From Ligustrum vulgare (lineage: Eukaryota > Streptophyta > Magnoliopsida > Lamiales > Oleaceae), in NCBI GenBank assembly GCA_963555705.1, contig OY743189.1, positions 6,899,501-6,963,500 of the forward strand: DNA of 64,000 nt, given 5' to 3'. A program made the position numbers and the translations under genes. Below, in pieces: positions 1-64,000 of the stretch (positions within the stretch are counted from its first letter, which is position 1; each line of letters opens with the position of its first letter). Below the pieces are notes generated by a model. It was not told the origin of the DNA and did not search any database. It saw only the letters and a program-made list of their open reading frames with translations.

Positions 1-31
1 TGGTGGGATTCGATTTTTGCCCCAAAAGCTA

Positions 32-467
32 GGGCCCCGTTCTCTTTGCTTTTTTCAAACCGTTTTGAGTTTTCGATTTTTGGAAATATCGAAAATGCGT
101 TCACTTTGCCCATTTTCAGAAACGCGTTTTCCAAAACACCAAAAAAAATATAAAGAAAACTCAAAATGAGTTTATTGCGTTTTGGATATTTTGTGTTCAA
201 AAGTTCAAAACAACCAAAACGCGCATTTTGGATTTTTTTTTTTCTTTTTTTGTAAATGTGAGACACTTCCTTCACTTGAAGTTCTTATATTATTCTGCCA
301 ATATATATAGATCCATGTTAAGATTTTTTTTTTTTTTTTTTTTGTAATTTTTATTATTATTATTATTTTAAATGTGAGACACTTCCTTCACTTAAAGTTC
401 TTATATTGTTTTGTTATTATATATAGATCCATATTAAGATTTTTTTTTTTTTTTTTTTTTTTTGTAA

Positions 468-500
<33 letters not shown>

Positions 501-841
501 TTTTTTTTTTTTTTTTTGTAAAAGTGAGACACTTCCTTCACTTGAAGTTCTTATGTTATTTTGTCATTATATATAGATCCATGTTAAGATTTTTATTTTT
601 TTTGTAATTTTTTTTTTTTTTTTTTTTGTAGACACTTCATTCACTTGAAGTTCATATATTATTTTGCAATTATATATATAGATCCATTTTAAGATTATTA
701 TTTTTTTTTTGTAATTTTTTTTTATTATTATTTTTTTATTTTTTTGTAAAAGTGAGACACTTCTTTCACTTGAAGTTCTTATGTTATTTTGTCATTATAT
801 AGATCTATGTTAAGATTTTTTTTTGTAATTTTTTATTTATT

Positions 842-928
<87 letters not shown>

Positions 929-1017
929 TGTAAATGTGAGACACTTCCTTCACTTGAAGTTCATAAGTTATTTTTCCATTATATATAAATCCATGTTAAG
1001 ATTTTTTTTTGTAATTT

Positions 1018-1084
<67 letters not shown>

Positions 1085-1471
1085 TGTAAATGTGAGACAT
1101 TTCCTTCACTTGAAGTTCATAAGTTATTTTACCATTATATATAGATCCATGTTAAGATTTTGTTGGTATGAGGTTAAATTTTTGTTTAGATGAAATAATA
1201 TTAATGATGAATTTATTGACATAGAGAATTAACTGATTTATTAATATTAAAATTAATGTAATTCAACAAATCAACCATTTTTTACATATAAAATATCACA
1301 AAATAAATATATCAAAAAATTACAAAGTAAACGCATTCTTCAGTTTTCTATTTTTGAAAACAGTTTTTCAAAATCACAAAGAGAACGTGTTTTCAGCAAT
1401 CCCAAAACAAACAATCAAAATCCAAAATTCAAAACTCAAAATCCAAAATCGAAACACAAAGAGAACAACCC
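32..1471. mobile_element. Harbinger/Tourist-like non-autonomous element (MITE) with long TIRs
   Basis: Both ends carry matching inverted sequence. The left end reads GGGCCCCGTTCTCTTTGC and the reverse complement of the right end reads GGGTTGTTCTCTTTGTG. The resemblance continues for roughly 120 bp through a second GTTCwCTTTG block and TTTTGAGTTTT stretches. The element is flanked by the same trinucleotide, CTA, at 29-31 and 1472-1474, as expected for the 3-bp duplications of PIF/Harbinger elements (usually TTA/TAA). The G-rich start GGG..GTT resembles Tourist termini. There is no transposase, and the interior is the T-rich tandem array described separately. The duplication is only 3 bp, so superfamily assignment is moderate; the inverted-repeat structure itself is clear. 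Confidence 0.7.
251..1160. repeat. Seven-copy tandem array of a ~75-bp unit separated by T and ATT tracts
   Basis: A unit beginning TGTAAATGTGAGACACTTCC and ending TAGATCCATGTTAAGATTT starts at about 251, 369, 517, 627, 745, 929 and 1085. Copies differ by point changes; the fourth lacks part of its start. Copies are separated by poly-T or (ATT)n runs of very different length, up to about 80 bp at 849-928 and about 60 bp at 1024-1083. The long open frames here, rich in Leu, Phe and Tyr, are by-products of these microsatellites and not genes. Confidence 0.9.
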
Positions 1472-1475
1472 CTAG

Positions 1476-1722
1476 GTTTTTGGGAATTTCTTATGAAATT
1501 GAAGATGAGTATTTGAAATTTTGATGTGGATGTTTGGTGAATACAGTAGATTTGTGGAAATTGTTGAGTTCTTTTATCTCTATCTCATTACCTTGATAAG
1601 TTTAGTACTCCTAATTATTTATTGTCCATATTTGATTATTTGTATCAAACTTAAGAGTATTTATCGAAAAAGTTTTGTAAAACCAATTCACCCCCTCTTG
1701 GTTTGTTTATCTTGGGCTATCA
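1476..1722 (+). repeat. 3' part of the 5' LTR of a plus-strand Copia element
   Basis: This AT-rich stretch ends in a segment typical of Copia U5 ends (ACCAATTCACCCCCTCTTGG, 1682-1701) followed by CTATCA. A tRNA-Met type primer site follows two bases later. The LTR start cannot be placed because the MITE and the window edge intervene. No second LTR of this element is present: the element is cut at 5157. Confidence 0.6.
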
Positions 1723-1724
1723 AT

Positions 1725-1736
1725 TGGTATCAAAGC
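1725..1736 (+). other. Primer binding site of the plus-strand Copia element
   Basis: TGGTATCAAAGC matches the plant initiator-Met tRNA complement TGGTATCAGAGC with one mismatch. It lies directly after the LTR end and about 40 bp before the gag start. Confidence 0.75.
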
Positions 1737-1773
1737 TTGGAACTCTTTTATTTAGATTTTACAATCTAGAGTT

Positions 1774-2336
1774 ATGGCTAACCAAAATATTGAAGGTCAT
1801 TCTACTAATTGTCCTCCATTGTTTGATGGTACTAATTATAATTATTGGAAAACTAGGATGATGATGATATTTATTCAATCCATTGATTATAATATTTGGG
1901 ATGTTATTGAATCCGGTCCTCATGAGCTTACTAAGGTTATTAAAGTTGATGGAAAATCGGATGTAACTATTTCAAAACCTAAGGAAGAATATGATAAGGA
2001 TGATAAAAAGAAATTGTCTTTAAATGCTAGAGCCAAAAATCTTCTCTGTTGTGTACTTAGTATTAATGAATTTAATCGTATTAGCACATGTGATTCCGCA
2101 CACGATATTTTGCGTGCTTTAGAGTCACACACATGGGCACAAATAAAGTTAAAGAAACTAAGATAAATCTCTTGTATAAAAATTTTGAAAATTTATTCAT
2201 GAAACAAGATAAACCCATTGCCAGCATGATTACTAGATTTACCGATATTGTTAATGGTCTTAAGGGATTTGATCGAAAATTTTCTAATGGTGAACTTGTT
2301 AGCAAAATGCTTAGGTCTCTCGCAGAAGATTGAAGC
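1774..2336 (+). pseudogene. gag: Copia gag, N-terminal part (frameshifted)
   Basis: Gag would coat the element's RNA in cytoplasmic virus-like particles. The frame from the ATG at 1774 starts MANQNIEGHSTNCPPLFDGT and contains NYNYWKTRM and IQSIDYNIWDVI, hallmarks of SIRE-lineage Copia Gag (DUF4219/UBN2-like region). It ends at 2166. The continuation, with INLLYKNFENLFMKQ and FSNGELVSKMLRSL, lies in another frame (about 2133-2333) and ends in TGA, so at least one frameshift splits the domain. A further shift is needed to reach the zinc-knuckle frame downstream. The start is chosen for the conserved N-terminus just after the primer site. Confidence 0.8.
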
Positions 2337-2470
2337 TCATTGAGGATGTTGATAGAAAACACCCAAGATGTCAACACATATCCCTTGGAAGAGCTCTATG
2401 GAACATTGATGACATATGAGCTTATCATGTCGAGACAAAAGAAAAATATAAAAAAGCAAAAGAGGAAGAA

Positions 2471-3859
2471 ATGAAGGATCCTCGTAGGAGACAAATTGCC
2501 TTAAAGTCATCAAATGATGAAGAAGCCTCAAACTCTAACAAAGGTGATGAGGAACTTGATGATCTTGTTCTCCTTGTCAAAAAGTGGAGAGCCTTTCACA
2601 ACAACCGTAGATTTCAAAAGAAAGAAGACAAAGGAGAAGAGAAAAAGATTGTTTGCTATGATTGTGACAAACTCGGTCACAAAAGAACCGAATGTCCCAA
2701 CAAGAGAAAATTTCTCAAAAAGAAAGCTCTACAAGTTACTTGGGATGATAGTGATGATGCGCAAGAGGAAAGTGAAAGTCAAAATGATGTTGCAAACATG
2801 TGCTTCATGGCTATTGAAGATGAGGTAAATACTAATTACATTCCCTCCTATGATGAATTATCTACCTCATATGAAGAAATTATTGAAGCTTTTGAAAAAC
2901 TTGTTTTTAAACATTCTATTCTTAAAAAGAAATATATTTTGTTGAAAAATGAAGCCAAAAAGAATTTGGAAAAACAAAAGGCTATTGAAAAGAAGAATGA
3001 TGATCAAAATGCCTTGATTGTAGAAAAATTCTCCCTAAAAGAGAAAGTTTTAGATTTAACATACATTCTTCACAGATTCACTCAAGGCAAGAAAAATTTT
3101 GAACTAATGCTTGGTAAACAACAATGTGTTTTTGATAAAGGGGGAATTGGGTACAAACCATTTTTGAAACAAAAATCTACCAAAAACGCTTTTGTTAAAA
3201 CCTCTACTTCTTATTCCTTTCATCAAAATACTTTTATCAAAACCTCAACTACATGTAGCTTTTGTAATAGAAGTGGACATGTAGCTTTTAATTGTTTAGT
3301 GAAAAAGAAACTACACTTTGAAGAAAGGCATAAGAGGGTTCAAGGAACTACTAGAACTAACTATCAAATTATGTGGGTACCAAGAAGTCAAAAATTAAGT
3401 CATGTTTTATTGGTATCAACAAAATTAAAGAGCAATTGGTTCTTGGATAGTGGTCACTCAAAGCACATGACCGGAGATAAATCACTCTTATCAAGATTCA
3501 AAAGAAAGGATGGAGGTGATGTCACTTTTGGAGATAATGCCGAAGGAAAAATCATTGGCATTGGAAATATTGGTAATCATCTATCTCCCTCTATTGAAAA
3601 TGTTTTACTAGTAGATAATCTCAAACATAATTTGCTAAGTATTAGTCAATTATGCGATAAAAGTTATCATATTAAATTTGATTCTTCTAGATTTCTTATC
3701 AAAGATGCTACATCGAAAGAGGTATTATTTATAGGAAGCCGAAGTAAAGATGCTTATATCATCAATATTGAATTTGAAAAAGAATTAAAATGTTTGTCAA
3801 GTTTTAAAGATTACACTTGGTTATGGCATAGAAGATTGAGTCATGTTGTATGGACCTGA
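2471..3859 (+). pseudogene. Copia gag C-terminus with zinc knuckle, protease and pre-integrase
   Basis: This is an open frame of 462 codons. A complete zinc knuckle, CYDCDKLGHKRTEC (CX2CX4HX4C, about residues 62-75), would bind element RNA. A Lys/Glu-rich, coiled-coil-like stretch follows at about 130-210. A second Cys/His cluster, CSFCNRSGHVAFNC (also CX2CX4HX4C), lies at about 265-278. The aspartic protease is marked by FLDSGHSKHMTGD near residue 325, where Copia proteases usually have DSGCSRHMT, so the Cys after DSG is His. The pre-integrase motif LWHRRLSH appears at the very end before a frameshift to a TGA stop. The Met at 2471 is only the first in frame; the real polyprotein starts at 1774. 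The polyprotein is broken and not functional as it stands. Confidence 0.8.
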
Positions 3860-4417
3860 TTTCAAAAATATCAAAAAATTGCTTTGTTAGAGGCATACCA
3901 AGTTTGAAATTTGAAAAGGACAAGATTTGTGATGCTTGTCAATTTGGAAAACAAATCAAAAGTTCTTTAAAAAATAAGCAATTTTCTTCCACCACAAAAC
4001 CGTTACAACTTTTTCACATGGATCTCTTTGGACCATCTAAAACCACAAATTTGAGTGGTAAACACTATGCTTTTGTCATTGTTGATGATTTCTCAAGATT
4101 TATTTGGGTTTTATTTTTAAATTTGAAAAATGAAGCCTTAAATGTATTTAAACATTTTTGCAAAAAGGTTCAAAATGAAAAAGGATATTGTATTACAACT
4201 ATACAATGGTGGAGATTTTGATAACATGACTTTTGATGAGTTTTGCAAAATAAATGGGTATGAACATAATTTCTTGGCTCCTAGAACTCCTCGACAAAAT
4301 GGTATAGTAGAAAGGAAGAACTGTACATTACAAGAAATGGCTAGGATAATGCTAAATGAAAATACTTACCAAAATATTTTTGGGCCGAAGCCGTTAACAT
4401 CGCTTGCTATATTATGA
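3850..4417 (+). pseudogene. Copia integrase core (frameshifted, active site damaged)
   Basis: The integrase would insert element cDNA into chromosomes. The zinc-binding half shows KICDACQFGKQIKSS. The core opens with LFHMDLFGPSKTT (first catalytic Asp) and IVDDFSRFIWVLFL. A frameshift at about 4200 follows; the next frame reads LYNGGDFDNMTFDEFC where the family has RSDHGGEF, so the second catalytic Asp region is destroyed. The third acidic residue is kept in PRQNGIVERKN. The frame runs out near 4417 in a degraded NIFGPKPLTS segment. Frameshift plus loss of a catalytic Asp makes this clearly dead. Confidence 0.8.
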
Positions 4418-4542
4418 ATAGAGTTTTGGTAAGTCGAAAGAAAACTAAAACTCCTTATAAAATTTAAAAAAATAGAATTCCCAATATCGGCTATTTTAAG
4501 GATTTTGGTTGTAAATATATTGTTATAAACACAAAAGAAAAC

Positions 4543-5157
4543 TTGGGAAAATCTGATTCAAAATTCGATGTTGGTATTTTTCTTGGTTATTCATCTATTA
4601 GCAAAGCTTATAGAATTTTTAACAAAATAACTCTAGTAGTGGAAGAATACATGCATGTTACTTTTGATGAAACTAATTCTCTTGATCAACAGAAAGGTGT
4701 TGATGTAGGTTTGGAAATTCCTTTTGAGGGAATGAATATTCATGACCAAATCAATGAAATTTCCAAAGACAATGAAGAAAAAGACTTGGAAGAACCAACT
4801 CCTCAACAAGAAGAAGGAAAATCTTCCAAAAACTCAAGTGATCAAACACTTCCTATAGAATGGAGGTTTGCTCCATCTCACCCAAAAGAGCTCATAATTG
4901 GTGATCCTTCAAAAAGGGTAAGTACTAGAAACTCTACAAAAAAGATTCTTAAATAATTGTGCCTTTATTTCTCAAATTGAACCAAAGAATTTCAAAGAAA
5001 CTGAATTTGATGAGTTTTGGATTCTTGCAATGCAAGAAGAACTAAATAAACTTGAAAGAAACCATGTTTGAGATTTAGTTGATAGACCAAATGATCAAAC
5101 CGTTATTGGTACAAAATGGGTTTTTCGAAACAAAAAGGATGAAAACGATATAATTGT
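4543..5157 (+). pseudogene. Copia integrase C-terminus and start of reverse transcriptase, truncated
   Basis: The frame from 4543 has KFDVGIFLGYSSISKAYRIF, the conserved Copia integrase C-terminal motif, then the acidic Gln-rich linker before RT. After a frameshift near 4950 the RT start is readable: FWILAMQEELNKLERN, a stop where Trp is normal, then VIGTKWVFRNKKD. The match stops at about 5157 in the middle of the RT fingers, where Gypsy LTR sequence begins abruptly. The catalytic YVDD, RNase H and 3' LTR are missing, so a deletion or insertion junction lies at 5157/5158. Confidence 0.8.
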
Positions 5158-5855
5158 GTGGAAGGCAGTGTCTGGTTTTGTGACTGTTTTGATGCTCTTG
5201 GAGGATTGGGTTGTAATGGTGGATTGTTTTGCATTTGGCATGAGCTTTGGGGTGGTATAGGGACTGCTGCAGATTTTGTACATTGGCTGAGTTGGTTCGG
5301 GCATGGTAGCTGCCAGTGTGGTGATGCTGAAGGTGTGGATTGGTTGTGGTAAACTCAATTGTTGTGAATGTGTACATCGTTGAAGTGTATAATTGGGGAA
5401 ATCCTTACCAAACTTGCAATGCATGTGAAGTGAAGGAAATGGGAGGAAGAAGGAGATGATTTATACTCTGTGCCATTGACGTTTTGAGTTTTGAAATTGA
5501 ATAAGGGGAGTTAAAAATTTGGAATGGCTGGAGTTGCACTTGAATCTAGGAGTTAAAATTTTTGTATTGTCTGAATAAATTTTGTATTAATTGAGGAATT
5601 TGAATAATAATAATAATCAGAATTTTGATTATTGGATTAAAATAAAGATTTGGGATAATTAATGATTTTAGACAAAATTTGGAATTCACAAATTAGATTT
5701 AATTGAATTTAAATTTCTTTCTTAAAATCTTAAAAGAACTAATAGGGCTAGATGAGAGCGCTTATTTTGAAAATATTGACCGTTGATATTGGAGAGTCAT
5801 AGCGACAAGTTCCTTAAAGCTAACTTTTAAATTTTAAAATTTCTCGGTCGCTATA
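5158..5855 (-). repeat. 3' LTR (first ~700 bp) of a minus-strand Gypsy element
   Basis: Read on the minus strand from 5855 this begins TATAGCGACCGAGAAATTT, directly after a purine tract. It contains a TATA-like GAGTATAAATCATC about 400 bp in. The segment is repeated with high similarity at about 14694-15396. The LTR is cut at 5158 where it abuts Copia RT sequence. The open frames on the minus strand here (from MYTFTTIEF, MHCKFGKDF) also occur in the second copy, but they are LTR sequence without recognisable domains. Confidence 0.8.
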
Positions 5856-5856
5856 A

Positions 5857-5868
5857 CCTTCCCCACTT
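5857..5868 (-). other. Polypurine tract of the minus-strand Gypsy element
   Basis: On the minus strand AAGTGGGGAAGG sits immediately before the LTR start. It is preceded by TTTCGAGGACGAAATTATTTT, the usual pol-end/PPT arrangement of Tekay/Del elements. It would prime plus-strand cDNA synthesis. Confidence 0.75.
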
Positions 5869-5879
5869 AAAATAATTTC

Positions 5880-6230
5880 GTCCTCGAAATTTAATTCATT
5901 TGATTTGGAAGGTCTGGTATTTGACAAGAATGTCTTCTTCCTTTTTCCCAGGTGACCTCAACTTTACTATATCTATCCCATTAGACTTTGACTAAAGGAA
6001 CTTCTCGATTTCTAAGGACATGGACTTTTTCTCAACCTTATAATCAATCATTTCAATTACGTGTAAATCTACTTCCAAGACTAAACCATCGAAATCTATC
6101 AATATTGCTCTAGCTATCATATCCATATCAATCGTTTCTCCAGATGGCATACTAATCTCGAAAATATTACTAGTTTCGAACTAGCTAGGGATGCTTCAGA
6201 TAATACATTGCATCAAAGTTTGTTACGAAA
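5880..6230 (-). pseudogene. Gypsy protease remnant fused to the chromodomain end (core of pol deleted)
   Basis: Read leftwards from 6230, the frames give protease-like residues (MPSGETIDMDMIARAI, then VLEVDLHVIEM). Within a few codons these pass into sequence resembling the integrase C-terminus/chromodomain of Tekay elements (LRNREVPLVKV and VEVTWEKEEDILVKY, in shifting frames). The RT, RNase H and integrase catalytic core, roughly 2.5-3 kb in an intact element, are absent. The chromodomain end is followed by the FEDEII-type terminus and the polypurine tract. The same region is present at 15397-15604. The assignment is by eye, in more than one frame. Confidence 0.6.
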
Positions 6231-6231
6231 T

Positions 6232-7285
6232 TTATAGGGATGCTAATAGTATACCTGAGCTCACATCAGAATCTCGATTGGCGTCCTCATGGGTCATAGA
6301 GAATACCCTGGCCTTTCCTTTCTTTGTGTGATTGATTTGCCCAGCTTGTTCATTGTTCCTAGTTGACCCGGAGCGATAATCCTTTTCCATGTGACCTGGC
6401 TTCCCGCATTTGTAGCAAACACCCTTACCCAAAGACACTCCCCGCGATGGGGCTTTTTTGACACTTGGGGCATAAGGGAGTAAAACCTAACGTCTGTCCT
6501 CCATTAGGGTTATTGTTGGGTCTCTTATTAGTCGTATTGCTCCTATTCGCGTTCTGATCTTGGTTGTGGTTCTGCCATTTCCTTTTACCCTGCTCGTTTT
6601 TGGAACCCTGTCCTCCATACTTTACACTAGCATAGGACAAGGCCTGAGCTTTCCGTACAACCGCTCGATAGGTAGGCAGCTCATGTGAACTAACAATTTG
6701 TCCTATCTCCGAGCATAGGCCTCTCTCAAATCGATGAGCCTTTTTAGCCTCAGTCTTTACCAAATGTGGAGCATATCATGATAGCTCCTTGAACTTTCTT
6801 TCATAGTTCGTTATGTCCATCTCTCCTTGAGTCAAGCGTAGAAACTCGGTCTCCTTATGGTCTCAAAGGACTTTTGGAAAGAACTTGTCTTTGATCTCGG
6901 CCTTAAACTCATCCCATGTTAAAGCCGCCTGTTCTTCTTCAGTTCTAGTCCGCGAAGCAGACTCACCAAAAGTCGGCCCTTCCGACCAACATGAACTCAG
7001 CACATAAAATCTTCCTATCCTCAGGGAAAGATATGTGCCTAAAGATTTTCTCAATTGTTTGTAGCCATTCCTCAACAGCTAGCAGACCACTTCCGCCATC
7101 AAATGTGGGTTGGCAGTACGTTCTAAATTGCTCTATTATCGGCACTGTGGAAAATGCTGGAGTCTACCTCAAACCATGTACTTCCTGGAGTAGATCCTTG
7201 ATAGCCATGAACTGGGCTGTTGTGTTCTGGGGTAGCCTGATCTGCTGCACTTATGTTTCCTCGCCTCAACATTTCCTTTAAAATG
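6232..7285 (-). pseudogene. gag: Ty3/Gypsy (Tekay/Del-like) gag, frameshifted
   Basis: Reading right to left, the capsid segment is FRTYCQPTFDGGSG, VEEWLQTIEKIFRHISFPED, KILCAEFMLVGRADFW (6963-7145). An overlapping frame then continues LTWDEFKAEIKDKFFPKV (6863-7075), the classical Retrotrans_gag order. A third piece (6425-6763) has KAHRFERGL and a basic, Asn/Gln-rich tail. The last piece (6232-6438) carries the zinc knuckle CYKCGKPGHMEKDY, in which the final Cys is Tyr. At least three frame changes are needed, so this is a decayed Gag. It lies between the extra acidic ORF and the protease remnant. Confidence 0.8.
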
Positions 7286-7519
7286 GGAGCAAAATATATT
7301 CTTTTAACTTCTCGATTTTATTTTTTTTTTTAAAAAAGAAATTCCTAAACCAAACATCATGATAATGTACTAAACTCCAAATAATATATATAACTCAAAA
7401 GTCCTTCAAGTGAGGATACAAAAAATAGGAGGGTGTGAAATGCTACAAGGCTCATAATAAGTAAAGCCTATTCTACTACCAACTCTAGTGATCTACTGGG
7501 TAACACACGACTGGGTATC

Positions 7520-8010
7520 CTAGATTTCTCCTAGTGCTACCTCAGCATCTTCCTCTGGTTCCTCCTCGAGTTCTTCTTCTGGATCTTCTTCTGGGTCCTC
7601 CTCGGGATCACTCTCAGGCACCAACTCAACTCCCTGCCTAGGTTCGGGCTCGAGTGCTGGTGCCTCATCTGGAGAGAACCCCAAAATGTCCTTGTGGTAC
7701 ATAGGCCTGTAAGCCACAAGTCTCTCACAAAAAGAGTCGTAGTCAAGATCCACATTAACGGAGGTATTCACGTCCATGTAAATCAAGTGAGCTACGTCTC
7801 GTGTAACATTCGGAAAGGACGAGATCAAGTGATTGATCTACTGGAAGTCGTTGGTCACGTAGCCATGTTGCATTGCTCGATTACGTAAGTAACTCACTTG
7901 CCCAACATGCTGGTTGATTTTCCATTCAGGCCTAGGTTTAAAGTGGTCATAGTCCCTAGCGGCTATCTCTGCGTAACTAGATATGTTCTTGGAACTTGAT
8001 GCAATGTCCT
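7520..8010 (-). pseudogene. Extra acidic ORF between 5' LTR and gag, function unknown
   Basis: On the minus strand one frame runs from about 8010 to 7520, interrupted by a single TAG near 7831. The upstream half reads through YDHFKPRPEWKINQHVG and VSYLRNRAMQHGYVTNDF; the downstream half starts MISSFPNVTRDVAHLIYMDV and ends in a strongly acidic Pro-Glu-Glu-Asp repeat (about residues 70-100 from the Met at 7828). I recognise no domain. Tekay/Del elements normally have only a short leader between primer site and gag, so a coding-like segment of about 165 codons here is unexpected. It could be a captured host fragment, an N-terminal extension of Gag, or a lineage-specific ORF. Confidence 0.5.
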
Positions 8011-8321
8011 AAAATCAATTATGCAAATTCCAATTAGGGATAAGTTCTTTAATCTCTCTAAGTTAAATTGCAAGGGTGTAAAATAAAATATTTAATTATT
8101 TCAAATTATGCTCAAACTCGTTTTCTGGTTGGATACATGCTTCTTTCTTCTTTAAATTCTCACATCATAATCTCATGTATCCAAAATAATTCATCATTTC
8201 TAAATATACTTTCTTTACCTTGTAGTCAGCGAAGCGATGATGGCGATGGCAAATTTTCATTGCTAAAAATATTTTTGGAAATCTCTTTTGAAAATTTGAG
8301 AGTCTACAGAAGCGTAGACCC

Positions 8322-8333
8322 GCTCTGGTACCA
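8322..8333 (-). other. Primer binding site of the minus-strand Gypsy element
   Basis: On the minus strand TGGTACCAGAGC lies two bases after the LTR end (..GGGGCGTTACA). It differs by one base from the initiator-Met tRNA complement TGGTATCAGAGC. It fixes the orientation of the element and the LTR edge at 8336. Confidence 0.8.
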
Positions 8334-8335
8334 TC

Positions 8336-8871
8336 TGTAACGCCCCGAGTTCTAAATATCTGAAACGTCACTTCATCGTCTCAGACTAACTTTCAAAATG
8401 ATAATTAAGTGGAAAATGACTGAAATTTAATTCACATAACTTCATAAAAATTTATTCAAATTGTCAACAGATCGAAAATGGGAATAACTTGGAAAAAATT
8501 GATAAGTTTGCAATTTCAAATAAAACATTTGGAAAGTCTCAATAATAGCCACCATCGTACGCCTCGTCGCCTACTCCATCATCTGCAAAATTATTTTTGG
8601 AAAATGTGAGTATTTTATAGAAATACACAGTAGACTCGCGCACAATAATCACTTGATATTATAAATTAAAATACATAATCATGATATTCAAGTCTCATGT
8701 GTCTACTGATCACCAGTAGTCTCATGAACAAGTAAATAAATACAAGTTCAAGTCTCCTGCATTTAAGCAAGTAAATTCTTGTAACATAGTCTCATGCTTG
8801 AAAAGCAAGTAATTCTCATGAACACAATCATACATGCTAAACTTATAATCCAAATAATCATTGATGCGCAA

Positions 8872-8931
<60 letters not shown>

Positions 8932-9300
8932 GGAGGAAATCGTCAATAAAATCCAACGTGGCTTTTACCCCTCAGTTAGATTTGTGAGATGGGGGTTTGG
9001 ATTCCCCTACCATTTTATTAACAACAAGAAAGCCATTACAAATAAAAGGAGGGGGAGTTATGTGCCTTACCTCCCCAATTATTACAAAAGACACCTAACA
9101 CTAAATGAATACAATGAACTAATGTGCAAAGCAACAACAACTTTAACAAATTCCTCAACACTATACATGTAAAACATTAATAAAAGAAAAATTTAAGCAA
9201 ATCTAATACTAGGGATTCCACTTTCGAAAACGTAAATTTGTAAATAAGAGTCTACCTTCTTTATCGAGATTTTTGAACAAACGGGATTAAACTTTCTAGT
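8336..9300 (-). repeat. 3' part of the Gypsy 5' LTR (minus strand)
   Basis: The plus strand begins TGTAACGCCCCGAGTTC, the mirror of the LTR terminus ..GAACTCGGGGTGTTACA seen at 20585-20601. The inner sequence shares the block around GATGATGGAGTAGGCGACG and TACGATGGTGGCTATT with that LTR (minus-strand reading). The LTR's other end is not contiguous. The segment with the matching LTR start lies at 14270-15396, so the LTR may have been split by later insertions. The right edge at about 9300 is uncertain. The stretch 8940-9240 includes sequence I cannot place. Confidence 0.65.
8873..8932. repeat. (ATT)n microsatellite
   Basis: An uninterrupted run of about 60 bp of ATT/TTA repeats inside the LTR. 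It creates meaningless poly-Leu and poly-Asn frames on the two strands. Confidence 0.95.
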
Positions 9301-10202
9301 GTTATCGCACCCCGTCCAGTCCTAAAAAACAATATATAATTAAAATCAAACTTTGGAATAATCAAGTCTAGAATAATGAATTTGTGTAAAAGAAAATAGA
9401 GCCTTAAGGACTTTATGGACTAAATCATGAAAATTGGAAAAGTTAGGGATTGTCCGTGCAATAATGAATTGGAATTAGGGACTGGATTAAAGAGTTTTAA
9501 GATGAAAGGATAGACTCATAAGACTTAGAAATCTTTATGGCTGAAAACATAATCTAGGAAAATTTAAGGGCTGAAATAAAATATTTCAAAACTGTAGAGA
9601 CTGAATTAAATTATTTTGAAACTTGGGGACTAAAATAGGAAATTATATCAAAATCAAACTTTAATAAACGGCAGCTTCATTTAAATGACCCAGTCAACAA
9701 AAACATTTATTTAAGAAGACCCACAACAATAATTTTTAGTCCAATAACCTCATTCTAAAAAAAATACAGAAAATGATATATAGAATTACAAATATGCCCA
9801 TAGCATTTACCAAACAAAACATAGCTTTGATTTCATTGTCGTCTTCTTCCTCTTCCCAGGGAAAATTTTCCTCCAAAATGGGTCTTCTTCCTCTCCCCAA
9901 CGAAAATCTTCCTCTAAAATGGGTACCTGCTATCCTTTCTTCTTCCTACTCTTTCTTCTTCTTCAAAATAGGCCATTGATCTCTGTTATTCCTTCTCCAA
10001 ACCACAAAATACATTGTCACTCCATTGAGTGTTAATCTCTTTGAAGGTTGAAAATCCATTTTGTAACATTGATATTGGGCATTTGGAGAAGAAGGGAAGG
10101 TAAGGATGAATTTGAACAATTCTGAACCATTTTCTTCAAGTAATATCTGAATCAATGCCTGTTGGGTGTAATTTTGCCTTTATGCTGTTAATCTGCGCGC
10201 GT
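9301..10202. other. Unassigned AT-rich sequence left of the palindromic array
   Basis: TGTTATCGCACCCCGTCCAG at about 9299 looks like a Gypsy LTR start, so a second LTR fragment may begin here, but I see no matching end. From about 9760 the sequence changes: a pyrimidine-rich, UTR-like stretch (about 9820-9960) follows. A consensus-like splice donor, AAGGTAAGGA, lies near 10096. No coding frame carries a recognisable domain. It could be the outer, non-repetitive part of the palindromic element or a captured promoter/5' UTR. Confidence 0.35.
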
Positions 10203-11576
10203 AACGAGTTCAAAGTCGTTTTGGGCATATTGATGTCGTTATCATGAATCTGTCATTGTCATCCATATTGATTCACCCAACATCGTTCCAGTTTATTAGA
10301 ACTTGAAGTACATTGAATTTCTCCAAGGGAATATAGACGTGAATGCAATAGCTCGAAATGTGTCCCAATGTGGAGGAAGAGATTGACTGCAGAGTTATTG
10401 GCATGAAACTTTGAGCCTTAGTGTACATTGATAAATCTGGATTTTGTTTGTCTAATCATGAATCTTTTTGAGTAGTTGTTTATCTGGAGTGAGGATACTT
10501 GATTTGTATTAGAAATTATGCTTGTGTAGTTGGAGGTTGAATTTATTGTTAGTTGTGCAGACAATAAACATTACATTTTAGATGTGGAAGTGTTTAGGAT
10601 TTATCAATTTTTGTTGGAATGAGAATGATTGATTTTTAGCAGGTTGTTGTTCATTTGATTTTAAACTATAACAAGGTTGAAATCGTTACTTTGCACACAT
10701 ATCGATTTTAACATCGTTCCCATCTAAAAAAGATAGTAACGAGATATAAATCGTTATTTCGTAAACATAACATGTTCAACATCGTTTCTTTTGAAAAGAC
10801 CTTACTGCTTTATTTCTATCCATAACGAGGTTGAACTCGTTACTGTGTACACGTAACGACTTAAATGTCGTTATAGTTACTGCTTCAAAGTCGTTAGTAA
10901 CGATATTAATGTCGTTACAGTTGAAAATACCTTACTGCTTTACTGTTGTTCATAACGACATTGAAATCGTTACTTCATAAAAATAACGACATAAATGTCG
11001 TTACATATATTTACGGATATGCCCTCGTCGTCCAAAATTCCCACCAGTCAACAAATTCGCACTAACTTTTCAAAAACTATGTTTAAGTCATTGTAATGAC
11101 TTCAAATCCGTTATAATTTGGAAGATCGTTTCATTGTAATTGTAACAACATTGAGCTCGTTTGTGTGGAAAATAGCCTAAAACGATGTGGAGGTCGTTAC
11201 TGTTTCAGTAGAACGAGTTTGAGATCGTTATGCTTCAGGCTCAGAAAGTCACATAACGATAATTATGTCGTTTGTTTACAAATTTGACGACATTAAACTC
11301 GTTCCAGTGTACTATATTACCAAAACGATGTCAATGTCTTTTTTTCAATAACAAAACGATATTGGAATCGTTATGTTCACAGCCGAATAAATATCACAAC
11401 GAGTTAAATGTCGTTCTTTCGTAAGTTTGGCGAACTCTATATCGTTTCAGTGTAAATTATTACTATAACGTCGTCTGTATCGTTTCTTCAATCGCAACAC
11501 GATATGTATATCGTTATGACTCAAATCGTTGAGCTGATCGTTCTTTGCCGTCTAAAGTGCCTACAATAGACGTAAT

Positions 11577-11775
11577 CTAACAAAAATGGGTCATAAAAGG
11601 TGATTCAAACACTTTGTAAATCGACATGATTAGAAAGATAGGATCAATATGAGATGAAGTTCCTTTAGTTATCTATTACCTTGGAACTTCTACACTTGAG
11701 AGAAATGATCCTATCTTTCTAATCATGTCGATTTACAAAGTGTTTGAATCACTTTTTACGACCCATTTTTGTTAG
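11577..11775. repeat. Central hairpin: 69-bp inverted repeat with 61-bp loop
   Basis: Left arm 11577-11645 starts CTAACAAAAATGGGTC and ends GATAGGATC. Right arm 11707-11775 is its reverse complement with two mismatches near CATAAAAGG/CGTAAAAAG. The pairing continues outward less perfectly (GATCGTTCTTT..CGT on the left against ACGATCGAATC on the right), showing this is the axis of the larger palindrome. Confidence 0.95.
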
Positions 11776-12029
11776 ATTATGCCCGTTGGAAGCATTTCGG
11801 ATGGTAAAGAACGATCGAATCATCGATTTCATCCATAACGATACACAAGTCGTGTTCCACATGAAGAAACAATATCTAAGCCGTTATAGTTATAATTTAC
11901 ATTGGAACGAGATGCAGTTCGTTAATTTAACACTAGAACGATATGGAAGACGTTATAATGGTTTTTCTGTTTTTGACAAAACGATATTAATATCGTTGCA
12001 TGTGCAAAGAAACGATGTCAATATCGTTT

Positions 12030-13200
12030 TAGTTAATATTTAAACAAGAACGATCTTAATGTCGTTTAATTTGTACAGAAACTACATCGTTGTCGTTATG
12101 TTATTTTCTGATGCTAAATCAAAACGATATGTAACTCGTTATATGTCAAATGAAACGACATATTTATCGTTATAGTTTTATTTTCAACTCCAATGATCTC
12201 AAAATCGTTATTATTACATTGGAACGATTTATCAAATGATCACGATTTTGAAATCGTTACAACGACTTAAACATCGTTACGACAAAACTTGTGCGAGTTT
12301 GTTGACTGTTTGGATTTATGAACGACGAGGGCATTATTGTAAATATGTCGTAACGACATAAACCTCGTTTTGTGTACAAAGTAACGATTTCTACCTCGTT
12401 ATAAATAGATCTGAAGTAGTAACTATAACGACATGAAAATCGTTATGTGTACACAGTAACGACTTCAAGCTCGTTACTACTTTTTTTTTACTATAATGAT
12501 TTTAAATTCGTTATGTGAACAAAGTAACGACTTAGACCTCGAAATGGTTCTCTTGTCGTTATGAGTTCTATTACAATGTACTTATAGCGACAAAAAGTCA
12601 TATATAGCAATAAATAACACATTTTCTCGATGTCGTTAATTTTTAGTCAACATTTCAACTAAAACAATCTCGATGTTGTTAAGTTTTTACAGAAACTACA
12701 TGAATGTCGTTATATTATTTTCAGAAACTGAATTCATACAATACTTAACTCGTTATATACCAAATGAAACCACATCTATATCGTTTTAGTTTATTTTCAA
12801 CTCCACTAATCTCAAAATCGTTATTATTACATTGGAACGATTTACCAAATGATCACGATTTTGAAGTCATTACAACGACTTAAATATCGCTATGACAAAA
12901 TTTGTGCGAGTTTGTTGACAGTTCAAATTTATGGACAAGGAGGGCATTATTGTAAATATTTCTTAACGACATAAACCTTGTTATGTGTATAAAGTAATGA
13001 CTTCTACCTCGTTATGAATATATTCGAAGCAGTAACTATAACGACATTGAACTCGTTACGTGTGCAAAGTAACGATTTAGACCTCGAAAGAGTTCTCTTG
13101 TCGTTATGAGTTCCGTTAAAAGGTATCTATAGTGACAAAAACTATCTATAGCAATAAATAACACATTTTCTCAAATCAGTTTTTAACCACACAAATCTAT
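12030..13200. repeat. Direct duplication (~611-bp period) inside the right palindrome arm
   Basis: The block about 12030-12625 recurs at about 12640-13200. Anchors include TTGTGCGAGTTTGTTGAC at 12290 and 12901, and TTATTACATTGGAACGATTT around 12208 and 12819, both offset by 611 bp. The second copy has lost several AACGA/TCGTT ends by point mutation. Confidence 0.85.
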
Positions 13201-13639
13201 CAACCTTGTTACTATGTTTTTTTTGTATTGGAACAACATGAAATTCGTTACGTGTGCAAAGTAACGGTTTAGACCTCGTTATGAACAGATCTAAAGTATT
13301 ATTTTCTTCTCAACTGCAACGACATTGAACTCGTTATGTGTACACAATAACGAATTCAACCTACTTACCAAGTTTTTCTATTTGAACGACATTAAACTCG
13401 TGGTTTCGAAAGTATTATATAGCGTAACAGTTCTCTAGTTAAAAGAAAACAAATTTATTTGTCTTTCTTTATCATGTGAACAGAATGAATCATCTTGATA
13501 AGCATTTGGAGTCACCCTAAGTTGTCATAATTAACAAATAATATATGCGCATTAACTATTCAATTTATGTTAAACAAAATAAATTTTCATTTAATAAGTC
13601 TATAAAATAATTATTTGGTATTATAAAATAAAATAAAAC

Positions 13640-14170
13640 GTCTAACTTCAATTTTTTTTTTCCAAAATACTTTTAGAAAATATTACATGTTTATTAAATA
13701 TAACTTATTACAAAAAATGTTGGTTCTAATATTTTTTTATTAAATATTAAAGGTTCAATTCATTACTATTTTAAATTAAAATATTTTTAAAAAGTCTTAT
13801 ATGTTTATTAGATATAACTTCTTCCCCAAAGTGTTTTTAGTTCAGTGTTTTGGTTGACTTTATAATATTTTTAATACATATTTATTTGGTAGATATAATT
13901 TATTACAAAAAATGTTATTGGTTCAAGTGGTTTGATCCTTAAACTTTTTAACTAAAAGTACCGGATTCAATTCCTTGAACCTTAGATTTATATAGGAAAG
14001 AAATTTTTTAGAATACAATATATATATGTGTTAGAGATATTTGTTACACAAAATGTTGTTTGATTAAATGGTTTGGTTCTTAAATTTTTTAACAATATGT
14101 GCAGGGTTCAATTCCTTTCAAACTCAGATTTTCGGAGGAAAAAAAAAGAAATTTTAAGTTAACATACTAT
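13640..14170. repeat. Degenerate ~120-130-bp tandem repeat, very AT-rich
   Basis: The phrase TTTATTAGATATAACTTATTACAAAAAATGTT, with changes, recurs at about 13690, 13810, 13890 and 14030. It is often followed by GGTTCAATTCMTT-like sequence and a Phe/Leu-rich AT tract. It lies between the palindromic array and the next LTR. No gene seen. Confidence 0.6.
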
Positions 14171-14269
14171 GGATAAAAATGTCTTTTAACATTTTAATAT
14201 ATTTTTCTATTATATTATTTTTTTACTTTGGCCAAACAAACAAATGTTTTATCAGTACATTAATAAACT

Positions 14270-15396
14270 CAAAACCCTCTCTTTCTCTCTGTATTGGAAC
14301 CGAGAGAGGGAGAGTCGTGCGAGAGAGGAGCACCGGCTCCTCTCGATGTGGTGCATCCGGCGACATTCTCTGGCGATCTGTGTACCACCGTCAAGTAGCG
14401 GCGACGGGGGGTAAACGGTGACGGAAATGGGTAGAATTTGGGGCTAGTTCTGGGCGAAACCAAAGTTGTTGGGTAGTGATTTGGAGCTATGATTCCGGCA
14501 TTATTCCGGTTAATTGGCGGTGGTCGAAGGTAAGTGGTATGTTTCTTGGTTTATTCTTGGTTTGGGCTTTGATTTTGGGTTAGATTTTGAATGAGAAATA
14601 GTTATTGGTGGTCTCGGTAATGGAGGTTATAGTGGTGGTGTGATTATGGTGGATGATGGGAGTCCGGTTTGAGTGATGAAGGTGGCGGGTTGTGGAAGGC
14701 AGTGTCTGGTTTTGCGACTGTTGTGATGATCTTGCAGGATTGGGTTGTAATGGTGGATTGTTTTGCATTTGGCATGAGGTTTGGGGTGGTATAGGGATGG
14801 CTGCCGCAGATTTTGTACAATTGCTGAGCTGGTTCGGGTATGGTAGCTGCCAGTGTGGCGATGCTGAAGGTGTGGATTGGTTGTGGTAAACTCAATTGTT
14901 GTGAATGTGTACATCGTTGAAGTGTATAATTGGGGAAATCCTTACCAAACTTGCAGTGTGTGTAAAGTGAAGGAAATGGGAGGAAGAAGGAGATGATTTA
15001 TACTCTGTGTTGTTGACGTTTTGAGTTTTGAAATTGAATAGGGGAGTTAAGAATTTGTCTTAACTCGTAATGGCTGGAGTTGCACTTGAATTTGGCTGGG
15101 AGTTAAATTTTTGGATTTATTGTCTGAATTAATTTAGGATTTTGAATTATAATAATAATCAAAATTTTGATTATTGGATTAAAATAAAATTTTGGGATAA
15201 AATAATGATTTAGACAAAATTTTGATTTCGTAAATTAGATTTAAATGAATTTAAGTTTCTTTTTAAAAATCTTAAAATAATTAATAGGGCTAGACGAGAG
15301 TCTTATTTTGAAAATAGTGACAGTAGATGTTGAAGAGTCATAGCAACAAGTACGTTAAAACTAACTTTTAAATTTGAAAATTTCTCGGTTGTTACA
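14270..15396 (-). repeat. 5' part of a minus-strand Gypsy LTR (second copy)
   Basis: On the minus strand the LTR starts at 15396 with TGTAACAACCGAGAAATTT, after the polypurine tract, and has GAGTATAAATCATC as probable TATA box near 15000. The first ~700 bp match 5158-5855. A further 420 bp, more GC-rich and with GAGAGGGAGAGTCG-type sequence, extend to about 14270. The LTR end (GGGGCGTTACA) is not attached here; the piece starting at 8336 has it. The likeliest reading is one LTR split by the 9.7-14.2 kb insertions. Confidence 0.65.
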
Positions 15397-15604
15397 ACCT
15401 TCTCCACTTAAAATAATTTCGTTCGCGAAATTTAATTCATTTGTTCTGCGAGATCTGGGTATTTGACAAGAATGTATTCTTCCTTTTTCCCAGGTGACCT
15501 CAACTTTACTATATCTATCCCGTTGGACTTTAACTAAAGAAACTTCTCGATTTATAAGGACATGGACTTTTTCTCAACCTCATAATCAATCATTTCAATT
15601 ACGT
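15397..15604 (-). pseudogene. Second copy of the Gypsy polypurine tract and chromodomain end
   Basis: The minus strand shows AAGTGGAGAAGGT next to the LTR, TTTCGCGAACGAAATT, and the degraded chromodomain terminus, closely matching 5856-6060. Similarity stops at 15604 inside AATTGAAATGATTG, where an unrelated plus-strand Gypsy fragment begins. With 8336 it implies internal sequence on both sides of one LTR, as in recombined tandem elements. Confidence 0.6.
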
Positions 15605-15605
15605 G

Positions 15606-16260
15606 GTACAATTCTTCACAGCACACGACCATCAAAATGATTCCGTTTGAGGCCCTTTATGGAATTCCTCCTCCACACTTAACCTTGGGACCTTACTTAT
15701 AGTCCAAGGTGGCAGTAGTAAACCAAATGGTTTAAGAGAGACATTGAATCGATAGAAAATTGAAAGAAATTTTAGCTTAAGCAAAGGCTCGAATGAAATT
15801 ATATGCATATCAAAAAAGGACAGATAGGGAGTTTACAGCGGGGGATTGGGTGTATCTCAAACTCCACCCCTACCAACAGCAGACAGTAGCAAAAGGAACC
15901 AACAACAAAATCAGTCCGAATACTTTGGTCCATATCAAATTGTTCAGAAAATTGGTCAGGTAGCTTACAAATTGGATCTAACAGCCTCTGCTAAGATACA
16001 TCTCATTTTTCACACTTTACTAAAGATGAAGGTAGGAACTCCAACTCTGGTCACATCAGATCTTCCTCAATTTGTGGCTGGTGATAAAGAATTCTGGTAT
16101 CCAGAAACCATTGTCCAGGTTAAAGAAATTTAGAAGTGAAGGGGAATAATAGAACAGTAGCTAATCAAGTGGCAACATCGTGAACAGGAAGAAACACGTA
16201 CGAATTGGCTGAGGATATTTTGCACCGTTTTCCAAATTTTGACCTTTAGGGACAAGGGTG
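15606..16260 (+). pseudogene. Ty3/Gypsy integrase C-terminal end, fragment
   Basis: Translations in changing frames give WYNSSQHTTIKMIPFEALYG (the integrase/GPY region), GDWVYLKLHPYQQQT, then SEYFGPYQIVQKIGQVAYKL and SAKIHLIFHTLLKMKVG, the conserved order of the chromovirus integrase tail. LIKWQHREQEETRTNWL follows, a chromodomain-like end. Several stops and shifts are present and everything upstream is missing. It is the 3' end of a plus-strand element whose polypurine tract and LTR follow directly. Confidence 0.8.
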
Positions 16261-16265
16261 TTCTG

Positions 16266-16283
16266 AGGGGGGGGGGGGGGAGA
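16266..16283 (+). other. Polypurine tract (poly-G) of the plus-strand Gypsy fragment
   Basis: A GAG plus a run of about 14 G and AGA sits between the pol end and TGTCATAATCC. Such G-runs are typical plus-strand primers in this lineage. Confidence 0.75.
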
Positions 16284-16284
16284 T

Positions 16285-16776
16285 TGTCATAATCCAGGAT
16301 TAAGAGCTAAATGGAAACAGTGGGTGTTAAAGAAGAAGCGTGTAAAGAAAGGGGCGCCAACTGAAATAACAGGAACTTAAATGGAGAGACGACACCATTT
16401 CAGCTACAGGGCAGTAGGCACAAGATGACACCATTTTATCATCTATTATTTACTATTCAGATTTTACGTTTTATATTTCACATTTTGTATCGAAAGTGCG
16501 ATTTTATGTTAGTTTAATAGGGGTGAACTAAAGGAATCAGGTTGTTGAATTGGTTAGTTTCTCTCTCAATTTCTGATTCGTTCTCTTGCTCTTTTCTCCT
16601 CTTCCTCATCTCTTTTTCTGAATTTACTTGTAATTGTTCGTTGATTAATACAAATTTACAGCTGAATCCTTAATAGTTCAGCTGAGTTCACATAATGAGT
16701 GCTGATTCATTTGTGGATATTCTAATATATTTGATTAATAACCTCTGGGTTATTAAATATCATTCTCGGCCTCACA
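16285..16776 (+). repeat. Gypsy 3' LTR (about 490 bp)
   Basis: It begins TGTCATAATCCAGG after the polypurine tract and probably ends CTCGGCCTCACA. It contains a pyrimidine-rich U5-like stretch (CTCTCTCAATTTC..CTCTTCCTCATC) and no ORF. The 3' edge is chosen only for its CA end, since no partner LTR is in the window. Confidence 0.5.
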
Positions 16777-17536
16777 GAAACACGCAATAGAAGACTTTGG
16801 GTCCATACCTGTTTAAAATTGTAAGTCACATGTTTAGAATATAAGCTTAGAATTTTTTTTTCCATGGCTTCCTTAATTTTCGAGACTAGTGTAATGGAGG
16901 ATGGGTTTAGTTTATAATTTTGTTAATTTGGGTTCTGGTTTATGTGTGCTGGAATTTGGAGAATGAATCAAGTATCTAAATTTGATATTTCCTAGAGAAA
17001 TTTGAAGTGCAGGACAAGGGTTCGATGAACAATCTGAATGAAAATTGCTTCCACTTTTGCCCAATTTTCTCAAGTGAAACTCTTGCATTAATGTTTACTA
17101 TCATTCATCGTTCATTAATTCAATATTTCGGGCACCGTTCATGCATAAACATGGGATTGAAATCGAGACATTATTGCATGGTTTTACTGCATCAGTGCAG
17201 GAAAATAGCTTCACGTCACCTTTTCCTGACCCAAACGACCTCGATTTGACCTGAATTTTGAATACGTTGCAGATCATGTCACATGCTTTCATATACCCAG
17301 ACATGGCTTGGGAAGATTTTAGTTTATCGAGGTGATGTCAAGGACTAAAAATCAGTAGTCAACCATATTTTAAAAATTCAGAATTTTACTTTATCCTAGC
17401 TTGGGAGTACTGGTATTGATTTGCTTCAGATACTACGAGGTAATTATGCTTCTAATTTTGATTATTTCTCAATTACAAGGAACACATCATTGAAGAACAC
17501 TTCGGGCCAAATGGAAAAGCAAGAAAATGGTCAAAT
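16777..17536 (+). repeat. 3' untranslated end and LTR start of an older Athila-like element
   Basis: 17200-17420 resembles 22520-22760: both share TTCACGTCACCT/CTCACGTCACCT, GACCTGAATTTTGAATACGTTGCAGATCAT-like sequence, ATGGCTTGGGAA and a terminal AGYTTGGGRGTAYTGGT, a probable Athila polypurine tract. Sequence after the tract (about 17410-17536) would be its LTR, interrupted by the Athila-A insertion at 17537. It may resume at 33210. Confidence 0.5.
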
Positions 17537-19058
17537 TGATAAGTGTTTTTTATACACTTATTTATACGTCAAAATTAGAATATATTATTGTCATTTTTGA
17601 ATAAATACTATTTAATTTGTATCTATTTGTTTAACTTACAGAAAATATCCCAAAAGATGAAGAATGAAGTAGTTAATGGAAAAAATGCACAATTGGATGC
17701 TAATTGGAGCTTAATTGAGCAAGTAAGAAATTTATGACAACAACGAGGAAAGATTCATGATGCCAAAGTGAATAAATCAAGAGTTGGAGGACCCAATTGA
17801 AGGAATTAAGAGCTTAAACGAGTATATCAAGAAAATTCTAAAGTTTGAGGACTAAATCGCTTCAATTTAAAGTTGAGGACTGAGGTTGTAAATAAAAAGT
17901 AGGGACCAACTTGTACAATAGAAAAAAGTGGAAAATTGCCCTTCAATACAAGTCCACGTGATCGTTGGATCTCTACTGCACGATCACGCGGAGCCTCGAA
18001 ATATTCACCCGAGAGTGTAATACTCAACCACGCGATCGTAGGGCTTTGTGCCGCGCGATTGCATGGCTTTCCGACAGGTTCACGATTAGATTTTTCTCGC
18101 AATTTTAAACAGATTTTCAGCCCGTTCGACCTAGTTTCTCCAACACCTATATATAGAACAGAAGAGGCGTGAATTTTGGACCTTTGCCTCTCCAAAGAAC
18201 GAGCTAAAATTGAGAATTCAACATCAAATTCTTGGGGAATCAAGTATCGCAAATGGGCATGAATTGAAGATAATTGAAGAATCAAAACTTGGTGCAAGCG
18301 TTTATTATTTTCAATGAACATTTATTTTTATTGTTTTTGTTCTTTATTAATGATGTGTAACTAAACTCCATGTTGAGATGAACGATGTAGTCTAGTCATA
18401 TTATTTTAACTTCAAGTTCCATAGTTTTAATGTTTTGTTGCATGTATTGATTTATTATTGTTCTTAATGCTTGAATTGCTTGATCACCAATTCATGATAT
18501 ATTGAGTTGTTTCCATAATCCGAGATGTGAGTTAATAATTTAGAACGTGGTAATAAATCTGATAATTGAACAAGAGATAGAGATATACTTTTGTTCTTAT
18601 TGCGGTCGTTTGTGAATTCTTGTATGTCACACATCTAGATAAGGAATATTCGCCCTCTATAGAGATACATGGTCGACTTATTTAGGTAGAATTGATTTAA
18701 ACTTGAGAGAGGAATTTCAATAAACATTAGTGAATTCTACTGAATGCATAATTAGGAAATAAAACTGGAATTGGAGTTAGTATAATTGGCTAGGTAAATT
18801 CATGAATCCCAACTACTTTACAATCATCTTTAAAAACAAAAGCAAGCTCGCAATTTTATTTCTTTAATTCAATTCGTTAGTTTTAGCTTTAAAAACCAAA
18901 ATTCTTTCATCCTTTTAAATAGAGTTAAGAGCTAACATATTTCGATACTTAGTAACAGTCTCTGTGTGATGAAAATCCGGACTCCTGGGTCCACTTTATT
19001 ACTTCTCATAACCTGTACACTTGTGGGTGTATCTCGCATCGCAAGATATTAGTGAACA
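17537..19058 (+). repeat. 5' LTR of Athila-like element A
   Basis: It matches 31696-33209 over its length. It has a CG-rich block with Pvu I-like GCGATCG motifs (17957-18065), then ACACCTATATATAGAACAG, a probable TATA box near 18145. The LTR end is fixed by TTAGTGAACA plus the primer site. The 164-codon minus-strand frame here is incidental. Confidence 0.88.
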
Positions 19059-19064
19059 AGTTTT

Positions 19065-19082
19065 TGGCGCCATTGTTGAGGA
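19065..19082 (+). other. Primer binding site of Athila-like element A
   Basis: TTTTTGGCGCCATTGTTGAG begins two bases after the LTR. It resembles the Athila/Tat primer site TGGCGCCGTTGCCGGGGA, with several differences at its 3' half. Confidence 0.75.
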
Positions 19083-19188
19083 CTACTTATATATTAATAT
19101 CGATATCCATTAGTTCTTACTTTACTTTGAACTTTATTTTATTTTATTTTGTTTTTGTTTTTTATTTTATTTTTGCTTTAATTAATTC

Positions 19189-19661
19189 ATGTCAAGGAGG
19201 ACTAATTCATTTGATTTGCTTCCTTTTAATACAGAAATTGAACGCATCTTTCGGCAGAGGCGTAGACAACAGTTGGAAGCAGATCAACAAACAGATTTAG
19301 CCATGATAGATAATAGACATCAAAATAATCAGAATAATCTGCCAGCACCTGTTATTGGACAGCAACAAAATCATGGGGGCAGATTTTCAGAGATTACGTG
19401 GTTCCTCATGTGGGGAACATTGGAACATACATGTGCCTCCTGCAATCTGAGCAAATAATTTTGAGATCAAGACTTCCTTGATCCAAAACTTGTGCTTTTT
19501 TCATGGATTGCCATCTGAAGATCCACATGCGCATCTTCAGACCTTTTTGGAATTATGTGATATGTAGTGCATGAATGGAGTTTCAGATGATGTCGTGAAA
19601 TTAAAGTTATTCTCATTTTCTTTGGTGGACAAAGAAAAAACATGGTTCTATTCCTTGCCTC
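19189..19661 (+). pseudogene. gag: Athila-like gag, N-terminal part, broken
   Basis: The ATG at 19189 opens MSRRTNSFDLLPFNTEIERI, followed by FRQRRRQQLEADQQT, the usual start of Athila Gag just after the primer site. After a frameshift the capsid continues as [18 protein letters not shown], then GVSDDVVKLKLFSFSLVDKE and TWFYSLP, the conserved order of this family. Sequence stops at about 19661 where a Tekay-type LTR is joined. At least two frameshifts and one stop are needed to read it, and the C-terminal half of Gag is missing. Confidence 0.85.
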
Positions 19662-20601
19662 TGCATAGCGACCGAGAATTTTTCAGTTGATTATAAAATA
19701 AATATTTAATTTCTCAAAAGCGTGTCGCTATAATTTTATCTATTTTTAAATTAGAGTGTGTTCGTCTAGCCATGTTGATTATTTCTAGCCAATAAAATAT
19801 AATTTGAGTCCAATTTGATTTCTAGCCAAACTTCGTATTTTAAATATTGCCCAAGTCCAAGTTGATTTAAGCCTAAAATTATTATCTATTTTAAATCCGA
19901 ATTATTTTAAGTCTAAAGTTTCAAAGTTCAATTTTATTATTATCCAAATATATTTTTCATCCAAGTTTCATCTTTTAAATAATTATTTTTAGTAATGTAT
20001 TCTATTCGCACTAGTATTCTTGTATCCCAAATTTTTTTACAATCCTATTCTAAATCAAACATTTCCATATCCAACGTTTTACAATTCTATTCCAATTAGA
20101 ACACTTTCCATATCAAATCTATATATACTCCCTTTCTTCAATCCAATTCCTCAAACACAAACTGTCATGACCTCCATATACTAATATGCCAAAAACCACA
20201 ATCTGCTATGCAGAATTCCACACCACAATACCACGAAGGAGATCACTACAATACCAAAATTTAATCAAGCCAATGCCAATCAAATCAAGCCTCAGACACA
20301 CTGCCTTCAATTCAGACTCAAACCATACTGCCTTAAATTGCATGATTATGTGTGTTATTTATGATATAGTTTATTTAATCTTGCGCTGAACCTACTGAGT
20401 ATTTCTATGAAATGCTCACATTTTCTTTAAACTTACAAATTTTCAGATTTTGGAGTTGGCGATGTAGCGTGCGATGGTGGCTATTGAAGAATTAGAAAAT
20501 GAAATTTAATTTTTAGTTATTTTCCGCAAAATCATTATTCTCGAAAACCAATTTGAAATGATGACGTGGGGTTGTGGATGTTTAGAACTCGGGGTGTTAC
20601 A
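19662..20601 (+). repeat. Tekay/Del-type LTR inserted in or recombined into element A
   Basis: It starts TGCATAGCGACCGAG and ends GAACTCGGGGTGTTACA, both matching the termini of the Gypsy LTRs at 5855 (minus), 8336 (minus) and 15396 (minus). It has TATATATACTCCC as possible TATA sequence at about 20120, and a 3' half with GCGATGTAGCGTGCGATGGTGGC. Neighbouring five bases (GCCTC before, AAGAA after) do not match. Simple solo-LTR formation is therefore not proved; part of Athila gag is also missing across the junction. Confidence 0.7.
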
Positions 20602-21297
20602 AAGAACCTGCTCGAGTAAGACCTCCAGTTAAAGCATATGTGCCTCCCATTCCATATCCACAAAGATTCGAGAAGCAACAAATGGAACAGGAGTTTGGTA
20701 AATTTTTGGACATTTTCAAGAAATTGTATATAAACATCCCATTTGCAGAGGCCTTAGCTCAAAAGCCCCTATATTTGAAGTTCATGAAGGAAATGCTATC
20801 AAACAAGAGGAAATTGGTTGATTTTGAGACAGTAGCACTGAGTGAGGAGTGCATCGCCATTCTTCAAAATAAGTTACCATAGAAATTAAAAGATCTAGGG
20901 AGTTTCTCTATCCCTTGTACAATTGGAAATTTCAGCTTTGATAATGTTTTATGTGATCTTGGGACAGTGTTAATTTAATGCCTTTATCTGTGTACAGGAA
21001 ACTTGGTTTGGGGGAGCCTAAACCAACGAATATCACTTTGAAGCGGCGAACAGGTCAATCCAATACCTATATGGGATAGTTGAGAATGTTATAGTGAAAG
21101 TAGACAATTTTTTCTTCCCAGCCGACTTTGTGATATTGGACATGGAGGAACAAAATCAGATGTCCCTCATCTTTGGAAGGCCTTTCGTAGCTACTAGAAG
21201 AGCCCTAATTGACATTAAAAAGGGAAAAATCATTTTTAGGGTCGAAAATGAACAAGTCATTTTCAGCATCAAGCCAAGGCAAGATCTTGAAGTTTGA
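20602..21297 (+). pseudogene. Athila-like protease region
   Basis: The first piece (20640-20882) reads PPIPYPQRFEKQQMEQEFGK, then NIPFAEALAQKPLYLKFMKE and ETVALSEECIAILQNKLP, the conserved linker before the Athila protease. A TAG follows. The next frame has [16 protein letters not shown] and VLCDLG, where the active site DLGAS is damaged. 21094-21297 reads VDNFFFPADFVILDMEEQ, then IFGRPFVATRRALIDIKKG, the protease C-terminal half. Stops and frameshifts inactivate it. RT should follow but does not. Confidence 0.85.
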
Positions 21298-22892
21298 AAT
21301 GAAAGTTGTTTCAAAGTGGAGGAAGTTGTCTAGAAACCAGTAGGAAAGTTGAAGCATGGGATTAAGTTAGAGGAGGCTCCAATCACAAATCATGAGTTCA
21401 TAGAGATTAAGAAAGATGGAAATAACTTGAAGAAGGAGGAAAAGCCTAATTTTCCTCAATAAATAGTGGAAAAGGAGTCCTTGGACTTCAAGAAAGTTTG
21501 GAAACAGATTGAGAAGTGCAAGGCGGGTAATTGCAAGTTGTGCAGGGGTTCAAGAGGATCATTCATGCCACAATGATGAAGAAGTGCAATACGTCAGGCT
21601 TTAGAATTAAAACGAAGCGCTTGTTGAGAGGCAACCCAACCTTTCTTCCCTTTTATTTATTATTCTTTAAGTATTTATTTATTTACTCATTTTAGGCTTT
21701 ACTTCGTCATCCCAAACTCACACATACACTAGTTGAAGGCATGAAGATTATGTTTGGTGGATCGTAACATAGATCATGAAGTGATTAGGGGATTAAAAAC
21801 GAAGTAGAAACTCAAAAGAAGAATTTTTTTTTAACTTCTACAAGAACTACTGCGCAATTGCATAGTAGTAATATTTCGCGATCGCGCGAATTATTTTTCA
21901 TTAAATTTTTGCTGCAGAATTCCACCACGCGATCACATGGATGTACTTGGACCATTAGCGACAGTTTAAATGCTTTTCTTCCTTCGTTCACTTTTTAAAC
22001 TTCCCAAACTCGTTTTCTCTCCCCAATTCATTTCAAATATGACCTATCGTCATTTGTGCATATCATCAACATGTTGTTGCATAAATCTCATTGCTATTAT
22101 CACTTCAAATTCAAACTAAAGGTATGCAATTCTTTACTTAAATAAACGTTTACTCAAAATTTTGAGATTTTTCTTTAAATTTATGAGATGCAAATTGTTG
22201 AGTTGTGAAGAATTGGCTTAGGTCCGTTGATGGAGATTTTGGTTTGTGCTTTAATAGGTAAAAATTTTGGGTTCATCCATGTACCCAAATTTTGGCGTAT
22301 TCTTGAAGTTTCACAATGCGTACAAAGTGCTTGGTGATATGCCACAATCAGACTTTTTTTCTTCGAGAAATTCTTCCAAACATTTATCTTCATGACATAT
22401 TTATCAGTGAATGTGTATGTTTAGTTCATGATTTAGTTCACTACATCACATAAAAATCATGAAAACCATCATCGCATCTTGGCAGCCCCATTGCAAGGCC
22501 ACTGCAGGCTATTACACTAGTAAAACAGCTCACGTCACCTAATTTTCCACATTGTTCCATGACTCTATTGAACTCGAAATGACTTGAATTTTTAATATGT
22601 TGTAGATCATATTGTGAAATTTAACATATCAAAAGATGGCTTGGGAAAACTTGTGTTTTTCTAGTAGATGTTGGGGCATGAACATGTGTGGTTGACCATC
22701 TTAGAAAAATTCAAGGTTTTTTCCTTATCTTTAGTTTGGGGGTATTGGTTTGGTCTTACATTGTTTCTAATTGGTCTTTATGACTTCTAATTATATTTAT
22801 CCTTTGTTTGCTAGGAACACACCAATCAAAACACCTCGAACCAAGTCGGGTAAAGTAAGAATAGGGTCAAAATGGAAGCTTCAAAGCAACAA
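21298..22892 (+). other. Athila post-pol remnant and untranslated sequence
   Basis: After the protease there is degraded coding sequence and TTGTTGAGAGGCAACCCAACC (21623-21643), the short motif found after pol in Athila elements. RT, RNase H and integrase were therefore lost by deletion. A CG-rich patch with CGCGATCGCGCGAATT lies at about 21880. 22520-22760 repeats the 17200-17420 segment, including a polypurine-like AGTTTGGGGGTATTGG. The sequence after it may belong to another Athila LTR. No intact gene. Confidence 0.55.
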
Positions 22893-23229
22893 AGCTATAA
22901 ATTTTAAATTGATAATTATTATCATCTATACATTGAATTATTTTGTAGTAGACAAACTTCGACGCCATCTCGATCAATGTGTCAATTAAAAAAATTATAA
23001 ATTGTTTACGTGCAATTCTATGTCTAATTGTTTATTTTATTTGTTACTTGTCAATTTGTATTTTTAATTGAGTAGTAAGTTGCCTAAATTGCATTAAATC
23101 GAAATTGGGAAAAGGTTTAGTGGCAATTTGAGATTTTATTGAGGGTTGTGGACTTAAATTTCTAAATTATGAGAGTTGCGGGATTGCGTTGCAAATTTCC
23201 AAAAGTTTATACTTAATCCTAACCTAATC

Positions 23230-23273
<44 letters not shown>

Positions 23274-25304
23274 CAACACCATTCTCCCCTCCCCCCCCGC
23301 CTCTCAACTCTCTCGGCTTCTCCCTCTCGGAAACTTCAACCGCCACCCACCACACCACTGGTCACCACCTTGGTAAGGCCATAACCCTTTCTCATGCTCA
23401 ATCACATACACAATCACGCAGTCACGAGTTTGGACGTACATGCACAGTGGTTCAAACGCACACACACTCGCACCCACTGAATTCACACACAAATGTATGT
23501 ATAGATGTGCGTATATGCCCGTGCTTAAGTTCATTTTCTGATTTTGAAATTTCATAGATTTAATTTCTTTAGGTGAGATTTTTCGTTTAATTTGAAATTA
23601 TAACTGTAATTTTTATTGTGAGGTCGTTCACAGTAACTTTTCAAATGTTGAAAAAAGTTTTAGTTTGTTAATTGATATTTTTAGTTTAGTATTGAGATTA
23701 TAGCTGAGATCTTAGGATCTGGGAAAAGTCTACAAATGTACGAATTAATTTTAAGAACTATGAGTATAGGGATTCATGTTACTTTTGGTTGATCTCGAGT
23801 TTCACTTTGATTTGTGGTCTAAATCTTTATAGTTTCAGATTTTCAAATGTTATTGCTTTTAATTGAAATGTTTGTGAAATTTTAAGTTGGGTTAGAATTT
23901 TCCAATTTTGACTTCGGTTAAAGATTTATTAGTGTTATAACAATAGTAGATATGTTTTTGAAATAAAGGTTATATGCTATTAATGAAAAGAGATAAATTA
24001 GTATTTTTGGGCAAATTGACGTCACAGACATCCGAGACTTCCACTTACGAATTCAGATAACGGTAAATCCTAAGGAAGTCAGGTAAGTAAACTCCCCCAT
24101 TTTCATCAAAGTTGAATTTTAATGTGGAATTAATGTGCTTAATTGACATTCGTCTTAATTACCTAATTTTGATACTTTTAGTTTACGATATTCAAGTGCA
24201 TATGTGTTTTTTTAAGGAAATGTTCAAGCATGCATGTTATCATGTACTCATTGTATCATCAAGCATGCATTGGCATCAAGATTTGAAAGTCAAATATTTT
24301 CAAATGAAAATTGTGGAAATGTGAAAGTTTCTCAATATGTATCCCATGCTTTAAGAGAGATAATGGTTGTACTTCTATGCCATAAAAGAAGTGAGTGGAG
24401 AATAGGGCGTGGGGGACCGGCGTACCCAAATTAAGTCGTTTTGCGACGGAATGTTCAACCGCTTTGCGGTGGACTGTTAAACCGTTTTACAGTGGGAAAG
24501 TGAATGTTAAACCAATTTTGCGGTGCTAATGTGAATGTTAACTTGATTCCAAATAAGAATTTTCAACTGCTCTCCGATTGACTAGAAGATACACCAAGTG
24601 AGCTCACGATGGAAATGAAGTAAAAGTTTTAAAATGTTTAAGTGAAAGTTTAAAAGTTTTGAAAAATTAAAGTAATTGGGGATTCATATTTTAAAGTTTA
24701 AAGCATGTCATGTCATGTCATGTCATGAGCATGCATCATGTGTATAAAGTTTACTTACTGAGTTTTAGCTCACCCCAATCCATTCCCAACATTTCAGATG
24801 ATGAAAGCTAGATAATCTGAGGATAGAGCATTTGGTGGCAGATTTGCACAGTACCATGATTACTCATTTTTAAATAAAGTTTGAATTGTGATTTACATAA
24901 ATGTTTTAGTTATTTTTTATTGGTTCATTCTTTTAAATTCTTTATTGGATTTAGTTTTGATAAGTCATTTATCTCTTTAGTTGTTTATTAATCCTCTATT
25001 TAGTTAAATGGAACTCATGGTTTAAATTTATTTATGTTAAGGAGTTTGTGATTGATTTTGAATTATGGTAGAATGTTGGATGTTGATTGGGTTGTGTTTG
25101 ATGATTTAAATTATTATGTTGGTTATGAGGTCCCTCTATAGGTTGGTTAATTCCAATTTATAGAGGAGACTCTCCCGAAATTTATGTAGAATTTTATAAA
25201 TAAAAAATGATGAAAATCGTAGTGTTTGAAATGTTTTATTTCTGCATTTAAAGTGAAAGGAAGTAACACGCCTAGGTTTAAGATTTTAAACTTGAGGTGT
25301 TACA
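22893..25304 (+). repeat. 5' LTR of the nested Tekay/Del element (start truncated)
   Basis: It aligns with 29190-31584 over its length: TTAAATTGATAATTATTATC, the CT microsatellite, ACACACTCGCACCCACTGAATTC, the GGGCGTGGGGGACCGGCGTACCC block and (TCATG)n near 24705 all appear in both. It ends CTTGAGGTGTTACA at 25304. Confidence 0.9.
23232..23271. repeat. (CT)n microsatellite in the 5' LTR
   Basis: A pure CT run of about 40 bp. The matching place in the 3' LTR (29521-29600) has CT repeats followed by CCCT repeats, so the locus expanded differently in the two LTRs. Confidence 0.95.
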
Positions 25305-25309
25305 TTTTG

Positions 25310-25321
25310 TGGTATCAAAGC
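25310..25321 (+). other. Primer binding site of the nested Tekay/Del element
   Basis: TGGTATCAAAGC, one mismatch from the Met-tRNA complement, five bases after the LTR end. Confidence 0.8.
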
Positions 25322-25639
25322 TAAGAGTTTTAAAAGCAATTATGTAGACTTTAAAAACTTATTTGAAAGAGGGTCTGGTATTGAGTTACGCCTCAAGTCC
25401 ATCTTCCTAAATCAGTTGGTAAGGTTAAATTTCTGTTTAAATTATTGACTGCTATTTAATGTTTCGAGTATTGTAAATTCCTGCTTGTTAATATGTAATG
25501 TTGTAAGCGAAAAGTTAAGAATGTTGTTAGTATTTATGACAAGGATATCTTGTTTAAGTTAATGAGAAAGTGGTAAGGTAATGATTTTTATAAATTGGGT
25601 ATTGTTCACAAGTTCCTTATGTGAAAGATATGAAGTGAA

Positions 25640-26110
25640 TGTAAATAGTACTTTGAGTCACGGAGACTACACAAGCACGAGTGTATATAATGTCCAAATA
25701 GGAAGGTGAGAAGACATCGAACTTAGTGTTAGGCACTTATCATGTTTGATTTTGGGACTACCACTACCCACTAATTTGGTAGTCTCACATTCACAGAAAA
25801 ATTGATTTATCCATCTTCATCACTGGAGACCAAGTTTTGATTGTCAACACAGTTCGGAGAACTGTTGAACTCAAGTTATACGTTAAAAGATTTCTTGATT
25901 GTGGTGAATGGGAAGGAGTGGACGACAGATCTCTTAACCCTGGATATCCACAACCTTGGTGTCATACTAGGAGATGAATATTTATTATGTATAAGGCTTC
26001 AAACGACGGTCACGATAAGGTGGTATTCATAGCTCCAAACGAAACCTTTTTTTGCTTTGTTGATGTTAAGGTGAGACTTCCCATTCCGATAGTCTCGGCG
26101 ATGATGCTCG
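25640..26110 (+). pseudogene. Tekay/Del protease remnant
   Basis: The frame at 25841-26032 reads LKDFLIVVNGKEWTTDLLTL then DIHNLGVILGDEYL, the C-terminal half of the Tekay protease (normally ..DFDVILGMDWL). Just upstream, residues resembling SVFDFGTT are visible only with frameshifts. gag, which should lie between the primer site and here, is absent; 25322-25640 holds no recognisable domain. Confidence 0.65.
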
Positions 26111-26119
26111 TCAATTGAT

Positions 26120-26935
26120 GAATAAGAGTTGTTAGGCCTACTTGATTGTAATAATTGAAGTGTCTAAGGTGAATACTTCTCTCGAACAAATTTCAATTAT
26201 TCGAGAATAACTAAATATGTTTCCAGACGATCTTTGTGATCTACCGCATGAAAGAGAGGTTGAATTCATCATCAATTTAGTGCCTTGGTCAGCTCTAGTA
26301 TCCAAGGCATCGTATCGGATGACTCTTGCAGAACTTAAAGAGCTCGAGGAGCAGCTATAAGATCCCATGGACAAAGGTTTTTTCGACTTAGATTTTTTCC
26401 ATGGGGTGCTCATGTGCTATACATGAAGAAGAAAGATGGTTTTATGAGAATTTGCATAAACTGTAGAGAATTGAACAAGGTGGCAATAAAGAATAAATAT
26501 CCATTGCCAAGAATTAAGGATCTATTTGATCAGTTTCAAGGTGCTGGGTATTTTTCTAAGATCGATCTGCAATCAGGTTACCGTCATTTGAGTATCAAAG
26601 AAGAGGACATTCCAAAGACAACTTTCCGTACTAGATGTGGACATTATGAGTTCTTGGTGATGCCATTGGGGTTAACAAATGCACTTGTGGAATTTATGGA
26701 CTTAATGCATCAAATCTTAGAATACCTGGATCAATTTGTCATAGACTTCATTGATGACATATTGATCTATTCAAGGTTTGAGGAAGAACATGAAAGACAT
26801 TTGACATTCGTGCTTCAGAAGCTTAGAGAAGAGATATTATTTGTTAAGTTTAAGAAGTGTGAGTTGTGGCTGGACAGTGTCATTCTTGGGACATATTTTA
26901 TTATGGAAAGGCAATGAGGTTGACTCAAGTAAATG
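26120..26935 (+). pseudogene. Tekay/Del reverse transcriptase
   Basis: The clearest piece is 26414-26917: [80 protein letters not shown], and the catalytic [10 protein letters not shown] (in place of F/YVDD). It then runs into KFKKCELW before a stop. Upstream (26120-26413) the RT entry sequence, LPWSALVSKASYRM-like, needs another frame. RT would copy element RNA into cDNA. The motif residues are intact in this piece, but the polyprotein is split by stops and frameshifts. Confidence 0.88.
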
Positions 26936-27540
26936 TGAGGCAATTCAAAACTGGCTTACGCACTCTAATGTTGAGGAAGTTCACAACTTCCTTGGACTAG
27001 ATGGTTACGATTGAAGATTTATGGATGAATTTTTCAAGATTGCCTCACCTTTGACTAAGTTGACCAGAAATGATACAAAATTTCAGTGGAGCTCAGATTG
27101 TGAATAGAGTTTTAGGAGTTAAAGACAGTTGACAATTGCACCCATTTTAACCATTCCTCAAGGTAATGAAGGGTTGGTCATTTACATTGATGCTTTATTA
27201 AAAGGTCTCAGTTGTGTTCTTATACAACATGGCAAAGTAATTACCTACACTTCAAGGCAACTGAAGGAGTATGAGAAGAATTATTCACCTCATGATCTCG
27301 AGTTGGCAGCTATTGTATTTGCATTAAAGATATAAAGACACTATCTTTACGGGGTTAGATGTGAGATTTACACTTATCATAAAAGCCTCAAATACTTCTT
27401 CTCTCAGAAAGAATTGAACATGAGGCAACGCAGATGGTTGGAACTTGTCAAGGATTATGATTGTACTATTAATTATCAACTTGGGAAGGCATAATGTGGT
27501 ATCTGATTCACTTAGCAGAAAAAGTCATGGAACAATAGCT
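26936..27540 (+). pseudogene. Tekay/Del RNase H
   Basis: 27129-27335 reads [20 protein letters not shown] then [20 protein letters not shown] and [13 protein letters not shown], followed by a stop. This corresponds to the Gypsy RNase H domain with the first catalytic Asp in YIDAL (usually YSDAS). The last part, [17 protein letters not shown] at about 27480-27530, is the normal NVVADALSRK motif. Two frame changes lie between the pieces. Confidence 0.82.
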
Positions 27541-28720
27541 GCCTTACATATTGTTCAAAAACAATTGTTGATTGATATCCAAATGTTAGAGTTGGAGATC
27601 GTCCCAAAAGGTAAGTCAGGTTATCTCGCCAACATAACTTTGGAACCGACATTGCTCGAGAAAATCATAGCCTTACAGTCTGAAGATCCTCGAATATTGA
27701 AAGTTCGTACTGAGGTTACTGAAGGAAAGTGCATTGATTTTATTATCATTATGGATGGTATTCTTCGGCATGGTAGTAGATTGGTGGTCCCTACAATAAG
27801 GAGTTGAAGCAAGAAATTATGAAAGAAGCTCATAACACTCCTTACTCAATTCACCCTGGAAGTATTAAGATGGGTCGAGATTTAGGAAAACATTTCTGGT
27901 AGATTGGTATAAGTGGAACGTGGTATATTATGTTCAGCATTATCTCACTTGTCAATAAGTTAACGCCAAACATCAATGACTTTTTGGCCTATTACAGCAT
28001 CTTATGATTCCCCAGTGGAAGTGGGAACGAATAGGCATGGATTTTGTTATTGGCTTACCTAGGACGAAAATTGGTTATAATTCTATCTAGGTGATTGTTG
28101 ATCGTCTTACCAAGCCAACACACTTTCTGCAGGTAAAGACTACTTATAATATGGAGAAGTATGAGGAGTTATATGTGACAAAAATTATCAAACTTCATGG
28201 AATTCCCTTATCTATTATGTCTGACCACGACCAAAAAAAAATTACTTCATCATTTTTGGAAAAGTCTACATAAGGCCATGGGTACTCAATTGAGATTCAA
28301 CAAGGCCTTTCATCCATAGATAGATGGACATCAGCGAGAACGATACAAACTTTGGAAGACATGTTAAGAGCTTGTATTATTGATTTTTCAGGTACTAGGG
28401 ACGCATTCCTCCCATTGGTTGAGTTCTCCTATAACAATAGCTATAAAGTTTCTATCTACATGGCTCTATATGGAAGGATGTGTAGATCGCTAGTTCATTG
28501 GGATGAAGCAGGAGAAAAGAAATTATTGGGTCTAGAAATAGTACAAGAGCACAACAGAAGTTGTTGAAAAGATTCGTCAATGGATGAGAAACGTGCAGAA
28601 TAGACAGAAAAGCTATGCTGACAAAAGAAGGAAACCATTCGAATTCGCTGCAGAAGATATGATCTTTTTGAAGGTAGCTCCTCTGAAAAAAGTTATGAGA
28701 TTCAGGAAGAAAGGAAATTT
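27541..28720 (+). pseudogene. Tekay/Del integrase
   Basis: The zinc-binding start is visible as AHNTPYSIHPGSIKMGRDL (about 27825-27885), then frameshifted. The core shows [16 protein letters not shown] (first catalytic Asp), a stop, IVDRLTKPTHFLQVKTT (28091 on) and KLHGIPLSIMSDHDQKKITS (second Asp). The third acidic residue region (..TIQTLEDMLRACIID) is out of frame relative to the core. EFSYNNSYKVSIYMALYGR marks the integrase end. Inactive. Confidence 0.82.
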
Positions 28721-29074
28721 GTGACCACGTTTATTGGCCGCTTTAAGATACTCGAAAGGGTGGGTGACTTAGCTTATCAGGTTGCATTGCCACTAGCATT
28801 ATCGGGGGTACATAACTTGTTTCATGTCTCAATGTTGAGGAAGTATATTTCAGATCACTCTCATATTCTCAGCTATGAATCATTGGATCTATGTGAGGAT
28901 CTAACTTATGAGGAATCACTTGTGAGAATCCTAATGAAAGCAGACAAGGAACTTAGGAGAAAGAAGATAACACTAGTTAAAGTTCTTTGGAGGAATCACA
29001 GAGTAGAAGACGCTACTTGGGAACGCGAGGACGAAATGCATGTCAAGTATCCACATCTTTTTGGTAAGTTTTAA
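28721..29074 (+). pseudogene. Tekay/Del integrase tail and chromodomain-like end
   Basis: A 117-codon open frame: FIGRFKILERVGDLAYQVAL, VHNLFHVSMLRKYISDHSHI, then VKVLWRNHRVEDATWEREDE and HVKYPHLFGKF. These are the GPF/FHVS motif and the chromodomain-like terminus typical of Tekay/Del, thought to steer insertion to heterochromatin. It is followed by TTTCGAGGACGAAATTTC. This piece is intact in itself, but the upstream pol is broken. Confidence 0.88.
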
Positions 29075-29097
29075 TTTCGAGGACGAAATTTCTTTTT

Positions 29098-29109
29098 AGG
29101 GGTAAGGAA
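29098..29109 (+). other. Polypurine tract of the nested Tekay/Del element
   Basis: AGGGGTAAGGAA directly before the LTR start TGTAATATTG at 29111. Confidence 0.75.
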
Positions 29110-29110
29110 T

Positions 29111-29518
29111 TGTAATATTGCTTTTCATTTTATTTACATCTTTAAATTTCACGTAATATTTATGTTAACGCTATTATAAATTTAAAATTGATAATTATTA
29201 TCATCTATAAATTGAATTATTTTGCAGTGGAAGGACTTAGATGCCGTCTCGATGAATGTACAAATTAAAAAAATTATAAATGTTTACGTGCAATTCGATG
29301 TCTAATTGTTTATTTTATTTATTACTTGTCAATTTCTATTTTTAATTGAGTAGTCAGTTTCCTAACTTGCATTAAATTGAAATTGGGAAAAGGTTTAGTG
29401 GCAATTTGAAATTTTATTGAGGGTTGTGGACTTAAATTTCTAAATTATGAGAGTTGGGGGATTGGATTACAAATTTCCAAAAGTTTATACTTAATCCTAA
29501 CCTAATCACCTCACACCC

Positions 29519-29563
<45 letters not shown>

Positions 29564-31584
29564 CCTCCCTCCCTCCCTCCCTCCCTCTCTCTCTCTCGGC
29601 TTCCCCCTCTTGGCGACTTCGACCGCCACCCACCGGTCACCACCTTGTAAGGCCATACACCTCCCTCATGCTCTATCACACACACAATCACGCAGTCACG
29701 AGTTCAGACGCACGCGCACAGTGGTTCAGATGCACACACACTCGCACCCACTGAATTCACACACAAATGTATGTATAGATGTATATATATGTGTATATGC
29801 CAGTGCTAAAGTTCATTACTAATTTTTAGATTTTGAAATTTTATAGATTTAATTTGTTTAGGTGAGATTTTTAGTTTAATTTGAAATTATAACTGTAATT
29901 TTTATTGTGAGGTCGTTCACAGTAAGTTTTCAGATGTTGAAAAATATTTTAGTTTGTTAACTGATATTTTTAGTTTAGTATTAAGATTATAGCTGAAATT
30001 TTAGGACCTAGGAAAAGTCTTTAAATGTACATATTAATTTTAAGAACTATGAGTATAGGAATTCATGTTACTTTTGGTTGATCTCGAGTTTCACTTAGAT
30101 TTGTGATCTAAATCTTTATAATTTCAGATTTTCAAATGTTATTGCTTTTAACTGAAATGTTTGTGAAATTTTAAGTTGGTCTAGAATTTTCCAATTTTGA
30201 CCTCGGTTAAAGATTTATTAGTGTTATAAAAATAGTAGATATGTAATTTTGAAATAACGGTTATATGCTATTAATGAAAAGTGATAAATTAGTATTTTTG
30301 GGCAAATTGACGTCACAGGCATCGGTGACTTCCCCTTACCAATTCAGATAACGGTAAATCCTAAGGAAGTCAGGTAAGTAAACTTCCCCCATTTTCATCA
30401 AAGTTGAATTTTTTATATGGAATTAATGTGCTTAATTGACATTCATCTAATTACCTAATTTTGATACTTTTAGTTTACGATATTCAAGTGCATATTTTTT
30501 TTTAAGGAAATGTTCATGCATGCATGGTATCATGTACTCATTGCATCATCAAGCATGCATTGGTATCAAAATTTGAAAGTCAAATGTTTTCAAATGAAAA
30601 TTGTGGAAATGTGAAAGTTTTCTCAAAACATTTGTATCCCATGTTTTAAGAGAGATAATGGGTGTACTTCTATGCCATAAAAGAAGTGAGTGGAGAATAG
30701 GGCGTGGGGGACCGGCGTACCCAAATTAAGTCATTTTGCGACGGAATGTTCAACGGATTTGCAGTGGATTGTTAAACCAATTTGCAGTGGGAATGTGAAT
30801 GTTAACATGGTTCCAAATAAGAATTGCCCACTGCTCTCCGATTGACAAGAAGATACACCAAGTAAGCTCACACGATGGAAATGAAGTAAAAGTTTTGAAA
30901 TGTTTAAGTGTAAGTTTGAAAGTTTTGAAAAGTTAAAAGTAATTGGGATTACATATTTCAAAGTTTAAAGCATCTCATGTCATGTTATGTCATGTCATGT
31001 CATGAGCATGTATCACGTGCATAAAGTTTACTTACTGAGTTTTAGTTCACCGCAATCCCTCCCCAACATTTCACGTGATGAAAGCTAGATGATTTGAGGA
31101 TAGAGCATTCGGTGTCAGATTCTCGTAGTACCACGATTACTCATTATTAAATAAAGTTTGAATTGGGATTTATATAAATGTTTTAGTTATTTTTTATTAG
31201 TTCATTTTCTTAAAAAAAAAAATTGGATTTAGTTTTTATAAGTCATTTATCTATTTAGTAGTTTATTAATCCTCCATTTAGTTAAATAGAACTCATGATT
31301 TAAATTTAATTATGTTGAGGAGTTTGTGATTGATTTTGAATTATGGTTGAATGTTGGATGTTGAATGTGTTGTGTTTGAGGATTTAAATTATTATGTTGG
31401 TTATGAGATCTCTATACAGGTTGCTTAAGTCCAATTTATAGAGGAGACTCTGCTGAAATTTTTGTAGAATTTTATAAATTAAAAAAAATGATGAAAATCA
31501 TAGTGTTTGAAATCTTTTAGTTCCGCATTTAAAGTGAAAAGAAGTTAACATGCCTAGGTTTAAGATTTGAACTTGAGGTGTTAC
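29111..31584 (+). repeat. 3' LTR of the nested Tekay/Del element (complete)
   Basis: It starts TGTAATATTGC after the polypurine tract and ends GAGGTGTTAC at about 31584. It matches 22893-25304 closely, with small indels and substitutions spread throughout, so the insertion is not recent. It contains the CT/CCCT microsatellite 29521-29600 and (TCATG)n near 30977-31005. Confidence 0.9.
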
Positions 31585-31695
31585 TCATATGGTATACATG
31601 TTGAGAAAACAAAAATATTTGCTTCATGTGTTATTTTAATTTGTTAGTATTGTTTACATTGTTCGAGGATGAACAATAGTTCTAGTTGGGGTATT
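31585..31695 (+). other. 3' end of Athila-like element A internal region
   Basis: GTTCGAGGATGAACAATAG followed by TTCTAGTTGGGGTAT, a likely polypurine tract, directly before the right LTR start TGATAAGTG. Confidence 0.7.
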
Positions 31696-33209
31696 TGATA
31701 AGTGTGTTTTATAACTTATTTATATGTCAAAATTAGAATATATTATTGTCATTTTTGAATAAATGCTATTTAATTTGTGTCTATTTGTTTAACTAATAGA
31801 AAATATCCCCCAAAAGATGAGGAATGAAGCAGTTAATGGGAAAATGCACAATTGGATGCTAATTAGAGCTTAATTGAGCAAGTAAGAAGTTTATGACAAC
31901 AAACGAGATAGATTCATGGTGCCTAAGTGAATAAATCAAGAGTTGGAGGACCCAATTGAAGGAATTGAGAGCTAAAACGAGTAAATCAAGAGAATTTTAA
32001 AGTTTGAGGACTAAATCGCTTCAATTGAAAGTTGAGGACAGAGGTTGTAAATAAAAAGTAGGGACTGGCTTGTACAATCGAGAAAAGTGGAAAATTGCGC
32101 TTCATCACAAGTCCACACGATCACCGGATCTCTACTGCGCGATCGCGCGAAGCCTTGAAATAATTACTCGAGAGTTTAATGCTCAACCACTCGATCGCCA
32201 AACTTTGTGCCACACGATCGTGTGTCTTTCTGATTGGTTCGCATATCATAATTTTATCGCGATTTTAAATAGATTTTCTACCTGTTCGATCCAGGTTTCT
32301 CCAACACCTATATATAGAATAGAAGAGGCATGAATTCTAGACCTTTGCCTCTCCGAAGAACAAGACACAATCAAGAATTCAGCATCAAATTCTTGGGGAA
32401 TCAATCATCGCAAAGGAGCGTGAATTGAAGATAATTGAAGATTCAAAACTTGGTGCAAGCGTTCTTTCTTTATATTTTATTGTTTTTGTTCTTTATTAAT
32501 AATGTGTAACTAAACTCCATATTGGGATGAACGATGTAGTCTAGTCATATTATTTTAATTCCAAGTTCTATAGTTTTAATGTTTTGTTGCATGTATTGAT
32601 TTATTATTGTTCTTAATGTTTGAATTGCTTGATCACCAATTTATGATATATTGAGTTATTTCCATAATCCGAGAGGTGAGTTAATAAATTAGAATTTGGT
32701 AATAAATCTAGTAATTGAACAAGAGATAGAGATATACTTTTATTGTTATTGCGGTCGTTTGTGAATTCTTGTGTGTTACACATCTAGATAAGGAATATTC
32801 GGACCCTCTATAGAGATACATAGTTGACTTATTCAGGTAGAATTGATTTAAACTCGAGAGAGGAATTTCAATATACATGAGTGAATTCGACCAAATGCAT
32901 AATTAGGAAATAAAACTGAAATTCGAGTTAGTATAATTGGCTAGGTGAAATAATGAATCTCAACTACTTTACAATCATATTGAAAAACAAAAGCAAGCTC
33001 ACAATTTTATTTGTTTAATTCAATTATTTAATTTTAGCTTTTAAAATCACAATTCTTTTATCCGTTCAAATAAGGTTAAGAGCTAACATATTTTGATACT
33101 TAGTAACAATCTTTGTGGGACGACAATCCGGACTCCTAAGTCCACTTTATTACTTCTCACGACCCATACACTTGTCTGTGTATCTCGCATCGTTAGATAT
33201 TAGTGAACA
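31696..33209 (+). repeat. 3' LTR of Athila-like element A
   Basis: It matches 17537-19058, including the CG-rich GCGCGATCGCGCGAAG block (about 32135) and the TATA-like CCTATATATAGAATAG near 32308. It ends TTAGTGAACA at 33209. Flanking CAGAT is close to CAAAT at the other end. Confidence 0.88.
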
Positions 33210-34440
33210 CAGATCATCCAAGAAACATCGAAATTAAAGCTTCAACAGGGTTACACCACATTTCCAAACCCGAGAAGTAACTAACATCTCTTTATCATTG
33301 AGTTTATTTGATAATTAGTTTTGACAGAAATTGAGGATGATGTAGATTTCTAGTTTGGGGTTGAGATCTCATTCATGTTATTTTTTTTACACATTCATTC
33401 GATTTTGGGGTAGAAAATTCAAAAAAAATTGAAAATTTTGAAAAAATTTGTTGACTTATTTATTGCTTATGACATAATTTGGATTAATTTTTGTGTTTTA
33501 GTTAGAAAAGTGGACAACATTGAACTTGATTTTTCTTGACATTCATCCATTTAAGACTTTATTAAAACTTGCACACATAGTCATTGTCGAAAAATAACTT
33601 GTGTAGGGTGGATACTTGATACATGTAGGTCAAACTTATGCAATTTGAACATAGAATTGATCGAAAAATCCCAAACCTTAAGAATTTAGATATTGACCTG
33701 AAATGTATTCGTATTAGTAGGCATTGATCGATTGAGGGTCTGAAATTTTTGGTTTTGCATCTTTGGTTGAGGGAGTTTTAATCAACGAATATAAACCGAA
33801 AATAGCATAAAAATAGAAAAATGCTAACAGTCTTATTCCTCTCTTCGGAGCCTTTTTTACTCGAGCAAGTAAGCTTTAAGGGTCTTTCAAACCTGGAACC
33901 CTAAATTCAACTGAATTAGGATCTATCATCTCAAACCTCTTTACAGTGGCCAATTAGAAAGCAAAAAGGGGAGAGGATTTACACATAAGACGTTAAAACA
34001 TCTTTAACTTTTCTTTGTTACCTTTATGACTCGAGTAATTAAGTTTGAGGGGTTTTCTGAACCTTGTGCTCTAAAGTCGTCTGGCTTGGGAGTCATCGAC
34101 CTAAAGCTCGCTACAGGGGTCATATAGAAAGCAAGTAAGAAATGTATTGCACAAAGATAGTAAAAGAAAAGGACATAAAAAGAAAAAGTCGTCCAAATGA
34201 AGAAAAAAATGGAATAAAGTGCTTGGTTTAAGCCTAGTTGATTGAGACTTCTAATACTGGGATGTGAGATTGGGGAAGGATTACCTTTGATCTATTGTTC
34301 ATGCTTATCTAATCCTGACTACCTTGTGTGGAAAAATGTGATATATACTTGTTTAGAAACCACATAAATAGCAAAAACCTTGGGATATGAGAGAAAAGCA
34401 GTAAGTTATTATCATCCATGAGAGCTATAAGAAAAATAAA
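33210..34440 (+). repeat. Athila-type 3' untranslated remnant with two repeat units
   Basis: No gene is seen. Two related units at about 33840-33965 and 34020-34140 share ACTCGAGYAA, a GGGTYTTTC..AACCT phrase, ATCGACCTAAAGCTCGCTACAG-like sequence and a terminal TAGAAAGC. Related units occur at 35390-35800 on the other strand and at 61740-62090. The first ~80 bp may continue the older LTR interrupted at 17537. Confidence 0.55.
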
Positions 34441-35345
34441 TAAAAAAATCATTGTTTGACCACATGAGATTTGGGCTTCTTTATACATATTCCACCGAAC
34501 AAGTCAATTGGATAATAAAAGTACTAAACTATGCAAATGAAGAGTTAATGAAGCCAACTGAAGTGCAAAGTGGAAGAATGAAGAAGTCCGAGAGCATAAT
34601 TGAAGAAATCAAGAGAAGAAAGAAGTCAATTCGAAGAAATCAAAAGTTCAAGGAATAAAATGTACAAATCAAATGAAGAAGGACCAAATTGCAAATATTC
34701 AATTATTGATTCGGACTAAGATACAATACTTGAAGATTTCTAGGAGTCAGGTGAATGCAATTAGATGTCAAAAAGGAATGAAATATGATATTACAATAAA
34801 TTGATTCCAATCAGACGAAGATTTTTGGCAGATTTTTAGTCCGGGTTTAAGACCTATTTTGGGTTAGTAAAGGTTCGAATTGGAAAATTTTTATTTGAAG
34901 AAGAATTGTAGCACTTTAAGTTATCTTTCCAACGCTATTTGAATCGCCTCGATCAGATAAGGGAAGAGAATATATGATGAAAATACTGGAAACTATGCAA
35001 AGATGACGCAAATTCTCCTTTCCTTATTTGATTGGGACTCTTTCGCAATCCAATCTTGACGTGATTTTGAACTAATTTCACCTATATAAGAGACTACTTA
35101 GACAGAAAATAGGAGGAACTAGGTTAGATACTACATTCTACATAATAATTGAGAGAAAGAGGAGTCACATATCAAGATCTACATCAAATTCAAGATCTCC
35201 CCCTCAAGAAGATTAATTTCTACATCCGGGTGATCAATACCACGAAATCTTCTTGTTTATCTATTCTTTCAATTAGTTATCTAGGCTAGTTAGTTATGTT
35301 AGAGTCTTGATGATATTTTACTTTTCGGATTTTATGTTTTGATTT
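34441..35345 (+). repeat. LTR-like fragment with TATA box
   Basis: An AT-rich stretch with TTCACCTATATAAGAGACTA (35075-35095) as a convincing TATA box, followed by a leader-like segment and T-rich sequence. It has the look of a plus-strand LTR of an Athila- or Tat-like element. No partner LTR or defined ends were found. The short ORF at 34452-34658 carries no domain. Confidence 0.4.
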
Positions 35346-35623
35346 ATTGTAATCTTTTTTTATTTTATTTTTTATTTTTTATCTTATGTGCAATACCTTT
35401 CTCCCTCAAACTTTCTAGATAGCCCCTACAACGAGCTTTAGACTGGTAACTCCCATGTCAAATTACCATAGGGCGCCAAGTTTTAAGATACCCTTTACAG
35501 ACTTAATAACTCGAGTCAACTAGGCTACGAAAAAAGTAGTAAGATATATGCAATGTTCTAATAATGTTCGTTTTTCCTCTTTCCTCTATCCTTTTTTTTT
35601 TTGGCAAGTGATAAATCTATGTG

Positions 35624-35679
<56 letters not shown>

Positions 35680-36540
35680 CTTTCTAGATGACCCCTGTAG
35701 CGAGCTTTAGGATGATGACTTCCAATTTATATGTCCTTAGGGAACCAGGTTTTTATTTACCCCAGTGGGCTTACTCACTCAAGTAAAAATAGTTGCAAAG
35801 AGAAGTCAAAGATGCATGGAAGGTTTTAAATTATACAAAAATTAAATATTGGGGCTTTGGTCACCAGTAATTGGTTATTAAGCTTTGACCTATCACCCCG
35901 TCAATCAATATCATTCCACACATAATTTTACACACATGGAATCAACACTACCCTAAATTATTATTACCACCAGTTCTACTCTTCAAACTATCTATCTAGT
36001 TGGTCAAGTGATAAATTAGTATTTTTTTTTTTCAGTTAGGTCTTGAACCTTAGTTCCATACTTGCAACTTATTCTTTCTATTCATTTACCACCTATCTGT
36101 GCAATAATCAAGTTGACTATGTGCTCAAATAAAAATTCATGATGGATAAAATCATTATATGTATAGTGTCGCTATCTGTTGCTTATGAATCACACAATTT
36201 CAAATCTATTACATTATTTGCGGGCAAGGCTATCTTAACATTCAAGCATGCAAATAATATGGAAGAAAAATTGATTTTTTTTTTCTAACTTGACATATTA
36301 ACTACATAGCTAACAATAAAAACAAAAAAATAAGCAAGTAACTCAATTTTTTGCACACAAACACCCAAACTTAAGAATCACATTGTCCTAAATGTGTCAA
36401 AAAAATTACACTAGACAATTAAAAAAAAAAAAAGGAATAGTGTACTCTCCTGCTTTATGGTTCGAAGTTGAGCACAACCCAATTCATTGCCAAATGACAT
36501 ATGTCATGAAAACCTCCATGTTTCATCGTTGCTGGACTTG
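35346..36540 (-). repeat. Athila-type 3' untranslated remnant, minus strand
   Basis: The reverse complements of 35400-35530 and 35685-35800 contain the same phrases as 61940-62080 (GGGTATCTTAAAACYTGG, AAAGCTCG, ATCTAGAAAG). The (TC)n run at 35627-35675 separates them. The rest is AT-rich with no coding signal. It fits the 3' untranslated region of the minus-strand Athila element whose protease lies at 37.4-37.6 kb. Confidence 0.5.
35627..35675. repeat. (TC)n microsatellite
   Basis: About 49 bp of pure TC repeat between two related repeat units. Confidence 0.95.
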
Positions 36541-37620
36541 CGCTTTTCTTTAAAAGTGCAAAATCAATATTAGTGATTAAAAATAAGATTTATATATTAT
36601 CAATGAGTTAACTCCACAAAGACCTTTATCCTTCTAACTTTTAGAAAAATCACTTAACGAAGTGCACCTTCCTGCAAAAATCCTATAACTAGGGATAGAT
36701 AAGTTTTTCATTTTGTTTCAAAGATTGAAATTTAGATTTATCCTTAAGAATGTCTATCACTTCAACATAAGCTCAGGATTCTTTTATGGGACGACGATGA
36801 TAGATTTATTTTAAAAAGTTACTAGAAATTAGGAAATGTGTCCTAAGGCTAATACAAGCCTAATGTAAACTATTAGCAATCAAAATTGAAAAAACAAAAT
36901 TTTAAAGTTTCTACCTCGACTTTTTTGATTATGGTAGCCTAAATAGGCTGTTGATGCTTTGTGTTACTTACAATTATCAACTTTGCATGTCTCCATCTTC
37001 TTTTGCACTTTTATGAATTCGTGATTAGTAAGTTGACTTTCCTCTGAATTTACCTTGTGCTTCAGAATTTATCACTATTTTAAACTACTTCTTCCAACTT
37101 GAAGCAACTTTTAGGTTGCTAGTATTGATCATTTGCTGAGAAATGTTGAAAGGCACTTATTCATTATGCACCGTTAAGCTCACTTCTTCATTTTCTACAT
37201 CAATCAAAATCTCATCCTAGGTTAAGGAAAGGTCAACCAAATATAAGCGATATTCTGTTGTTCCCTTCAATATCAAAAATCATAAACCCCACTGGAAAAC
37301 TAAATTTGTCTACTTTAACTAAAATGTTTTCATTGATTCTATATTGATGTTTAATCAATCTGTCAGCCAACTACAATGTGATTGTTGTGGGTTTAGGCTC
37401 CCCCAATCTAAGTTTTCAGTTAACTAAAAGAGGCATTAAATTAACACTTGCTCCTAGATCACACAAAACTCTATCAAAATTCAAGCTATCAATAGTGTGC
37501 GAGGTAGAGAAACTCCCAGGATCTTTGAGTTTTGTTGGATATTTGTTTTGTGGACTACACTCTTTTGTCAATACAATTTCAAATTCCTCAAGCTTCTTAT
37601 TTTTAGATATCGTATCGTTC
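36541..37620 (-). pseudogene. Athila-like element C: protease and post-protease remnant (minus strand)
   Basis: The frame from about 37620 to 37416 reads KNKKLEEFEIVLTKECSPQN, then TKLKDPGSFSTSHTIDSLNF and VLCDLGASVNLMPL, the Athila protease with its active-site DLGAS preserved. A stop follows. Further left, degraded TKRGIGGAKPTT-like sequence continues. RT and integrase are not recognisable in 36541-37370. The right edge is the junction with a Copia LTR at about 37620. The matching gag lies beyond that Copia element at 48.5 kb. Confidence 0.75.
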
Positions 37621-38297
37621 ATATCGTATATAAAGCTCAACACGAATTTTTTGTATTTTCACGTCTTAAGAAAAACGTCCCCTTTTTCTTCTCTTTATAG
37701 TGCAATTAGGTTTACTTGACTCCCAAGTTTCCTTATTGCACAAGATAGAGTACCTGCAAAACATGGTAGAGATAATTAGTAAAAGGTAAGAGAATTATCC
37801 ATAAATAAATCTTACCATGAATAATGATAATGATAAATCATAAAAGATCTTACCATTTATCAATCAAGTGATAAACCTTGATATTTATCACCATATTCTC
37901 GGCCCCTATGAATATTCTTCACAATCAAGATTTTTGACCTTATAATCTTACCATATGCGTAGATAAGATTAAAAATATTCTTGACCATATTAAGAAGATA
38001 CTTACCATATCTTGGATATGCTTGAATGTCAAGAATAATCACAAAATATTAACAAGAATAATACCAAAATATTTTTGAGATTGTGATAAAAATTTCCGAG
38101 ATTATGATCAAATGTATATCAATATTTTCTTGATCATTATCTTTACAATAAAATGTATTTCTCGAAAATAAGAAATAAATTGCATAATTTAATCGAACTT
38201 AATAAATTACTAAATACACGTATTTAGTAATTAAATCAAGTTTTATTAAATTACACATTCGTGCAAAATAGGAAATGCCAATATCATAAAATTAACA
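37621..38297 (-). repeat. 3' LTR of the SIRE-type element (end truncated)
   Basis: Read on the minus strand it starts TGTTAATTTTATGATATTGG at 38297. It matches 47178-47886 closely, apart from an (AT)n expansion in the latter (47683-47708). It stops at about 37621 in the Athila protease, so the last ~600 bp of this LTR are missing. Confidence 0.85.
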
Positions 38298-38298
38298 A

Positions 38299-38312
38299 TC
38301 TCCCCCTTTGGG
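38299..38312 (-). other. Polypurine tract of the SIRE-type element
   Basis: The minus strand reads CCCAAAGGGGGAGAT immediately before the LTR start TGTTAATTTT. Confidence 0.8.
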
Positions 38313-38709
38313 TTTTTCTATTTTTTCGAAATGAATCATCTTTTTATGATCACAAGAAATCAATTAGCTCCCCCTATCAAAAATCTCCCCCTCAAGATAT
38401 GCATCAAGATAAACACAATCAATAAATGCATGTAAAGCAATCAACACATAGAGAGCATAAAAAAAGATGATATCCAAATGCTACTCCCCCTTTTCGGTGA
38501 AAGAGGAGAAGTCAAAGTATCACAAAACCTGCATTAAAAAGTTCACAATCTAAAGTTGAACAGGAGAACAAAAATGTTAATTCAAAACATGATAACAATG
38601 ATTTCAAATCATTGAAAATAAGTAGATGAGACTGGCAGGTTTAAGATCAGTCTGGAGTCTTTCTTTGCTACTTAGAGGCAGGGAGCTTCTTGACTGAAAC
38701 ATTCCTCTT

Positions 38710-40335
38710 TTATTTGGCTTCCACAGGAGCCACATTTTTCGAAAACCCTCCAAGTAACTGATCAAGCGTGTCTTCAAGACGCTTAACCCGCACACCGAGT
38801 TCAGATATGTCAGCTTTCATCCCTGCATTCTCTGCTTCCAGCTGACCAAGCCTGACATCTTTATCAGCTGATACCTGAGTTCCAGCAGTCTCATCCATAA
38901 CCTGCTTCTTGTGACCCATCTGCATCTCCAGAGTTTTTCTGCATCTGGCCCTGTTTAACACATTGGGGGTGATCATCAGATCATCTTCCAGTGTTTTGAT
39001 ACCTGATCATTCAAAAATTGTGAAATAATCCAAGGATAAACCAACAGATAAGTATTCCTTTGTCTAGGACCACTTCCTGAGACTCTACCAATGATAGAAT
39101 TCCAGATTCGAGTAGCAAGGTCAATATTCCGTTTGGTCCCCAGCAGAAATAATGTTCTAGCAGATTCACGCTTAAAACTCGAGTCATGGATTAGTTGGTC
39201 AAAATTTGCCTTTACAATTTTGTGAAGGATTTGATACTTCTTTGACATTTCTAACCTAGGATATTGTTTTAACCCCTTCACTGGCCATGTAATCTTTCCC
39301 CCTGACAACTCCATAGCAATTTCTTCATTAGTGGCTTCCATAGACTCATCCTCATCAGCCACCTCGTCATTAAGTCCTAACCACTTTCTAAGTTCTTTTG
39401 CTGAGATCCTAACTAACTATCCCCTAACAAAAAGTGAAGTGGTAAAAAGGCATTTTTTGGAGTTATAGTCAATGGGGATGTGGGCATAAAATTCCTTGTC
39501 CAGAGTCTCATTAATCTCCCCTTTACAATCAATCAATTTTCTCAATCCAAAATGTGACACTATATCATCAATCTCAGTGTAAGCCTCAGATGACCAAAAT
39601 TTGAAATTGAAAGGGGTAAACATACCTCTTGTTGTCTTCATGGGGGTGCAGACGAATGAAGAAACATCAAACCTGGATCTCACCGGACCCGGAGCCGTGT
39701 CACCCTTCTTCTTTAATCTCACAGTGGCTTCTGCTTTTTGTTTTCCTTTTCTGTCTGGAATAACAGCTTCTTTCTCAGACTCTTCTTCCAACTGCTCAAA
39801 CTCGTCTTCATCCTCAGATTCCTTTGGCTCTTCCGGTGGTGCATCATCCTCAGATTCTTCTACTACATTATCTTCCCCAGATTTTTAGATCTCCCCAGAT
39901 TCTTCCTGCTCCTCTGGTTTGTCCTTTTCATCACCAGATTCTGTTTCACCCGACTCATCTCCACCTTCTTCATCCCCAATTGTCGTATCTCTTGCACTTC
40001 TCATAGCAGCAAGTTTTCGGGCTCCCTGCAGTTCACTACGAATATCTAAGGGAGAGATATGGCTGGACCCAAGATTACCTGAGATGGGTGCCAAATTTAC
40101 GCCCATGGTTTGTGGAGTAATAGGCGTGCTCCTGCTTATTTTGGGCCATGAGAAGAGCAGGTGTAGGAGTAGTACTGGCGGTGGAGAGTGAGGTTGGCGT
40201 TGGGCTGGTGCCGGAGAGCAGTGCAAGTACAATGGTGCCCCTCGGAGTTCCCAGCTCAGATGGGTTTAGTGCAGATGATGCTTCGCCGCTTCTTCTAGTG
40301 ACTCTCCTCCTTCCGGCTTGTTTGCTCCTCGCCAT
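38710..40335 (-). pseudogene. SIRE-type 3' ORF (sometimes called env-like), frameshifted
   Basis: The likely start is the Met at 40335 (MARSKQAGRRRVTRRSGE), a strongly basic N-terminus. A Ser/Thr/Pro-rich stretch and, after a frame change, a long Glu/Asp/Ser acidic region (about 40010-39750, one TAA) follow. Next comes FTPFNFKFWSSEAYTEIDDI and KEFYAHIPIDYNSKKCLF, a TAG, ITWPVKGLKQYPRLEMSKKY and RTLFLLGTKRNIDLATRIWN. This resembles the plant-retrotransposon-associated domain of SIRE/Maximus 3' ORFs. After another frame change the C-terminus (38976-38710) forms a probable coiled coil (LGQLEAENAGMKADISELGV). I see no signal peptide or membrane anchor, so the label env-like is positional only. 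Function unknown. Confidence 0.7.
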
Positions 40336-40512
40336 GTCTGGATGGGTTTTTCCTTTTTTTTTTTGTTTGAGAGAGAGAGAGGAAGACGGAAGATAGGGTT
40401 TTTGGCTAGAGGATTTAGGGCTTTCAGACTTTGGAACACGAGCTTTTAAGAAGAAGTGTGAGAGTTTTTGGGGTTTAAGAGGAATTCTCATAGGAAAGGA
40501 ATTAGAGTTCAT

Positions 40513-41568
40513 TATGGTAACTGTAGAATCTTAATTCTTATCAACTTCTTTCCTTAAAAAATAGATAAACATAGAAACAGAATATGTTAAGAACTAGGAA
40601 ACAAATAAATTACCAAAAATTGGGCTCCACAATCAACTGACTTGTTCTACAAGATTTGCACATATTAGCCCACGATATACTGGCTTAAAAATAAATATTT
40701 TTAGAATAAAATCTAAAAGTCGTGAATAAGAAAAATCTAAATGCATATGTATACCTGAGACACGTTTGAGCACTTGTTGGCATCTGTTGAGTCGATATAT
40801 CTGGCAGTAGACAGTCCACCACGAGCATGATTATGTTGATTAATGTGCGTGTGTGATCCGAGCAATCCTTAGTCATCCACATACTACCAAAAATCATATT
40901 ATTGCTCTGACTTATCGATTTGTCACCATAATGCACAATAAGACCGATCAAAATCTATAAAAAGTGCATTTTCTCAGATCCGGCTTGCCGAGTTTTTCTA
41001 TATAATGGCAATGTCTTTTGGAGGTGGAAACAACTTCACACAATCCCCAGAAGTTATCTTACAGTATGTTCCCCTTTAGGTTAGAAGAAGGGTATGAACT
41101 TGGCTTGGATTGGTAGATTCACACAATCCCCAAAAGTTATCGTACTAGGTTTTCCCCTTACTTCTACAATATTACCACATTTATATCAATTAATCGTATT
41201 TTGAGACAAAAGGGTATGAACTTGGCTTGGATAGGCATCCTTCTTTTCCACTAGCCCTGCCCTTGGATAAGAAGAAAAATGCGTGCAATGCTATAAGCAA
41301 GATTTAGATCATAGGTCTACACACAGAATATAAAATCTCGTCCAGTAACAACCATATGACATAGTCAGCAGTGACTTATCCTTAGGATTGTCCAGATTTG
41401 AGTGCTAGTTAGATTCATCCGGAGACATGTTGACTGCTATCAGCCAGACGTATCTGTCTCGTTATCAGCCACAAGCACTCAGATATATCTGCAAGCAAAA
41501 ACATGATCTACTTAATATAAGAATAGGATAAGTTAACCAAAATGCAAAAAAACAATACGATTTTTTTT
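40513..41568 (-). other. Non-coding spacer between pol and the 3' ORF of the SIRE-type element
   Basis: No coding domain is seen. A segment is duplicated: TTCACACAATCCCCARAAGTTATC occurs at about 41034 and 41129, and AGGGTATGAACTTGGCTTGGAT at about 41089 and 41212. The rest is AT-rich. Confidence 0.6.
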
Positions 41569-44502
41569 TTATGAAATATGCATGCTCCTATTCAGAATGG
41601 GTGATACTCCAATTTGTTTCCTAAGGCTTTCAAATTTAACAGTATCGAGGGCCTTAGTAAACAAATCTACCAGCTGTAGATCAGTCTGTATGTGCTCCAG
41701 ATTAATAATCTTTTGTTCCACCAATTCTCTGATGAAGTGGTGTCTGATGTCAATATGTTTTGTTCTGGAGTGCTGGACTGGATTCTTTGAGATATTGATG
41801 GCACTGGTGTTGTCGCAATACATAGTGGCTTGTTCTGTAGAGATTTCATCATGTTCCAACATTTGTTTCATCCACAGGAGTTGTGTACAGCAACTCCTAG
41901 CTGCTATATACTCAGCTTCGGCTGTGGATAGTGACACTGAATTTTGCTTTCTAATTAGCCATGCCACCAAATTGTTCCCAATGTAGAAACATCCTCCAGA
42001 TGTACTCTTTCGATCATCCACATTTCCAGCCCATTCTGCGTCTGAAAAACCTGCAAGATTGGAAGTGGTATCTCTTGTAAACCAAATCCCGTAATTCAAC
42101 GTACCACTTACATATCTGATGATTCTTTTCACAGCAGCAACATGAGATTCCTTAGGTTTGGCTTGGTATCTTGCACAAACTCCAACACTGAAGGATATAT
42201 CTGGCCTACTGGCATTAAGGTACAGAAGACTTCCAATCATGCTTCTGTAAAGGGATGGATCTACATCCTTACCACTATCATCCTTTGAAAGTTTTAGAGT
42301 AGTCTCCATGGGAGTTCTCATTGCCTTTGCATCTTCAAGTCCAAATTTCTTCACCAGATTTTTAGCGTACTTTGCTTGAGATATGAATATTCCAGATTCA
42401 TCCTGCTGTACCTGCAAACCAAGAAAAAAGGTTAGCTCACCAACCATACTCATTTCAAATTCTCTTTTCATTGTATTTATAAATTCATTAATTTTGGACT
42501 TAGATGTAGACCCAAATACTATGTCATCAACATATATTTGAGCTACAGTTAGATCAGGATTTAGATGCTTAATGAAAAAAGTTTTATCAGTTCCTTCCCT
42601 TTTGTATCCGTTGCTTAACAAGAATGATGTGAGCCTTTCATACCAAGCTCTGGGGGCTTGTTTCAACCCATATAACGCATTTTTGAGTCTAAAGATATAA
42701 TCCGGGTGAGATGGATCTGTGAAGCCTTGAAGATGCTCCACATAGGCTTCCTCATTAAGCACACCATTCAGAAAGGCACTTTTGACATCCATCTGAAATA
42801 GTCTAAAGTTGATGTAGCAGGACACAGCTAGCAACAGCCTGATGGATTCCAGTCTGGCTACCGGAGCAAATGTCTCGTCAAAGTCTATCCCTTCAATCTG
42901 GGTATAGCCTTGAGCAACAAGTCTGGCTTTATTTCTTACCACATTTCCTTGTTCATTTGACTTATTCTTGAAGATCCATTTGGTTCCAATTATATTACCT
43001 TCTTTAGGACGTGGAACCAGCTCCCAGACATTGTTTCTTTCAAATTGGTTAAGCTCCTCCTGCATAGCTTGTACCCAGTGTTCATCTGTCAAAGCTTCCT
43101 TGACATTTTTTGGCTCAATTTGAGACATATGACAGATGTTACTCATCTCAGCAAATTTTCTTCTGGTCACATTTTTCTTAGACATATCAGTGAGAATGTT
43201 GCCAAGTGGATGTGCCTTTTGGATCCTAGCAGGTGGTAGTCTCGATGCTTCTAGTTCAGCAATATCAGGTGTATCTGGGTCATCAGATTCTTCTCGATCT
43301 GCAAATATTACTAGGTGCCCAGACTCATCCTGATCGGATTCTTCAGTATTATTGAGACTTCCAGCTTGGTGTTGTTCTTCTTCTGATTTTTCGCTTCCAG
43401 ATTCTTCTTTTGGTGGAATTTCCAGTTGATCACCATCTGCTACCTGCAAATCCGAATTTAGACAATTAATATCATCCAATTTCACATTAATTGACTCAAG
43501 AACAGTTTGGGTTCTTAGATTGTAAACTCTATAGGCCCTACTATTTTCAGCATAACCCAAAAATATTACATCATCCGATTTTGAGTCAAATTTTCCTAGG
43601 TGTTCTCTATCTTTCAAAATGTAGCATTTACTTTCAAAGGCATGAGAGTAATCAACCCTAGGTTTTCTACCCTTCCAATTTTCATATGCAGTTTGGTTTG
43701 TTCCAGATCTAAGCATAACTCTATTGATAATATAACAAGCAGTGTTTGTGGCTTCTGCCCAAAATTTCGTGGGCAATTTGTTGCTATTTAGCATGACATG
43801 AGCCATCTCTTGTAGAGTTCTATTTTTCCTTTCCACCACTCCATTCTGTTGAGGAGTCTTTGGGGACGAGTACTCATGCTTGATCCCATATTGGATACAA
43901 AAATCAGCAAACTCGGAGTTTTCAAACTCTCTTCCATGATCACTTCTGATCCTTTTGACTCTTACCTGTTCGTCACCCTTTTCATTGCTCAATTTCTGAA
44001 AAAGATTAACAAAATTGTCAAAGGTATCAGATTTATCCCGAATAAACATGACCCAAGTGTATCTGGAGAAATCATCAACACACACATAAATATACCTCTT
44101 CCCACCAATACTTTCCTTTTGGATAGGACCCATCAAATCCATGTGAATTAGTTCAAGTATATGAGAGGTATTAACAGATGTACCTGATTTGTGTTGACTT
44201 TTGATTTGCTTACACTTTTGACAATCACCACAGATTTCATCTGGAATATTGTTTATGCTGGGTAAGACTCTCACAGCTTGTAGTCTAGTTAGCTTCATAA
44301 GATCATAGTAGTTTAGATGCCCTAATTTGTTATGCCACAGTTTCTCATTTTTGGTCTTAACAGAATTGCAAGTTTCGAGACTCTCAAGTGTATAGCATTT
44401 GTCTCTAGATCTAACTCCCTTAAACAACACACTATTTAACGGGTTAGACTTCTTGTCACAATTTAAAACCTTGCAATATTCTTTTGAAAACACGACAAGC
44501 AA
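41569..44502 (-). CDS. pol: SIRE-type Copia pol: integrase, reverse transcriptase, RNase H (977 codons open)
   Basis: Domains in order: pre-integrase zinc motif LWHNKLGHLN with CGDCQKC (His57, His62, Cys94, Cys97). Integrase core follows with Asp122 (HMDLMGP), Asp188 (RSDHGREF) and Glu224 (NGVVERKN), a proper D-D-35-E spacing. Then KFDSKSDDVIFLGY, an acidic linker, and RT starting near 490 (WELVPRPKEGNIIGTKWIFK) with catalytic YVDD at about 656-659. RNase H shows SDAEWAGNVDDRKSTSG near 820, STAEAEYIAA near 860 and MYCDN at about 894. All expected catalytic residues are present. The listed start is only the first Met after an upstream stop; the true polyprotein starts in gag. Protease, upstream, has stops, so the element cannot make a full polyprotein unaided. 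It would act in cytoplasmic particles and then the nucleus. Confidence 0.93.
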   Translation of the reverse strand: MLVVFSKEYCKVLNCDKKSNPLNSVLFKGVRSRDKCYTLESLETCNSVKTKNEKLWHNKLGHLNYYDLMKLTRLQAVRVLPSINNIPDEICGDCQKCKQIKSQHKSGTSVNTSHILELIHMDLMGPIQKESIGGKRYIYVCVDDFSRYTWVMFIRDKSDTFDNFVNLFQKLSNEKGDEQVRVKRIRSDHGREFENSEFADFCIQYGIKHEYSSPKTPQQNGVVERKNRTLQEMAHVMLNSNKLPTKFWAEATNTACYIINRVMLRSGTNQTAYENWKGRKPRVDYSHAFESKCYILKDREHLGKFDSKSDDVIFLGYAENSRAYRVYNLRTQTVLESINVKLDDINCLNSDLQVADGDQLEIPPKEESGSEKSEEEQHQAGSLNNTEESDQDESGHLVIFADREESDDPDTPDIAELEASRLPPARIQKAHPLGNILTDMSKKNVTRRKFAEMSNICHMSQIEPKNVKEALTDEHWVQAMQEELNQFERNNVWELVPRPKEGNIIGTKWIFKNKSNEQGNVVRNKARLVAQGYTQIEGIDFDETFAPVARLESIRLLLAVSCYINFRLFQMDVKSAFLNGVLNEEAYVEHLQGFTDPSHPDYIFRLKNALYGLKQAPRAWYERLTSFLLSNGYKREGTDKTFFIKHLNPDLTVAQIYVDDIVFGSTSKSKINEFINTMKREFEMSMVGELTFFLGLQVQQDESGIFISQAKYAKNLVKKFGLEDAKAMRTPMETTLKLSKDDSGKDVDPSLYRSMIGSLLYLNASRPDISFSVGVCARYQAKPKESHVAAVKRIIRYVSGTLNYGIWFTRDTTSNLAGFSDAEWAGNVDDRKSTSGGCFYIGNNLVAWLIRKQNSVSLSTAEAEYIAARSCCTQLLWMKQMLEHDEISTEQATMYCDNTSAINISKNPVQHSRTKHIDIRHHFIRELVEQKIINLEHIQTDLQLVDLFTKALDTVKFESLRKQIGVSPILNRSMHIS

Positions 44503-44828
44503 GTTATCATCACATAGTTGTCATACACTGATCAAATTTGCCTTAAGTCCTATAACATATAAGACATTTGTTAATGTAGGCAGTCCCTTGATGTTGATGA
44601 CACCAGATTCATCTATCTTTCCATTTTGGCCATCACCAAATGTAACAGCACCTTTTTCAAAATGTGTTAGTAGAGAGAGATCACCTGTCATGTGTCTAGA
44701 ACATCCACTATCAAAATACTATGTGTTAGGAATCAAGGCACTCAAAGACAATTGAACTACATAAGCATTAGTTCGAATTTTCTTCTCTTGTCTAGGAACA
44801 AGTCTTCTTTTGTGTGAATTGATTAATT
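44503..44828 (-). pseudogene. SIRE-type Copia protease with two nonsense codons
   Basis: On the minus strand the segment reads YFDSGCSRHMTGDLSLLTHF, then VTFGDGQNGKIDESGVINIK and a conserved ANLIS motif, the intact look of a Copia aspartic protease. The DSG codons are at 44704-44712. Two stops interrupt it: a TAG directly before YFDSG, where Trp is usual, and a TGA after ISV just before the pol open frame. It would normally process the polyprotein. Confidence 0.85.
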
Positions 44829-46517
44829 TCAAGTACTCATGACACCTAAATACATCATGATCAGATTTAGCACAAAAATTACAGAATACCTGGAAAACAG
44901 ATGTATCGTGCCGACTCGACGAGGTTGAAATTTCCTGCCGTTCTGATGGACAGACTCATCTGGCTTGTACAGATTCGGCTGAAATTGTCTTCTTGTATAG
45001 TTCCTGGCTGGATGTAAGTTTTGAGTCCCAGCCGCATTGTATTGATGAGAGGTAGATGCATCTGTATGATTTCTATTCTGTTCCATGTACCTGTATCCAG
45101 ATTCTCTTACAAAGTTTATTTTATGGTCATGATTTTTACCTTTACCTTCATATCCAAGACCTGTTTTTAGGCTGACAGGTCTGCCACTGTTCGGGATTTC
45201 ATCAAGCTGGACGAATCCACGTGCCAACTTCTTGATTTTGTCTTGTGCTTTAGCAAGGTCTGACCTTAACCTGCTTACCTCATTTTGTTCATCATCTGAG
45301 ACTACAGATACGTCGTCCAGTTGTCGTTCCCTGCTGTGCTCAGCGAAGGCTTGTAACAGCTGAATCTTCTCTTCTGCATCTTGAAGTTCCTTCCTCAAGT
45401 TTTCAGTGTTTGGTCCGGATTTATCTGCATAAGAAGAGTTACCAGATTCAGTACCAGACAGCTATAAAGCAGTAAGGGTAGTTACCTATTTTTCAGAATT
45501 GCTGTTGTCTGATTCTGATTCAGATTTATCTGAGTCTCCATCACTCCATGTAACATTCATGGCCTTCCTTCCCTTGGCCTTCTTTTGAGTATTAGGACAA
45601 TCAGCTGCAATGTGTCCATATCTTTCACATTCTCTGTATTGGATTCGACTCCTAGGCTTCCCTTCAGACGTGTTGGCATTATTCTTTGGATAGAAATTAT
45701 TTTTCTTCCATTGTTTTTGATTCTGGCCTTGAAGATTTGTGGATCTTTCTTTTTGTTTGACCTTGAGGAACCTTTTAAATTGTCTGGTGAGAAGTACGAA
45801 ATTTTCATCTTTGTCTGTCTCGCCAGAGTCGTCTGAATTTGCACTGTTTGTCTTGAAGGCAATCCCCGGTGATTTGTCCTTCTTTCTTCGGGCCAGATTT
45901 AACTCATAGGTCATCAATGACCCTACAAGTTCCTCAACTCGCATGGTTGAAAGATCCTTGCTTTCTTCAATTGCTGTCACTTTTGCATGGAACCTGTCTG
46001 GTAAAGATCTAAGGATCTTTTGTACAATCTGCTCATTTGAGTAGGTTTTCCCAAGTGCTTCAGCTGAGTTGGTGAGATCACTTAATCTGGAATAGAAGCT
46101 TTTGAAGTCTTCTTTCTCATCCATAGACAGTTGTTCAAATTCCAAAGTGATCGTCTGCAGCTTGGAGGTTTTGACAGCATTGGTTCCTTCGTTTGCTATT
46201 CTCAAAGCATCCCATGCTTCCTTGGCGGTCCTTAAAGAGGAGATGAGTCTGAATTGACCTGGATCAACCAAAGAAACAATAGCGTTAAGTGCCTTAGAAT
46301 TCCAATTTGCATTATCTAATTCATCTGCAGTATAAGCACTTCTAGCTATAGTTGTAACAACACCTCCAGCAGTGACATTGGGTGCTGTGTAACCTTCAAG
46401 AACAGAAGTCCAACAACGTTCATCAATAGATTGAATAAAAATTTCCATACGGATTTTCCAATATGCATAGTTACTACCAATTAATAGAGGTGGCCTAAGA
46501 GATGCAGAGTTTTCCAT
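44829..46517 (-). pseudogene. gag: SIRE-type Copia gag
   Basis: The Met at 46517 opens MENSASLRPPLLIGSNYAYW and KIRMEIFIQSIDERCW, close to the start of SIRE Gags. The frame runs 343 codons, with the UBN2-type region (LSMDEKEDFKSFYSRLSDL, QIVQKILRSLPDRFHAKVTA). The zinc knuckle is YRECERYGHIAADC, in which the first Cys is Tyr. An acidic Ser-rich end stops at TAG (45486). The same frame continues past two TAG codons into a coiled-coil-like stretch (RKELQDAEEKIQLLQAFAEH, to 44829). A frameshift follows before the protease. The start is chosen for position just after the primer site and family match. Confidence 0.88.
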
Positions 46518-46552
46518 TTAGACAACGGATCTCACTTTCTGGAAGTGAACCC

Positions 46553-46564
46553 GCTCTGATACCA
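46553..46564 (-). other. Primer binding site of the SIRE-type element
   Basis: The minus strand reads TGGTATCAGAGC, an exact match to the plant initiator-Met tRNA complement, about 35 bp before the gag start. Confidence 0.9.
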
Positions 46565-46566
46565 AT

Positions 46567-47886
46567 TAAAAATTTGAGGTTGTCTAAATTTTAATTATGG
46601 ACTGTCACAGATGTGTCTGGACAGTAACCAGTTAACAGTAATTCGTTAAGTTTGTTTAGCGTAGTACCAGATGAATCTTGCTCAAGCAGATTCGTCTGGA
46701 TAGTAAAACGTAAACAATCAGAATAAATTGTGTGGAATAGTAAATAGACAAGAACACAATAATTTGAGCTTAACGTGGGAAAAACCCTAACAGGGAAAAC
46801 CCACGGTTCGCATCCTGCGAACAAAAACCAATCACTATATAAGGAAAGAGTTTATACAGATCAATCTAAACTACAGGATAAGTTTACGCATAGACTTTAT
46901 CAAACATCCAAGAAATAGATCACTCCCTGATCCTTCTGTGGCATGTAATGTGAGATGGCATCCCACCACTCTTCAGTAGTTTTCTTTGATTCTGCAACAA
47001 TTTTCAGCAACCCAAACTCCCGTTCGATCTTGATCCAAACCTCCCGTTTGATCTTCACGCTGAAGTTCTTTCCTTCTCTAAGCAATTGAATCCTCCTCCC
47101 GGAGTATTGAAGTCACAATTCAATTGAAGCTTTTTGTATTTGTGCACACACGAAAAAATAGCTTCAAGATATCTTTCATAAATGTATTGGACGTGTATAT
47201 AAAGCTCAACACGGATTTTTTGTATTTTTACGTCTTAAGAAAAAGGTCCCGTTTTTCTTCTCTTTATAGTGAAATTAGGTCTACTTGACTCCCAAGTTTC
47301 CTTATTGCACAAGATCTCTACTACCTACAAAACATGGTAGAGATAATTAGTAAAAGGTAAGAGAATTATCCATAAATAAATCTTACCATGAATAATGATA
47401 ATGATAAATCATAAAAGATCTTACCATTTATCAATCAAGTGATAAACCTTGATATTTATCACCATATTTTCGGCCCCTATGAATATTCTTCACAATCAAG
47501 ACTTTTGACCTTATAATCTTACAATATGCAAAGATAAGATTAAAAATATTATTGACCATATTAAGAAGATACTTACCATATCTTGGATATGCTTGAATGT
47601 CAAGAATAATCACAAAATATTAACAAGAATAATACCAAAATATTTTCGAGATTGTGATAAAAATTTTCGAGATTATGATCAAATATATATATATATATAT
47701 ATATATATCAATATTTTCTTGATCATTATCTTTACAATAAAATGTATTTCTCGAAAATAAGAAATAAATTGCATAATTTAATCGAACTTAATAAATTACT
47801 AAATATACGTATTTAGAAATTAAATCAAGTTTTATTAAATTACACATTCATGAAAAATAGGAAATGCCAATATCATAAAATTAACA
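46567..47886 (-). repeat. 5' LTR of the SIRE-type element
   Basis: About 1.3 kb, starting TGTTAATTTTATGATATTGG at 47886 (minus strand) and ending close to the primer site. It contains GTTGAGCTTTATATACACGTCC near 47200, a possible TATA box, and an (AT)n run at 47683-47708. The short frames inside are not genes. The LTR end is not fixed by a CA and may be off by a few bases. Confidence 0.82.
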
Positions 47887-48660
47887 AGTTCCCGCTAATC
47901 TCTGTGATAATTGTCAAACTATGTGTCCGACTATCTAAAATTTGGATGTTGCCTCTAACTCGGATTGTAATTTAAAGAATATGGGTTGTATTTTTGTTAG
48001 TTATTATTTTGTAGCCAACAACGTACAATTTTAAGCTAGATGATTAGCTCTATAGTTTTCACTTACTGGATGTGGATGTATGGCATGAACCCCTTTGTGT
48101 TCGTGCCTTAGCTAAAAGCTTAACTTGTTTTTTCAAAGTAGCAATCTAAACATTTGTAGTTGCAAGAATAAATATCTCATGTGCCTAGCTGCTTTCTTGT
48201 GAACTACTTGTTCAGTTAAGATCAGGGTTTTTTTTTTTTCTCTCTATCAATTCTAGCAACCCCAAAGCTTGATTTACTCTTTCGTTGATGATAGACCAAT
48301 TTGCAGATGAGTCTACTATTTATCTGTATTGAGGAGTCAGTCAAGAATAAAAGTGTTGTACTTATAGGCCTTTGTTATACTCATGACTTGGACCTTTTCG
48401 AAGCAACTCCTTGAATATCCAACAAGCCTCATGGAAATCTTCCCCATCATACTGTTAGAAAGTAGATATTTCCAATTTCATCTTTGCTACCTTAGCCGGT
48501 GAAAAATACATGTAGCAGAATTTTCTAGCCAAGTCCTCCCAAGTAGTGATGCTAGATTTGGGTTTTGAGTAGAGCCACTCCAACATAGTATCACTTAAGG
48601 TATAAGGAAATAATTTCAATCTGATAACAACTTCTTTCACTCTGATAAGTTAGAAGTTGT
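47887..48660 (-). pseudogene. gag: Athila-like element C: gag fragment (minus strand)
   Basis: The frame 48640-48455 reads VVIRLKLFPYTLSDTMLEWL, then KPKSSITTWEDLARKFCYMY and FSPAKVAKMKLEISTF, the conserved centre of Athila Gag (RLFPFSL..AKxWL..SITTWEDLAxKF..YFPP). Sequence on the right (48660-49080) needs frame changes. Left of it (47887-48455) the gag is more decayed until the SIRE-type LTR. Together with the protease at 37.4-37.6 kb it shows that one Athila element spans the Copia insertion. Confidence 0.85.
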
Positions 48661-49113
48661 TGCAAATCCTTTGAAATCTAGCAACATGAGAATTTGGGTC
48701 TCCATGTGCTTTTCCAAAGAATTAAATATCTATTGCTAAAATTATTGATTAAATCACCTAGGAGTTGGAAGTCATTCCTCCCAAATGGTGGATAAACAAT
48801 GCTGGATCGATTATGAGCTATAGATGGTGTCAGGAACTGTGCTATTGGAAGATTTCCATCATCGTCATCTTCGTCTTCATGGGTGGCTAAATGTGTGCAT
48901 TAGCTAATTGAGCTATACGAGCATGGTCTTTAACAATCATATTTTTTTGCATTTTTTTTGGTTTCGATTGTGTTCCTTGCATCTTCATCTGAAAGTGCAT
49001 TGAATCTTGGGATTTAGATGCTCACAATCTTCACCTTCAAATAGAGCCATACAGCGAACATCAGTTTTGTGTTAAAAAAAAATCTAGTTCTAAAGATTAA
49101 TCTAAACTAAATA
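48661..49113 (-). other. Athila-like element C: leader and gag N-terminus, degraded
   Basis: Between primer site and gag core only degraded sequence is seen; no ORF of note. AT-rich with short purine and T runs. Confidence 0.5.
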
Positions 49114-49133
49114 GTCCCCGTAAATGGCGCAAA
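49114..49133 (-). other. Primer binding site of Athila-like element C
   Basis: The minus strand reads TTTGCGCCATTTACGGGGAC, close to the Athila/Tat primer site TTTGGCGCCGTTGCCGGGGA. It lies about eight bases inside the LTR edge at 49142. Confidence 0.75.
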
Positions 49134-49141
49134 AAACTTGA

Positions 49142-50486
49142 TGTGAAAATATTGTGAGTGCACAATTGTTAAAAAATAATAAAATGGACTGAAAGAGCCT
49201 GAATTATCTTCCCACGAAGACTATTTTATCTAATTATCAGTTTTAATTAATCAATCCTAAACTAAGAGGAAAATAATTTGTTTTTAATAATCTACTATAC
49301 ATGAAAAGAAAAATTACTTAAACAATTTGCAATTATGTGTGTAAAGATCAAGATTAAGAATTAACTTATAAAGCGAAAGTGTTGGAACACAGGATTTAAC
49401 CCTCGTTGTCATATTCAATTTCTCATCCCAAGTTTTCTTCCTAATTTAGTGTTTGATCAAATTTACAATTATATCTAATTTTCCTCTCTAGATTTTAAAT
49501 TAGTTCTACCTAATTAGGTCAACTACATATCTCTATGTTGAATAAGAATAACCCTAATTAAATGCATTCAAATAGAGGAACTCGTGTAATGATCAAAACA
49601 ACTACAAACATGTATCTCTACAAATCAATGGATTAGTGATCAAGTAATTCATGCATTAAGAAAATAAATAAATTCAATACATAAAATTAAAGCACAAAAT
49701 CGAGAGTTGAAATTAAAACAACCCAACTAGGTTACATCGTTCGTCCCAACGATGAATTTAGTCACACGTGATAAAACAAAAACAAGAAATTATTGGAATT
49801 GAATACAACCGGGTTTTGGAATTGAAGGAGAAGAAGTTCTTGCACCAAGATCCAATTTTCAAGTCTTAAAAATCTCAAACCCTGGTTATCTTGATCGTGT
49901 TCCTGAATTCTTCTCTTTTGATGTGTATGATATATGCCGACAAATCCATTCTTTTTATATTCAAGGTTAAGTCTTTATACAACATTCCATTTCATATACA
50001 AGTCCCATCCAAGTTAAACTCGAAAATAAAACTAAATGAATATAAAAAAGGATTCACAATGGACCATGGTTTGCAAGCCCCCTGTCTACCCATGACAAAT
50101 ACAAAAAATATAGCACCACGGGTTGGTCGGTGCAACCCACAGTTAATTTTCTAGCTTCGTCGGTCAAATTTCAAACGTGCATAACTTTTGATCTACAAAT
50201 CTGAGTTTTGCTCCATTGCATTGCATTGCATTGAACACTTCATTCAATTATATTTCCAATGACATATTATGAGCTCCATGGAGATATCCGTATTAAAAGT
50301 TGTACATTTATTTCTTTACATACTCAACAATTAACTTTCTCGTTTTTGCTCCAATCTCTTCCAAGTTTGAGTTTTACCTAAAATAACTAAATAAAGACAA
50401 AAACTAGTAAAAAAAAAAAAAAAACTTAAAAGAACTCACATTTATTCACTTTTGATAGTCAAAATATCACAAAATTGTACTTATCA
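49142..50486 (-). repeat. 5' LTR of Athila-like element C
   Basis: The plus strand starts TGTGAAAATATTGTG and ends AATTGTACTTATCA, so the minus-strand LTR begins TGATAAGTACAATTTT, like element A (TGATAAGTGT). It is about 1345 bp. The neighbouring TTATATAAAC-type sequence near 49970 may be the promoter region. No second copy of this LTR is evident left of 35.3 kb. Confidence 0.75.
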
Positions 50487-52090
50487 GCGAACTTTTTTAA
50501 CATCTTATAAAGAATAGTACTAATTGCTTCTCCATTGTCCATGACATTTGCCACTAATTTTCCATTGATCATTGCATGAATGTACATTTATCTCAAGTGT
50601 TTGGTTAACTTATGAGTTTGTTTCTTAAATATCACCTTTTTGGCCGAGTCTATTTCGACTTTTTGTTTATCTTCTATTCTAAACCATGATTAGGATTTCT
50701 TTTGTAATTCCTATGCAACTAGGTAAAATACTTGCGCCTCTCCCTCTGGGTGGTTCGTCCTCTTCCACTCACCATCTATAAGAAAGGGAAAGGGCCATAA
50801 TTACTTTTCTTTCAAGAATGGGAGTTTTTTTTTCTGCTCAAAAGTTTCATAAATGGATGTTGCTATCATCGAAATTTAATGGGTGTTTCTTGAAATGTGG
50901 ATTTTTAAAGTTTATCCATAAATTTTTGAGAGGAGGAATTGTTTTCTAGTAGTACTATTGTCTTTGTTTTATTGATTTGGATATCACTATTAAAAGGCTT
51001 CGAAGAAATTGGAGGGGTCACTGTGGTCCCACTTAAAACCTAATTTCTTTAGTCATATTAATAGCCTTGTGACAAAGCCCTCTAATGCCGTGAACGTGCC
51101 AATCAAGAAAACTCGAACAAAATTAACAATAATTTTTCCACAGTTTTTCCCTTGCTTTTTATACAAAGGTAGTGATAAAGGAATAAATCATTGCACTAGG
51201 ATTTGGAATTTAGAGAGGAGATACAAATAATCATCCACAGTTTTCCTTGTTTTTACACGAAGGTAGTAAATGGATGAATCCTTGTATGGGAACTTATTAT
51301 CATCTTATTGTTTATTATGAAAAGGTTTATACCCGACTAAAAATTCCTTCGCTAGGCATACATGCAACTCACATAACTACTACAATATCTCCCTAATAAA
51401 ACTAAAATCAATTATTATTATATAAAACATTTATAATCAATTATTATCATATAAGACATTTATGACATAACATTATTAATTTCCAATCTTATCATGCTTC
51501 AATGAAATTATAAATAACTAATAACTTGCAAAACGTATAACATTCCTGGTTCAATAAGTCAAGACGTAAAGAGACGTAGTGGAGCAATGACTTAAAATAT
51601 CTCATGACTAAGATACTAGTTCTTTTCTTAGAAAATAGTTATCAATTCATATCTTCATATAAGGTTGGGCTTAATTAACCTATTATCATTACACATCATA
51701 ATCTAAGTAGCCCAATTCAACATAATAGCTAAAAAAATAAATTTCTTAGTCAAAATATATTTTTCATATAAATTGAACCCATTTTAACACTATCATAAAA
51801 ATATTTTGGGTAGTCCAAATAAATCTTCATATGGGAATAGTCCCAAAATTTAACCTAAATCTAGCATGAACAATCACTGTTCACTGTTCACGTCGATGAA
51901 CAGACTTGGTCACTGTTCACGACAAAGAACATTAGTTTTTTTTTTTTTTTTTTGAAATAGGGAATCAGACGTAAATTTAAAAAAAATGATAAGAAAATTT
52001 AATATACTTAACCATAAATAACATAAATTATATAATGTTTCATAACAATTTTCTTTGAAGATTTTAAAGTCTACATGAAGGCATAACCTG
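50487..52090 (-). pseudogene. Minus-strand Gypsy remnant: leader, gag end and protease start
   Basis: On the minus strand 50650-50490 reads, with frame changes, MYIHAMINGKLVANVMDN, resembling the start of a Gypsy protease (..VxINGK..AMVDTGA) with its active site altered. Upstream, 51250-50650 is degraded and has no clear zinc knuckle. 51260-52090 is AT-rich leader with an A/T-rich start and several CACTGTTCAC repeats (51870-51920). The remnant stops where Athila LTR C begins (50486), so C seems to have inserted into it. Confidence 0.45.
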
Positions 52091-52091
52091 T

Positions 52092-52102
52092 CTCTGATAC
52101 CA
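52092..52102 (-). other. Primer binding site of the minus-strand Gypsy remnant
   Basis: The minus strand reads TGGTATCAGAG, identical to the Met-tRNA complement, about five bases from the LTR edge at 52107. Confidence 0.75.
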
Positions 52103-52734
52103 ACTATGACGACCTGAATCCTTAATGACTCGAATGTCACAAAACATGCATAATCTCATAAAATATAAGAAATAGTTTAAACAAATAATTTCATAAGAAT
52201 TAAATCATTCTAACAAAATACTGAAATTAAACATGAATGTTTAACAAAGTAGCCAACAATAATTGATTAAAAGTGTAAAAAAGAAAAAAAAAACATAAAA
52301 GTAAAGATTATAAATAAAAGTCTGATTTATTTTTCTTGTCCACTATCGAGCCATCTTCATGTTGACCATCCCAAACCAATTAAGTATCTAGAAAGGGGGA
52401 AACATAAAGGCGTGAGAAAAATCTCAATAAGTATACACATGTTTATTAATCTTGAAATCATAATATGTAAGTAATGTGGACACGAAAAACTATACCGAAC
52501 ATAGGTGGTATAAGTTTGCATGCGTAGCGCTACTAAACCCCGGTCTGAATCTTAGAACATACATATGGACCATAGCATATTATTTCAAAAAAAAAAATGT
52601 AACATAAAATTACATGTATATACTTGCTATCTTGTGGGATGACTTAATGAATAAACTTTACTTTAAAGTGCCTCAAACTTTGTGCGTGTTAAAATCCCCT
52701 TGTTTTGAAAATATGTCTAAAATTCGTATATAAT

Positions 52735-52735
<1 letters not shown>

Positions 52736-52771
<36 letters not shown>
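52736..52771. repeat. (GT)n(GA)n microsatellite
   Basis: A compound GT then GA run just left of the hAT insertion site. Confidence 0.95.
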
Positions 52772-53621
52772 GAGAAGAAGAAGCAAATAAGACACAAATA
52801 GGGATGGCAAAAAAATCCGTTTCGACCCTAACCCAATGAGGCCCCGACCTAATGGGGCCAAGAAATATCGACCCACGAGTCGATGGGGGCGGGTTTGGGT
52901 TTGAAATTAATTACCTGAAACGGGTTCGGGTCAGGGCAAGTTTTGGTTGACCCGCTACGCTAGTGAATTTGTATTAAAAAAAAATAATGCAATCTTAAAA
53001 TCAAAAAATCAAAAACGACAATTACTAAAAGTAAATAAACCCTATCCGATACTCCTCAAACCTCACCAGTCAATCCGCAATCACCTCTTCTCTCTTTGGC
53101 TTGGCGGCGCAACGGCAACGCAAGTCTCGCCTCCCTGCCTAGCTGCCTCCGATTATACTAAGTTGCTCAGTCCTTTCTGTCGGGCACCGACTACCAAACT
53201 TCGGATCTGCCATCTGCCCATCCTTAGAGGTATGTATAATTAATATTCTCACATTGTTTACAAAAAATGGAATTTATAAACTGTATAATTTTGTTGTTGT
53301 GCTGATTCAAGTAAACTATTTTGCTAAAGATTATAGTGTTGTATTTCGAGCACATGAGTAATTAAAAGAGTTCCTGAGCTATCGCCTATCATTTCCACGA
53401 ATGAAAAAAAAAATGACTACAAGGATGTGTTGGGTCATCTGGGTTTGGATTAATGGTTTGATCTGCATTTTGATTTTGCTGTGGATCTGTAGTTCTGCTT
53501 TGATCATCAGTCATGGTAACTTAGGTCTAATACTATATAAGAAAAGGATTGAAAATGAAAGTTAAAGCAGGAATGTAAAAGAAAGGATAAGAAGTGTGAA
53601 ATATGATTTCTTCTCATTGAT

Positions 53622-53644
53622 ATGTGTGTGTGTGTGTGTGTGTG
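53622..53644. repeat. (TG)n microsatellite in the hAT 5' region
   Basis: About 11 TG repeats upstream of the transposase start. Confidence 0.9.
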
Positions 53645-53791
53645 TACAAACTATAAGAAGGATCTGGAAGAAAAATATAATTACAAAATACACTGCTCCA
53701 CTATACAAAATATGCTGCTACACTAAAGTTATGTTATGCTTTCTACTTTTATTATTGTTTAAGTTATTTTTAATTTTTTCGATGTGAGTAG

Positions 53792-56240
53792 ATGTCAGGA
53801 TCTAAACGATCTACACCACTACCAAGTATAGGGAGTACAAAACAAGGTCCAACCGGTGATAGCACTTCGAACACTCCGGTTAGTAATATCCCGCAAAGTG
53901 ATCCAATTGAAGAAAATGTGGATCAAACTCCAAATCCAATAAACTTAAGTGAAGAGGAGCATGATAGTGGACAGTCAAAGAGGAAAAAGTTTTCTAAGGT
54001 TTGGGAACACTTTACATTGGAAAAAATTAATGAACAGATAAAAGCTATATGTAATCATTGCAAAACAAAATTAGGGGGTGAATCCAAAAATGGTTCCAAT
54101 CATTTGCATAATCATCTCAACAGATGTATCTTTAAAACGGATAGTCATAGTAAGAGTCGGCAAGCAACATTTAAATTCACCAAAGAAGTTTCTAGTGGTA
54201 AGGTTACTATGAGCAATTACAACTTTGATCAAGATAAGTGTAGCTCAAATCTTAGGAGAATGTTAATTCTACATGAGTATCCTCTGTCTATGGTTGATCA
54301 CATTGGCTTTAGATCATTCATGAACGACGTTCAACCATTATTTAAAGTCCCTTCTCGTAATACTATTAAGAATGACATCTTAAAGATTTATGACTACGAG
54401 AAATCAAAAATGATGACCTTGTTGAAGAATAATGAGGGGAGAATTTCCATCACTACGGACATGTGGACGGCTTCTAATCAGAAGAAAGGATTTATGGTGA
54501 ACACGACTCATTACATAGATGATTCTTGGACACTTCAAAGCTGTATTATGAGGTAAATTAATTTGACTTCCTCTCATACTTCTACAAACTTAAATTGGTT
54601 GTAATTTTTTTGGTTTGTTTTTAATCTTAGGTTCATATATATTCCATGCCCACACACTGTGGATGTGCTTTCAAAGGAGTTGGTGGGTTGCTTGGTGGAC
54701 TGGATTACTAATCGTAAGTTATCAACTTTGACTTTACATAACTGTACGACAAATGATGCAATGATTAATAGTGTTAGGCAAACTTTCTTCACGTTCACTT
54801 TTGTTGAGTGGTGAATTTTTTCACATGAGATGTTGTGCACATATTTTGAATCTTATTGTGAAGGATGGTTTGGAGATTATTAGTTGTAGTGTTGAGAAAA
54901 TCCATGAAAGCGTTGTATTTTGGACAAACAGGCCAAAGAGATCAGAAAAAATTGAGTATTATGCTCGCCAATTGGATATAAATTGTTCCAAAAAATTGAT
55001 CCTTGATTGTAAAACTAGGTGGAACTCGACATTTTTTATGCTTCGTACTGCTTTACAGTATAAGGATGTTTTTCCTCGTTTAAAGCAAAGAGAATCATTA
55101 TATAGATGTTTGACTAGTGAGGAAGATTGGGATTTGGCGGAAAGGATTTTGAGAGGTTAGAAGTTTTTTTTTTTGAGGTTACTGAATTATTTTCTGGGAC
55201 GAAGTATCCAACATCAAATCTTTTCTTTCCAAATATTTTTCGAATAAAGTTGTCATTGCGTGATTGGGTTACTTCTTCTTGTGTGGAAATTCAAATGATG
55301 GCTTCTGGCATGATTGAAAAGTTTAACAAATATTGGTCTGAAATTCATGGGATATTGGCTGTAGCAATAGTTTTAGATCCGAGATATAAGATGAAGTTAG
55401 TGGAGTATTATTACCCTCGTATTTTTAAAGATGGAGCTTTAGTGAAATTGAAAATGTACGCCAAGTTTGTCGCAAGTTGGTGCAAGAGTATCAGATAAAA
55501 CATGGTTTGAGTGGGGCTGTTAATCATTCATCTACGTCTTCGTATCAGACTGACTTGCCTATTAATACGGGGAAAATAGATCCAATGGCAGACTTCTATG
55601 AATTTGTTTCTAGTACCTCAAACACTATCAATGTGAAAACTGAGCTCTATACTTTCTTGGATGAGCCTATATTACCTCAGTCGGATAATTTTGACATATT
55701 ATCATGGTGGAAGGTAAATACAATCAAATATCCAATTAATATCTCGAGTTGCAAGAGATGTATTAGCCATCTCGGTATCTACAGTGGCATCTGAGTCTGC
55801 CTTCAGTACTAGTGGTAGATTTGTGAGTCCACATAGAAATAGACTTCATCCCAAAACTTTGGAGGCTTTGATGTGTGCTAAAGATTGGTTATGGGTCGAA
55901 ATTTATGGTACGAGAACGAGAAATATATTTATTATTTACGTAGATTTCATATTATATTTTTCTTGTGAATTGTAATTTCATCAATTGCTAATTTATTTAT
56001 TCTGTGGATAGCAAACCAAGCACTTCAAATGTATCGTGGATGTTGTACAAAGTTGAGTGATGAAGATATTGATGAAGATGTAATTTTATTTTTCATTTAA
56101 TGAAAAATATATAGTTAAAAAGTAGTATAAACATTATGATAATATCTAATGCGATATTTAATTCACCTTTGACCTTACAGGAAACTTCTTACGTTGTCGA
56201 TGACCATAGCATGAATGATGAAGAAGATTGCTATGATTAA
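53792..56240 (+). pseudogene. hAT transposase (BED zinc finger, RICESLEEPER-like), frameshifted
   Basis: Exon 1 (53792-54552) has an acidic Ser/Thr-rich start and a BED finger (VWEHFTLEKI, CNHCKTKL, HLHNHLNRC, about residues 67-115) for binding element ends. It continues with MVDHIGFRSFMNDVQPLF and SITTDMWTASNQKKGFM, holding the first catalytic Asp. A GT-AG intron is likely at 54553-54630. Exon 2 continues FIYIPCPHTVDVL, then LTLHNCTTNDAM, where the second catalytic Asp (VDN) is His. A frameshift near 54780 leads to HMRCCAHILNLIVKDGL, then KTRWNSTFFML. Two more frameshifts precede TVASESAFSTSGRF and HPKTLEALMCAKDWLW, the C-terminal dimerisation region. Introns probably also flank the short last exons, ending near 56240. 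Confidence 0.9.
54553..54630 (+). other. Probable intron in the hAT transposase
   Basis: It runs from GTAAATTAATTTG to TTTTTAATCTTAG with a T-rich 3' end, and removing it joins conserved hAT sequence (..SCIMR to FIYIPCPHT) in frame. Confidence 0.7.
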
Positions 56241-57055
56241 AAGTGGTGCCTTGGTGGGTGGTGAAAGTATTGGAACTCGATTGATGAGATTGGGTCCACT
56301 AGAAGTAAGACGGCATCAATTTGTATTATTTGTTTGTTTTTGGTCTGCAATTGAAATGATTATAAGATTTGTCTTATCATCTTTTATGTGATTGATGTAG
56401 TATTTGGAGAAAATGTTATTTGATTAATGAATGTGTGTTGTGTGTTTATACAAGTTTTTTAATGACGATGAATGAAATGTTGTGATAAATTAAATGGAAA
56501 ATAGTCTAAATAGGGAGGGGGTGAGGGAGGAAAAAAAAGGCGGGGCGGGGCGGGAGTGCCCCGTTTTGACCCCAAACCCGACCCGCCCCGTTCGGGTAAT
56601 GGGGCGGGTATGGTTTTGATATTCTTCCAACTACCCCCGCCCCATTGCCATCTCTAGACACAAAAGTGGTGTTGTGTGGTGTTAAAAAGTGACGTGAGAA
56701 GGGGGGGTCTATTTATAGGGTCAAGCATCTAGTTTAGCTAGTTTGGTACCAAAAATCATTCCTTATATTGAACATACGATTTTTGGCCAAGATGGAAGTA
56801 ATATAATTTGTCTAGGCATAAATAATATTATTTCCATATGAAATAATATATTTATTTTTCATAATTTATAATTTCCATGTGAACATATATCTTACCATTT
56901 TCCTAGAAAGCAATTCCCCAATTTTACCTTATATGGAGATATGTAAATATATATTAAAATTTGATTACCACTATTAAGGTAATAAATACTGAATTGAAAT
57001 AATTATGCTAAAATTAAATATTCTAATATATATCATAACATGCATCATACCAAAC

Positions 57056-57056
<1 letters not shown>

Positions 57057-57087
<31 letters not shown>
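57057..57087. repeat. (CA)n microsatellite
   Basis: About 15 CA repeats followed by TATATATA. Confidence 0.95.
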
Positions 57088-57098
<11 letters not shown>

Positions 57099-57840
57099 AG
57101 AATCTGATGTGATCCGGGAAAGGAGCTCAAAGAGGAAATCAAGACACGGGCAATGCAACAACAATCTACATGGAAAATAAAGTAAGTTTCGTGTTGGGCC
57201 CGAATTGAGGATCAGACCGGATCAAATTGTTTCAAAAGGACGAAGAAAATGTGCAGCCAGGTCGCCCACGCGACCGCGTGGTGAAAATGAGGCGCGATCG
57301 CGCAATGGCATCAAAAATCAAACTGAGAGTTTCAGGCGACTCCACTCGATCGCGACACCGAAGCCCAAGCGATCACGTAGTTGAATTCGGAGCAGTTTTA
57401 CGCGTTTTATTTATTAATTTCGGCTTTAGGTTAATTAGGACTCTATTTTGAGTCCATTAGTGGAAACCCTAGTTTTTAGGTTATTTTTCATTATTTATAT
57501 GTTTTTCATTCATTGTAAAAATAGTTTTGGTTTAATAAACAGTTTTATTGAGTATTTAATAAATTTATAGGTGGATTCCTATATTCCCCTTCGAACTTAT
57601 CAAGATTATTTCTTGTGGCGTTCATCCCGAACTTATCAAATATTCGCGAGAATGTTTGTGGTGTTCAAAACCAGAAACTTATCAAGGAAGTTGGACAGAT
57701 CCTTGTGGCGTTTCGAAAGTCTTGGTTCTTTATTCCGCATCATCGATTCCGCGTCGTGAATATTGGGCCACGAATAACATTCTCTAAGTACAAGATACAT
57801 TTTAGTATTACATTAATGCATTTCATGAACTGAACTATGT
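57088..57840 (+). repeat. LTR fragment with CG-rich block and polyadenylation-like site
   Basis: A CG-rich block (CCCACGCGACCGCGTGG, GGCGCGATCGCGCAATG, about 57265-57370) like that of the Athila LTRs is followed by GGTTTAATAAACAG (57530), a plausible polyadenylation region. A segment rich in CTTGTGGCGTTC/GAACTTATCAA phrases (57595-57720) follows. It is probably U3-R-U5 of a plus-strand Gypsy element, truncated on the right by a minus-strand pol fragment. The small ORFs carry no domain. Confidence 0.5.
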
Positions 57841-57918
57841 GCCTCTTCAAAAATCTCTCTTTAACTTCGGATCATCAGGAACACGTAATCTGCTTTATAT
57901 AATTAAAGCTCCGTAATC

Positions 57919-59230
57919 TCAAATGGTATAATTGTATCCTTTACCATCACCAACTTCTTCTTTCAATTTACTCAACACTTGGTAATGCGTCTGAGCTTCT
58001 TTAATTGTATCAATCAAGGTAGGTCTTACCTTAAAATTAGTGAACAATGCTCCTAACCTGGTCTTTGACAACCTAATATGTGAAAATTCGAACCTACCGA
58101 ACAAGGAAGAACAAATTGCACTTGTTTGTGTTGCAGAATTAAATGTCTTCATACTAAGCATCATCAATTACGTTATCCTTCCCTGGGTGATAATCAATCT
58201 TGCAGTCATAATCTTTTATCAAATCTATCCATCTTCTTTTCCTTAAGTTAATTTTTTCTGATCAAAAATACATTTTAGACTTTGTAATATGTAAATATTT
58301 GACATCTCCCGCCATACAAGTAAAGCCTCCAAATCTTCAATATTAGAACTACTACAGCAAGTTCTAAGTCATGTAGGATAATTCAATTCATGTTTCTTCA
58401 ACCGTCTGAAAGCATAGGATATATAACCTTACAATTTTGCATCAAAGGACACCTAAGGCCCTGACGTGAAGCATCATTATATAATACAAATTCTTCACCT
58501 AGAGATGGGAGAATAAGAACCAGAGCTACAACAAGCTGATTCTTCATATCTAGAAAACTCATTTTACATTCCTAATTCCATACAAATTTAGAATTCTGTA
58601 TAGTCAGACTGGTCAAAAGAAGAGCAATTTAGAAAATTTCTCTAGAAAACGATGATAGTAACCTGCTACACAAAGAAAACTTCATATTTATGTCACAATC
58701 GTAGATCTTTCCATTTCACAATTGTTTTTGTCTTCTCTGAGTCTACATAAATTCCCTCTACTGATATGACATTTCCCAGAATACTACTTTGTTTAGTAAA
58801 AATCCACATTTATAAAATCTACTGTATGACTATTTGTCTTGCAAAGTCTGCAAAATAACCGTGAGAAGCTCTATGTGCTCTTTATGATCTCGAGAATACA
58901 CTAATATGTCATCAATGAACAAAATCAAAACTTCATCTAAATATGGACGAAACACGCTGTTCTTCATATCCACAAATGTTATTGGAATATTGGACAACCC
59001 AAACGATATTACAAGAAATTCGTAATGATCATACCGCATTCTAAAAGTAGTATTTAGTACATCAATATCCCTAATTTTTAGTTGATGATATCCAGAACAC
59101 AAATCAATCTTTAAAAATACTATAGCACCTAAAAAATGATCAAACGGATCATCAATATGTGGCAAATGATATTTATTACGGATTTTCACCTTGTTTAAAT
59201 GTGTGTAATCTATACACAATTGTATGGTGC
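57919..59230 (-). pseudogene. Ty3/Gypsy reverse transcriptase and downstream pol fragment (minus strand)
   Basis: 59219-58830 reads [60 protein letters not shown] and the catalytic [19 protein letters not shown]. This is the palm of a Gypsy RT with its Asp pair intact. 58830-58250 contains the degraded RNase H region. 58167-57919 shows LGALFTNFKVRPTLIDTIKE and SKLKEEVGDGKGYNYTI, the linker before integrase. Both ends are truncated: Athila LTR sequence begins at about 59240, and an LTR fragment lies left of 57840. Confidence 0.85.
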
Positions 59231-59239
59231 CATTTTTTC

Positions 59240-59440
59240 TTCACAAAAAAAACGAGAAAGCTACGTACCGAGCTTGTGAAGAAACTAGACAAGCATTTAC
59301 GTATAGAGATTTTTGGCCCATAATATATCATTAAAAGATAATTGAATTTGAAATTCAATGTAAAAGATTGAGCACAATTCGGATTAGTAGATCAAAAGTT
59401 ATGCATGTTTGAAATTCAATATATGAAACAGATGCTGAAT
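59240..59440 (+). repeat. LTR end fragment of Athila-like element D
   Basis: It shares AAACGAGAAAGCTACGTA, AATATATCATTAAAAGATAAT, GAAGCACAATTCGG-like and GTAGATCAAA..GTTATGC sequence with 62795-62985 and 63775-64000. Confidence 0.75.
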
Positions 59441-60210
59441 TTTTCCGAAATTCTGAAAGAGATAATGTCAAAGAAGAGGAAGTTAGAAGAGTACAAGATG
59501 GTGAAGCTAACAAAATAAAGTAACGCCTTTCTTCAAAAGATACTACCTCAAATTTTAAAGGATCCAGATAGCTTACTTGTACAATTGGTAGTTATTCCTT
59601 CCATAATGCACTATGTAACCTATGGGTGAGCATCAATCTAATGCCTTGCTCTGTATTCAAGAAATTGGGTATTAGACAAGTGAAGCCGAGCAACTTTAAC
59701 TTTGCAGCTATCTGATAGATCTCTCACTTACCCACGGGGGATCATTGAAGATGTTTTTGTTAAATTTGATAAAATTATTATTCTCACTGACTTTATGGTG
59801 AGAAAGATCAAGAAATCCCATTAATTCTTCTTCAACCATCTTTAGCAATCGGTAGAGCACTGACTGATGTATAGGAAGGACAATTGACAATGTTGGTGAT
59901 GAAGAAGAGGTCATGTTCAAAATATACCAAGCTACAAAATTCCTATAAGATGTTGATACTTGTCATAGGATCGAATCTATAGATGCAGTGACAAGTAAAG
60001 TTTACCAAGAAGATTCATTTGTAGACCCTTTACATCAATGTACTATGATTAGTGTCTTAGGAAAAGATGTAGCTAGTGTTGGAGGTTATACATGGAGCAA
60101 AGAAGTAGTTGATTATATCTTCTCTCTTAAAGCTTTTCCGTTAAAAAATAACCAACAAAAAAAAAAAGAAAAAGGACCTTCTACATCCTATCAACACTCT
60201 TGAATTTAAA
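59441..60210 (+). pseudogene. Athila-like element D: protease remnant
   Basis: Translations in one main frame with stops give LLPQILKDPDSLLVQLVVIP, then LTYPRGIIEDVFVKFDKIII and LTDFMVRK, the order of the Athila protease (PPKLKDPGSF..YPxGIIEDVLVKVDKFIFPADF). The active-site region is replaced by YVTYG. Several stops are present. Gag, RT and integrase are missing; the LTR fragment sits directly upstream, implying a large internal deletion. Confidence 0.75.
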
Positions 60211-61730
60211 GAGAATTTGACTACTAAACCAAAGATGAGGTCGCTTCCTTACCATCTTCGCTATGCATTTTTTGGAGGGAAATTCTATAGTAAAGGAGCT
60301 AAATTTTGATTTGAAGGTCGTAGGCATTAAACCTCTTTTACAACATGATGAAGTGAAGGAGCTCCATAATAACACAAATGAAAATTCAAAAATCTAAAAA
60401 AAAAATTGATAAAGAATTGGAATGACGAGATGATATTGAGGAAATAATATATTAGTGAACGAAAATCGAAAGACAAAGATGGATCTATATCACAAGTCAA
60501 TGGTCAACAACTTGAGCATTATTACGAAGAATGAGGGTGAAATGTAAAAGAAATTTCTCTTGGAGAGTCAAGCTAGAACCACAAGAACGTCAAGTTAATG
60601 ATGCTAAAGAAGCGCTTCTTGGGATGCAACTTAAGCTTTTTATTCCCTTTTCAATTACTTAGATATTTAATTATTAGTTTTAATTCCACCCCCTAACAAA
60701 TTTCACTTTTATCGTAGGTAATCAAGCTTGGAGGTGAAGCACATGCTCGAAGGATATTATTGAAGCTAGAAAAGAGTTTGAGGGAGATTAGACCGAGTTT
60801 TAAAGAAAGAAAAAAAAAAACCTTTCTTTCATTCTCATTCAATTCTTCTTAAGCCAAAATGTCTCCTCCCTTCACTTAAACTTTATAACTCAAACTCTTC
60901 TCCTCACAAATTAAAACCTCTCAAGATCATTGTGGTCTCTCAAGTACTAAAGAATCGTGATTTGGGATTATTAGAGATTATGAAGCAACCTTCAACAAGG
61001 TGAGACAAGAAAAAATTACTTTGATTATAGTCCAATCATAGTTACTCAAGCTCCATTTTTTTATCCATATCCACCTCCACACCACGACGACAATGGTAAT
61101 GAAGACACTTGATATCTTCACTTATGGAAGTTCTTTACCTCAGTCTTTTCTTAATATCAGGATAATGTTTAATTTAAGTTTGAGGGTGTTGGAATATAAA
61201 TTAGTTCTTGATTTACTGTCGTATAAAAATGAGTTTTTGTGTGAATGTTAAAAAACAAAAAATATAAATTAATAAATAAAAGCAATTTGTGTGCTTCTAT
61301 GAGTTAGATAGTCTTTCCAGCCATGATGCATATACTTTAGACAATGTGTTGATTTGTGAGTTGTGAATGAGTCATGTACTTTAGTTGGAATTTTTGCTCA
61401 CAATTGTGAGACGTGACACCATTTGTTGCACGCTTATTAAACGTGGTGTTTTACACTCATAGTTTGATTCACAAATCATTTAGGTTGAATTACTGAACTT
61501 AGATGCTTAACTCTTAAACCATAATATTGAGCATCCTTAAGCCAATTTTAGTATAGTTTAGGGGTGGTTGAGTTTGTGCAAGAGCTAATCTAGAATTGTG
61601 TTGATTCCATGTGTGTTAAGAAGTTTTGTGGAGTGATCTTGGCTAATTGATGGAAGCTAGGTAATGACCGAATGTTGGTAATCCTCATTATTAAAATCTT
61701 GCATAAAGTAGAAACTTGCATGCATCTTAC
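60211..61730 (+). other. Athila-like element D: post-pol and untranslated sequence
   Basis: GATGCTAAAGAAGCGCTTCT TGGGATGCAAC (60600-60631) corresponds to the motif after Athila pol seen at 21610-21643. Beyond this the sequence is AT-rich and without coding signal; a probable untranslated region continues to the polypurine tract at 62640. Confidence 0.5.
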
Positions 61731-62090
61731 CTCTCTTTTTAGCCCTTTGGACTCGAGTGATCAAACTGGGCATGTGTATCTCAAAACCAATTGTCCTACA
61801 ATTTTTCATAGATTTGGAGTCATTGACCTAAAACTTGATACATGAGTCATCTAGAAAGCTTAAGGGAGAGAGATAATCCCATTGAATTATTCTAAAAAAA
61901 AATAAAAAGAAATAGTATATCGCGTATAACATACTCATCTCTTTCAGGCCTAGTTGACTCAAGTTATTAACCCTATAAGGGTATCTTAAAACCTGGTGCC
62001 CTAGGTCATTTGATCTAGAAGTCATCAGCCAAAGCTTTCTATATGGGTCATCTAGAAAGAGAAATAAAGAAAGTATTGCACATAAGATAC
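61731..62090 (+). repeat. Two units of the Athila 3' UTR repeat
   Basis: Units at about 61735-61870 and 61945-62090 share GACTCGAGTGATCAA / GACTCAAGTTATTAA, GGGTATCTTAAAACC-like phrases and CATCTAGAAAG. They resemble 33840-34140 (same strand) and 35390-35800 (opposite strand). Confidence 0.8.
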
Positions 62091-62625
62091 AAAAAAACAA
62101 GCTTTACAATTGCATGATTAGTTGATAGTTTACATAAAGGTGATTTAGATAACAAGTGAGTTTGACTTGTGTATTGAATGTTTAAAGACTGAGACACTCA
62201 ATATCAGGAGAATCATCACATGCATCAATTGTTGACGTAACCGGTTTGACTAAATCAAACTTGAGTGATGAAAGAAATTAGAAAATTGAAAATTCAACAT
62301 TAGGATACACTTTGGAAAATGAATAAAAAAAACTTTGGGATGTGTATCTCACAAGCGAAGAAATGATAAATTTGAATATTGAGGGCCGAGAATGAGCTGC
62401 CTTGTGAATGTGCTTTGTTTTAATTAATGCTTTATACACACATCCATTTTACATTGGATGTGTGCAAATTTGAATTTTCCATGATAACTTTGAAGTGGTT
62501 CATAGGTTTGACATTATGTTTTAAATCCAGAAACAAATACAGTACGTTATTTAACATATCTGAGTTTTCAAGCGCCATAGTTCATATGTCCATTGTGGTT
62601 GTGTGATTGTGAATAAGTTGTCTTA

Positions 62626-62660
62626 TTCGAGGACGAACAAGAGTTTAAGTTTGAGGGTGT
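62626..62660 (+). other. Pol-end signature and polypurine tract of element D
   Basis: TTCGAGGACGAACAAGAG followed by TTTAAGTTTGAGGGTGTTT, directly before the LTR. The same arrangement recurs at 63605-63640. Confidence 0.7.
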
Positions 62661-63120
62661 TTCAGAAGTGTAATTTAACACTTATTTGGACAATCAAAAG
62701 TGAAAAATTGTTAGTTCTTTTAAGTTGTTTATGCTTAGTTTTGTGTTTGTTTGGTTATTTTTTGTTGAATTTGAACTTGGATGAGATTAGAGCAAAACGA
62801 GAAAGCTACGTAAAGAGCATATGAAGAAATTAGTGCACAAATTTGATTACTGAGATCTCCATGGAACACATAATATATCATGTAAAGATAATGAATTTGA
62901 AACTCAAGCAAAAAAAGGAAGCACAATTCGGGGTTGTAGATCAAACGTTATGCGCCTTTAAAATTCAGTTGATGAAGCTGAAGTTGTCTAGCACCTACGA
63001 TCTACCCAACTAGAAAATGAGCGTCTGGTAGCGCCAAGTCAAAGACTCTATGGATAATTTGATGTATTTAAATGCTTAATTGAACTCATTGATCCTACCT
63101 TGCCTCCCAAAAACTAATTA
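62661..63120 (+). repeat. LTR of Athila-like element D, first copy
   Basis: It begins near CAGAAGTGTAATTTAACACTT and matches 63640-64000. It includes TTTGAACTTGGATGAGATTAG and GATTACTGAGATCTCCATGG. The extent on the right is uncertain; the following 63120-63430 is AT-rich with no match. Confidence 0.65.
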
Positions 63121-63429
63121 AACGAGATGAAAATTGAGAACTCATTGATCCTATCTCCTCTCCTAAAAACTTTCGACGGGTGGGATACTCGTCCCTTGCC
63201 ATCCTTAAGCCTTTGTTTGATAAAAAAAAATACATATTCTCAAATCACTTTATCATCGCACATTTTTCTAAATCACTTTACAATTGCATATTTCACTTCG
63301 AAAACATCAAATTCTTTGTTTATAAACAAATATTTTTACCAATCAAAAATTAAGTTTTAAAAATGATTTTTGATTTGATATTTTTATTTATAGATCTAAG
63401 TGAAATGTAGGTTTGAAATTAAAAAAAGT

Positions 63430-64000
63430 ACAATATAAATTCGCTTTCATTCTATAAACTTGTTTATAAATTGGTTCATAGATTTGACATAATGTTTTAA
63501 ATCCTGAAACAAATACAGCAAGTTACTTTAACATGTGTGAGTTTTCAAGCTCCATAGTTCATTGTGCCCATTGTGTTTGTGTGATTGTGAATAAGTTGTC
63601 TTATTCGAGAACGAACAAGAGTTTAAGCTTGAGGGTGTTTCATAAATGTAATTTAACACTTATTTGAACAATCAAAAGTGAAAGATTGTGAGTTCTTTTA
63701 AGTTGTTTATACTTAGTTTTGTGCTTGTTTGGTTATTTTTTGTTGAAATTTGAACTTGGATGAGATTAGAGCAAAACGAAAAACCTACGTACGGGGTGTT
63801 GATGTCCCATAAGCACCCAAAGGGCAAGGCACCGTCAACAAATTTGATTACTGAGATCTCCATGGGATGCACAATATATCGTTGAAAAGATAATGAATTT
63901 GAAACTCAATGCAAAAAAAAGGAAGCACAATTCGAAGTCGTAGATCAAACGCTATGCGTCTTTAATTCAGTCGATGAAGTTGAAGTTTCCTAGCACCTAA
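63430..64000 (+). repeat. Second copy of the element D 3' end and LTR
   Basis: It repeats 62490-63000 with about 985-bp offset: GGTTCATAGATTTGACATAATG, the GAGGACGAACAAG-type signature (here GAGAACGAACAAG), the polypurine tract and the LTR start. It carries an insertion of about 30 bp around GATGTCCCATAAGCACCC (63800-63836) relative to the first copy. It runs off the window. Confidence 0.75.

Follow-up and report, generated by a model that had tools for sequence, protein, structure and literature searches.

The window, i.e. the whole 64-kb stretch of DNA that was analysed, carries an array of 18-bp dyads that is not a satellite but lies inside a dispersed 4.6-kb transposon with ends and a target-site duplication of its own (Table 1). 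The preliminary description had overlooked this position of the array. The left end of the element was placed where similarity to other copies ceases (9661-9675), and the right end was set from the duplicated flank. The family has recognisable end signatures (left, GGC..CTTCATTTAAATGACCCAGTC; right, GAGGTATATCTCAACTAATTCCCC), and the window copy lacks the last ~25 bases (..GAGGTATATCTCAACTAATTCCCC and variants) that were found in 12 of 20 right-end loci. Genome-wide, 48 left ends (with at most two mismatches) and 58 right ends were recovered, versus none for either reversed control. Twenty-six left ends were paired, and 15 of these pairs span 4.5-4.7 kb. The dense array is 1.0 kb away from the left end and 0.86 kb away from the right end. 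Four open reading frames inside the element matched no Pfam family at E<=0.1.

Table 1. Positions of the transposon, its ends, the dyad array and the exact AACGA-N8-TCGTT sites in the window.
Feature	Position	Strand	Remarks
Transposon carrying the array	9670..14259	+	4590 bp, without recognised coding domain
Left target-site duplication	9661..9669	.	TTAATAAAC
Right target-site duplication	14260..14268	.	TTAATAAAC
Left terminal region	9670..9721	+	GGC..CTTCATTTAAATGACCCAGTCAAC..; degenerate inverted repeat of right end
Right subterminal stretch	14231..14255	+	
Dense site array	10670..13402	.	First to last consensus site with <=1 mismatch
Long imperfect inverted repeat made by the array	10820..12547	.	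Fold near ~11680
Direct duplication, right half, copy 1	12027..12473	+	84.1% identical to 12641-13086
Direct duplication, right half, copy 2	12641..13086	+	Partner of 12027-12473
Exact site	10203..10220	.	GTTCAAAG, T3/A6 kept; apart from dense array
Exact site	10738..10755	.	GATATAAA, T3/A6 kept
Exact site	10824..10841	.	GGTTGAAC, T3/A6 kept
Exact site	10855..10872	.	CTTAAATG, T3/A6 kept
Exact site	10899..10916	.	TATTAATG, T3/A6 kept
Exact site	10954..10971	.	CATTGAAA, T3/A6 kept
Exact site	10985..11002	.	CATAAATG, T3/A6 kept
Exact site	11181..11198	.	TGTGGAGG, T3/A6 kept
Exact site	11212..11229	.	GTTTGAGA, T3/A6 kept
Exact site	11255..11272	.	TAATTATG, T3/A6 not kept
Exact site	11355..11372	.	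TATTGGAA, A6 not kept
Exact site	11398..11415	.	GTTAAATG, T3/A6 kept
Exact site	11906..11923	.	GATGCAGT, T3/A6 kept
Exact site	11980..11997	.	TATTAATA, T3/A6 kept
Exact site	12011..12028	.	TGTCAATA, T3/A6 kept
Exact site	12049..12066	.	TCTTAATG, T3/A6 kept
Exact site	12123..12140	.	TATGTAAC, T3/A6 kept
Exact site	12154..12171	.	CATATTTA, A6 not kept
Exact site	12261..12278	.	CTTAAACA, T3/A6 kept
Exact site	12352..12369	.	CATAAACC, T3/A6 kept
Exact site	12383..12400	.	TTTCTACC, T3/A6 kept
Exact site	12427..12444	.	CATGAAAA, T3/A6 kept
Exact site	12458..12475	.	CTTCAAGC, T3/A6 kept
Exact site	13040..13057	.	CATTGAAC, T3/A6 kept
Exact site	13318..13335	.	CATTGAAC, T3/A6 kept
For exact sites the remarks give the eight core bases and the state of core positions 3 (T) and 6 (A).

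The element is likely a non-autonomous VANDAL-like Mutator (MULE). MULEs have target-site duplications of 8-11 bp, and a 9-bp duplication was present in two of the three copies with both flanks, namely the window (TTAATAAAC) and C4:57591158 (ATTTTTTAC); in the third copy (C22:3798463) the left 9-mer lies 18 bp beyond the right end. VANDALs (non-TIR MULEs) have absent or short, degenerate inverted repeats, and the left end matched the right end of other copies at 26 of 51 positions (p 0.00005 by shuffles). Targets of VANC proteins consist of a dense short motif in non-coding DNA of one family, as do the sites described below. Membership of the CACTA group was rejected: CACTA elements have the ends CACTA...TAGTG and a 3-bp duplication, whereas the ends here read GGC...CCCC and the duplication measures 9 bp. 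PMC6446971 describes 9-bp duplications and short or degenerate ends for the VANDAL group.

The dyads had been described as AACGA-N8-TCGTT units with a fixed distance between the arms, and this array is real. The window contained 25 exact sites, at 10203-13335, versus 0.03 expected (100 shuffles). No exact match was found at any of the gaps N0-N7 and N9-N24, which bears out the fixed distance within the window. When one mismatch was allowed, the interval 10200-13410 contained 47 sites at N8, none at N7 and one at N9, with four and nine at the wider gaps N13 and N14. The 30 dispersed loci L011-L040, among which the window's own copy is counted, held 644 exact sites at N8 and one at N15; the gaps N2-N7 and N9-N14 yielded none. 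In contrast, the bare pattern was noisier across the genome (N8, 6143; N7, 544; N9, 4140). The proposed control counts at N7 and N9 gave a clean result in the window and a less clean one genome-wide. The N9 matches look dispersed, however: among the first 50 places listed per pattern, all on C1, none of the N9 matches lay within 1 kb of another, whereas 39 of the N8 matches and 46 of the matches to the refined pattern AACGANNTNNANNTCGTT did so. This refined pattern occurred 4772 times genome-wide, versus 195 times for its reversed control.

The consensus sequence contained 52 sites with at most one mismatch, and their full motif reads RN-AACGA-NN-T-NN-A-NN-TCGTT-NY. Their cores are as divergent as had been described, with 49 of the 52 distinct. 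The claim that only the ends and the spacing are conserved holds for the arms and their distance, but was too narrow otherwise: most core positions vary, whereas T at core position 3 (49/52) and A at core position 6 (47/52) are fixed, and a purine at -2 (48/52) and a pyrimidine at +19 (47/52) are kept as well. Both T3 and A6 were present in 22 of the 25 exact sites. The commonest step between neighbouring sites is 31 bp (18 of 51 steps), in agreement with the distance of about 31 bp noted earlier, and steps recur in the order 31, 38, 31, 43. Aligned with its own reverse complement, the array gave 70.6% over 1776 columns.

Identity was compared between arms, T3/A6 and spacers; these comparisons are conditioned on half-sites, and every alignment is counted from both copies. 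Between the inverted halves, identity was 340/385 (88%) in the arms and 74/78 (95%) at T3/A6, but 449/657 (68%) in the spacers and ~37% at the two centre bases. The offset profile of the inverted halves rises at offsets 13-17, 7 and 10. Comparison of the locus-A copies with the consensus gave 433/458 (arm), 87/91 (T3/A6) and 733/851 (spacer). In the direct duplication (arm, 153/174; T3/A6, 34/36; spacer, 310/372) the arms were hardly above the spacers (0.879 vs 0.833).

Variants among 29 copies of the array were divided into shared and private events. Non-CpG variants common to several copies were about four-fold rarer per position in the arms than in the spacers (p 0.0005), with 4 events in 372 arm positions versus 70 in 1482 positions of the spacers. 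For CpG events private to one copy, arms and spacers were alike (84/194 vs 27/64), and private non-CpG variants were somewhat rarer in the arms too (42/372 vs 252/1482). Because private variants are also rarer and the contrast between private and shared variants is weak (p 0.048 for non-CpG, p 0.12 for CpG), mutation, or the picking of the sites on the consensus, could account for some of the deficit in the arms. At the site centre, 28 of 46 positions differed in 23 site pairs of the inverted halves, versus ~104/328 spacer positions (half of the double count; p 0.0002). An excess of centre variants was not found among the 29 copies. CpG decay was rejected as the main cause of the variable centre, given the counts of the centre pairs TG, CA and CG (8, 7 and 2 of 52, versus 4.6, 6.7 and 3.8 expected) and the transversions among the changes. 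The centre may be diversifying or merely unconstrained; the data fit either.

As judged from sequence comparison, the dyads are likely docking sites of a dimeric DNA-binding protein. Since arms and T3/A6 outlast the spacers and shared arm variants are rarer, of the two options named in the preliminary description, selection for binding of a dimeric protein is better supported than selection for a stem-loop. We tentatively favour, by analogy with Arabidopsis VANC, a non-autonomous VANDAL-like MULE with dimer docking sites for a predicted VANC-type anti-silencing factor acting in trans and supplied by an autonomous relative. Each half-site RNAACGANNTN would bind one subunit of the homodimer, and pairs of sites 31 bp apart, about three helical turns, would bind cooperatively. 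The bound protein would remove or block DNA methylation across the element, and copies with intact sites would therefore propagate. In a bolder and rather doubtful version, the array would represent a new anti-silencing code outside the Arabidopsis VANDAL families, in which a dimeric VANC-like factor reads the 18-bp dyad and only the contacted bases are kept, while all else drifts, the centre most, leaving small RNAs almost no shared 24-base word.

We searched the genome for a helper or autonomous partner. At first look there were 4690 MULE and 2382 DUF1985 candidates; 150 of each were scored, and all were above the family cut-off. None of the 150 scored MULE places lay within 40 kb of the 106 termini. 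One DUF1985 place (C8:63273234) lay 7 kb from a right-end match, but this gives no evidence of a partner, because ~1.8 neighbours within 40 kb were calculated to occur by chance among the scored MULE and DUF1985 places. Nothing among these 150 + 150 places tied the family to a transposase, a VANC-like gene or an autonomous copy. Long end pairs comprised two of 14.6 kb, at C22:3798463 and C16:22865018 (the latter spanning C16:22850376-22865041), one of 14.5 kb on C2 (C2:71899290-71913774) and one of 10.8 kb on C7 (C7:45880705-45891536). The C22 copy was rejected as an autonomous partner. Next to its left end the interior consists of an LTR, as shown by two 100% matches to the query 6.67 kb apart (1401 candidates), which makes this copy a 4.6-kb element harbouring a nested retrotransposon.

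The main rival to anti-silencing docking is that the sites are bound by the family's own transposase, many dimers of which would synapse and move distant copies, without any anti-silencing role. It rests on the same dyad-site evidence, and repeated sites near the ends are known in other elements, e.g. Muta1 of Aedes (PMC5225508). The rarity of shared variants in the arms would also fit, as if movement needs intact sites. We nevertheless consider this rival somewhat unlikely, as the dense array lies in the interior of the element, away from both ends, and the scored MULE places included none linked to the termini. Alternatively, a host dimeric transcription factor might bind the sites, which the transposon would use as enhancer sites. 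Transcription factor dimers favour dyads of fixed spacing and cooperating pairs of sites at 31 bp, and the element is inserted at many places. However, a host factor would lead one to expect sites at host loci, whereas the refined sites first listed on C1 mostly cluster within 1 kb of one another. We know of no host factor for AACGANNTNNANNTCGTT, and regard this explanation as distinctly unlikely.

Two further explanations do without a binding protein. The dyads might act as nucleic-acid structure, either as 5-bp stems with 8-base loops or as a large foldback hairpin feeding small-RNA silencing. The arms are complementary, five 18-mers gave folding energies of -1.9 to -5.4 kcal/mol as single-stranded DNA, and the whole array forms a 1.7-kb imperfect inverted repeat. 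Yet the core pairs 1-8, 2-7 and 4-5 were complementary in only 12, 12 and 12 of the 52 sites, versus 16.7, 16.0 and 15.0 expected from column composition, and inspection by eye of the 11 consensus sites that carry two arm mismatches showed no pair with both bases changed. Moreover, T3 and A6 are fixed although they would sit in the loop, and a large foldback does not need an exact N8 width. The stem-loop alternative raised earlier thus fared badly, and structure as the explanation is very improbable. It is hardly credible, finally, that the array is an old satellite whose arms owe their conservation to chance or to recent duplication. A direct duplication at 84% makes up part of the right half and the steps recur, but the arms outlast the spacers, no more than 37 of the 2687 distinct 24-mers occur repeatedly inside the array, and Tandem Repeats Finder returned no row within 10203-13402. 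A satellite or other tandem repeat was rejected, since no whole monomer is conserved and the cores are not plain copies of one monomer; in this respect the preliminary description was right.

If docking sites for an anti-silencing factor are the true explanation, motif arrays for a transposon-encoded protein exist beyond the Arabidopsis VANDALs. The array is unusually legible: the dyad is complete and of exact width, its half-site is clear, and each copy offers natural variants by the dozen. The motif AACGANNTNNANNTCGTT provides a genome pattern for locating the family and its helper, and the dyad is ready for a binding assay. The array would also be a natural test of how many protein sites can be made without repeats that small RNAs can target. 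A literature search joining both arms (AACGA, TCGTT) with transposable elements found no paper, and one joining VANDAL and Oleaceae found none on transposons, judged by title.

Several known systems resemble this array. CACTA elements (En/Spm) carry numerous subterminal TNPA-type sites, each a short target of a protein that the element itself encodes; the many copies of one short site are shared with the array, whereas the sites here are interior. According to PMC10398659, TnpA has a demethylating role. The Mutator-like, type 2 Foldback element Muta1 of Aedes aegypti, as described in PMC5225508, likewise has repeated motifs, many non-autonomous copies and duplications of 8-9 bp, but its nine copies of a 12-bp subterminal repeat are direct and tandem within 145-bp ends, in contrast to the ~50 interior dyads here. 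The remark that no plant element family with such a signature is known was not supported, because Arabidopsis VANDAL Mutators carry arrays of a short bound motif in non-coding DNA (PMC5735166). VANC6 targets the motifs AGTTGTCC / AGTTGTAC (PMC5735166), arrayed in non-coding DNA of related VANDAL families with one motif per family, as here, although the motif itself is unrelated to AACGANNTNNANNTCGTT. VANC21 binds the non-palindromic 9-bp motif YAGTATTAY; in the non-coding DNA of VANDAL21 the arrayed copies of this motif share one orientation and form part of tandem repeats that change in concert (PMC5735166 and PMC10398659). Neither published motif thus matches ours, which does not exclude a VANC-like protein, because VANC motifs belong to single families. 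VANDAL21/VANC21 shares with our element the short motif repeated in non-coding Mutator DNA and dense only in its own family, the degenerate ends and the 9-bp duplications, whereas the array described here differs in its 18-bp dyad, near-unique cores and long inverted repeat arrangement.

The window contained 25 exact AACGA-N8-TCGTT sites (10203–13335; 0.03 expected), and exact matches were zero at every gap of 0–7 and 9–24. With up to one mismatch, the stretch 10200–13410 held 47 sites at N8, versus 0 at N7, 1 at N9, 4 at N13 and 9 at N14, and Tandem Repeats Finder returned no row over the array region. Hence, the reported pattern exists, and it does not represent an ordinary tandem repeat. 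A majority consensus built from 67 loci, some of which are different parts of one element, gave 30 exact N8 sites, rising to 52 when up to one mismatch was allowed (N7, 0 and 0; N9, 0 and 1). The neighbour distance of about 31 bp noted earlier was indeed the most frequent step (18 of 51), followed by 38, 43, 44, 37 and 55 bp.

According to the preliminary description, only the ends and the spacing are conserved, but the logo of the 52 consensus sites revealed further fixed positions. Core position 3 was T in 49 sites (T3), position 6 was A in 47 (A6) and position 1 was C, T or G but never A, while the flanks carried a purine at −2 in 48 sites and a pyrimidine at +19 in 47. Two half-sites RNAACGANNTN in dyad arrangement therefore make up the site. 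The cores were as divergent as described (49 of 52 distinct), and only 37 of 2687 distinct 24-mers recurred in the array. Genome-wide, the bare pattern was rare at N7 (544 matches) but common at N9 (4140, beside 6143 for N8). Adding T3 and A6 retained 4772 of the 6143 N8 matches, whereas the reversed control dropped from 1859 to 195. Another match lay within 1 kb at 46 refined, 39 bare N8 and 0 N9 places among the first 50 listed for each.

Identity was calculated in three comparisons, each anchored on a single half-site word to prevent the opposite arm from being picked for its conservation; each alignment was counted from both copies. Values for arm, T3/A6, spacer and other core were 0.883, 0.949, 0.683 and 0.492 between the inverted halves of the array, 0.879, 0.944, 0.833 and 0.700 in its direct duplication, and 0.945, 0.956, 0.861 and 0.829 for locus-A copies against the consensus. 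Between the inverted halves, identity was high at offsets 0–4, 7, 10 and 13–17 and fell to its minimum (0.36 and 0.38) at the two bases of the dyad centre, the least conserved part (28 of 46 positions differed; p 0.0002 versus spacers).

Variants were compared across 29 array loci at sites with at most two mismatches, counting those in two or more copies as shared. Shared non-CpG variants were found at 4 of 372 arm positions versus 70 of 1482 spacer positions (p 0.0005), private ones at 42 versus 252 (0.113 versus 0.170 per position). CpG variants in arm and spacer were 29/194 versus 17/64 when shared (p 0.04) and 84/194 versus 27/64 when private. The private-against-shared contrast gave p 0.048 for non-CpG and p 0.12 for CpG variants. 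These results support, but do not prove, that broken-arm copies arise at the normal CpG rate yet leave fewer descendants, because site choice relied on the consensus, the 29 loci were those that best matched a single array piece, and private non-CpG variants were somewhat low in the arms too.

A 141-base array piece had 596 first-look candidates across the 1.385-Gb genome, with 96–100% identity in the 40 scored. Element ends were located by copy-to-copy comparison. Similarity to other copies ceased at 9661–9675 on the left; at 18 of 19 other left-end loci the flank could not be aligned to the window's across this boundary, and one (L069) had a related flank. Of 20 right-end loci (L041–L060), 12 had a AACTAATTC-type end and 7 continued into another common sequence; the window copy lacks the last ~25 bases. 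Flanking duplications accompany the window copy and one on contig C4 (see table), and in a third copy with both flanks known the left 9-mer sits 18 bp past the right end. Left and right ends form a weak inverted repeat (26/51 matches; shuffle mean 13.2, p 0.00005). The genome contained 48 left ends (≤2 mismatches) and 58 right ends (≤3 mismatches), with none in reversed controls; 26 left ends had a right-end partner no more than 25 kb away, and for 15 of these the distance was 4.5–4.7 kb. Ends, duplications and pairing together imply that the element is a DNA transposon, about 4.6 kb long and dispersed. Four of its open reading frames matched no Pfam family. In a subfamily (L043, L045, L046, L048, L049, L051, L058) the right end extends ~0.5 kb further; the extension partly repeats the element's right side (about 70%) and finishes in a related CAGCTAATTCTCC end, so that these ends seem to have been re-made by duplication.

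Features of the array transposon, its copies and neighbouring repeats (window positions unless a contig or locus is named)
Feature	Location	Remarks
Array transposon	9670–14259	Inserted within gypsy LTR
Flanking TTAATAAAC	9661–9669; 14260–14268	Both flanks
Array	10670–13402	Further exact site at 10203
Direct duplication	12027–12473; 12641–13086	
Direct repeat	5157–6063; 14691–15605	88.6% identical; read by eye as portions of the LTRs of a Ty3/gypsy element on the minus strand
Gag-like frames	6232–7163	Of the gypsy element
BED zinc-finger protein (PF02892)	53792–54556	By eye, start of a hAT transposase; more frames downstream to ~55794
Copy with ATTTTTTAC duplication	C4:57591158	
L069	C4:15761058 region	Flank aligns with the same gypsy LTR (76–92%); either shared nesting that travelled with the LTR element, or one place hit twice
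L005–L007	C1:16376133–16385817	Copy interrupted by ~9.7-kb insertion with open frames; by eye, resembles endogenous plant pararetrovirus or LTR element
L008	7065–8171 (minus)	Long frames in ~2-kb insertion inside another array copy; first frame with sub-threshold Pfam matches only
L067 interior	C22:3798857–3806725	LTR retrotransposon whose two 1.2-kb LTR stretches are identical and lie 6.67 kb apart; of 1401 candidates, 40 were scored, all at 100% (rounded) identity; apparently a very recent burst
L010	C1:4282792–4283672	Four sites (≤1 mismatch) 239–318 bp apart, not part of the array of this transposon; may be a relative or another kind of repeat
DUF1985 frame	C8:63273234–63280290	7 kb from right-end match; possible gene-bearing relative, proximity no greater than chance

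The exact width, fixed inner contacts and free centre would represent the footprint of a dimer contacting two half-sites. Since spreading seems to be affected by whether the sites are intact, and no recognised gene is present in the element itself, the protein was likely supplied in trans by an autonomous relative. By analogy with the anti-silencing proteins of Arabidopsis VANDAL elements, a VANC-like factor may be that protein, a reading we favour tentatively and at somewhat less than even chances; transposase binding at the sites, the main rival reading, appears less likely. Candidates for both MULE and DUF1985 genes were numerous (4690 and 2382). None of the 150 of each that were scored could be tied to the family, as 1 of these 300 places lay within 40 kb of the 106 termini, about chance level. 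The array multiplies its protein sites with few recurring 24-mers and with the centre as the part least conserved between halves, which might let an element gather docking sites while giving small RNAs little repeated sequence. We offer this only as a hypothesis, since the centre showed no excess of variants among recent copies (29 loci).

Literature searches for the motif itself returned nothing, which is a weak test. The suggestion that no known plant element family bears this signature is not supported to the extent that arrays of a motif recognised by a transposon protein are already described. In Arabidopsis, arrays of a short motif in non-coding VANDAL21 DNA serve as binding sites of VANC21, a protein that removes methylation, and VANC6 uses a different motif (PMC5735166). 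VANDAL ends are degenerate (PMC10398659), and 9-base duplications with short degenerate ends are listed for VANDAL-type Mutator elements (PMC6446971), as seen in our element. Hence, the novelty is that of a variant of known arrays, with a long palindromic site, near-unique cores and an inverted-repeat layout.
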